From Saprospiraceae bacterium (lineage in GTDB: Bacteria > Bacteroidota > Bacteroidia > Chitinophagales > Saprospiraceae): a stretch of 37,757 bases of DNA. The notes below the pieces were generated by a model, which saw only the letters and a program-made list of their open reading frames with translations, made no database searches and was not told where the DNA came from. The stretch covers positions 1 to 37,757 of the forward strand of contig JADLDL010000223.1 of NCBI GenBank assembly GCA_020846655.1, in the 5' to 3' direction. Each line of letters starts with the position of its first letter. Position 1 is the first letter of the stretch. Made by a program: the position numbers and the translations under genes. Positions 1 to 37,757 of the stretch are shown piece after piece.

Positions 1-55
1 TGTTTGTTCGCATGGGTATTGGTTAAATGAGAAAAAAGCACCGGTGAAAAATACG

Positions 56-81
56 CCCCCGGTTCTCACTCGAACCGGGGG
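56..81 (-). terminator. Rho-independent terminator of the His-rich lipoprotein gene
   Basis: A 10-bp perfect stem (56-65 with 72-81) and a 6-nt loop. Read on the minus strand it is followed by a short run of T (gcgtattttt), and it lies about 80 bases past the stop of the lipoprotein gene. On the plus strand it has no T tract, so it serves minus-strand transcription. Confidence 0.7.
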
Positions 82-159
82 GTAAAAAGCACAATCCAAA
101 TGCTTGTAAAATCTTGGAACACGGAGCAGACAAAGGCTCCTGAAAACGGAGGATTAGGA

Positions 160-498
160 TTAATGACCGCCGCCGTGGCCGCCGTGACCACCGCCATGAC
201 CGCCGTGGCCGCCGCCACCGTGCGGGCCATTGTGGGTGCCGCTGGTGTCGTGCGGCGGATGCCAGGTCGAGTCCGGGTGTGGGTGCCAGGTCGAATCGGC
301 ATGCAAATGGTGCGGATAGTGCGGATGGTGTGGCATGGTATCCAGGTGCAGCGAATCGCAGTGGTGCCCCAGGCTGTCGCCACGTTCTGTGACAGCCCAG
401 TTGTTGAGGCCCGAGTCGGCCGAAGAAATGCCATCTTTTTGGCAGGAGTAAAGGACGCCGATCGTCAGTACGCCGGCTAGAAACAATAATTTTTTCAT
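160..498 (-). CDS. Histidine/glycine-rich lipoprotein
   Basis: A 112-residue protein with an N-terminal Lys-Lys, a hydrophobic stretch and a lipobox-like LYSC with Cys about residue 19, so a lipoprotein is predicted. The mature part is extremely His-rich: about 20 His in the last 70 residues, first in HHPHYPHH-type clusters, then two near-copies of DSTWHPHP, then GGH/GGGH repeats up to the C-terminus. I know no named family for it. The composition suggests binding of Ni, Zn, Cu or Co at the cell surface or in the periplasm, but that is inferred from composition only. It lies downstream of the sigma/anti-sigma pair on the same strand, but a strong terminator at 602-633 separates them, so it is probably its own unit. 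Lipoprotein call good, function unknown. Confidence 0.75.
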   Translation of the reverse strand: MKKLLFLAGVLTIGVLYSCQKDGISSADSGLNNWAVTERGDSLGHHCDSLHLDTMPHHPHYPHHLHADSTWHPHPDSTWHPPHDTSGTHNGPHGGGGHGGHGGGHGGHGGGH

Positions 499-601
499 TG
501 AAAAAATCGTGGATTTGGTTGCTGCAAAGCACTATTGATTTGCTGTCAGACTGTACGGAACCACGCCGGAACAGGTTGCGTGTGCAGGCCCGGAAAAGTA
601 A

Positions 602-633
602 AAAAATGCCCGGCGCACGCGCCGGGCATTTTT
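602..633 (-). terminator. Terminator after the sigma/anti-sigma-like operon
   Basis: Arms 602-616 and 619-633 are perfect complements (aaaaatgcccggcgc and its reverse complement). The GC core carries a T run in the minus direction. It lies 46 bases after the stop of the barrel-domain gene. The symmetrical A/T flanks would let it work in both directions. Confidence 0.85.
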
Positions 634-678
634 CAACTGTTTGATTTTTAGTTTATTGCAAACAAAATGCTACTGGTG

Positions 679-2121
679 TCAAAACGTGTACTGGGCCGAA
701 ACCTGCGCCACCACTGCATGGGGGGCCTCCTGCGAAGCAGCGGCGTTGCGCGAATAATCCGCCCCCAGGCGAAACACCCAATGGCTGGTTTCGAACTCCA
801 GGGCGCCGCCCACCCGCCAGATGTTGCTGAGCCAGCGGGCTTCGGGCCGGGTCACATAATATTCAGGATCGTGATGCCCGGGGCCGGGGCCCGGACCAGG
901 ATCTTTGTCTTCAAATTCAAAACTAAAGATACCCGGCGCCACATGCACCCAACTGTGCGCCACACGCACGGAAGGCCGGATAAAAAAGCGCAGCGGCACC
1001 ACATACCGAAGGCCCAGCGAGTACTGTTGTTGTTTGGGCGAAGCATCGATTTTCACCAGTTCATGGTGGGGCGAAAAGGGCTTGGGTGGCTTGCCCGGAT
1101 AAATATCCTTCGGCAGGTTTTTGTCCACACAAACAGACTGACTCAGCCAATCGGCCGATGCCGTCAACCAGAACTGGTTGATGGGCCGGTATTCCAGCGC
1201 CACACCGGCGCCTTTCAGGGTCGATATGCCTGCTACCTTGGGCTGCAACTGCCCTGCCAGCAGTTGTACGCCTGCCCGGAACCGGGCCGGTGATTGGCGT
1301 TCCGGTTTGATGACCGGCGGGACCAGTGCCGCCGCCGGCACGGCGGGCCACTCCATGGCCCGTTGTGTGGCGGATGACAGCGGCGCCGGGTCAAGGGCGG
1401 CCAGTGGCGTCAGCGGCGGCGCGACGACGGGTGCAGCGGCGACCAGCGGCGCAGCCGGGTCGCCCGGGTTGTTGTTCGGTGGCGTTGGTGGGGCCTTTGC
1501 AAGGGTGGGTGTTTCGGCTGGAGCCGGCTGCTGTGTGTGGTCGGTTACCGGGGCAGTGGATGGTGGTGTAGCGGTTTGCGCATAGGCATTGTTGTTGTCG
1601 GCAGAAGGCAGTTGCGAAGAAGCATTGCCCGGTATCTTGGCAGCGGGGTGAATATGTTTGGCTTGACGGGTGTGGGTGGCCTGGGTATCTGCGATGGAGG
1701 CTCGTTGTAGTCCTATGCTGTTGGTGTGGGAAAGATCCGGATGTCGGTTGGGCAAACCCGGCAGCGGAAGGGCCGTTGGCGGGAAGGCGTCCGGGGCTGC
1801 GTCGGCGGTTTCGGCAGGCAACAAACCGGGCAGGCTGGCTGTGGGTACAGCAGGGCCTTGTTCAGCCTGCCATTCGGCGATGGCTGCGCGGAGCTCTTTG
1901 TTTTCGGCCCGGGTGTTTTGAATTTCCCAAACCAAATACGCCGCAATGGCGACCAGGCTGGCCGCCGCCAGTTTCCAAAACCGCAGGTAAGACGTGCCGC
2001 CGAGGTTGCCCGCAGCATAGGCGTCAAGCCGCTTCGACATCGCATTCCAGTTTTTCCCCTGGTTGGGAAACTCAGACTCTTCATTGAGCCGGTCGGCAAA
2101 ATATTTGTCAAAATCGCTCAT
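679..2121 (-). CDS. Anti-sigma-factor-like membrane protein with C-terminal beta-barrel-like domain
   Basis: 480 residues. Residues 1-45 are polar and probably cytoplasmic. A single hydrophobic helix follows (about 48-67, with LAAASLVAIAAYLVW), then a short charged helix. Residues 90-270 are a Pro/Ala/Thr-rich low-complexity linker. The last 200 residues show alternating, aromatic-rich strands (for example FWLTASADWL, YSLGLRYVVPLRFF, WVFRLGADYS) and end in Phe, as outer-membrane beta-barrel proteins do. The start codon overlaps the stop of the upstream ECF sigma gene (ATGA), so the two are translationally coupled. This position and the short cytoplasmic head plus one transmembrane helix fit an anti-sigma factor; no zinc motif (HxxxCxxC) is present. 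A barrel-like tail on an inner-membrane anti-sigma protein is unusual. Role in holding the sigma factor is inferred from context. Confidence 0.65.
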   Translation of the reverse strand: MSDFDKYFADRLNEESEFPNQGKNWNAMSKRLDAYAAGNLGGTSYLRFWKLAAASLVAIAAYLVWEIQNTRAENKELRAAIAEWQAEQGPAVPTASLPGLLPAETADAAPDAFPPTALPLPGLPNRHPDLSHTNSIGLQRASIADTQATHTRQAKHIHPAAKIPGNASSQLPSADNNNAYAQTATPPSTAPVTDHTQQPAPAETPTLAKAPPTPPNNNPGDPAAPLVAAAPVVAPPLTPLAALDPAPLSSATQRAMEWPAVPAAALVPPVIKPERQSPARFRAGVQLLAGQLQPKVAGISTLKGAGVALEYRPINQFWLTASADWLSQSVCVDKNLPKDIYPGKPPKPFSPHHELVKIDASPKQQQYSLGLRYVVPLRFFIRPSVRVAHSWVHVAPGIFSFEFEDKDPGPGPGPGHHDPEYYVTRPEARWLSNIWRVGGALEFETSHWVFRLGADYSRNAAASQEAPHAVVAQVSAQYTF

Positions 2122-2678
2122 GGTTTTCGCGAAAATTCAAAATCTTCAGACAAAATGGATTTCAGGTGCTGCCGGGCCCGGGCCAGGTTCGACTTGGAGG
2201 TGCCCACGTTGATTTCCAGCATACCGGCAATCTCTTCGTGGGCAAAACCATCGACAACAAACAGGTTGAACACCGTGCGGTAGGCCGGGGGCAATTGGTC
2301 CAGCATGGCAAAAATTTGATCGCGGGTAAGGCTTTCAACGATACCCGAATCAGACTCGGCGTCGTGCCAGGGCTGCAAGGCCAGCATGGGCGGGGTGGAC
2401 AGGCTGCTGCGGAGTCGGTCGATAGCCGTATTGATAATCACCCGGCGGAGCCACAGCCGAAAGGGTTGTTCCCCCGAATACAGATGAATTTTGGTGAATA
2501 CCTTAAAAAAAGAATCGTTCACCACCTCTTCCGAGGTTTCTGAATTGCCCGTATACCGGCGCGCTATGCTCATGGCATAGTTGTAAAACATGGCATAAAG
2601 CCGATGCTGGCTGGCGCGTTTATTCTGCCGGCAACCTTCAATGACTTGAACGATATCTGCGTGCACCTTGTCTTCCAC
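2118..2678 (-). CDS. ECF RNA polymerase sigma factor (sigma-70 family)
   Basis: 186 residues, a normal ECF length. Sigma region 2 lies at about 25-95: it has the helix AMSIARRYTGNSETSEEVVN and the conserved FFKVFTKI that contacts core polymerase. Region 4 lies at about 125-180, with LPPAYRTVFNLFVVDGFAHE and then a helix-turn-helix in EEIAGMLEINVGTSKSNL followed by ARARQHLKSIL. There is no long anti-sigma or extension domain. The gene leads a two-gene unit whose second gene encodes a membrane protein starting inside this stop codon. It probably directs polymerase to an envelope-related regulon and is held inactive by the membrane partner. The specific trigger and targets cannot be read from the sequence. 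Confidence 0.92.
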   Translation of the reverse strand: MEDKVHADIVQVIEGCRQNKRASQHRLYAMFYNYAMSIARRYTGNSETSEEVVNDSFFKVFTKIHLYSGEQPFRLWLRRVIINTAIDRLRSSLSTPPMLALQPWHDAESDSGIVESLTRDQIFAMLDQLPPAYRTVFNLFVVDGFAHEEIAGMLEINVGTSKSNLARARQHLKSILSEDFEFSRKP

Positions 2679-2803
2679 GAAAAAGGAGGTTTCCGGGTTG
2701 CGTGGGTGAATAAAAATTTTAGCAAAAAAACGAATTTACTCCAGGCCACCCGCGCAGTAAAATGGCCTTTTGCTCAAATCATCTTTCCCGGATTGTCCCT
2801 TTT

Positions 2804-3304
2804 TCAACGGACGATATTCTTTTTTTCAAGGCGTTTGTGCAGCGGCACCAGCAGTTGCAAGGCCGCCGACCCATACCAGGGGTGCAATTCCATGGCCAGG
2901 CGCCCGGCCTGGATGGCTGGGTCTGAGGCCGTCAGCGCGCGGGCTTCTTCCACCGTAGCGACGTTGAAAATATAAATGCCGCGCACCTCGCCGTTGTCCA
3001 AAAACGGGCCGGCCGCCACAAGTTTACCGGATTCGGCCATGCGGACAATGTTTTCCATATGCGCCTTTTGCAGGTTGGCGGCCGTCGTGGAATCCTGGCT
3101 GCGGTTTGGGCCTTTTTTCAAAAAAGCCATCACATAGGCTTTCATGCCGTAATCGTCGGCGCCCAATTGGGCGGCCAGCGCCGGGTCGTAGGGCGCGCCG
3201 GGCGCCGTAAGTTGGGCATACAAATCGGGTTGGGGCCGCTTGGCCGGGGTCGCGCAGTGGTACAGGGCCAGCGAAAAAAGAAGCCATACGGCAGGGTGTT
3301 TCAT
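2804..3304 (-). CDS. YCII-related domain protein, exported or lipoprotein
   Basis: I take the start at ATG 3304, giving MKHPAVWLLFSLALYHC; an upstream ATG at 3328 would add eight polar residues before the signal sequence. The hydrophobic N-terminus ends in LYHC, a weak lipobox with His at -1, so lipidation is uncertain. The remaining 145 residues match the YCII fold (dimeric alpha-beta barrel of the YciI family). Visible family features are MKAYVMAFLKKGPNRSQD, AHMENIVRMAESGKLVAAGPF, GIYIFNV and AIQAGRLAMELHPWYG. YciI-like proteins are small, often of unknown activity; some dehydrochlorinase-like roles are known. The gene is divergent from the LVIVD-repeat gene, with 154 bases between. Family fairly sure, function unknown. 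Confidence 0.8.
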   Translation of the reverse strand: MKHPAVWLLFSLALYHCATPAKRPQPDLYAQLTAPGAPYDPALAAQLGADDYGMKAYVMAFLKKGPNRSQDSTTAANLQKAHMENIVRMAESGKLVAAGPFLDNGEVRGIYIFNVATVEEARALTASDPAIQAGRLAMELHPWYGSAALQLLVPLHKRLEKKNIVR

Positions 3305-3458
3305 AACTTGTTCGTTTTTAATGTACACAGTAGAATGCTGCCCACGGAAGGCGGCAGCGCAGTTTTTTTACAAAAAGGTACTTTTGAACATAAATGCCCG
3401 GGGCAAACTGCGGCAATTCCGGCTTTTTTATGCTGCAAATCGACAAAACCACCACACC

Positions 3459-4895
3459 ATGCCCATCTTCAGAGTTCTGCTCCCCCTGATTGTTTGTCTG
3501 CACGGTTTGTTGCAGGAATCCAGTGGCCAAACGGCCGACAGCCTGGTGTTCACACCGGCCGCCGCCTACCCTTATCCCGCCCCATACTCTGCCTACACCG
3601 CCCGCTTCGACCGGCTCGGCCGGCCCTATATTTATTCCGCCAATAAAGAGTACGGCGTGGTGATTTTCAAATATACCCAGGCGCCGGTGCTGACTCCCGT
3701 GCGGGTCTTCATGGTTACGCAATTTCAAAACCTGAAACCGACCGACCTGGTACAGCGAGGCCAGTACCTGTACGTTGCCCTGGGCGATTTTGAAGGCCTC
3801 TTGCCGCAGGCTGCGGGCCTGGCCATCATCGATATTTCAAACCCCGAAAGCGCCACCATCGTGGGGCAATGGAACAATCCAACATTCAACAAAGGATGCG
3901 CAGCCCTCTGTGTCGACAGTACCTATGCCTACCTGGCACTCATGGAAAAAGGCATCCTGATCCTGGACATCAGCAACCCCGCTGCCCCTGCTTTTGTTTC
4001 CCAATTCACACCCGATCTCAACTGGCCCACTCCGCCGGGCTTGTTCAATGTGCCGCATGCCAGAGGCCTGGCCCTGCGCGATACCGAGCTCTGGGTGAGT
4101 TTTGATGCCGGCGGCCTGCGCCGCATCGACATATCCGACAAACTCTCCCCCAAAGAACGCACCCAATACCTCCTCCCGGCCCTCGACGCTACAGCGCAAC
4201 CGGCCTACAACTCGGCCGTCCTGGCCGGCCACTACCTGTATGCCGCCGTCGACTATTGCGGCCTGGAAGTGCTGGACATCAGCGACCCCGCCCAGCCCCA
4301 ATCTGCGGCCTGGCTCAACCCCTGGAATTGCTCGAACAGCAGTTGGAACGGAAGTCCCGGCCACAGCAACCAGCTCGCCACCGCCCGGCACGACAGCCTG
4401 TTGTTCCTCTCCGGGGCCGATACCGAGCTGCTGGCTTATTCGGTCAGCAGCCCCGGGCAGCCCCGCCTCGTCGGCCAATGGGGCATGCTGCACGACAGCC
4501 TGGCCACCTGGGGCGTCGACGCCAACGACAGCCTGGTGCTGCTGGCCCAACTTTGGAACCCGCTGGATGTTCCGTTCGTGGCCAAAAAAGGCGGCCTGAC
4601 GCTCCTGCGCTGGCAGTACGCCAAAACCAGTGCCGCCGCCGATCCCGCCGCCCCTGCGCCGACGCTACGCCTGGCCCCCAACCCGGTTCATCAATGGCTG
4701 CTGCTTCAATTTGAGGGCTTGGGAGAAAGCAGCTGGAGCCTGTACAACGCGCTGGGCGCCACGGTGCTGCATGGCCGGCAGCCGGCGGAGCAAGCCACCC
4801 TGCACCTGGACCTCCAACACCTGCCTCCGGGCGTTTACCGGCTTTGCTGGCGGGCCGGACAGCGGGCTGGCAGCCGGCTGGTGCTCAAGCAATAG
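3459..4895 (+). CDS. Secreted LVIVD-repeat protein with T9SS sorting domain
   Basis: 478 residues from ATG 3459. The open frame extends 73 codons further upstream, but that part has no signal sequence or coding character, whereas MPIFRVLLPLIVCLHGLL is a good signal peptide. The body is a beta-propeller-like array of LVIVD repeats: LAIIDISNPESATIVGQW, ILILDISNPAAPAFVSQF, LRRIDISDKLSPK, LEVLDISDPAQPQSAAWL and a degenerate LLAYSVSSPGQPRLVGQW. The last 75 residues are a type A T9SS sorting domain, with LRLAPNPVHQWLLLQF, the SLYNALGATVL strand, LPPGVYRLCW and a basic end LVLKQ. The protein is thus exported by Sec, then by type IX secretion to the cell surface or medium. Likely an adhesin or scaffold; no catalytic motif seen. 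Confidence 0.88.
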   Translation: MPIFRVLLPLIVCLHGLLQESSGQTADSLVFTPAAAYPYPAPYSAYTARFDRLGRPYIYSANKEYGVVIFKYTQAPVLTPVRVFMVTQFQNLKPTDLVQRGQYLYVALGDFEGLLPQAAGLAIIDISNPESATIVGQWNNPTFNKGCAALCVDSTYAYLALMEKGILILDISNPAAPAFVSQFTPDLNWPTPPGLFNVPHARGLALRDTELWVSFDAGGLRRIDISDKLSPKERTQYLLPALDATAQPAYNSAVLAGHYLYAAVDYCGLEVLDISDPAQPQSAAWLNPWNCSNSSWNGSPGHSNQLATARHDSLLFLSGADTELLAYSVSSPGQPRLVGQWGMLHDSLATWGVDANDSLVLLAQLWNPLDVPFVAKKGGLTLLRWQYAKTSAAADPAAPAPTLRLAPNPVHQWLLLQFEGLGESSWSLYNALGATVLHGRQPAEQATLHLDLQHLPPGVYRLCWRAGQRAGSRLVLKQ

Positions 4896-5063
4896 CCGAA
4901 CAACCATTGGGTTGGAGAGCCTGAAATTGAATATATTACCACGCATGGCGACGGCAATTGCCCGGGCAAACCCAAAAAAATGTGGTGCCGGTTTGTGCAA
5001 ATGCACGGGAGGCTGCATCCAATCCCCGTTTCCGATTCATTTTTCAATAAACCAGTTTAACCC

Positions 5064-6719
5064 ATGCGAATATTCATGATCAACCTGCTCCTCTGTGGGT
5101 GGGCAGTAACGCTGCGTGCCGGCGGACCGGCAGTGAGCCCCAAAATCTCGGAAGTGACGGTGTATCGTTCCGGCGCCAAAGTGAGCAGTACGGCTACCGT
5201 GAAGGTGCCGGCGGGCGCTTCGGAAGTTGTTTTTGAAAACCTGTCGCCCTATTTCAACGGCAGCAGTTTGCAGGTAAAAATCAAGGGCGATGCCCGCCTC
5301 AACTCCGCCGTTTTCCAATTGAAAACACCCGGACCGGGCCCCGAAGACCCGCGGGCGCAGGTGTTGCGCGATTCGCTGCTGTTGTTGGGCGACAACATCG
5401 TCCGCTTGAACAACGAACGCGAAGTTCTCAAAGAAGAAATCGATATGATCCGCAAAAACCAACAGCGGGTCTCTACCTACCTGCCCGGCCAAAATGGCAG
5501 CACGACCCTTTCTGTGAGCGAATTGCGCGAACTAACGGCCTATTACATTCAGCGCCTTGGCCTGGTAAAGGAGCGCAACCTCCAGCTTGATATCCAGCAG
5601 CGCTGGTTCAACAAACTACTGGAACGTATGAACCAGGACCTGCTGTTGCTCCAGCCCAATACCGCCAACCAAACCGGCGAAATCGTGCTCAAACTGGACG
5701 CCACCACCGCACAAAGCCTGGACATCACCTGCACCTATCTGGTGCTGAACGCCGGCTGGACGCCCCTGTACGACCTCCGCAGCGCCGGCCAGGACAAGCC
5801 CCTTCAACTCGTGTACAAAGCCAACGTACACAACAGCAGCGGTTTCGACTGGAAATCGGTGCTGCTGCATTTGTCTACCGCCCAGCCCCTGGCCAACAAC
5901 AACCGCCCGATCCTCAACCCGGTGTTTGTGGATTTCCGGACCGTAGCCGTGTACCGCGACCAGGTCCTCAGCGCGCCCTCCACGACGAATATGTACCAAC
6001 TAAAGCAACTGGAAACAGAGGACATTGCGCGCGCTGCCGATGAAGTTGTAGCACCCGAATTTGGGGCCGGCGGCGAACCCCTGGGGGCGGTCGGCGACGA
6101 CAATTTCATCACCACCTTCGATTTGTCGGCCCCCCAAACGGTGCTGGCCAATGGCCAGGACAATATCGTGACCGTCGACGAACGCGAACTACCTGCTGAA
6201 TATGAATACCATGCCGTGCCAAAAGTAGAATCTGCCGTATTTTTACTGGCCAAACTGACCGACTACGGCCAGTACAACCTGCTGCCGGGCACGGCCAATA
6301 TTTTCTTCGAAGACACCTACGTGGGCCAAACCTGGGTAGACCCCAACATCACCGCCGACACCTTGTTGTTGTCCTTGGGCCGCGACGAGCAGATCAGTAT
6401 CAAACGGGTACAGCCCAAGGATTTCAAGGAGCGGCGCAAGGTGTTCAACAGCAAGATCCGGGAAAGCTATGCGTTTGAAATTTCAATTAAAAACAACAAA
6501 AACAAAGCGATTATCGTGGATTTGCTGGACCAGATTCCAGTGTCGCGCCAAAAAGACATCGTCGTCACGCTGGACGACAAAGATGGCGCCGAATACCTGG
6601 AGGACTTTGGCAAACTCGAGTGGAAAATAGAGGTGCCACCAGGCAAAAACAAAAAAGTGCGGTTCAAATACTCTATCGAATACCCGAAAGACAAAGCCAT
6701 CGGGACCTTTCGGGGCTAG
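5064..6719 (+). CDS. DUF4139 domain-containing (mucoidy-inhibitor MuiA-like) protein
   Basis: 551 residues with a short signal peptide ending near AVTLRAGG. Residues about 28-125 fit DUF4140, the N-terminal domain of this family (ISEVTVYRSGAKVSSTATV, then a hydrophobic LPxGxSEVVFENL-like strand). A coiled-coil segment follows (about 108-200). From about 215 to the end is DUF4139, with LDITCTYLVLNAGWTPLYDL, a run of beta strands, ANIFFEDTYVGQTWVDP and the C-terminal FKYSIEYPKDKAIG. The length is usual for the family. The name MuiA comes from a mucoidy-related locus; the molecular role is not established. It stands 168 bases after the LVIVD gene. Just after its stop lies the first copy of the GAATGAT inverted repeat. 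Confidence 0.85.
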   Translation: MRIFMINLLLCGWAVTLRAGGPAVSPKISEVTVYRSGAKVSSTATVKVPAGASEVVFENLSPYFNGSSLQVKIKGDARLNSAVFQLKTPGPGPEDPRAQVLRDSLLLLGDNIVRLNNEREVLKEEIDMIRKNQQRVSTYLPGQNGSTTLSVSELRELTAYYIQRLGLVKERNLQLDIQQRWFNKLLERMNQDLLLLQPNTANQTGEIVLKLDATTAQSLDITCTYLVLNAGWTPLYDLRSAGQDKPLQLVYKANVHNSSGFDWKSVLLHLSTAQPLANNNRPILNPVFVDFRTVAVYRDQVLSAPSTTNMYQLKQLETEDIARAADEVVAPEFGAGGEPLGAVGDDNFITTFDLSAPQTVLANGQDNIVTVDERELPAEYEYHAVPKVESAVFLLAKLTDYGQYNLLPGTANIFFEDTYVGQTWVDPNITADTLLLSLGRDEQISIKRVQPKDFKERRKVFNSKIRESYAFEISIKNNKNKAIIVDLLDQIPVSRQKDIVVTLDDKDGAEYLEDFGKLEWKIEVPPGKNKKVRFKYSIEYPKDKAIGTFRG

Positions 6720-6726
6720 AGGGAGG

Positions 6727-6828
6727 GAATGAATGATGAATGATGAATATTTTTGGCGTTCGCTGAGGAGGTTTCCTTCCGTTCAAGCTGAACCTATTCA
6801 TCATTCATCATTCATAACTCATCATTCC
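6727..6828. repeat. Intergenic GAATGAT/ATTCATC inverted repeat, copy A
   Basis: An 18-bp perfect inverted repeat (6731-6748, gaatgatgaatgatgaat, with 6796-6813), followed by an extra half unit ataactcatcattc. Inside it is a short palindrome, gttca-agc-tgaac (6781-6793). It starts 7 bases after the DUF4139 stop. The core is shared with copy B at 15209-15319, including gaatattttt, gttcgc, ccgttcaagc and gaacc, so the two are related elements and not chance repeats. Confidence 0.8.
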
Positions 6829-6862
6829 AAAACATATCTCCGGAGAGATTGTTACAGACGCC

Positions 6863-7318
6863 ATGGCGAAAAAAAAAGCAGACGAGGCCTTCGTCAATCC
6901 GATCGACAAAGATAAAATCTCCGAGACGCCGGGGCTCTTGCCCTATGCCCACCACGCGGGCAGCGCGGTGATCAAACCCGAGGACAAAGGCCGCATTCGG
7001 GGCAACGCCATGACAGCGATGTACGACCAGACGGACCGCCAGATGGAACAATTGCGCCAGCAAATGGAAACCCTGGCCCGGCAAGCCAAGTCCCTGCACA
7101 ACCGCATGACGGTGTCGGAGGTGATTTACAAGGCAGAAATTCCGTTCCAGCCTGTGATCCACCACATTTACCACCTGTACCAGCGCAAATCGGACGGTAC
7201 ACACGTGTTGTCGATGGTATCGCCGGCCGAATGGGGCCGGCGGGCGCCTTACGATCACCTCGCAACGGTCCGGCTCCTCGGCGACCATACCTGGGAAGTG
7301 CTGGAAGGCGGTGTGTAA
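6863..7318 (+). CDS. DUF2452 domain-containing protein
   Basis: A 151-residue soluble protein without signal peptide. It has a conserved PIDKDKISETPGLLPYAHH segment near the N-terminus, a helical, probably coiled-coil middle (QMEQLRQQMETLARQAKSL) and a C-terminal VSPAEWGRRAPYDHLATVRL. This pattern is that of DUF2452, a Bacteroidota/eukaryote family of unknown biochemical role. It follows repeat copy A and converges on the glycosyltransferase gene with only 30 bases between the stops. Family call good, function unknown. Confidence 0.8.
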   Translation: MAKKKADEAFVNPIDKDKISETPGLLPYAHHAGSAVIKPEDKGRIRGNAMTAMYDQTDRQMEQLRQQMETLARQAKSLHNRMTVSEVIYKAEIPFQPVIHHIYHLYQRKSDGTHVLSMVSPAEWGRRAPYDHLATVRLLGDHTWEVLEGGV

Positions 7319-7348
7319 ACAGCCCACTGTTTTTTGCCGAATGGCGAA

Positions 7349-8860
7349 CTACTTGTTTTCCAAAACATACAAATACGCGAAGGCGCCGGGTTGCTCCACC
7401 CGTTTGATCAACCTGGCAAACTGCCCGATAACAGCCTGATCGGCGGCCATCGCCTGGCGAGCACTTTCTGAAATCACGTGGCTGTACACCAGCCAGCAGC
7501 GACTGGCGGCTGGAGTAAGTTGTTGCAAAGTAGCCCGGTCGGGACTGGCATTCCAGGGCGCCAGGAACAGTTGGCGTGCAAACTGGTAGTCCGCACGGCG
7601 GTCGTGGCATTCGCGGTAATACACCAGGGCAGCGCGGGCTTCCGTCGTCACATAGAGCAGGTCGGTTTCCTGAAAATCAGTGCGGACTTCATCCAGCACC
7701 GGGCGAATTTCTTCGATCGTGTAGGGCCTTGCCAGGTATTGCCAACCCGTTTGCAGGGAAACAACTGCCAGCCAAAGCAGCACCCAAAGTGGCCGCAGGT
7801 AGCGCAGCCCGGCCGTCCACCACCCTTGCCAGCCCATGCCTTGCAACAACATCGCCAACGGGAACGCCCAGACCAGCAGCCTGGGAATCAGGGAATACTG
7901 CCGCAGAACCGACGCCAGCAAACAGGCCAGCAGCGGCAGCACCAGCAGCCAACCCAGGCCCCCAGGCCTGCGTCCGGCTCGGTACATGCCCGAGGCGATA
8001 CCGGCACTACCTACGGCCAGCGCCAACACCGTGTAGCCGGCGGTGTAGTACGGAAACGACAGCAGCAGGTCGCGCCACAGCACCCATTGGGCTTGGCTGA
8101 GCGGCAGGGCCGGCAGCAGCCAGGGGCTGTGCGAGTCGACCAGATTGTCGGCCGCCAGACTGGGCCGCAGCAGCAGGGCGTAGTACAGCCCAAAACTCAA
8201 GAGCCAGCATGCTGCCGTCAAGGATACCGCCCGCAGCCGGGACCAGTCTTTTTCGCGCCAGGCCGGGTAGCTCCAGTACAGCCCCAGCCCCAGCAAAACA
8301 AAGACCGCCGGCATCGACCACCACACCGCTACGGCGCCCGCCAGGGCCGGCCAGAACGGCCGGAACGGTTGCGCCGGCAGCCGGAGCGCCAGCGTGATCA
8401 GGCCGAGGGCCACAGCCAGGTCGCAACCGTATTGCTTACTTTCGGTCGCGTAGCGCAGAAGGATATCGGAAAAAGAAAAAACCCAGAGCGTCGGCAACAA
8501 GACCCAGGGCGAAGTGATGAACTGCCGCGCGATCCGGTAAAACAAACCCAGGGATACCAGGCCGCAGGCCAAGGGGAAAAGCCGCAAGGCCCGTTCGTTG
8601 TGGCCCAGGGTTTCGGTAACTGCCTTTTGGATCAGGGAAAACAACGGCGGCGCATACTGCCCCCGGTCGAGGGGCTGAAACAAGGCCATAAAATCTTTTT
8701 CACAAAAATTAAGGGCCAGGTTGGCTTCGTCGTGAAACAAGGAACGGTTTTGCCACCAGATCACCACGCGCAGCAGCGCGCCAGTGAATACCAGGGCTGG
8801 CGCCAGGTACCAAAGGAACGGTTCGATTCGGGGCAAAAAGGCTTGGCTGCGGTTTTCCAT
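7349..8860 (-). CDS. GT-C fold (GT39/ArnT-like) membrane glycosyltransferase
   Basis: 503 residues with about ten or more hydrophobic segments. The first periplasmic loop holds the acidic pair of GT-C enzymes, FHDEANLAL with Asp44-Glu45, just after the first transmembrane helix (about 15-36). RYATESKQYG follows near residue 135, in the region conserved in PMT/ArnT-type transferases. The C-terminal ~120 residues are soluble and probably periplasmic. Such enzymes move a sugar from a polyprenyl-phosphate donor onto lipid, glycan or protein outside the inner membrane. The acceptor cannot be told here; no polysaccharide cluster is adjacent. The gene is divergent from the M16 peptidase gene with 226 bases between. 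Confidence 0.78.
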   Translation of the reverse strand: MENRSQAFLPRIEPFLWYLAPALVFTGALLRVVIWWQNRSLFHDEANLALNFCEKDFMALFQPLDRGQYAPPLFSLIQKAVTETLGHNERALRLFPLACGLVSLGLFYRIARQFITSPWVLLPTLWVFSFSDILLRYATESKQYGCDLAVALGLITLALRLPAQPFRPFWPALAGAVAVWWSMPAVFVLLGLGLYWSYPAWREKDWSRLRAVSLTAACWLLSFGLYYALLLRPSLAADNLVDSHSPWLLPALPLSQAQWVLWRDLLLSFPYYTAGYTVLALAVGSAGIASGMYRAGRRPGGLGWLLVLPLLACLLASVLRQYSLIPRLLVWAFPLAMLLQGMGWQGWWTAGLRYLRPLWVLLWLAVVSLQTGWQYLARPYTIEEIRPVLDEVRTDFQETDLLYVTTEARAALVYYRECHDRRADYQFARQLFLAPWNASPDRATLQQLTPAASRCWLVYSHVISESARQAMAADQAVIGQFARLIKRVEQPGAFAYLYVLENK

Positions 8861-9086
8861 TGCGGGCTAAAAGTAGCGCCGGTGCGCCTGATTTTCCTGC
8901 CACTTCCTTCCTTTCACCAATAAAATTCAGGCATTCATCCAATCTTTCGCCCCAAAAAGAAAGCAATAGCGAATTTTCCCGCCGATCGGTGCAACAAACC
9001 GATCCCAAATCAGCTCCTATACTGTTATTGTTCACCACCCGCCCGTTCGCGGAATTCTTAAACAAACTACACAAAAACAGGATCGT

Positions 9087-11855
9087 ATGAAAAAACTTTT
9101 CCTGATGGCCGCCCTGGCTTTCATGCTATCGCCTCAGTCCGCCCTTATTGCTCAGGAGTACCCAACGTACAACCCCGATGACATCAACATTGCCTACAAA
9201 AAATTCACCCTGCCCAATGGCTTGCGCCTGATCGTTCACGAAGACCACAAGGCGCCCATCGTGGCCGTCAACGTCTGGTACCACGTGGGTTCCAAAAATG
9301 AAAAACCCGGGAAAAGCGGTTTTGCCCACCTGTTCGAACACCTGATGTTCAACGGTTCCGAAAACTTCAACACCGACTACTTCCAGGCCCTCGAAGCCAT
9401 CGGCGGTACCGACCTCAACGGCACCACCAGCGAAGACCGCACCAACTACTTCCAGAATGTGCCCGTGGGCGCTCTCGACCAGGTGCTCTGGCTCGAAAGC
9501 GATCGTATGGGCCACCTCCTGGGCGCTATCGACCAGGCCAAACTGGACGAACAGCGCGGGGTCGTGCAAAATGAAAAACGCCAGGGCGAAAACCAACCCT
9601 ACTCCCTGGGCTACGACATCATTCAAAAAGAAATGTACCCACCGCACCACCCCTACGGGCACACGGTGATCGGTGAAATGGCCGACCTGAACGCCGCCAG
9701 CATCGAAGACGTACACGAATGGTTCAAATCCTACTACGGCGCCGCTAATGCCGTACTGGTCGTAGCCGGCGACATCACCGCCGATGCCGCCTATGAAAAA
9801 GTGCTCAAATACTTCGGCAACATCCCGGCTGGCCCCACCATCGCCCGCCCGGGGGTCAATATCCCCGTGCGCACCAACGATACCCGCGGCACCTACCAGG
9901 ACCGCGTGCCGGAAGAACGCATCAACATGGTTTGGCACATGCCCAACTGGGGCACCCAGGAAACCGTATGGCTCGACCTGGCTTCCGATGTGCTGGCTGC
10001 CGGCAAAAACAGCCGCCTGTACAAGAAACTGGTCTACGAAAAACAAATTTGCAGCTCGGCCTTTGCCTTTATCAATGCCTCTGAAATCTCCGGCGAGTTT
10101 ATCGTGCAAGCCAACGTAAAAGTTGGCAAATCGATCGAAGAAGTGGAAGCCGCCCTCAACGAGGTCATGAATGATTTCATTACCAATGGCCCCACCGAAG
10201 CCGAGGTAAACCGCGTGAAAGCCGCCTACTTTGCCAACTACATCAAAGGCCTCGAGCGCATCGGCGGCTTTGGCGGCAAAAGCGACATCCTGGCTCAAAA
10301 TGAGGTGTTTGGCAACAGCGCCGACTACTACAAAAAAGTACTGCGCTGGTACAACAGCACCACAGCCAAGAACATCCACGACGCCAGCAAAAAATGGCTC
10401 AGCCGTGGCCGCTTTACCCTCACCTGCACGCCCTTCCCGGAATACGCCGTCAGCGGCACGGAAGCCGACCGCAGCAAAGCGCCCGAAGTCAGCAAGGAAG
10501 TGAATGCCCAATTCCCCGACATTCAGCGCGCCACCCTCAAAAACGGCATGAAAGTGGTGCTCACCCGCCGCACCGAAAGCCCGACCGTAGTGATGAGCAT
10601 GATGTTTGATGCCGGCTATTGCACCGACAAACTCGGTGGCAAACCCGGCCTGGCCAACATTGCCATGAACATGCTCGACGAAGGCACCAAATCGATGACC
10701 AGCCTGCAAATCAACGAGAAAATGCAGTTGCTCGGCGCTTCGATCAATACCTTCAGCGACCTCGACTACTCCTACGTCAACCTGAATGCCCTCAAACAGT
10801 CGCTCGATCCCAGCCTCGACCTGATGGCCGAGGTCGTGCTGAACCCGGCCTTTCCGGCAGCCGACTTTGACCGCCTGAAAAGCCAGCAAATCAGCGGCAT
10901 TCAGAATGAAAAGAAAAACCCGCAGGGCATGATCATGCGCGTGATGCCGGAATTGCTCTACGGCAAAGACCACCCCTACGGCATGCCCATGTCGGGTACA
11001 GGCGAAGAAGAGGCCGTATCGGCCATGACCCTCGACGATGTGCGCGGTTTTCAGCAAAAATGGCTGCGGCCCAACAACGCCACCATCGTGGTCACCGGCG
11101 ATGTCACCATGCCGGAACTGGTAGAAAAACTGGAAAAACGCTTCAGCACCTGGTCCAAAGGCGACGTGCCGAAAAAAGTCATCCCGGAAGTCAAATCCAA
11201 CAACAACGGCAAGATTTTCCTGATTGACCGTCCGGAGAGCCAGCAGAGTTTGATCGTTGCCGGCTACCTCACCAAGCCCTACGGCCAACTGGATGAAACG
11301 GCTATCGAGCAAATGAACAACGTGCTGGGCGGCGACTTCACGAGCCGGATCAACATGAACATCCGGGAAGACAAGCACTGGGCCTATGGCGCCAGTTCCT
11401 TCATCGCCAACACGGCCGGCCAACGCCCCTACCTGGTGTTTGCCCCGGTACAAACCGACAAAACCAAGGAAAGCGTGCAGGAAATCGTCAAGGAGGTCAA
11501 TCAGTTTGTCGGCGACAAACCCATGACCCAGGCCGAGTTTGACAAAACCAAACAAAACACCGTGATGGGTATGGCCGGTATGTGGGAAACCAACGGCGCC
11601 GTCAATGCCAGCGCCCGCAACCTGGTGAAATACAACCTGAAAGACGAGTACTGGAAAACCTACAGCCAGCGGGTGCAAAACCTGGGCCTGAAAGACGTAC
11701 AAAACGTAGCCAAAACGATCGTACAACCCAACAACCTCGGCTGGTTCCTGGCCGGCGACGCCGAAAAAGTGATGCCGGGCCTGCAACAACTGGGCATGGA
11801 AGTGATTCAGATCAATGCCGAAGGCAAAGTGGTGACGAAAAAAGCGAAGCCGTAA
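9087..11855 (+). CDS. M16 family zinc metallopeptidase, two-domain, exported
   Basis: 922 residues with a signal peptide (MKKLFLMAALAFML to about residue 22, IAQ). Two tandem M16 units are visible. The first (about 37-460) has the inverted zinc motif HxxEH, H81-L-F-E84-H85, and the expected third ligand Glu163 in QNEKRQGE 78 residues on. The R/Y-type substrate region lies later. The second unit (about 485-900) begins with a similar ATLKNGMKVVLTRR strand but lacks HxxEH, as in pitrilysin-type enzymes where the second half is structural. It probably degrades peptides in the periplasm. A rho-independent terminator follows, so it is likely monocistronic. The nearly full-length antisense reading frame is a codon-bias shadow. 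Confidence 0.93.
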   Translation: MKKLFLMAALAFMLSPQSALIAQEYPTYNPDDINIAYKKFTLPNGLRLIVHEDHKAPIVAVNVWYHVGSKNEKPGKSGFAHLFEHLMFNGSENFNTDYFQALEAIGGTDLNGTTSEDRTNYFQNVPVGALDQVLWLESDRMGHLLGAIDQAKLDEQRGVVQNEKRQGENQPYSLGYDIIQKEMYPPHHPYGHTVIGEMADLNAASIEDVHEWFKSYYGAANAVLVVAGDITADAAYEKVLKYFGNIPAGPTIARPGVNIPVRTNDTRGTYQDRVPEERINMVWHMPNWGTQETVWLDLASDVLAAGKNSRLYKKLVYEKQICSSAFAFINASEISGEFIVQANVKVGKSIEEVEAALNEVMNDFITNGPTEAEVNRVKAAYFANYIKGLERIGGFGGKSDILAQNEVFGNSADYYKKVLRWYNSTTAKNIHDASKKWLSRGRFTLTCTPFPEYAVSGTEADRSKAPEVSKEVNAQFPDIQRATLKNGMKVVLTRRTESPTVVMSMMFDAGYCTDKLGGKPGLANIAMNMLDEGTKSMTSLQINEKMQLLGASINTFSDLDYSYVNLNALKQSLDPSLDLMAEVVLNPAFPAADFDRLKSQQISGIQNEKKNPQGMIMRVMPELLYGKDHPYGMPMSGTGEEEAVSAMTLDDVRGFQQKWLRPNNATIVVTGDVTMPELVEKLEKRFSTWSKGDVPKKVIPEVKSNNNGKIFLIDRPESQQSLIVAGYLTKPYGQLDETAIEQMNNVLGGDFTSRINMNIREDKHWAYGASSFIANTAGQRPYLVFAPVQTDKTKESVQEIVKEVNQFVGDKPMTQAEFDKTKQNTVMGMAGMWETNGAVNASARNLVKYNLKDEYWKTYSQRVQNLGLKDVQNVAKTIVQPNNLGWFLAGDAEKVMPGLQQLGMEVIQINAEGKVVTKKAKP

Positions 11856-11889
11856 TAAAAATTTAGCGGAGGTCTTTTGCTACCTCCCG

Positions 11890-11920
11890 GGGCGGCTTGC
11901 AACAGCAGGCCGCCCTTTTT
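11890..11920 (+). terminator. Terminator of the M16 peptidase gene
   Basis: Arms 11890-11900 (gggcggcttgc) and 11905-11915 pair with a single G-U wobble around an aaca loop. Five T residues follow at once (11916-11920). It lies 35 bases after the stop codon. Confidence 0.85.
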
Positions 11921-12001
11921 ATTTGGCGCTGCAGCAACATACTTTTGCCCATTTTCTCCCGTTAACCCAATTTTGGAATACCCAACCGATCCGTGCCCCG
12001 C

Positions 12002-12454
12002 ATGAATGTTTTTCCGTTCTTCAGCCTCTTTCGCATAAGCCTGTTTTTCCTGGCCTTGCCGATCCTGTTGCCGGCTCAATCCGAACCCATCGCTACCGCT
12101 CCGCTCCACCCGGACAGCCTGCCGGAGCGCCCGGTTTTGCTTGTTTTTTCGGGTTCAGACTGGTGTGTCCCCTGTATCCGACTGGAGCAAGAACTGCTTT
12201 CCGACTCCGTTTTTTTGGCATTCGCCAATCGCCAACTCAGCGTCGTCAAAGCCGATTTTCCGCAGCGAAAAAAACTCAGCGCCGCCCAGGAGCAAAGCAA
12301 CGAGCAACTCGCCGCCCGCTACAACCCCGAAGGCGCCTTCCCCAAACTGTTGCTCTTGCGCCCCAACGGCAGTGTTTGGGCTACCCTGCATTGGAAAAAC
12401 CAGGATGCCCGTACCTTTGTGGACCAACTCAACAACTGGCTACAACCGCACTGA
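12002..12454 (+). CDS. Exported thioredoxin-fold protein of the flavinylation cluster
   Basis: 150 residues from ATG 12002; a GTG three codons upstream is the alternative start. A signal peptide covers about residues 1-26 (FFLALPILLPAQ). The thioredoxin domain has LVFSGSDWCVPCIRLEQEL, so the redox motif is Cys-Val-Pro-Cys. The cis-Pro is in EGAFPKLLLLRP. DWCVPC resembles periplasmic thioredoxins of the DUF255/thioredoxin_7 kind. The stop is two bases before the ApbE start, so the two are co-translated. It may keep cysteines reduced in the Cys-rich tail of the DUF4266 protein made from the same operon; that is inference from gene order. Confidence 0.85.
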   Translation: MNVFPFFSLFRISLFFLALPILLPAQSEPIATAPLHPDSLPERPVLLVFSGSDWCVPCIRLEQELLSDSVFLAFANRQLSVVKADFPQRKKLSAAQEQSNEQLAARYNPEGAFPKLLLLRPNGSVWATLHWKNQDARTFVDQLNNWLQPH

Positions 12455-12456
12455 GT

Positions 12457-13404
12457 ATGCAGGAATACCGTCGATATGCTCTCCTCATGGGCTCTGCCTT
12501 CGAGTTTGTGGTGGCTACGCCTGCGGGCGCCGCCGCTGCCGGGCGCCTGCTCGACGCCTGCGTAGCGGAGGTGCAGCGGATCGAGGCCTTGCTGACGGAG
12601 CACGACGAGCATTCGGACACCGCCCGTATCGTTGACCAGGCCGGCCAACAGCCGGTAGAAGTTGCGTCCGAAACCTACGCGCTGTTGCAACGCTGCCTCG
12701 ACTTGTCGCGGCTCACCCGGGGCGCTTTCGATGTGACGGCGGTGTTGTTCAAAAAAATATACCGCTTCGACCAGCAGTCTGCCGAAATGCCCGTCCCCGC
12801 CGCCATCCGGGCGATCCTGGCGCAAACCGGCTACGAGCACATCCGTTTGCTGCCCCCCAACCGGGTTTTTCTTGAAAAAACCGGCATGCGCCTCGGGTTT
12901 GGCGCCATTGGCAAAGGCTATGCGGCCGACCGCGTGCGGGCGCTGCTCCAGGCCAGCGGGGTGCAGAGTGGCGTGGTGAATGCCAGTGGCGACCTCTGTC
13001 TCTGGGGCTTGCGCCCCGACGGGCTCCCCCGCCACATCGGTATCGCCCACCCCGACCAGCCCGAGCGGCTGCTGCTCCACCTGCCTGCTCCGGCCGCCGG
13101 TATGTGCCTCGCCACATCGGGCAATGCCGAGCAATATTTTGAATACCAGGGCCGCCGCTACGCCCATACCATCGACCCCCGAACGGGTCTGCCGGTCGTG
13201 GGTGTAAAATCGGCTACCGTGTTCAGCCCCAGTGCCGAGCTGTCGGACGCCCTGGCTACGGCCCTCACGGTACTCGGCGCCGCAGAAGGCATAGCCTTGC
13301 TGGATGCCCTGCCGGACACCCACGGCTTTGTGCTGGACCACCAAAACCGCCTCTTTGCTACTCAACACCTTCAACTCCATTTGTATGACCCAATTCCGGT
13401 GTAA
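12457..13404 (+). CDS. apbE: FAD:protein FMN transferase (ApbE family)
   Basis: 315 residues from ATG 12457; the frame is open far upstream, but that part overlaps the thioredoxin gene. ApbE transfers FMN from FAD to a Thr/Ser of exported target proteins. Family marks are MGSAFEFVV near the N-terminus (MGT-like), the GFGAIGKGYAADRVRALL loop, GVVNASGDLCLWG (flavin contact), YAHTIDPRTGLPV and the metal-binding SAELSDALATALTVLG. No obvious signal peptide or lipobox is present, so it is either exported by another route or acts inside; many ApbE homologues are lipoproteins. It sits between an exported thioredoxin and a DUF4266 lipoprotein, with a DUF3570 protein beyond: a recurring order in Bacteroidota and other Gram-negatives. 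Confidence 0.93.
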   Translation: MQEYRRYALLMGSAFEFVVATPAGAAAAGRLLDACVAEVQRIEALLTEHDEHSDTARIVDQAGQQPVEVASETYALLQRCLDLSRLTRGAFDVTAVLFKKIYRFDQQSAEMPVPAAIRAILAQTGYEHIRLLPPNRVFLEKTGMRLGFGAIGKGYAADRVRALLQASGVQSGVVNASGDLCLWGLRPDGLPRHIGIAHPDQPERLLLHLPAPAAGMCLATSGNAEQYFEYQGRRYAHTIDPRTGLPVVGVKSATVFSPSAELSDALATALTVLGAAEGIALLDALPDTHGFVLDHQNRLFATQHLQLHLYDPIPV

Positions 13405-13618
13405 GTACCTGAGCCACTGGCTCCGCACGAGCCTTTTTTGCATTGGACTGAGCGCCTGCCAATCGGTCAAGCCCTACCAACGGGCCTACCTCAACGACGC
13501 CGACATGCAACTGGGCGCCCGCCCGGAGCAGCGCTTCGAACAAGGCGTCCAAAGTTACCGGGAAGGCGCTGTGGGCGGGCAAAGCGGCAAAGCCGCCGGT
13601 GGCTGCGGCTGCAATTGA
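13385..13618 (+). CDS. DUF4266 small lipoprotein
   Basis: 77 residues from ATG 13385, overlapping the end of apbE by 20 bases in another frame. The signal sequence has a clear lipobox, GLSAC, with Cys25. The mature part of about 52 residues has the DUF4266 pattern: VKPYQRAYLNDADMQL after the Cys, then a Gly/Ser-rich stretch and the family's terminal GGCGCN with two cysteines. I know no catalytic role. Its constant company with ApbE and DUF3570 makes it a candidate component, or even a cofactor carrier, of an exported redox system. The sequence shows no standard D(G/A)xSGAT flavinylation motif. Confidence 0.88.
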   Translation: MTQFRCKYLSHWLRTSLFCIGLSACQSVKPYQRAYLNDADMQLGARPEQRFEQGVQSYREGAVGGQSGKAAGGCGCN

Positions 13619-14008
13619 GGTTAGAGGGTTGGATGGTTAGAAGGTTGGAGGGTTGGAGGGTTGGACGGCAAGGGTTGGAGGGTTGGATGGTTGGGGGGGG
13701 GCAGAGAGGTTAGAAAAGTTAGAGAGCTTAGAGAGGTTGCTGGGCGAAGTCTTCTGACTTCGCTCTTCTATACGCCGGACTTCGTCCGGAAAAACAAAAC
13801 AAAAGCGGGCAAAGCCCGCCAGATAGTAGAACGAAGTCTGAAGACTTCGCCCAGCAGATCAAAGACCCTCGGATATGAGGCGAGTGCCTGAAGACCCTCA
13901 CCAGCACCTTTATTTTTTTTATGTCGACGCACTTTTGTTAAAATTTCAAGCCAACCGTCCAACCGTCCAACCTTCCAACCTTCTAACCCTCCAACCCTCC
14001 AAGCATAA
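13619..14008. repeat. Nested inverted-repeat element inside the apbE-DUF3570 operon
   Basis: This 390-base gap holds no gene but three layers of symmetry. Outer: at least eight tandem 8-bp units GGTTGGAN (13626-13694), matched on the other side by their reverse complement NTCCAACC (13949-14003). Both sides contain the same variant unit GGTTAGAA. Middle: arms 13739-13762 and 13832-13855, 23 of 24 paired, each itself a 7-bp hairpin (cgaagtc-gacttcg). Inner: two small hairpins, ccggac-ttc-gtccgg (13775-13789) and gcgggc-aaa-gcccgc (13805-13819). No transposase is present. It looks like a miniature non-autonomous element or large structured RNA. Confidence 0.8.
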
Positions 14009-15214
14009 ATGTTGAAAAGAAATGTAGTGTTTGGGTTTTTGATGTCGTGGCTGAGTTCTTTTGCACAAAGGCCAGACAGTTCGTTTGTCAAACGGAAGCC
14101 CTCGAAGACGGATATTGCGGTGGTGTATGCCCACTATGTGCAGGACGGGCAACATTCGGCGGTGACAGGCGGCCAGGGCACCGAGCGGTTGCAAGTGTAT
14201 GCGCCAGACTTGACGATCAGTCAACAGCGCGATTCCATTCACCGGTTCACCTTGAATGCCGGGGTGGACGTGGTCAGTTCCGCTTCGACGGACCGGATTG
14301 ATTTTGTGCGATCTTCGGCCTCCAGCAAGGATACGCGCATGCACCTCAACCTGGGCTATGCCCGGCCGGTCGGGGTGCAAGGCTGGTCGACGGGTGTGGG
14401 CTTGAGCGGATCGGCGGAGTCGGATTATTTGTCGGTCGGCGGCTCCATTTCGGCGGAGCGGGCTTTACCCGGCGCCAACCGGCGCTATGGCCTGCGCCTT
14501 GACCTGTTTTTTGACGACCTGCGCTGGGGCCGGTTCAACAGCGACTATCGCCGACCTGTGCGCCTGGTGTATCCGTCTGAGTTGCGGGGGCAGCAGTGGT
14601 TTACGGCGTACCGCCGGCAATCGTACAACCTGCAAGCCCACTTCGAACAGGTGATCAACCGCCGCCTGAACCTCGGCATTTACCCTGGGCTAAGCCTCCA
14701 GCACGGCCTGCTATCGACGCCGTTTCACCGGGTGTATTTCAACGACACCAGCGCCACCGTGCGCGTTGAGAACCTGCCCCAGCGGCGCATCCGTTTTGCG
14801 CTGGGCACACAGGCCAATGCGTTTTTGGCTGACCGCTACATCCTGCGCAGTTTGTATCGCTTTTATGCCGACAATTTTGGCATCCTGAGCCATACCGTCG
14901 AACTGGAGTGCCCGGTCAAAATTACACCCCAGTGGTCGCTGGGGCCGGTCTTGCGCTGGTACACCCAAACGGGCGCCCGGTATTTCAAACCCTACGGTGA
15001 ACACGCCCCGGAGCAGCGATTTTACACCTCCGACTATGACCTCTCGGCTGTTCAAAGTTATGAACTCGGCGCCGCCCTGCGCCTCGCCCCATTCCGGCAC
15101 CTGACCCGCCGCCTGACATTCAACACCCTGCAACTCCGCTACATCTGGTACCGCCGCAGCGATGGTTTGCAAGCCCATATGCTTACCCTGCGGCTGGAGG
15201 GGGTTTTTGAATGA
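14009..15214 (+). CDS. DUF3570 outer-membrane beta-barrel-like protein
   Basis: 401 residues with a signal peptide (about 1-19, MLKRNVVFGFLMSWLSSFAQ). The rest is rich in amphipathic beta strands with aromatic ends, and it closes with LRYIWYRRSDGLQAHMLTLRLEGVFE. Family features of DUF3570 are the early KTDIAVVYAHYVQDGQHSAV (a strand with Y/G pattern), FTLNAGVDVVSSASTDRID, the later AEHAPEQRFYTSDYDLS-like segment and the periodic strands. Predicted to be an outer-membrane barrel. Together with ApbE and DUF4266 it may form an extracytosolic redox path; this is inferred from gene order. Its stop codon lies inside the first bases of repeat copy B. Confidence 0.82.
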   Translation: MLKRNVVFGFLMSWLSSFAQRPDSSFVKRKPSKTDIAVVYAHYVQDGQHSAVTGGQGTERLQVYAPDLTISQQRDSIHRFTLNAGVDVVSSASTDRIDFVRSSASSKDTRMHLNLGYARPVGVQGWSTGVGLSGSAESDYLSVGGSISAERALPGANRRYGLRLDLFFDDLRWGRFNSDYRRPVRLVYPSELRGQQWFTAYRRQSYNLQAHFEQVINRRLNLGIYPGLSLQHGLLSTPFHRVYFNDTSATVRVENLPQRRIRFALGTQANAFLADRYILRSLYRFYADNFGILSHTVELECPVKITPQWSLGPVLRWYTQTGARYFKPYGEHAPEQRFYTSDYDLSAVQSYELGAALRLAPFRHLTRRLTFNTLQLRYIWYRRSDGLQAHMLTLRLEGVFE

Positions 15215-15319
15215 TGAATGATGAGTTTTTGAATGATGAATATTTTTTGGGTTCGCGGCAGGCTTTTAAGGCCCGTTCAAGCCGAACCCCATTCATCATT
15301 CATAACTCATCATTCATCC
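15209..15319. repeat. Intergenic GAATGAT/ATTCATC inverted repeat, copy B
   Basis: The left arm carries gaatgatgaatgatgag then gaatgatgaat (15209-15241). The right arm (15291-15319) is its reverse complement with about one mismatch or gap over some 28 bases. The centre shares gttcgc, ccgttcaagc and gaacc with copy A. The TGA stop of the DUF3570 gene is part of the left arm. It separates two convergent genes (DUF3570 and smc), where a shared 3' hairpin could end transcription. Confidence 0.8.
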
Positions 15320-15328
15320 TTCAAAAAC

Positions 15329-18300
15329 CTACCCGGCTTCGAACACCATGGCTTCGTGGCTGAGTTTGCGGAAATCCACGGGTGCTACGGCGGAAACGCC
15401 TTGTTCGGGCATGTAGACGCCGTAGATGGTGTCGACGGCGGCCATGGTGGCTTTGTTGTGGGTGACCACGATAAACTGCGAGTCCTTGGAAAACTGGCGG
15501 ATGATGCGGTTGAATTTTTCGATGTTGGCGTCGTCCAGCGGAGCGTCGACCTCGTCGAAAATACAAAAGGGGGCCGGTTTGAGCAGGTAGAGGGCAAAGA
15601 GCAAGGCCGTGGCGGTGAGGGTCTTTTCGCCGCCGGAGAGTTGGGCGATGGTTTGGGGGCGCTTGCCTTTGGGTTTGGCGATGATGTTGATGTCGGAGTC
15701 GAGCGGGGTGTCGGGGTGGGTGAGCAGGAGGTCGGCGGAGTCGTCTTCGGTGAAGAGGGTGCGGAACACCTGGATGAAGTTTTCGCGCACCTGCTGGAAG
15801 GATTCGAGGAAGCGCAGGGTAGCGGTTTCCTCGATTTCTTTCATCGTCTGGATGAGGTTTTCCTTGGCGGCCAGGATGTCGTTGCGCTGGCCGGCGATGC
15901 TGTCGTAGCGCTCTTTGATTTCGTTGTAGGCCTCTACCGCCAGGGGATTGATTTCGCCGTAGGTGTCGAGGCGGCGTTTGAGGTTGTTGACCTCGCGCTC
16001 CAGGGTATCGCGGTCGTATTTGGGGTCGGGTTCGTTGTTGATGACGTCGTTGACCGACATGCCGAATTCGGCGCGCAGGCGTTCGCCGATGGCGGTAATT
16101 TCAAATTTGACATCGCTGAATTTGTCCTTCAGGCGGTTGATCATGCCTTGCAGGTCTTGCTGGCTGCGGTAGAGCTCGCGCAGGGCGTTTTCGCGCTCGT
16201 GAATTTCGTTGCGGGCTTTAAAATACACCTGCTCGGCTTCGCTGAGGGTGGCTTCGCGGGCCTTTTTTTCGGCGTAGCCGGCTGATAATTCCTGCTCAAG
16301 GCGGGCAATTTCGGCGCGGACAAACGCGGTTTCCTCGCTGTTTTTGACCTGGGTGGCCTGGTTTTGTTGGGTTTGGGCCTGCAATTCGGCGCGGCGTTTT
16401 TCGCGGAAACTCAGTTCCTGCTGAAACACGTTCACTTTGTTTTGCTGGCGGATAAACTCGATGTTTTTCTGGTTGTACTCGTGGCTGTTGCGGCTGAGTT
16501 GCTCGGCCACTTCGCGGAAACTGCCGTCGGCGCTGCTCAGGCGCTCGCGGAGGGCGGTGGCGGCGGCCTGGTGGCCGCCCAGTTGGGTTTCGATGTCGGC
16601 GTTGCTGCTGACCAGTTGGCGGATGAGGTCGCCGCTTTCGGCGGCTTTGGCATCGAAATTCTGGACAAAGGTGGCGATGTTGTCGATCCGGGCGCGCAGG
16701 CCGGCCTGTTCGGACTGTAGCCGCCCCAGGGCTTCGCGTTCCCGCGTGAGGAAGGTGGATTGGTCGGCGTTTTTCAGGCTTTGCAAATGCGTGCGCAGGG
16801 TAGCCAGGCGGTTGTTGTAGTCGGTTTCGGCGGCTTCGAGTTTTTTGATCTCGGTTTCCAGGATTTCCAGGTTCTTTTTCCGCCCGATTTTTTTGCCCTC
16901 AAACAAACCGACCGATCCGCCGCTGAGGCTGAAACGGCGACGCACAAAAGTGCCGGAGCGCGAGAGTAGGGTAGGGCTGCGGCCTTCGGTATCGGCGGCG
17001 GCCAGGGAGGCACTGAGCAGTTCTTTGCCGTTGTCGTCTACAATCAGCACATTTTCAAGCAAGTAGGCCACCAGGGGGCGGTATTGCGGGTCCACCTCCA
17101 CGAGGCTGATGGCTTCGATGCCGGCGGGCAGCAGGGTGAGCGGCGGGGCGTAGTGGGCAAAAGCGTCGAGCAGGAAAAAGTTGGCGCGGCCTTTCTGGCT
17201 GCGGCCGAGCAACTGGATGGCCTGCACGGCGGCATCGGCATCGGGCACCACGTAGTAGTTGAGGTAGGGTTCCAGGTAATTTTCGATGATGACCCGGTAT
17301 TCTTCGCGCACGTAGATCAGGTCGCTGAGCAGGGGGCAGTTTTTGGCCCAGTCTTTTTGTTGGCTCAGGAACTTGATGCTTTCCGGAAAGCCTTCGAGGC
17401 TCTCCACCATGCTTTTGGTGAGTTTAAATTCGTTGCGCTTGGCGTCGAGCAGGCGGTTGTGATCGGCCAGTTTTTTGGTCATGGCCTCGATGTCGCGTTC
17501 GGCGTTGGCGATATCGTTTCGTCGTTTTTCTTCGAGGCTTTCGAGGCCGGCAATTTTTTCCTGCTGGGCGCCGGCGAGTTGGTCGATGCCCTGGATTTTG
17601 GTTTCCAGGTCCTGCATTTCGCTGCGGCGCTGGGCCACATCGGCGAGGGTGCGCTCCACGTCGCGGCGCAGGTTTTCGATTTGGTTTTGCTGAACCGCCT
17701 TTTGTTTTTCGAGTTCGACGATGATGCGCTCGATGTTTTGTTGTTCGCGGACAAACTCGTCGAGGTTGCCTTTGAGCAGGCTGTGGTCGCTGCGGACCTT
17801 TTCGAGGATCAGCCGGGCTTGTTCGAGGGCTTCCTCAAATTCGGTTTCCAGGCGTTTTTCGTAATTCAGGTCTGTTTGGTAGCCTTCGATTTCGCTGCTG
17901 AGTTGGCGCAGGGTGTCGGCGGCGCGTTGGATCTGGTCGTCGAGGCGGCGGGCGTCCTGCTCCACGAAGGAGAGTTTTTGCGCCAGCATATTTTTTTCAT
18001 TCTCCTTGCCCCGGATCCGACCGGTGAGTTGGTTGACTTCCTGCTGGTGGGTGCTCAGGGAGCTCTCTTTGTCGGTGTGGGTTTTGCGCAGGGCTTCGAT
18101 ATCGGCCTCAAGTTGGCGGGCTTTGGCTTCGGCGCCGCGGTACTGGTCTTCTTCGCGGGTGATCTGGCCTTCGAGTTCTTTGTAGGCTTTGCGGTGCCGC
18201 ACGAGGTTTTGAACGGCCAGTTCGACGCTAAGTTTTTTGTACTCCTCTTTCATCTCGTAGAACCGCTGGGTGCGCTGCGCCTGTTTTTCGAGTTTTTTCA

Positions 18301-18904
18301 ACTGGTCTTCGATCTCGTAGAGCAAGTCTTCGACGCGGTCGAGGTCGGCAGCGGTGGCTTCGAGTTTGACCTGGGTTTCGTGTTTGCGGGCTTTGTATTT
18401 GCTGACGCCGGCGGCCTGCTCGAACATGCGGCGTCGGGCTTGCTCGCGGTCGCTGAGCATATCCTCCACCATGTTGAGGGCGATGATGGCGTAGGAATCG
18501 GCGCCGATACCGGTGTCGAGAAACAGGGAGGTGATGTCTTTGAGGCGGCAGGGTACGCCGTTGAGGCGGTATTCGCTTTCGCCGCTGCGGTAGAGCAGGC
18601 GGCTGATGGTGACGTTTTGGTACTCGGTGGGCAGGATGTTTTTGGAGTTCTCGAAGGTCAGCGACACCTGGGCCATTTGCGCTTCCTTGCGCTTTTTGGT
18701 GCCGTTGAAAATGACGCTCACCATCTTGTCGAGACGCAACTGGCTGCTTTTTTGCTCGCCCAATACCCAGCGCACGGCATCCACGACATTGCTTTTGCCC
18801 GAGCCGTTGGGGCCCACCACGCCGGTGACGTCGGAATTGAAATGAATGACGGTTTCGTTGGCAAACGATTTAAAACCTTTCAGTTCTAAGGATTTCAGCC
18901 GCAT
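15329..18904 (-). CDS. smc: Chromosome partition protein SMC
   Basis: 1191 residues from ATG 18904 (MRLKSLELKGFKSFA); the frame is open 25 codons further upstream, but homologues start here. The N-terminal head has Walker A GPNGSGKSN (31-39) and a VRWVLGEQ segment. Two long coiled coils follow (about 170-500 and 660-1000), with a hinge between (about 510-660, including DLIYVREEYRVIIENYLE and the glycine-bearing strands). The C-terminal head has the ABC signature LSGGEK (about 1089), Walker B FCIFDEVDAPLDD (about 1113) and a switch His in VVTHNKATM. SMC dimers, with ScpAB, extrude and hold chromosome loops. No scpA or scpB is adjacent. It converges on the DUF3570 gene. Confidence 0.97.
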   Translation of the reverse strand: MRLKSLELKGFKSFANETVIHFNSDVTGVVGPNGSGKSNVVDAVRWVLGEQKSSQLRLDKMVSVIFNGTKKRKEAQMAQVSLTFENSKNILPTEYQNVTISRLLYRSGESEYRLNGVPCRLKDITSLFLDTGIGADSYAIIALNMVEDMLSDREQARRRMFEQAAGVSKYKARKHETQVKLEATAADLDRVEDLLYEIEDQLKKLEKQAQRTQRFYEMKEEYKKLSVELAVQNLVRHRKAYKELEGQITREEDQYRGAEAKARQLEADIEALRKTHTDKESSLSTHQQEVNQLTGRIRGKENEKNMLAQKLSFVEQDARRLDDQIQRAADTLRQLSSEIEGYQTDLNYEKRLETEFEEALEQARLILEKVRSDHSLLKGNLDEFVREQQNIERIIVELEKQKAVQQNQIENLRRDVERTLADVAQRRSEMQDLETKIQGIDQLAGAQQEKIAGLESLEEKRRNDIANAERDIEAMTKKLADHNRLLDAKRNEFKLTKSMVESLEGFPESIKFLSQQKDWAKNCPLLSDLIYVREEYRVIIENYLEPYLNYYVVPDADAAVQAIQLLGRSQKGRANFFLLDAFAHYAPPLTLLPAGIEAISLVEVDPQYRPLVAYLLENVLIVDDNGKELLSASLAAADTEGRSPTLLSRSGTFVRRRFSLSGGSVGLFEGKKIGRKKNLEILETEIKKLEAAETDYNNRLATLRTHLQSLKNADQSTFLTREREALGRLQSEQAGLRARIDNIATFVQNFDAKAAESGDLIRQLVSSNADIETQLGGHQAAATALRERLSSADGSFREVAEQLSRNSHEYNQKNIEFIRQQNKVNVFQQELSFREKRRAELQAQTQQNQATQVKNSEETAFVRAEIARLEQELSAGYAEKKAREATLSEAEQVYFKARNEIHERENALRELYRSQQDLQGMINRLKDKFSDVKFEITAIGERLRAEFGMSVNDVINNEPDPKYDRDTLEREVNNLKRRLDTYGEINPLAVEAYNEIKERYDSIAGQRNDILAAKENLIQTMKEIEETATLRFLESFQQVRENFIQVFRTLFTEDDSADLLLTHPDTPLDSDINIIAKPKGKRPQTIAQLSGGEKTLTATALLFALYLLKPAPFCIFDEVDAPLDDANIEKFNRIIRQFSKDSQFIVVTHNKATMAAVDTIYGVYMPEQGVSAVAPVDFRKLSHEAMVFEAG

Positions 18905-19266
18905 ATCTGTTCGAGTCGAATGTCGTGAGTGTTTTTTGCCAGGGGCAATACTGGCGAAAAAGGCCAAAAAAGCGGGCAAAAATAGGGAAATGAGCAGGAA
19001 TTTGTCAGGAAAGTTACCAACAGGAAGTGGCGCAGGGAGATCAGGGGCTGTTGCTTCAAATTCCCGCCGGGCCTCAAGGCTAAAAAGGTTAAAAAATGAG
19101 TAGATTGTACAAAAGCCGTAATTTTCCCGCCGCTTATCCCAAAAGGATAGCCATTTACCAAATATAGGTCCCTACCCTTATCCTTGCCCAACCCGTTTTG
19201 GAGCGGATTTTGCGGCATTTTCTGTCTGCCCTTTTTTGATAATCGATTTCTCAACTTCGGTCTTTA
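18905..19266. other. Divergent intergenic region, smc / OmpA gene
   Basis: 362 bases with no gene. It must hold promoters for smc (minus) and for the OmpA protein (plus). On the minus strand a good Bacteroidota-type -7 box is seen at 19159-19166; on the plus strand nothing as clear. No repeat or RNA gene was recognised. Confidence 0.6.
19159..19191 (-). promoter_or_regulatory. Candidate Bacteroidota-type promoter for smc
   Basis: On the minus strand TATATTTG (19159-19166) fits the TAnnTTTG -7 box, with TTG (19189-19191) 22 bases upstream as a -33 element. The distance to the smc start is about 250 bases, long for a leader, so this is only a candidate. Confidence 0.35.
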
Positions 19267-21072
19267 ATGATGAAACTCATCCGTTTCCTCTGCCTCCTAT
19301 TTTTTACCCCCTCCTTGTTGAATGCCCAGGCGACTTGGGAAATCGGTATTGCCGGCGGCGCCACGGCCTATGCCGGCGATGTGAACGCCGAACGATTTTA
19401 CGATCTGGACAATAAAAACCTGGGCTATGGCCTCCTCGTACGCCGGCATTTCAGCCCGGTGATCGCCCTGCGGCTCAATTATTTAGGTGGAAAAATTTCC
19501 GGTGACGAGTCTCATTTTTCCGAACCCTTCTGGCGAAAAGAACGCGCCTTTCAGTTTGATACCGATTTTCATGAAGCCAGTCTCCTGCTCGAATGGGACA
19601 TCTTCGGCCAACGCCGGCGCAACGGCTGGCGCTTCCGCAAAATATTCGCCCCTTATGTGTTTGCCGGCGCCGGATATAATTTTTTTACGCTGCATACCGA
19701 CTACAACGACGCCCCCGAACTCAACCCCAGCGTGCCGGCAGACCGGATTCTGGCCGACAAAAACAAGCGCCAAACCTCGCCTACTCCAGTGCTGCACGTA
19801 GGCGGCGGCTTCAAATGGGACCTCGGGCGCTATTGGCTGCTGGGGTTTGAACTAGGGCTCCGGCCGGTGTTCTCAGACTACATCGACGGGATCAGCCAAT
19901 CGGGCAACCCGGACCAACGCGACTGGTATGCCTTCGGCGGCATCACCCTCTCGCACCGTATCCGCGAGGTGGACACCGACCGCGACTGGATCCCCAACCA
20001 CCGCGACAAATGCCCCCTGGCGCCCGGTTTCAAAGCAATGAAAGGCTGCCCCGATGCCGATGGCGACCGCATCACCGATGGCGAAGACGATTGCCCCGAC
20101 CAGCCCGGCGTACCCTCAGCAAAAGGCTGCCCGGACGCAGATGGCGACGGCACCCGCGACTCTTTCGACCTCTGCCCCGAAGCCATAGGCTTGCTGACCC
20201 AGTGCGGCTGCCCGGACCGCGATGGCGACACGGTGCCCGACCCTGAAGATGCCTGCCCCGACTCTGCCGGCGTGGTTTTCCTGTTCGGCTGCCCGGACGG
20301 CGACCAGGACGGCATCGCCGACCGCGACGACAAATGCCCCGACCAGGGTGGGCGTATTTTGCCCAACGGCTGTCCGGACCAGGATGGCGATGGGGTAGAG
20401 GATGCCCTGGACCGCTGCCCGGCACAGCACGGCCTGGCGCAGTTTCAGGGCTGCCCCGACACCGACGAGGATGGCATCGAGGATGACTTGGACAAATGCC
20501 CCGCCGTGAAGGGCGTCCTGGCCTTCGAGGGTTGCCCGGACACCGACAACGATGGTATCCAGGACTCGCTGGACCGCTGTCCGCTCATCAGCGGCCTGGA
20601 AAAATTCCAGGGCTGCCCCGATACCGACGGCGATGGCCTGGAAGATGCCTTGGACAAATGCCCGACGGTAGCCGGTACAGAGGCCAACAAGGGCTGTCCG
20701 GAATTGAAAAAAGAGGTGAAAAAGCAGATAGCCAAAGAGGTGCGGAACATCCAGTTTGAGACGGCTTCGGACAAACTGACGGCCGCCTCGGTGCCGGTAC
20801 TGGAGCACCTGGCGGAAATCCTGCAAGGATACCCGAACTACAAGGTGAATGTGTCGGGCCATACGGACAGCCAGGGGCCCGACAAAAAGAACCTCGCCTT
20901 GTCGGACCGGCGGGCCAACCGTTGTGTGGAAAAACTGGTGGAGTTGGGCATTGAAAAGGAGCGCCTTACGGCAAAAGGTTTTGGGGAACGCAAGCCCATT
21001 GCGAGCAACAAAACAGCCAAAGGCAAAGCGAAAAACCGCCGGGTGGAGTTTGAATTGGTGCGGATGTATTGA
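19267..21072 (+). CDS. OmpA-family protein with thrombospondin type 3 repeats
   Basis: 601 residues, with a signal peptide (MMKLIRFLCLLFFTPSLLNAQ); the ATG at 19270 is an equal start. Residues 22-235 are a small beta-barrel-like domain. About 236-480 hold roughly ten Ca-binding thrombospondin type 3 repeats, each with an Asp-rich CPDxDGDGxxDxxDxCP pattern. About 490-601 form the OmpA peptidoglycan-binding domain, with IQFETASDKL, the binding-site segment VNVSGHTDSQGPDKKNLALS, DRRAN and KNRRVEFEL. It ties the outer membrane to peptidoglycan, with the repeats as a Ca-stiffened spacer. This architecture is common and highly expressed in Bacteroidota. It lies alone between smc and the convergent STAS gene. 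Confidence 0.95.
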   Translation: MMKLIRFLCLLFFTPSLLNAQATWEIGIAGGATAYAGDVNAERFYDLDNKNLGYGLLVRRHFSPVIALRLNYLGGKISGDESHFSEPFWRKERAFQFDTDFHEASLLLEWDIFGQRRRNGWRFRKIFAPYVFAGAGYNFFTLHTDYNDAPELNPSVPADRILADKNKRQTSPTPVLHVGGGFKWDLGRYWLLGFELGLRPVFSDYIDGISQSGNPDQRDWYAFGGITLSHRIREVDTDRDWIPNHRDKCPLAPGFKAMKGCPDADGDRITDGEDDCPDQPGVPSAKGCPDADGDGTRDSFDLCPEAIGLLTQCGCPDRDGDTVPDPEDACPDSAGVVFLFGCPDGDQDGIADRDDKCPDQGGRILPNGCPDQDGDGVEDALDRCPAQHGLAQFQGCPDTDEDGIEDDLDKCPAVKGVLAFEGCPDTDNDGIQDSLDRCPLISGLEKFQGCPDTDGDGLEDALDKCPTVAGTEANKGCPELKKEVKKQIAKEVRNIQFETASDKLTAASVPVLEHLAEILQGYPNYKVNVSGHTDSQGPDKKNLALSDRRANRCVEKLVELGIEKERLTAKGFGERKPIASNKTAKGKAKNRRVEFELVRMY

Positions 21073-21112
21073 TCGGGGCCAGGCGGCTACACCGTTTTAC
21101 GGAAAAATAAAA

Positions 21113-21146
21113 AATGGGCTGCTTTTCACCCGAAAAGCAGCCCATT
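21113..21146 (-). terminator. Terminator of the STAS gene
   Basis: A perfect 14-bp stem (21113-21126 with 21133-21146) and a 6-nt loop. On the minus strand it is followed by tttttatttttcc. It may also serve the convergent OmpA gene, although the plus side has no T run. Confidence 0.8.
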
Positions 21147-21181
21147 CTCTAATGTATACTTCGTACTAAAAAATCATTTTC

Positions 21182-21204
21182 GCTCATTCATCATTCATCA
21201 TTCA
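21182..21204. repeat. Partial GAATGAT/ATTCATC repeat, copy C (one arm)
   Basis: gctcattcatcattcatc and following bases form one arm of the repeat found complete at 6727 and 15209. Read on the minus strand, it begins in the TGA stop of the STAS gene (gaatgatgaatgatgaatg). No opposite arm follows within the next 60 bases. Confidence 0.65.
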
Positions 21205-21582
21205 CTCTCCGGCTTCTTCTTTGAGTTCGCGTTCGATTTCTTCCATTTTCACAAAATCGATGGCTTCGCTGAGGGTAGGGAGCATAGTGAGGATGGTATC
21301 GAGTCGGGAAATTTCGATCAGTTTGGTGACCATGGGCTGTAATTTGCCGGCAATAATGAAGGAACCCGTGTCTTTCCAGATGCGGTGCGCTGTCAAAATG
21401 GCACTCAGTCCGCTGGAGTCAACAAATTTGACTTGCGACAAGTCGAGGATCAGGTGGCGGATTCCTTCCTGGTTTAGAAAAATAAAATCACTCTTCAGAC
21501 CCGGCGCAATGGTGGAATTCAGGTTTTCTTCGCCGAGTGTCAAGACAGCATACTGGTCTTGTTTATCGATGTTGTACTTCAT
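21202..21582 (-). CDS. STAS domain anti-sigma factor antagonist-like protein
   Basis: 126 residues from ATG 21582 (MKYNIDKQDQYAVLTL); the frame is open 36 codons further upstream without homology. One STAS domain, with the SpoIIAA-type phosphorylation loop VKFVDSSGLSAIL, in which the Ser of DSSG is the residue that a partner kinase would modify. A short acidic tail ends the protein. STAS proteins of this kind bind anti-sigma kinases and act in partner-switching regulation. No kinase or phosphatase is next to it, so the partner is encoded elsewhere. It is divergent from the ClpC gene across about 400 bases and ends at a perfect terminator hairpin. Confidence 0.88.
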   Translation of the reverse strand: MKYNIDKQDQYAVLTLGEENLNSTIAPGLKSDFIFLNQEGIRHLILDLSQVKFVDSSGLSAILTAHRIWKDTGSFIIAGKLQPMVTKLIEISRLDTILTMLPTLSEAIDFVKMEEIERELKEEAGE

Positions 21583-21986
21583 AGTGATCTGATTTACAGC
21601 GTAGTGAAGGGATAGCAGCAACCTTTTGTCGCTGTGTGCGCTCAAAAATGCCTGCAAATGTAGGGATTGCCGGGCGCTTTTCGACAACAAAATGAATCCC
21701 TTTTTTCCAAGGCCATTTTACCTGACAGGGCGTCAGGCTGTACATACTGGCATTATTTTTACCAGAAGAAATGGACAACTTGGTCCGGCCCGTTTCTCCC
21801 ACCAGAAGGAAAGACGAAAACCTGCTCGTCTATTTTTTGTTAAAAGAAATCCCGGTTCGGGAAGAAATTCTTGAATATTACCCGGCAATAAGGTTAAACT
21901 TGTCCCAACTTTAAATGGGACGGATTTATACCAGCGTGTTTTGCGTTTATTGCTTTTACCTGATCATTTCACCCTTGTTTGGTACA
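21583..21986. other. Divergent intergenic region, STAS gene / clpC
   Basis: 404 bases with no convincing gene; the clpC frame is open over the last 72 bases, but the protein starts at 21987. It holds a short palindrome cctgac-agggc-gtcagg (21721-21737), then a TGGCA-N-TTAC-like segment (21748-21762) that weakly resembles a sigma-54 site, and a small hairpin gtccca/tgggac (21902-21921). No RNA gene recognised. Confidence 0.5.
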
Positions 21987-24578
21987 ATGAATAAAAAGTT
22001 TTCCCCGATTGTCAAGCAAATCATCCACCAGAGTGGCCAGGAAGCCCGGCGCCTGGGGCATGATTATATTGGCGCCGAGCATTTGTTGCTGGGCATGATC
22101 GCCGAACGCGACAGCCTGCCGGTGCGGGTGCTCGATGCCTTGCTGGTAGATGTACACGATTTAAAAAAACGACTCGAACGCTCCATCCCGCGCTACAGCG
22201 CCTATCCGCCCGCCGAAAACCTGTTTGTCGGCGAATTTCAGGTGACCACCCAGGTACAACGCGTCCTGAAAGTCACCTTCCTGGAAGCCAAATTGATGAA
22301 AAGTGAGGAAATTTATCCCGAACACCTGATGCTTTCCCTGCTCAAACATACCGATACATTTGCGACCAAACTTTTAAACGAATACGACGTGGACTACGAT
22401 AATTTCAAAAAAGAACTGGAATACGTGCGCTCCGAACAAGATCTCACGCATCCCAACCTCTTCTCGCAGGCGTCGAGCGAAGGCTCCGGCGAATACGACG
22501 AAGACGAGGACCGCAACTTCCGGTCCAGCCAAAAAGGCCAGCAAAAAAGCCGGACGCCGGTGCTCGATAATTTCGGCCGCGACATCACCAAACTGGCCGA
22601 AGAATCCAAACTCGACCCGATCATCGGGCGTGAAACGGAGATTGAGCGCGTGAGCCAAATCCTCAGCCGCCGCAAAAAGAACAACCCCATCCTGATCGGC
22701 GAACCCGGCGTGGGCAAAACCGCCATCGTGGAAGGCCTGGCCCTGCGGATCATGCAGAAAAAAGTGAGCCGCACCCTGTTCAACAAACGCATCGTGATGC
22801 TCGACCTGGCTGCCCTGGTGGCCGGTACCAAGTACCGCGGCCAGTTTGAAGAACGGATCAAGGCCATCATGAACGAACTGGAAAAAAGCCGCGACGTGAT
22901 CCTGTTTATCGACGAGATCCACACCATCGTGGGCGCCGGCGGCGCTACCGGCTCGCTGGATGCGTCCAATATTTTCAAACCCGCGCTCGCCCGTGGCGAA
23001 CTCCAGTGCATCGGCGCCAGCACCCTCGACGAATACCGCCAGTACATCGAGAAAGACGGCGCCCTCGACCGCCGTTTCCAAAAGGTTATGGTGGACCCGC
23101 CCAGCCAGGAAGATACCATCCATATCCTGCAGAACATTCAGCCCAAATACGAAGAGTTTCACAACGTGACCTATTCGCCGGAGGCGGTGAAAGCCTGCGT
23201 ACGACTCAGCGACCGCTACATTACCGACCGCTTCCTGCCGGACAAAGCCATCGACGTGCTCGACGAAGTGGGCGCCCGTGTTCACCTGAAAAACATCGTG
23301 GTGCCCAAGCACATCGAAGAACTGGAGGCCAAAATCGAGGAACTCAAAGAGCAGAAAAACCAGGCCGTCAAAAACCAGCAATACGAAGACGCCGCCAACC
23401 TGCGCGATCAGGAAAGCAAACTCGTCCGCCAGTTGGAATTTGCCAAAGTGGAGTGGGAAGAAGAAAGCAAAACCAAGCGCTACCCCGTCGAGGAAGATGA
23501 TATTGCCGAAGTAGTGGCTATGATGACCGGCATACCGGTGAAAAAAGTAGCCACCAGCGAAAGCAAAAAACTGGTGAACATGTCCGACGACCTGCGCAAA
23601 ATGGTCATCGGCCAGGAAGAAGCCATTACGAAAATTGCCAAAGCCATCCAGCGCAACCGCGTAGGCCTCAAAGACCCGCGCAAACCGATCGGTTCCTTTA
23701 TTTTCCTCGGCCCGACCGGGGTGGGTAAAACGGAATTGGCCAAAGCGCTGGCCCGCTACCTGTTCGACAGCGAAGACGCCCTGGTGCGCATCGATATGTC
23801 GGAATACATGGAAAAATTCTCGGTGAGCCGCCTGATCGGCGCGCCTCCCGGCTATGTGGGCTACGAAGAAGGCGGTCAACTGACCGAAAAAGTGCGGCGC
23901 AAGCCCTACTCCGTGGTCTTGCTCGACGAGATCGAAAAAGCCCACCCGGACGTGTACAACATCCTGCTACAGGTGCTCGACGACGGCCAATTGACCGACG
24001 GCCTGGGCCGCAAGGTGGATTTCAAAAACACCATCATCATCATGACCTCGAACATCGGGGTACGCGACCTGAAGGACTTTGGCCAGGGCGTCGGTTTTGC
24101 CACCAAAGCCCGCCAGGAAGCCGCTGAGGACAACGCCAAATCGGTGATCCAGCGCGCCCTGAAAAAAACCTTCTCGCCGGAGTTCCTGAACCGGATCGAC
24201 GACGTGATGGTGTTCAATTCGCTGGGCCGTGCAGAGATTTTCAAAATCATCGACAACGCGCTCGCCGGCTTGATGAAGCGCCTGAACAATATGAAGTTTA
24301 CGCTGACGCTCAATGAAGAAGCGAAAGACTTTGTGGCGGAAAAAGGCTACGACCCGCAGTTTGGCGCGCGGCCGCTCCACCGGGCAATTCAAAAATACAT
24401 CGAGGATCCGCTCGCCGAGTTTATCCTGAGTGAAAACCCGGGCGAAGGCGCCGCCTTGCAGGCTACCTTGAACGACGAAAAAGACAAACTGGTGGTCACG
24501 TTCTTTACGGAAGAAAGCCCCAACCTGTCGAAGGAAAACAAGGAAGAGAACAAGGAAAGCGACAAGTTGAATGCCTGA
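21987..24578 (+). CDS. clpC: ATP-dependent Clp protease ATP-binding subunit, ClpC type
   Basis: 863 residues from ATG 21987 ([13 protein letters not shown]). Domains in order: Clp N-domain, two repeats (about 1-145, [15 protein letters not shown]); an acidic linker (about 150-195); AAA+ module 1 with Walker A GEPGVGKT (238-245) and Walker [10 protein letters not shown]; a UVR-like coiled-coil middle (about 449-485, [15 protein letters not shown]); AAA+ module 2 with Walker A GPTGVGKT (575-582), [20 protein letters not shown] and the C-terminal D2-small domain ([21 protein letters not shown]). The short middle domain with UVR separates ClpC from ClpB. It unfolds substrates for ClpP, using ATP. 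It is a single gene ending at a bidirectional terminator; no clpP or mcsB lies nearby. Confidence 0.95.
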
Positions 24579-24604
24579 TCCACATCAGGTCCACACATAA
24601 AAAA

Positions 24605-24640
24605 ACGGGCGGTTCCGCGAGGAAACCGCCCGTTTTTTTT
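24605..24640. terminator. Bidirectional terminator between clpC and the DUF2911 gene
   Basis: A 10-bp perfect stem (24605-24614 with 24624-24633). It has T8 on the plus side and T6-T7 on the minus side, placed between two convergent genes that both need an end. Confidence 0.92.
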
Positions 24641-24658
24641 ATTCAAACTTTACCTGCA

Positions 24659-25516
24659 TTACTTCTTTTTCGACCACTCAGCGATCGATTTTTCGTTCAT
24701 GCGCGGGTAGTCGGCGTTGCCGTCGGCTTTAGCCAGTTCGGTGCTTTTGTTGGCCGTAGCGATAGCGTCTTTGTACTGACCCAGTTCAGCCTGGATGTTG
24801 GCTTTCAGGCGCAGGATCCAGAATTTGTCGCCGCCTTTTTCCAGGCAGGAGTTTACCCAGGCCAGGGCTTGCTTCATGTCTTTTTTCGACTCGTAGTAGT
24901 AGCGGGCTGCTGCGTAGTAGTCGTTGGCTTTCGGGCCGGCCATGGTGGCGGTGATATCACTCATCACTTTGGCATCGGTGTTCACCGTGATCGGCACTAC
25001 CACCTTGGTGTTTTCCCAGGAAATTTCCAGGTCGGCGCCATCGTTGCGCAGGTTGGAGATTTCCATGGTAAAACTTTCCACTTTGTTGCTCAGCGCCTGT
25101 ACGGGCACTTTTACGCGGCCAGCCACATCTTCTTCTTTGAATTCTTTGGCATCCGGAGCGCCCCAGAAAGTGGTGTTTTTGTAAAAAATGATGGTCCACT
25201 CTTTTTGGTCCGGAATCGTGTACAAGGCGTAGGTGCCTTTGGGCAGGGAAACACTGGACACCTGGGCGTCGTCGCTAAACGAAACTTTGGTGGACGCGTT
25301 GGCGCCCGTGCGCCACAGTTCGCCGAAGGGTACCAGGTCGCCGAAAATTTTGCGGCCTTTGGCGCTGGGGCGGGAGTATTCCAGGTCCATCGTGATCAGG
25401 CCGACTTCCTGGTTGATTTTGGCTACCGGGCTCGGTGCGGGCGTTTTGATTTGTGCCTGGCTCAGCGTCGCGGCTGCAAAAAGGGAAAGAACTGTAAGAC
25501 AAAATGATTTCATCAT
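24659..25516 (-). CDS. DUF2911 domain-containing exported protein
   Basis: 285 residues with a signal peptide (MMKSFCLTVLSLFAAATLSQAQ); ATG 25513 is an equal start. DUF2911 spans about 30-175, marked by GLITMDLEYSRPSAKGRKIFG, LVPFGELWRTGANASTKVSF, LPKGTYALYTIP and WTIIFYKNTTFWGAP. A short TPR-like helical tail follows (about 200-285, with ARYYYESKKDMKQALAWVNS). The family is widespread in Bacteroidota, and its biochemical function is unknown. Polar, secreted, no catalytic signature seen. It ends at the shared terminator with clpC and is divergent from the GNAT gene. Confidence 0.9.
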   Translation of the reverse strand: MMKSFCLTVLSLFAAATLSQAQIKTPAPSPVAKINQEVGLITMDLEYSRPSAKGRKIFGDLVPFGELWRTGANASTKVSFSDDAQVSSVSLPKGTYALYTIPDQKEWTIIFYKNTTFWGAPDAKEFKEEDVAGRVKVPVQALSNKVESFTMEISNLRNDGADLEISWENTKVVVPITVNTDAKVMSDITATMAGPKANDYYAAARYYYESKKDMKQALAWVNSCLEKGGDKFWILRLKANIQAELGQYKDAIATANKSTELAKADGNADYPRMNEKSIAEWSKKK

Positions 25517-25602
25517 GTGTAAGAATAGTTTTTTCGATGTAACAACTCGTGAAATAAATGGTTGGCAAAGGTGATAAATTCGCGCTTCACAACAGACACC
25601 CT

Positions 25603-26061
25603 ATGCTGCAATTTTCCTGCATTCCCTTTGATCTGCTCACGGCTGGCGAACTTTATCAAATCATGGCCTTGCGCCAGGAGGTTTTTGTGGTGGAGCAAAA
25701 CTGTCCGTACCTCGATGCCGACGGCAAAGATTTGCGCTCCTGGCACCTGATGGCCCGCGACGGCGAGGGGCGTTTGCTGGCCTACACGCGGCTGCTGCCG
25801 GAGGGCGTTTCGTACCCGGGCTACACCTCGATTGGCCGTGTGGTGAGTGCGCCGGCGGCGCGGGGCACAGGGGCGGGCCGCGAAATTGTGCGCCGCAGCA
25901 TTGCCATGTGCTGGCATTTGTTTGGCGAAACACCGATCAAAATCGGTGCGCAGAGTTATCTGCTGGCCTTCTACAGCAGCCTGGGCTTTCGTTCCACCGG
26001 CGAAGAATACCTCGAAGACGGCATTCCACACACCAAGATGATCCTGCCGGCAGTCGGTTAG
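25603..26061 (+). CDS. ElaA-like GNAT N-acetyltransferase
   Basis: 152 residues from ATG 25603 (MLQFSCIPFDLLT). It has the ElaA pattern: ELYQIMALRQEVFVVEQNCPY near the start, SWHLMARDGEGRLLAYTRLLP, the acetyl-CoA loop in IGRVVSAPAARGTGAGREIV (the R/QxxGxG/A turn is RGTGAG), and the final strand FYSSLGFRSTGEEYLEDGIPH. ElaA proteins acetylate small molecules or proteins; the substrate is unknown. Its stop overlaps by 4 bases the stop of the convergent tocopherol-cyclase-like gene. Confidence 0.92.
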   Translation: MLQFSCIPFDLLTAGELYQIMALRQEVFVVEQNCPYLDADGKDLRSWHLMARDGEGRLLAYTRLLPEGVSYPGYTSIGRVVSAPAARGTGAGREIVRRSIAMCWHLFGETPIKIGAQSYLLAFYSSLGFRSTGEEYLEDGIPHTKMILPAVG

Positions 26062-27026
26062 CGCAACAGCAGGTCGATGTCGCCGGCCAGTTCGAGGCCG
26101 CTGGTGCGGGCTGTGCCTTCGAAGATGCGGCGGCCGTTTTCCAGGAGTTCGGCCTGCACGGTGGCTTGCAGGCTTTCGTTGATTTTTCCGGTCATTTCGC
26201 CCGACACCGGCGATACCAGCGTAGTACCTGGCGCTTGCCGGGCCAGGAGCCGGAGTTCGGTTTTGGGATTTTTAAAAATCAGCGACACGGTATCGTTCTG
26301 GATGCGCAGTTGTTGGCGGGCGCCGGTGTAGGTGGCGAAGCGAAACAAGCGCCCGTCGAGCCAGAAGCCGCTGATGAAGCCGATGAACGAACTGCCCAGC
26401 CAGGGAATATGGGCCACGGAAGCCAGCAGCGAGGCGCGGTCGTGGGTGTCGAAATGGTTGCTTTGCATCCACACATAGGCTTTGGGAAAAGACCGCCCCC
26501 AGTCTTTTTCGATATAGCCTTTGCCGCCGGTAAAATCCACATCCCCTTGCGCTGTCCGGAGCCGCCCTTCCAAGTGGTGGTTCAAACTCACCACACCGTG
26601 GAAGCATTCCATGAACGGCACAAAAGAATACCAGCCCATGATACCGGGGGCGCCCAGCATTTTGGGCCAGGCTTGGGTGTCGAGAAAGCGGAGGGAGCCG
26701 GCGAGATCCGGCAGGTCCAATTCGAGGCCTTGGCCGGAAAAGGAATTGCGGTCCAGGCGCAGTTCGAAGCGCCGGGGGGAGGGCACAAAGGCCTGGGCGT
26801 CGAAGCGGTGGTAGCGGGCGGTGCAGGCTTTGCCGTCCATAACCTGGATAAACGCGTGTTGCTGGCCGTCTTCCGACATGGAAATGCCCGGGATAACGGC
26901 CAGCGCGGCTTGTTCGTCGGCGCTGACCAGTTTGAAATACCAGCCTTCAAAATAGCGCCGGCTGCGGCCCCAACCGTGGTACATATCGGGGTTCCAGGTG
27001 GCGCGCAGGCGGCGGAGGTAGGACAT
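26058..27026 (-). CDS. Tocopherol-cyclase-family protein
   Basis: 322 residues from ATG 27026; an upstream in-frame ATG at 27080 would run to the aroC stop without homology. It shows the family's opening WNPDMYHGWGRSRRYFEGWYFK, then GYIEKDWGRSFPKAYVWMQSNHF, the most conserved segment, plus WYSFVPFMECFHGVVSL and FRFATYTGARQQL. Plant and cyanobacterial members close the chromanol ring of tocopherol; bacterial homologues outside phototrophs have no proven role. It lies 54 bases downstream of aroC on the same strand, so it is probably co-transcribed, though no other tocopherol or plastoquinone gene is visible here. Function beyond the family is open. Confidence 0.82.
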   Translation of the reverse strand: MSYLRRLRATWNPDMYHGWGRSRRYFEGWYFKLVSADEQAALAVIPGISMSEDGQQHAFIQVMDGKACTARYHRFDAQAFVPSPRRFELRLDRNSFSGQGLELDLPDLAGSLRFLDTQAWPKMLGAPGIMGWYSFVPFMECFHGVVSLNHHLEGRLRTAQGDVDFTGGKGYIEKDWGRSFPKAYVWMQSNHFDTHDRASLLASVAHIPWLGSSFIGFISGFWLDGRLFRFATYTGARQQLRIQNDTVSLIFKNPKTELRLLARQAPGTTLVSPVSGEMTGKINESLQATVQAELLENGRRIFEGTARTSGLELAGDIDLLLR

Positions 27027-27080
27027 GGTGGGGGTGGGTTTAGTGTGCAGTTTGAGTAGGGGTGGTAAGCGGCTTTTCAA

Positions 27081-28175
27081 CTACCGTTCCTGGTAGTTGA
27101 GTTGCTGCCGCAGCCAGTGGTCGGCCAGTACGAGGGCGGCCATGGCTTCCACGATGGGCACGGCGCGGGGCAGCACGCAGGGGTCGTGGCGGCCTTTGCC
27201 TTTTACTTGGACGGCTTCGCCGGCGGCGTTTACGGAGTCTTGTTCCTGCATGATCGTGGCGACGGGTTTGAAGGCGACGCGGAAGTAGATGTCCATGCCG
27301 TTGGAGATGCCGCCCTGGATACCGCCGGAGTGGTTGGTGGCGGTTTGCAGGGGGGCGTCGGGTTGGGCTGGGGGCAGGAAAATATCGTTGTGTTGGGAGC
27401 CGGTCATGGTGACGCCGGCAAATCCGGAGCCGTATTCGAAGCCTTTGGCGGCGTTGATGCTCAGCATGGCTTTGCCGAGTTCGGCCTGGAGTTTGTCGAA
27501 CACCGGATCGCCGAGGCCGGCGGGGCAGCCGGTGACTACGGCGCTGACGACGCCGCCGATGGTGTCGCCGGCTTTGCGGATTTTTTTGATGAGCCGGATC
27601 ATTTTTTCGGCCAGCAGAGGATCGGGGCAGCGCACATCGTTGGAGTCGGTTTGCTGGAGGTCGAGTTGCGCGTAGGGCGTGTGCAGGGCCAGGTGGCCGA
27701 CCTGGCTCACGTAGGCCTGGACGCGGATGCCCAGGGTGTTCAAAAACAGTTTGGCGAGGGCGCCGGCGGCTACGCGGGCTGCGGTTTCGCGGGCGCTGCT
27801 GCGGCCGCCGCCGCGGTGGTCGCGGTGGCCGAATTTGGCTTGCCAGGTATAGTCGGCGTGGCTGGGCCGGTAGGCCTCGGCGATGTGTTCGTAGTCGCGG
27901 GAGCGTTGGTCTTCGTTGGGGATGAGGAAGGCGATGGGGGTGCCGGTGGTTTTGCCGTCGAAGACGCCGCTGAGGACCTGCACGGTATCGCTTTCTTTGC
28001 GTTGGGTGACGATACTGCTTTGGCCGGGCCGGCGGCGGTCCAGTTCGTGCTGGATGAAGGCGAGCTCGAAGGGCAGCCCTGCGGGGCAGCCGTCGACGAT
28101 GCAGCCGATAGCCGGGCCGTGGGATTCGCCGAAAGTACTGACGCGGAACAGCGTGCCGAAGGTATTGCCTGCCAA
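27081..28175 (-). CDS. aroC: Chorismate synthase
   Basis: 364 residues, a usual bacterial length. It converts 5-enolpyruvylshikimate-3-phosphate to chorismate with reduced FMN, the last step of the shikimate pathway. Marks are [10 protein letters not shown] (15-24), which holds the active-site His; [50 protein letters not shown]; and near the end [18 protein letters not shown]. The gene begins the aroC-cyclase-like pair on the minus strand. The long antisense frames opposite it are shadows. Confident. Confidence 0.97.
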
Positions 28176-28273
28176 AACGGGAGTGGTCGGGTAGTGCCCT
28201 GCTGAAGCAGGGCGAGTGAACGAAATAAGGAACAGTTGGGCAAATTAACGGATTTTTGGCTGGGGGCAAAAAG

Positions 28274-28307
28274 AAACAGGCCGCTGGAAGATTCCAACGG
28301 CCTGTTT
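28274..28307 (-). terminator. Terminator of the linker-thioredoxin gene
   Basis: Arms 28274-28288 and 28293-28307 pair over 15 bases with one G-U wobble around an agat loop. On the minus strand gtttcttttt follows. It lies 18 bases past the stop of the thioredoxin gene and before aroC, so the two genes are separate units. Confidence 0.8.
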
Positions 28308-28324
28308 TTAGGGTAGCGGGGCAA

Positions 28325-29218
28325 TTATCGTTGTTGGGTGCTGTTGTATTTGCGTTCGTAGGTTTCCCAGGGGGTGGTTTTGTGGGAATCGGTGCCGAAG
28401 TAGTTGATGATGGTTTCGAGTTTGGGTGCTTCCAGGTACGTCGGGATCGCCTGAATAAGGGTAAAGGATTCATCCAGGAACACGACGGTGGGGAAACTCA
28501 GGCGGTTGTTGAGCCATTCGGCGGCCAGTTCGTGGTAGCCGCGGGCGCCGTTTTTCTTGAAATGATAGGTTTTGTTGTTGAACTCGATGTCTTGTTGTTG
28601 TTCGGCGTTGAATTTGACGGGGTAGTAGTTGTCGTTGAGGTATTGCGACACTTCGGGGTCCACGAACGTGGACTCGTCCATGCGTTTGCACCAGCCGCAC
28701 CAGTCGGTGTAGACGTCGATAAAGATTTTGCGTTTTTCGGTTTTGGATTTTTCCAGGGCTTCTTCGAGGGTCATCCACTGCACTTTGAGCATGGGCTCGC
28801 TGGCTTGCAGGGTAGCGGGGGCGGCGGGCATTTGAGCCGGTACGGTCTTCGCGGTAGGGGGCTTGCTGGGGGAGGCGGTACGGCTGAGGGCGCCGGCGGT
28901 GCCGGGCTCCGGGGTATTGCTGCGGGTGCCGGCGGGGCTGAGTTCGGTTTTAGCGGTGCTGCGGGTGCTGGCGCCGGGTTGTTGCGTGGTTCTGCTGGGC
29001 GTAGCGGTGGCAGCGCGTTGTTTGTTGGCGGCGGGTGCGGCGCTGCTCCGGGTGGACGTGCCGGCGGGCGCGGCGCTACTGCGGGTAGTATTGGAGGCGG
29101 GTTGGGTATTTCGGCTGGGGGTAGCGGCGGGTTGGGACCGGCTGCCGGCGGGCGTTTGTGCCCCAAGTACGGTCGCCAACTGCAGGGCGATGGTACAGCA
29201 TATGAGGAGTTTGCGCAT
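28325..29218 (-). CDS. Exported thioredoxin-like protein with low-complexity linker
   Basis: 297 residues with a signal peptide (MRKLLICCTIALQLATVLGAQ). Residues about 23-120 are a disordered Ser/Thr/Ala/Pro linker with repeats of the type TRSSAAPAGTSTRSSAAP. Then a thioredoxin-7/DUF255-like domain (about 145-270) begins with VQWMTLEEALEKSKTEKRK and has the redox site DWCGWCKRMDEST (Cys-Gly-Trp-Cys) and a cis-Pro in LSFPTVVFLDES. Such proteins reduce disulfides in the periplasm or on the surface. The long linker could tether it to a wall or be O-glycosylated; this is inferred from its composition. A good promoter lies at 29251-29282 and a terminator at 28274. Confidence 0.88.
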   Translation of the reverse strand: MRKLLICCTIALQLATVLGAQTPAGSRSQPAATPSRNTQPASNTTRSSAAPAGTSTRSSAAPAANKQRAATATPSRTTQQPGASTRSTAKTELSPAGTRSNTPEPGTAGALSRTASPSKPPTAKTVPAQMPAAPATLQASEPMLKVQWMTLEEALEKSKTEKRKIFIDVYTDWCGWCKRMDESTFVDPEVSQYLNDNYYPVKFNAEQQQDIEFNNKTYHFKKNGARGYHELAAEWLNNRLSFPTVVFLDESFTLIQAIPTYLEAPKLETIINYFGTDSHKTTPWETYERKYNSTQQR

Positions 29219-29250
29219 AATTCAGAACTGTTGGATTCAACGTGAAGGAA

Positions 29251-29282
29251 CAAAAGTACCATTCTTAGAACTGAAAAACCAA
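29251..29282 (-). promoter_or_regulatory. Bacteroidota-type promoter of the linker-thioredoxin gene
   Basis: On the minus strand TACTTTTG (29251-29258) matches the TAnnTTTG -7 box exactly, and TTG (29280-29282) sits 21 bases upstream as the -33 element. The distance to the start codon is about 33 bases. Confidence 0.55.
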
Positions 29283-29632
29283 CCTTCGGTATTTGGGGGG
29301 TAGGTACTTTAAAGAAAGTTTAACCCTTTTGGGACATTCGCAAAGCTTTGTGCGATTTATGCCGCTTATCCGGCAAGTTTTACCGTTCGTTGCGGCTTAG
29401 CGCCGCTTTGTCCGGCCTCGCAGCAGGGGGGCGGTTGTGCCAATTTTTATACTCCTTGTACATGCCAGAACCGCTCTGGGTTGAAGCCAATTCCAATGAC
29501 GCAACTTGCTGATCGCCCAAGCCTTTGGTCAATCCTATTTTTTCAATTTAAAACAAATAATTTATCTTTGCCAACTGCTTTGGCAAGGGCTTTAGCCGAA
29601 CCAATGTGTTTTTTATCAAGAAGTTATATTAA
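29283..29632. other. Gene-poor AT-rich stretch at the island edge
   Basis: About 350 bases with no gene I can support. It holds small hairpins (gcggc-ttagc-gccgc at 29392-29406) and one TAnnTTTG-like box, tatctttg at 29563-29570 on the plus strand, which lacks a well-placed -33 partner. The base composition changes here from the GC-rich chromosome to AT-rich sequence. Confidence 0.5.
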
Positions 29633-29872
29633 CTTTTCCCAAAAGTTCAGACGGCGTCTGACCAATTGACCTGGTCGCATTACTGCGAACTATTGACCAT
29701 TGACGATACGCTGGAGCGCGGATTTTACGAACAGCAATCCATCCGGGAGCGGTGGTCCGTCAGCGAATTAAAGCGGCAGAAGAAATCCGCGCTTTTTCTT
29801 CGTTTGGCAAAAAGCCGCGACAAGGCTGGTATCAGCGGGGGAGGGGGCGATGGCCTTACCGGTGTTTTTTGA
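29633..29872 (+). pseudogene. Decayed YhcG/DUF1016 nuclease N-terminal fragment
   Basis: The frame reads LFPKVQTASDQLTWSHYCE, LLTIDDTLERGFYEQQSI, RERWSVSELKRQKKSALF, LRLAKSRDKAGI and then loses homology into Gly-rich sequence and a stop. The order L-T-W-S-H-Y, LL, FYE, WSVxELxRQ, SxLxxRLxxSxD is that of the DUF1016 N-terminal domain of YhcG-type PDDEXK proteins, which are usually about 350 residues. A TAA stop (29630) precedes it in frame, no ATG is present, and the nuclease domain is missing. In the next frame upstream a YINF just before the break could be the continuation, which would mean a frameshift. YhcG-type genes are frequent in defence islands. It is likely a relic of island turnover. 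Confidence 0.65.
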
Positions 29873-30139
29873 AAAAATGGGGCGAAAGGGGGTATTGTTC
29901 GCTCCGTTTGGAGCGGTGGGGTGGGTAAGGTCATTTGCACTGCATCAAGCCAGGAATTTCGGCGCCGGCAAGCAGCATTTCCGGATTTAACGGTATTTTT
30001 CGGCGATCATCCAAACACCATGCCCGATATGCCGCTTTGATAGCCCAATACAACACCTCTTTTCCGGGTAAGGCCTGGGGAAGAGGTGTTTTGGTTGGAT
30101 TTGGATGCTCCATTGGATTGCTGATCAAAACCTATACTT
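29873..30139. other. Leader region of the TIR/STAND operon
   Basis: 267 bases between the YhcG relic and the ROCO-TIR gene. Two overlapping small frames (29935-30147 plus, 29931-30128 minus) have no support as genes. The only clear structure is the hairpin at 30052-30090. No TAnnTTTG box with a good -33 partner was found, so the operon promoter is not identified. Confidence 0.45.
30052..30090 (+). promoter_or_regulatory. Leader hairpin upstream of the ROCO-TIR gene
   Basis: Arms aacacctctt (30052-30061) and aagaggtgtt (30081-30090) pair perfectly around a 19-base GC-rich loop. Only a weak T tract (ttttgg) follows. It lies 50 bases before the start codon, and may be the old terminator of the upstream relic or an attenuator. 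Confidence 0.45.
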
Positions 30140-33100
30140 ATGTCTGAACTAGCCTTAAAATTGATTGCTGAAAATAAAGCCAGGCATGCGCGAGGCTTGG
30201 ATGCACGGGCGCTGGACTTGAGGAATACTGGTCTTGAAAAACTTCCAGATGAGCTGTTTGATCTATTTTGGTTAGAGGTGCTCGACTTGGGCTACATTGA
30301 GGATGAAAAATCTTGGTGGATACAAGGAGATGAATGGTGGTATGATCCCGTCGGGATACCTAATGAAATCCAATATATTGATGAAAATATAAACAAGCTG
30401 AACAAACTGCAAATTATAGATTTTAGTAAAAACCCACTAAAAAATATAGATGCAGTATTGAATTTGCATGAATTAAAAAAAATTATTATCCATGATACTG
30501 AAATTCTCGATTTGGCTTTTTTAAAATCAATTAATAGTTTAATATACTTGGATGCAAAAAGGACGAAAATACAAGATGTGTCTCAGCTAAATGGAGCAAT
30601 CAATTTAAATTTCCTGAATATAGAATCTTCACTAATTTGTGACATAAAACCAATTGCAAATTTATTCAATTTGCAATGCCTTAATATATCTACAACTATA
30701 GTTCGCAACCTAAAACCATTAAGTAAATTAAAAAACTTAAAACAATTATATTTAAATGATTTGGGGAAGCAAAAAAAAGATGTTTATAGCGTATGGCAAA
30801 TAAACGATGGAGTAAAAAATATTAATCCATTAAGAAACTTGAAGAAGTTGGAGAGATTAGAAATCGATGGGGCTAAAAATTTGGACGACCTTTCTGCATT
30901 AAAAAATATGTATGAACTACAGCACTTGTCGTTTTCGGAAACTGCTGTGGCCGATCTTGGCCCGATATCTAGCCTCATTAAATTGGAATATCTATGTATG
31001 AAGAAAACCAGGGTAAAGAGATTAGATCCTGTATCTGAGTTAATAAACTTAAAAACACTAAAATTTTCAGAAACTGAAATTTTTGATCTATACCCTATTG
31101 AAAAAATAAATAAAATTAAAGAAATTGAGGCGCATACGACACGTGTTGAAGATCTGACCCCTTTAGAGCAAAAGCCTGATTTGCATTATGTGGATATTGC
31201 GATGACTAAGGTAAAAGATCTAAGTCCATTAAAAAATATAATAATTAATAATAAAATACCTGTTATTGATAAATACAATAGTTATTTATATGGGTATAAT
31301 GATGAACATACTAGGCTGGCCACCCACCAAATTTTTGTTGGAGGATGCCCGATTGAGGTGCCGCCGCCTGAGATGATTGGATATTCATATTTAATTGAGG
31401 CATACTTTGCCGAACGCTCCAAACAACAATTCAAAAATACCGAAATCAAACTATTTCTCCTTGGCAACGCCACTACCGGGAAAACGACCCTAAGCCGCTA
31501 CTTGCGAGAACAAATCTATGCCCTAGCCCAACCGACCACACACGGTATCCAAAACCATCGCTGGCAATCCCCAAACGGGCGCGAAATGGAGGTCAACATC
31601 TGGGATTTCGGCGGGCAGGAATATTACCACGCTACCCACCGCCTGTTTCTGAGCCGCAACGCCGTTTATGCCCTTGTTTGGGATGCAAAAACGGACAAAG
31701 GCGGCATCGAACCGACGGAAATCCACTACGAAAACGACCCACAGACATACATCGTACCATTGGAGCATTTTTCAAAAGCCTGGTGGCTGAAAAATATCCA
31801 TTTCAACCTCAGCAAATACCCCCGCCACGAACGCGAGGGCGACGCGCCTATTCCAGTGCTGCTCGTACAAAACAAGTGTGCCTCTGGAAAGGACTATCAG
31901 GAAGCCTCGGTTCCAAGAGAATTTGAACAAGAACCCTATTGGTTGAAACCTGCCTGGACCAAGCACCACCTTGACCTTGCCGCCGCAGCAAATGAACAAG
32001 CCAACGGCGTACAAGGCGAATGGACAATACGATTCAAACTCTTCGAAAACGAACTACTCAAAGCCCTTGAAAGCCGAATGGCGACCTACGAATTCGCCAT
32101 CTACCACCGGGATATCCGTGACCATGTGCGAGCCTTGGTCTCAGGGGAAACACCGCGCAACGAAATGTCCTGGACAGATTTCGAAGCGTTGTGCCTCGAC
32201 ATTGAGCCAGACGCAAAAATGGACCTGGTTCAGATCTACCTCCGTGACATCACCGGCGATATCCTCTATTTCGATCAAAACGAGCGACTGAAACATCGCG
32301 TTTTCCTGCGCCCGGACTGGGTTTGTAACCGCATTTATACTATTCTCAGTCGCAAAGTACTGGAATACCAAGGGCTGTTCGACTTGACTTGGGTGCGCGA
32401 AGCTCTCCAATGCGAGGAGCAGGAAGCCCTTGATTTTGTAGAATTAATGCGCGAATTCCACTTGGTTTTTGCTGAAAACGACGAAAATGGCGAGCCAACA
32501 GGCCACTACGTCGCACCGCAATATCTGCCCAATACCTGTACTAAACCTGACAAACTTGAGGCCGCGATCGAGTACGCCAATCTCACGCACGCCTTCACTC
32601 TTTGGTTCCCGGATTTTTTGCCCAAAAGCCATATCGCCCGATTCGTGGCATACTGGGGCGGCAAAGCTAAACAACGGCTTTTCTGGAAAAACGGTTTGCT
32701 CTTTCAAACGGAGGGCTGCACCATTTTGGTTGAACGGCTGACAGAGGAGGACAAAATTCAAGTCGAAATCCAGACAAACAACCGAGCAAAACGAGAAGCC
32801 GCGATACGCCGTATTTTTCAGTCTTTTTTGGATTTAGAGGATGGACAAGGCTTTTGGAATAAGGAAGAAAATGAGCCTTGGGAACTTCCGAATGGCGAAG
32901 GCTTTTGGCAGTTCGGTGACAATGCGAAATTCGCTGTATCAACAGATGGGAGTAACTATGCCCTCTGGAGTGAAATTTATTATTCTTGGTGTGCAAAAGC
33001 AACAAGGCTTAAATCCTATCCTCTCGAAACGTCAAAGTTTATTGATATTCAACCATTTTCTATTTTTTATAAACCTATCATCATGGCCAAAAAGGTATTT

Positions 33101-33520
33101 ATTTCCTATTCGCACAAAGACGAATCCTTTAAGGATGAATTAGACACCCACTTCTCAGCCCTTAAACGCAGCGGCCTTGTCGATGTTTGGCACGACCGAC
33201 GCATTGATGCGAGCACGGAGTGGGATGATGCCATTAAATCGGAGCTCGAGGCCGCCGACATTATTTTGCTATTAGTCAGTGCTAATTTTCTCGCCTCCGA
33301 ATACATCTGGAAAGTCGAAATTGCGCGTGCTATGGAGCGTCACCGGGCGAAAGAAGCCAAGGTAATCCCCATTTTTATCCGTTCCTGTGATGTAAAAGGT
33401 ATGCCTTTCGAGGGTATTCAAGGTTTGCCGCGCGATGCCAAACCTATTGCTTCCTTCACCGATAAAGATGAAGCCTACTTCCAGATTGCCAAAGGTATCC
33501 GGGCAATTCTGGAAAATTAG
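30140..33520 (+). CDS. LRR-Roc-COR GTPase fused to a C-terminal TIR domain
   Basis: 1126 residues. N-terminal segment with LDLRNTGLEKLPDELFDL, then about twelve 22-residue SDS22-like leucine-rich repeats (about 75-380). A Roc GTPase follows: P-loop GNATTGKTT (442-450), G3 DFGGQE (489-494), G4 NKCA in place of NKxD (578-581). Then COR (about 650-840, HRVFLRPDWVCNRIYTIL), a linker, and TIR (982-1126, MAKKVFISYSHKD, VWHDRRIDASTEWDD, and SANFLASEYIWKVE with a Glu at the NADase position). Roc-COR proteins are dimeric GTP switches; bacterial TIR domains cleave NAD when triggered. The repeat part is strongly AT-rich and uses AAA/ATA/TTA codons, unlike the GC-rich second half and neighbours, a sign of a composite gene. 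It leads the three-gene operon; the next start is 81 bases on. Confidence 0.88.
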   Translation: MSELALKLIAENKARHARGLDARALDLRNTGLEKLPDELFDLFWLEVLDLGYIEDEKSWWIQGDEWWYDPVGIPNEIQYIDENINKLNKLQIIDFSKNPLKNIDAVLNLHELKKIIIHDTEILDLAFLKSINSLIYLDAKRTKIQDVSQLNGAINLNFLNIESSLICDIKPIANLFNLQCLNISTTIVRNLKPLSKLKNLKQLYLNDLGKQKKDVYSVWQINDGVKNINPLRNLKKLERLEIDGAKNLDDLSALKNMYELQHLSFSETAVADLGPISSLIKLEYLCMKKTRVKRLDPVSELINLKTLKFSETEIFDLYPIEKINKIKEIEAHTTRVEDLTPLEQKPDLHYVDIAMTKVKDLSPLKNIIINNKIPVIDKYNSYLYGYNDEHTRLATHQIFVGGCPIEVPPPEMIGYSYLIEAYFAERSKQQFKNTEIKLFLLGNATTGKTTLSRYLREQIYALAQPTTHGIQNHRWQSPNGREMEVNIWDFGGQEYYHATHRLFLSRNAVYALVWDAKTDKGGIEPTEIHYENDPQTYIVPLEHFSKAWWLKNIHFNLSKYPRHEREGDAPIPVLLVQNKCASGKDYQEASVPREFEQEPYWLKPAWTKHHLDLAAAANEQANGVQGEWTIRFKLFENELLKALESRMATYEFAIYHRDIRDHVRALVSGETPRNEMSWTDFEALCLDIEPDAKMDLVQIYLRDITGDILYFDQNERLKHRVFLRPDWVCNRIYTILSRKVLEYQGLFDLTWVREALQCEEQEALDFVELMREFHLVFAENDENGEPTGHYVAPQYLPNTCTKPDKLEAAIEYANLTHAFTLWFPDFLPKSHIARFVAYWGGKAKQRLFWKNGLLFQTEGCTILVERLTEEDKIQVEIQTNNRAKREAAIRRIFQSFLDLEDGQGFWNKEENEPWELPNGEGFWQFGDNAKFAVSTDGSNYALWSEIYYSWCAKATRLKSYPLETSKFIDIQPFSIFYKPIIMAKKVFISYSHKDESFKDELDTHFSALKRSGLVDVWHDRRIDASTEWDDAIKSELEAADIILLLVSANFLASEYIWKVEIARAMERHRAKEAKVIPIFIRSCDVKGMPFEGIQGLPRDAKPIASFTDKDEAYFQIAKGIRAILEN

Positions 33521-33601
33521 TGGTGAGGCAAGGTGCTTCCATCCGGTTCCAACAAACTTCCAAAAAACCATGCTTAGGCGAAAAACCTACTAACAAACCA
33601 C

Positions 33602-34978
33602 ATGCCCATGAATTGGAATGATCTCACTGATGCTATTCGGGCCGACGAATGCGTGCTGCTGCTCGGCCCCAACGCTGCCACATACGAGGGCGAAAGCCTG
33701 CGCGATCTGCTCGCCGAACGCATCTGTCGCCTGTTGCGACAGGGCCGGCCAGACGCAGTGGCAACGCCTGCGGATTTGGCCGCAGCCGTGCGCTTGTTCC
33801 TCAAGTCATTTCCCGACAATGGGCAGGCTTTCGACGCCCTGCGCCATGCACTTCGCGCTTTTTACGAGGAGTTTGCAGACGAAGCGATACCGGTGTACGA
33901 CGCCGTGGCAGCATTGCCTTTTAAATACATTATCAATACAGCGCCGGATGAACTGCTGCTAAACGCACTGAAACGTAAGGACAAAAAGGCCCGCTTCTTC
34001 GATTTCAATTTCGACAACCCTGACTACAACATCGCGCAAAACAACAATGCGCTTAACCTCGAAACGCAAATCGCCGAAGATGCTCCCTTGGTATTCAACC
34101 TGCTGGGGCACTACGAACGGCCCGACGCACTAGTGCTCACCGACGCCGCCCGGCTGCGTTTCCTCGAAGTGGTGCTTCAGCGCGAAAAAGAAGCCACCCT
34201 CCCAGCCAACATTGCCTTTTTCTTCAACAAACGCCCCGTGCGCCGCCACCGCAAGGCCTTTGTGTTCGTCGGCTTCGACTTCAACGAGTGGCACATGCGC
34301 TTGTTCCTGCACCTGCTGGGCAGCCGACACGGTCAGGTACTGCCGCATTCTATTTCTTTACAGGATACGACAGCACTACAAGGCGATGCACAAACATTTT
34401 TTACCGAAAATTTCAACATGCACTTCGTAGGGGCGGATGCTTCCGGTTTCCTGACGCAACTGAAACAGGAACTCCAAAAACCTGTTGTGGCCGCACCCGC
34501 AACCCGTCGCGAACTGCTGTTGCTGTATCACCCCGACGACGAAGCGTTGCGCATAGAACTGGAAACCTACCTTGCCCCCCTACGCCAGAGCCATCTCGTT
34601 GAGGTATGGCACGAGGCCAGGATCAAAGCCGGCGAAATGGTGGAAGACACACTCCGCGAACATCTCCAACACGCCTGGTTGATTGTGCCGTTGGTGACCG
34701 CCAGGTTCATTGCCAACGACCGTTTCTTCACCGAAACCCTGCCTGCTGTATTGGACCGCCACAAAGCCGGCAGCACCAAAGTGGCGCCCATCCTGATGAC
34801 GCCTTGCGACGTGGAAAACACCCCCCTGTTCGACCTGCTGACACTCCAGCCCAAGCCCCGAGGCAAGGCGCTGAGCCAAAAGTCCGACCGTGCCCAGGCG
34901 CTCAAGACTATCGTCAGCGACCTGCGCAGTATGCTGGAAAATATGAATAGCAAATCCTCCCAAAGCGCAAGCATATGA
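33602..34978 (+). CDS. SIR2-like domain fused to a TIR-like domain
   Basis: 458 residues; ATG 33608 is an alternative start. Residues 1-285 read as a SIR2-like (SIR2_2/SLOG) fold: CVLLLGPNA for the first Rossmann loop, KYIINTAPDELLLNAL where active SIR2 has TTNYD, VFNLLGHYERPDALVLTD where it has LHG, and AFVFVGFDFNEW near the end. The key Asn appears replaced by Ala and the His shifted, so NADase activity of this half is doubtful. Residues about 302-445 are TIR-like (LLLLYHPDDEALRIELE, VEVWHEARIKAGE, FIANDRFFTETLPAVLDRH, KVAPILMTPCDVENTPL). The Glu near FFTET is one position off from the TIR in the upstream gene. Its last bases overlap the next start (ATGA), so it is coupled to the STAND gene. 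The SIR2 call is moderate. Confidence 0.68.
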   Translation: MPMNWNDLTDAIRADECVLLLGPNAATYEGESLRDLLAERICRLLRQGRPDAVATPADLAAAVRLFLKSFPDNGQAFDALRHALRAFYEEFADEAIPVYDAVAALPFKYIINTAPDELLLNALKRKDKKARFFDFNFDNPDYNIAQNNNALNLETQIAEDAPLVFNLLGHYERPDALVLTDAARLRFLEVVLQREKEATLPANIAFFFNKRPVRRHRKAFVFVGFDFNEWHMRLFLHLLGSRHGQVLPHSISLQDTTALQGDAQTFFTENFNMHFVGADASGFLTQLKQELQKPVVAAPATRRELLLLYHPDDEALRIELETYLAPLRQSHLVEVWHEARIKAGEMVEDTLREHLQHAWLIVPLVTARFIANDRFFTETLPAVLDRHKAGSTKVAPILMTPCDVENTPLFDLLTLQPKPRGKALSQKSDRAQALKTIVSDLRSMLENMNSKSSQSASI

Positions 34979-37659
34979 AACACCGCTATCCCGGCATCCA
35001 TTCTTTTACTGCCGATGAGCAGGCGCTCTTTTTCGGCCGCGAGCGCGAAAAAAAGGAGCTCTTTCGCCTCATTGTCCTGAATGAAATAGTGGTGCTGTTT
35101 GGCAAATCTGGCACCGGCAAAACATCCCTCTTGCAAGCCGGCGTAGGTCCCCTGCTGACCGAACGACATCTGCAACCCGTCAAGGTTCGGCTCAACAATA
35201 CCCAACAACCGATCAGCCGCCAGATATTCGAACAACTCAACGACGGCGATTACCTGCCCCTGAATACACCCGATGATCTCAGCCTCTGGGAGTATTGCAA
35301 ACGCTTCGAATACGCCCCGGGCGGTGACGCCTTCGCGCCAGTGCTCCTGCTCGACCAGTTTGAGGAACTTTTCACCCTCTACCACGATCAACCCGAAGCA
35401 CAGCAGGATTTCATTAGCCAGCTCGCCGCAGTGCTCAACCACAAAATACCCGCCCGTGTTCAGGAAGCAGCCCAAGCCATTGCCGGCGAAGCCGAACGCG
35501 CCCAATGGCTGGCTCCGCCGCAAGTGAACATCGTCATTTCCATCCGCTCCGATTTCCTGTACCTGCTCGACCGGCTTTCTGCCCGCATACCCTCCATTCT
35601 GCGCTGCCGCTACGAACTGCCGGCGCTCGACGAAGCCAATACCCGCTTGGCCATCACCCGCCCACCGGCCTTGGGTGGGCCTTTTGCCTCACCGGTTTTT
35701 TCGTACAGTGAGGCCGCCTTGCAGGAAATGGTAGACAGCCTGGTCACGATCGATGCGGACAACGACGCCATCACCCCCGGCGCCGTGCGCGAGGTGGAAC
35801 CGTTTCAGGCGCAATTGCTGTGCCAGCATATTGAGCAGAAGATCATCGCTGAGCAACGCCCCGACGGGTTTGTCGTGACGCCGGACTTTTACGCCGGACG
35901 CGGCGGTATCCAGGACATCCGCAAGCAGTACTATGATGGCGTTCTGGCCCGTTTCGACGCCCACACCCGTCCCCGCGTGGAACGCCTGCTGGGCGAATTC
36001 CTGCTCAGCAACGACCGGCGCATCATCCAGGAGCGCGACTACCTGCTGGAAAAATGCACCCTCAGGGAGCAAGACCTCGCCTTGCTTTGTACCGAGCGCC
36101 TGTTGAGGGAAGAGCCTCGTGGCGGTAGTTATTACTACGAAATCAGCCACGATACCCTGGTAGCGCCGATCACGGCGGCGCGGGAGGAAAGGCGGCAGGC
36201 GGAAGAGGCCGAGCGCCTGGAACAGGAGCGCACCGAAGCCGAGCACCGCGCCAAAGAAGCCGAGGAAAAAGCCGCTGAAGACCGGCGCCGGGCGGAGGAG
36301 GCTGAGCGCTTGAGGCTGGAGGCTGAACGCCAGCGGACAATTGCTCAACAGGCCACTATAGACGCCGAAAAGGAACGGGACAAAGCCCAAACCGCCCTGG
36401 CCCATCTGGAAACGGCGCTTGCCGAGATCCGCGTAAAAAACCTGTCAACGTTCGAAAGTTTTGCGGGCCTGGGCGCCGACCTTATGTATTCGCTGAACTA
36501 TCCCGAAGCCCTGGCGAAAATGAAAGTGGCAGCCGATATAGAGGTGGATGCCGGCCTCAAGCAGCAGCAATTGACAGAACCCATTGCCGAACTTTTGTAT
36601 TTTTTTGCCGAAAGCGGCCGCCGGCTGGATTTAGCCCGTACGGCAGCCGAACTGTTATTGCAAGTAAACCCTGATCCAGTAATAGTGCCCCTTTTACAGC
36701 AATGCCGGCAGGAAAACTGGAACGCAAGGGACCAGTTTGCTCCCTTACTCAAAACACTGCCTTTCTACCATACACTTCAGGCGCGCTACTACCCGGAATG
36801 GTGTGCCGTCCCCTTGGGCGCCGATGGTACCTTCGATATGGGTAGCGAGTCGTCAGAGCAGGGACATCAGTCGGATGAGCAACTGCACCAGGTAAAACTC
36901 TCCCCCTACCAGATGGCTGCTACACCGGTTACCTTTTATCAGTTTGCGTTGTACAGCGAAGCGGTCGACCGGGGCCTGGCGAGCCGTACGCCGTACTGGG
37001 GCCTCTTCGGAGACCACCCGGCAGTAAACGTCAACTGGTACGAAACAGCAGAATATGCCAATTGGCTCAATGCGCAAGTGGGCCTTCCACCTGCCTACCG
37101 GATACAAAAAGAAGTCAATAGCGATGTTGGCAACCAGGTGCAGAATGACTTCTTGAAATGGAAAGTGGATTGGAACAACCAAGTCAGCGGCTATCGTCTA
37201 CCCACTGAAGCGGAGTGGGAACTGGCTGCCAGGGCCGGTGTGGGGGCGCCGAGAACCCAGTTTGCCGGGAGCGACATCTTAGATGCTGTAGGCTGGTATT
37301 GGGAAAACTCCGGCGACAAACCACTCTCTGGCGATTGGGACCTGAATCGAATTTATGACAACAATGGAAGAACTCATCCTGTGAAACAAAAAAAAGAGAA
37401 CGGCATCGGTCTGTATGACATGAGCGGTAACGTTTGGGAATGGTGTTGGGACTGGTATGACGCTGAGTTTTATAATGAATGCCAAAAACAGGGCATAGAG
37501 CAACACCCGGCTGGTGCAAAAAGCAGCGCCGCCGGCCGCGTTGTCCGCGGCGGGAGTTGGTACTACTACCCCGAGTATTGCCGGGTGGCGTTCCGCAACG
37601 GGGGCGGCCCCGACTACCGCAACTTCAACATAGGCTTCCGCCTGGTGTTCGTCCCGTAG
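34975..37659 (+). CDS. STAND-type NTPase with coiled coil and FGE-like C-terminal sensor domain (DGR target candidate)
   Basis: 894 residues. N-terminal STAND/nSTAND1-like NTPase: FFGREREKKELFRL, Walker A GKSGTGKT (43-50), Walker B VLLLDQFEELF (about 123-133) and sensor-like NIVISIRSDFLYLLDRLS. A winged-helix-like end carries YYEISHDTLV. Residues about 401-488 are a charged, Ala/Glu/Arg-rich coiled coil. About 489-600 are helical, TPR-like. About 604-894 are an FGE-like (formylglycine-generating enzyme/SUMF1, C-type lectin fold) domain with GYRLPTEAEWELAARAG (739-755), YDMSGNVWEWCWDWY (about 814-828) and GRVVRGGSW (854-862). The paired Cys of active FGE are not in place, so it is probably a binding domain. 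The layout resembles the TvpA-type variable proteins of DGRs, and the C-terminus shows the matching pattern (see variable region). Confidence 0.85.
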   Translation: MKHRYPGIHSFTADEQALFFGREREKKELFRLIVLNEIVVLFGKSGTGKTSLLQAGVGPLLTERHLQPVKVRLNNTQQPISRQIFEQLNDGDYLPLNTPDDLSLWEYCKRFEYAPGGDAFAPVLLLDQFEELFTLYHDQPEAQQDFISQLAAVLNHKIPARVQEAAQAIAGEAERAQWLAPPQVNIVISIRSDFLYLLDRLSARIPSILRCRYELPALDEANTRLAITRPPALGGPFASPVFSYSEAALQEMVDSLVTIDADNDAITPGAVREVEPFQAQLLCQHIEQKIIAEQRPDGFVVTPDFYAGRGGIQDIRKQYYDGVLARFDAHTRPRVERLLGEFLLSNDRRIIQERDYLLEKCTLREQDLALLCTERLLREEPRGGSYYYEISHDTLVAPITAAREERRQAEEAERLEQERTEAEHRAKEAEEKAAEDRRRAEEAERLRLEAERQRTIAQQATIDAEKERDKAQTALAHLETALAEIRVKNLSTFESFAGLGADLMYSLNYPEALAKMKVAADIEVDAGLKQQQLTEPIAELLYFFAESGRRLDLARTAAELLLQVNPDPVIVPLLQQCRQENWNARDQFAPLLKTLPFYHTLQARYYPEWCAVPLGADGTFDMGSESSEQGHQSDEQLHQVKLSPYQMAATPVTFYQFALYSEAVDRGLASRTPYWGLFGDHPAVNVNWYETAEYANWLNAQVGLPPAYRIQKEVNSDVGNQVQNDFLKWKVDWNNQVSGYRLPTEAEWELAARAGVGAPRTQFAGSDILDAVGWYWENSGDKPLSGDWDLNRIYDNNGRTHPVKQKKENGIGLYDMSGNVWEWCWDWYDAEFYNECQKQGIEQHPAGAKSSAAGRVVRGGSWYYYPEYCRVAFRNGGGPDYRNFNIGFRLVFVP
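37534..37656 (+). other. Candidate DGR variable region (VR) of the STAND-FGE gene
   Basis: Codons 854-894. The conserved frame (GRVVRGGSW, CR, R, PD, R, N, GFRL) matches FGE-type DGR targets, whose template-encoded sequence carries many Asn (AAC/AAT) codons. Here those sites are TAC TAC TAC (863-865), TAT (868), TTC (873), AAC GGG GGC GGC (875-878), TAC (881) and AAC TTC AAC (883-885). All except GGG (876) can come from AAY by changes at the adenines only. The last codons are GC-rich, as in an IMH element. Proof would need a template repeat, which is not in the window. Confidence 0.65.
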
Positions 37660-37709
37660 TCAGTTGCAGACCATACCGGCTTTACGTATGAGCACAGCGC
37701 GTGGCAAGG

Positions 37710-37752
37710 CCCATGCGAGACGGGGGGAGGGACGAGCCCCGGCCCGCATGGG
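37710..37752. other. Strong hairpin downstream of the variable region
   Basis: Arms 37710-37725 (cccatgcgagacgggg) and 37737-37752 (ccccggcccgcatggg) pair at 14 of 16 positions around an 11-base loop. It starts 50 bases after the stop codon. DGR targets often need a hairpin just 3' of the VR for efficient homing. A plain terminator is less likely because no T tract follows before the window ends. Confidence 0.55.
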
Positions 37753-37757
37753 TTGAA

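Follow-up and report, generated by a model that had tools for sequence, protein, structure and literature searches.

A diversity-generating retroelement variable repeat at the end of a Saprospiraceae nSTAND1-FGE gene, and covarying template-flank/target-flank complementarity in its HRDC-type relatives

In diversity-generating retroelements (DGRs), an error-prone reverse transcriptase (RT) copies the RNA of a template repeat (TR), adenines are randomised, and the resulting cDNA replaces a variable repeat (VR). TvpA of Treponema denticola is an FGE-like variable protein. Its DGR carries an accessory gene of ~480 bp that overlaps the RT gene, and the accessible text on it describes only IMH-like ends (PMC4891356). 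The BPP-1 DGR has an IMH and, after its VR, a hairpin or cruciform, which according to the available portion of the source is needed for efficient homing (PMC3240598). The DGRs described here likewise have a cis element after the VR, beyond the TR/VR homology. The BPP-1 hairpin, however, is intramolecular and its stem sequence is variable (PMC3240598), whereas the 11-nt site described below matches the flank of the TR. HRDC is named as a DGR accessory in the parts of two sources that we could access (PMC3240598, PMC10053308), and such DGRs have their counterpart here in the VR-HRDC-RT-TR cassette of the locus L085 and its relatives; an address code for them was not found in the same parts.

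The closest described targets are those of Thiohalocapsa PB-PSB1, as far as the consulted text of PMC10907252 goes. Its DGRs 3 and 6 have, like the locus studied here, a STAND NTPase target with a C-terminal CLec VR, and the target of DGR 6 is an nSTAND1 protein with FGE, again as here. The neighbours of these DGRs are of conflict type, to which a SIR2-TIR gene corresponds in our case. The main text of that paper mentions HRDC 0 times, the term 'inverted repeat' refers there to MITE-like and IS repeats, and complementarity between TR and VR flanks was not found in the consulted text. In the DGR literature outside most subscription papers and preprints, as far as its text was available, post-VR hairpins and IMH elements are described, but complementarity of a TR flank with a VR flank was not found; an earlier description may possibly exist elsewhere.

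The window, by which we mean the whole stretch of 37,757 nucleotides that was analysed, is the entire contig C223 of a 6.4-Mb Saprospiraceae assembly (398 contigs, 96.7% complete). Its features are listed in Table 1. The target protein is recognised by Pfam with E-values of 6e-32 for nSTAND1 and 5e-46 for FGE-sulfatase, and the VR is placed at the 3' end of this FGE-fold gene, where the FGE-sulfatase match covers residues 617-891 of 894. A SIR2-domain gene precedes both this gene and a second VR gene of the same genome on contig C180; it has an additional TIR domain at the window and an additional EAD11 at C180. These neighbours are in line with the DGR-diversified conflict systems in the available text of PMC10907252, and conflict systems with EADs are known (PMC7159879, accessible part).

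Table 1. Features at the right end of the window (positions in the window; TR, template repeat; VR, variable repeat)
Feature	Position	Strand	Basis
LRR-Roc-COR-TIR gene, upstream of target gene	30140..33520	+	
SIR2-like/TIR (ThsB-like) gene, overlaps target-gene start	33602..34978	+	Pfam SIR2_2; PADLOC ThsB E 6e-25
nSTAND1-FGE target gene, 894 aa	34975..37659	+	Pfam nSTAND1 residues 5-427, FGE-sulfatase 617-891
VR core, TAG stop codon at its end	37537..37659	+	Differences from L085 TR at 14/30 A and 3/93 non-A positions
Stretch with 13 template AAC/AGG codons	37561..37632	+	Codon table vs L085 TR
Post-VR flank, homologous to TR-complementary element of HRDC-type DGRs	37660..37693	+	Flank alignments
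Candidate address arm of 11 nt, TTACGTATGAG; predicted TR partner CTCATACGTAA	37682..37692	+	Homology with 14 cognate 11/11 pairs
Second post-VR element GAGGGACGA, at +67	37727..37735	+	GAGGGAC recurrence in VR flanks

Changes were counted against the TR of L085, a sister DGR from a Saprospiraceae MAG, in place of a TR of the window genome itself. Against this TR, the window tail is changed at 14/30 template adenines and at 3/93 other positions (Fisher p=6.6e-8), and C180 at 19/30 and 2/93, respectively. The two copies differ from each other at 19/123 sites, 18 of which are A in the L085 TR. This adenine bias against an orthologous TR supports the tail of the window gene as the VR of a DGR. 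A sequence-only reading had proposed an adenine-type hypervariable C-terminus and a DGR target; the first is confirmed and the second is supported, also by the related VR on C180 and the common post-VR elements. Within the variable stretch, AAC stands at 12 codons of the L085 template and AGG at one, and the window residues at these 13 template codons are Y,Y,Y,Y,F,N,G,G,G,Y,N,F,N. Two details of the reading have to be corrected: GGG at codon 876, regarded as an exception, is A-derived, as the template has AGG there, and codon 868, given as TAC, is TAT (37576-37578). The third base of the latter is the sole non-A change private to the window copy. The remaining two non-A differences (37572, 37632) are common to the window and C180 and therefore probably reflect the window genome's own TR.

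The DGR had been expected just beyond the right edge. The contig stops 98 bp after the stop codon, and that placement is unproven; from the sister order VR gene-HRDC-RT-TR, a cassette to the right of the window is plausible, and the window VR or the C180 VR could also be a remote target. Searches of the assembly (96.7% complete) with the VR DNA, the VR protein and the address 18-mer described below brought up no TR with the skeleton of the window, and the L085 RT gave 0 matches there, while as a query against 395 genomes sampled from the phylum it matches 98, many of them weakly. The search for a DGR RT and a matching TR that the sequence-only reading had suggested thus found neither in this assembly, which is incomplete; the absence concerns the assembly, and absence from the organism does not follow. 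An HRDC search of the assembly yielded an HRDC-TR pair on C113 only, with a TR skeleton differing from that of the window. The C113 TR lies directly behind the HRDC gene with no RT between (L037:7483-8116), and in view of the sister order HRDC-RT-TR its RT looks deleted or misassembled. Two C113 VRs are identical to the C113 TR at all 85 non-A positions compared. The assembly also encodes two RVT_1 proteins, which were rejected as DGR RTs because PADLOC matches them best to models of retron types XIII and XI. The type XIII-like retron RT lies on C134 (L030:5586-7178) and the type XI-like one on C205 (L010:178-1182), near ORFs that by eye read as cas2- and cas1-like.

These results bear on the alternative that the window VR is a relic, with DGR machinery lost from the genome and an A-pattern that is old. 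We regard it as rather unlikely. The VR-protein search of the assembly gave 17 tail-like matches, one of them the C113 TR, and a DGR RT was not found in spite of them; moreover, the C113 DGR retains HRDC and TR with no RT between. Against a relic, just one non-A change is private to the window copy, and 7/17 tail-like matches lie <800 bp from a contig end, which makes assembly breakage at these repeats likely and suggests that assemblies may break at DGR targets. A DGR left unassembled and one that was lost are both compatible with the assembly.

Relatives were collected from public genome contigs with a 33-bp string that covers the end of the VR and continues behind the stop codon. It occurs in 23 stretches, some of them on one contig: 19 from Chlorobiaceae/Chlorobium, 2 from Saprospiraceae, 1 from Acidobacteria and 1 from candidate division KSB1. 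No match was found in the viral contigs scanned for the VR 5' string. The Saprospiraceae MAG locus L085 holds a complete cassette in the order VR gene-HRDC-RT-TR (HRDC E 6e-15, RVT_1 E 4e-12). Its VR gene encodes a STAND-FGE protein of 950 aa with the same VR skeleton as the window, its TR is rich in AAC codons, and its RT is of DGR type, with IGNLTSQ ... YMDD (the GxxxSQ and YMDD motifs) and an HRDC gene and a TR nearby.

In L085, the TR is followed by the reverse complement of what follows the VR. We examined this relation in 38 loci, made up of 20 same-genus regions, C113, C180 and 16 of the 23 stretches with the 33-bp string. TRs were sought with a regular expression, which missed the RT-bearing regions L157, L166 and L170, together with matching at non-A positions; 26 were recognised, of which 4 without a usable VR were left unscored and 22 had a VR in the same locus. 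When the 40 nt immediately behind the TR are reverse-complemented and aligned to the 50 nt that follow the cognate VR, 20/22 TR/VR pairs show the inverted flank, and the mean alignment score over all 22 pairs is 17.5 for cognate flanks, 9.3 for non-cognate flanks and 6.4 for shuffles. The two misses, L152 (another RT class) and L163 (a diverged 'VR' on the other strand), are excluded from the duplex-energy, z-score and HRDC/RT counts. All 20 remaining pairs reach z>4, as do 14/14 after near-identical (90%) flanks are dropped; phmmer finds HRDC in 18/20 of these loci and a related RT in 18/20. The RNA duplex energy is -43.2 kcal/mol for cognate and -27.7 kcal/mol for non-cognate flanks. When whole flanks are ranked by duplex energy, the cognate VR comes out on top in 11/20 only, because several DGRs have near-identical flanks.

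The relation is sharpest directly after the TR. The first 11 nt there (the arm) are exactly complementary, in reverse orientation, to a site that begins 21-24 nt past the end of the cognate VR, with 154/154 Watson-Crick cells over 14 distinct arms, 13 from the locus table and one from a phylum-wide sample. At least three pair types occur at 10/11 arm positions, and nearly every position has changed repeatedly on both sides. When VR flanks were reassigned among DGRs and the best position rechosen, the mean was 111 and the maximum 133, and 0/2000 permutations were as high as 154; this permutation ignores kinship, and as the sequences are related it is not a phylogenetic test. The genome G061 adds a fifteenth pair, with an arm of 11/11, and G009 carries three different arms. 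The TR arm begins exactly at the end of the TR/VR homology. In related HRDC-type DGRs, the complementarity between TR flank and VR flank thus covaries at the level of sequence.

The arm predicted for the window matches 10/11 positions of the G018 arm CTCATAAGTAA, which is also the arm of L085. The 18-mer CCGGCTTTACGTATGAGC (37676-37693) is present in the window and in C180, and elsewhere in the assembly it is approached only with at least 3 mismatches. Since the 11-nt arm is identical in the window and C180, one TR would serve both genes, and both are predicted targets of a single TR whose flank begins CTCATACGTAA. By homology, the window's own TR may follow the same address rule.

Beyond the arm, the two flanks differ in their anatomy. 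The TR flank is ordered as arm (11-12 nt), mini-stem, about 8 nt, and then CTGAACAG or similar, the mini-stem being GCC-GGAY-GGC or GTC-GGAY-GAC in 12/14. The VR flank has T at +1 in 25/25 rows (L331, outside these rows, has A), followed by a weakly cognate proximal part and finally the arm partner. Self-folding of the TR flank is possible, and TR and VR flanks both form weak stem-loops. Part of the inverted similarity, in the proximal half, may therefore follow from a hairpin. This half is weakly cognate (6.0 vs 4.6, 0/5000 permutations), and without gaps the VR fits it no better than the TR does (5.4 vs 6.1); the idea of a proximal half paired equally with the arm is weakened by both values. 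The fold of the TR flank does not explain the exact 11-nt match, since the L160 TR flank is without the usual stem and yet has an arm of 11/11. Targets of the BPP-1 type carry a short, GC-rich hairpin with a 4-nt loop directly behind the VR. A hairpin of this kind, sought as a stem of at least 7 bp with a 3-6 nt loop, was absent from the first 55 nt of the VR flanks of 20 relatives, in a scan that is itself positive in only 10/40 BPP-1-like flanks. At +38, the post-VR flank of the window contains a 7-bp stem that includes GU and closes a 6-nt loop.

A phylum-wide sample of 30 RT loci included 17 with an HRDC match and readable TR and VR. The flank relation is clear in 14/17 of these, in 10 by score (z 7.6 to 13.8) and in 4 by reading, namely L346 (z -1.1), L347 (z 3.2) and the unscored L329 and L333. 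The automatic z of L346 and L347 is low because the homology call overran the junction. L344 and L345 have a partial relation (z 3.2 and 3.9), and in L351, also an HRDC locus, the relation was not found. Among pairs from loci without an HRDC match in the same sample, 0/5 are positive, with z at most 1.5.

Arms of known TRs were also compared with 48 tail-like rows, some of them repeated through locus overlap. Ten rows match a TR arm of their own genome, all at 11/11; they comprise 7 cassettes already counted, the G061 pair and two new remote VRs. One of the latter (L365, in G033) shares a contig with its TR at a distance of ~34 kb, and the other (L370, in G025) lies on another contig than its TR. 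The other 38 rows, including the window and C180, have no known own-genome TR arm at a match of at least 10/11, and many of them have a different, T-rich flank. The arm of another genome is matched at 10/11 or better by 11/48 rows, three at 11 and eight at 10; in the three at 11/11, the other genome's arm is the same string.

Outside the HRDC clade, the pattern largely disappears. After removal of 90% near-identical flanks, z>4 is reached by 0/40 viral BPP-1-type DGRs and by 1/45 other viral DGRs (L240, A+T-rich). In BPP-1 itself (L171, 2741-3442), nt 2-56 of the spacer can pair with VR 118 to about +46, with a duplex energy of -57.0 vs a shuffle mean of -37.7 (0/300) and -42.0 for a reverse-complement control. 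Across BPP-1-like viral DGRs the cognate preference is -1.4 kcal/mol (s.e. 0.6, 24/36). Generality beyond the HRDC clade was therefore mostly rejected, as relatives of BPP-1 show little cognate preference. At the spacer-IMH junction of BPP-1-like DGRs, the VR fits better than the TR in 18/36, equally in 18/36 and never worse, a match that is only a lead.

We consider it probable that the window tail is the VR of an HRDC-type DGR, with TR and RT missing from the assembly, whose target choice would proceed via address pairing after the TR. For the wider clade we lean, with less assurance, towards a programmable RNA address, in which the first 11-12 nt of the 3' flank of the template RNA, directly after the TR, would pair with the site 21-24 nt beyond each VR. 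From the flank comparisons we infer the pairing, its being with target DNA, and its guiding of homing. Through such arm pairing, the RNA-linked cDNA could be placed on the correct strand of the target, where the VR ends. The cDNA of BPP-1 is primed by an adenine of the spacer behind the TR and is left attached to the RNA, and the entry of mutated cDNA into the target is incompletely understood, according to the accessible part of PMC12875486. If HRDC-type DGRs prime just beyond the arm region, the RNA arm and the cDNA would be complementary to the same target strand, and the arm would fix the downstream side of the target. This priming model fits an address site directly beyond the TR/VR homology, and it would put a branch near the CTGAACAG motif.

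If the address is true, different arms would let several DGRs coexist in one genome without cross-talk, and remote genes could be enlisted by gaining an 11-nt site. The covarying, exact 11-bp match would give the question of cDNA entry a handle that can be tested by mutation, and it would offer a computational assignment of remote VRs to their TR. In the present organism, two immune-type STAND-FGE sensor genes would be linked to one missing template.

Much of the same sequence pattern is also predicted by the ends of a mobile cassette or by pairing with target mRNA. In the first case, which we think improbable, the complementary flanks would be terminal inverted repeats of a cassette recognised by a recombinase, and not a pairing address. 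In the VR-HRDC-RT-TR order, the two copies do bracket HRDC-RT-TR as inverted repeats, the two ends of an element would be alike and distinct from those of other elements, and the 33-bp VR end in MAGs of Chlorobiaceae, Saprospiraceae, Acidobacteria and KSB1 suggests horizontal movement. However, no recombinase ORF was seen on reading the L085 cassette, and the remote VRs L365 and L370 bear the same arm at a distance from the cassette. The window arm, too, recurs at C180, where no RT was seen in 12 kb. In addition, the copies are asymmetric, with extra bases in the VR copy relative to the reversed TR flank in 20/20 alignments.

In the second case, the TR RNA would also act as an antisense RNA: by pairing with the target mRNA in its 3' UTR, it would control expression of the target, not homing. 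The complementary strand is indeed the sense strand of the mRNA, close behind the stop codon, and the weak stem-loops in the TR and VR flanks resemble those of complementary antisense pairs. An arm that starts exactly where the TR/VR homology ends is predicted by homing, but is unneeded for regulation, and we doubt that regulation is the function of the flanks. Ordinary divergence of FGE paralogues in the absence of a DGR, a thought prompted by the abundance of FGE-like tails in the window genome, has practically no weight beside the 18/19 window-C180 differences that fall on adenines of the L085 TR and the p=6.6e-8 against that TR.

Two further features of the VR flanks were recorded next to the candidate address. 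GAGGGAC occurs at most 170 nt downstream in 33/44 VR flanks, many of them close relatives, usually at +67 to +76, and in 0/44 of the upstream 300-nt stretches. Many VRs are followed at ~70 nt by an element like GAGGGACGA, which in some of them (e.g. L070, L074, L081) falls within a hairpin loop. A second class of VR flank has a T-rich stretch like CTTTTACCCTTTTACC and is represented by L152, L351, L359 (plasmid pPAES01), L019, L364, L368 and L372; pPAES01 carries HRDC and Avd along with two FGE genes.
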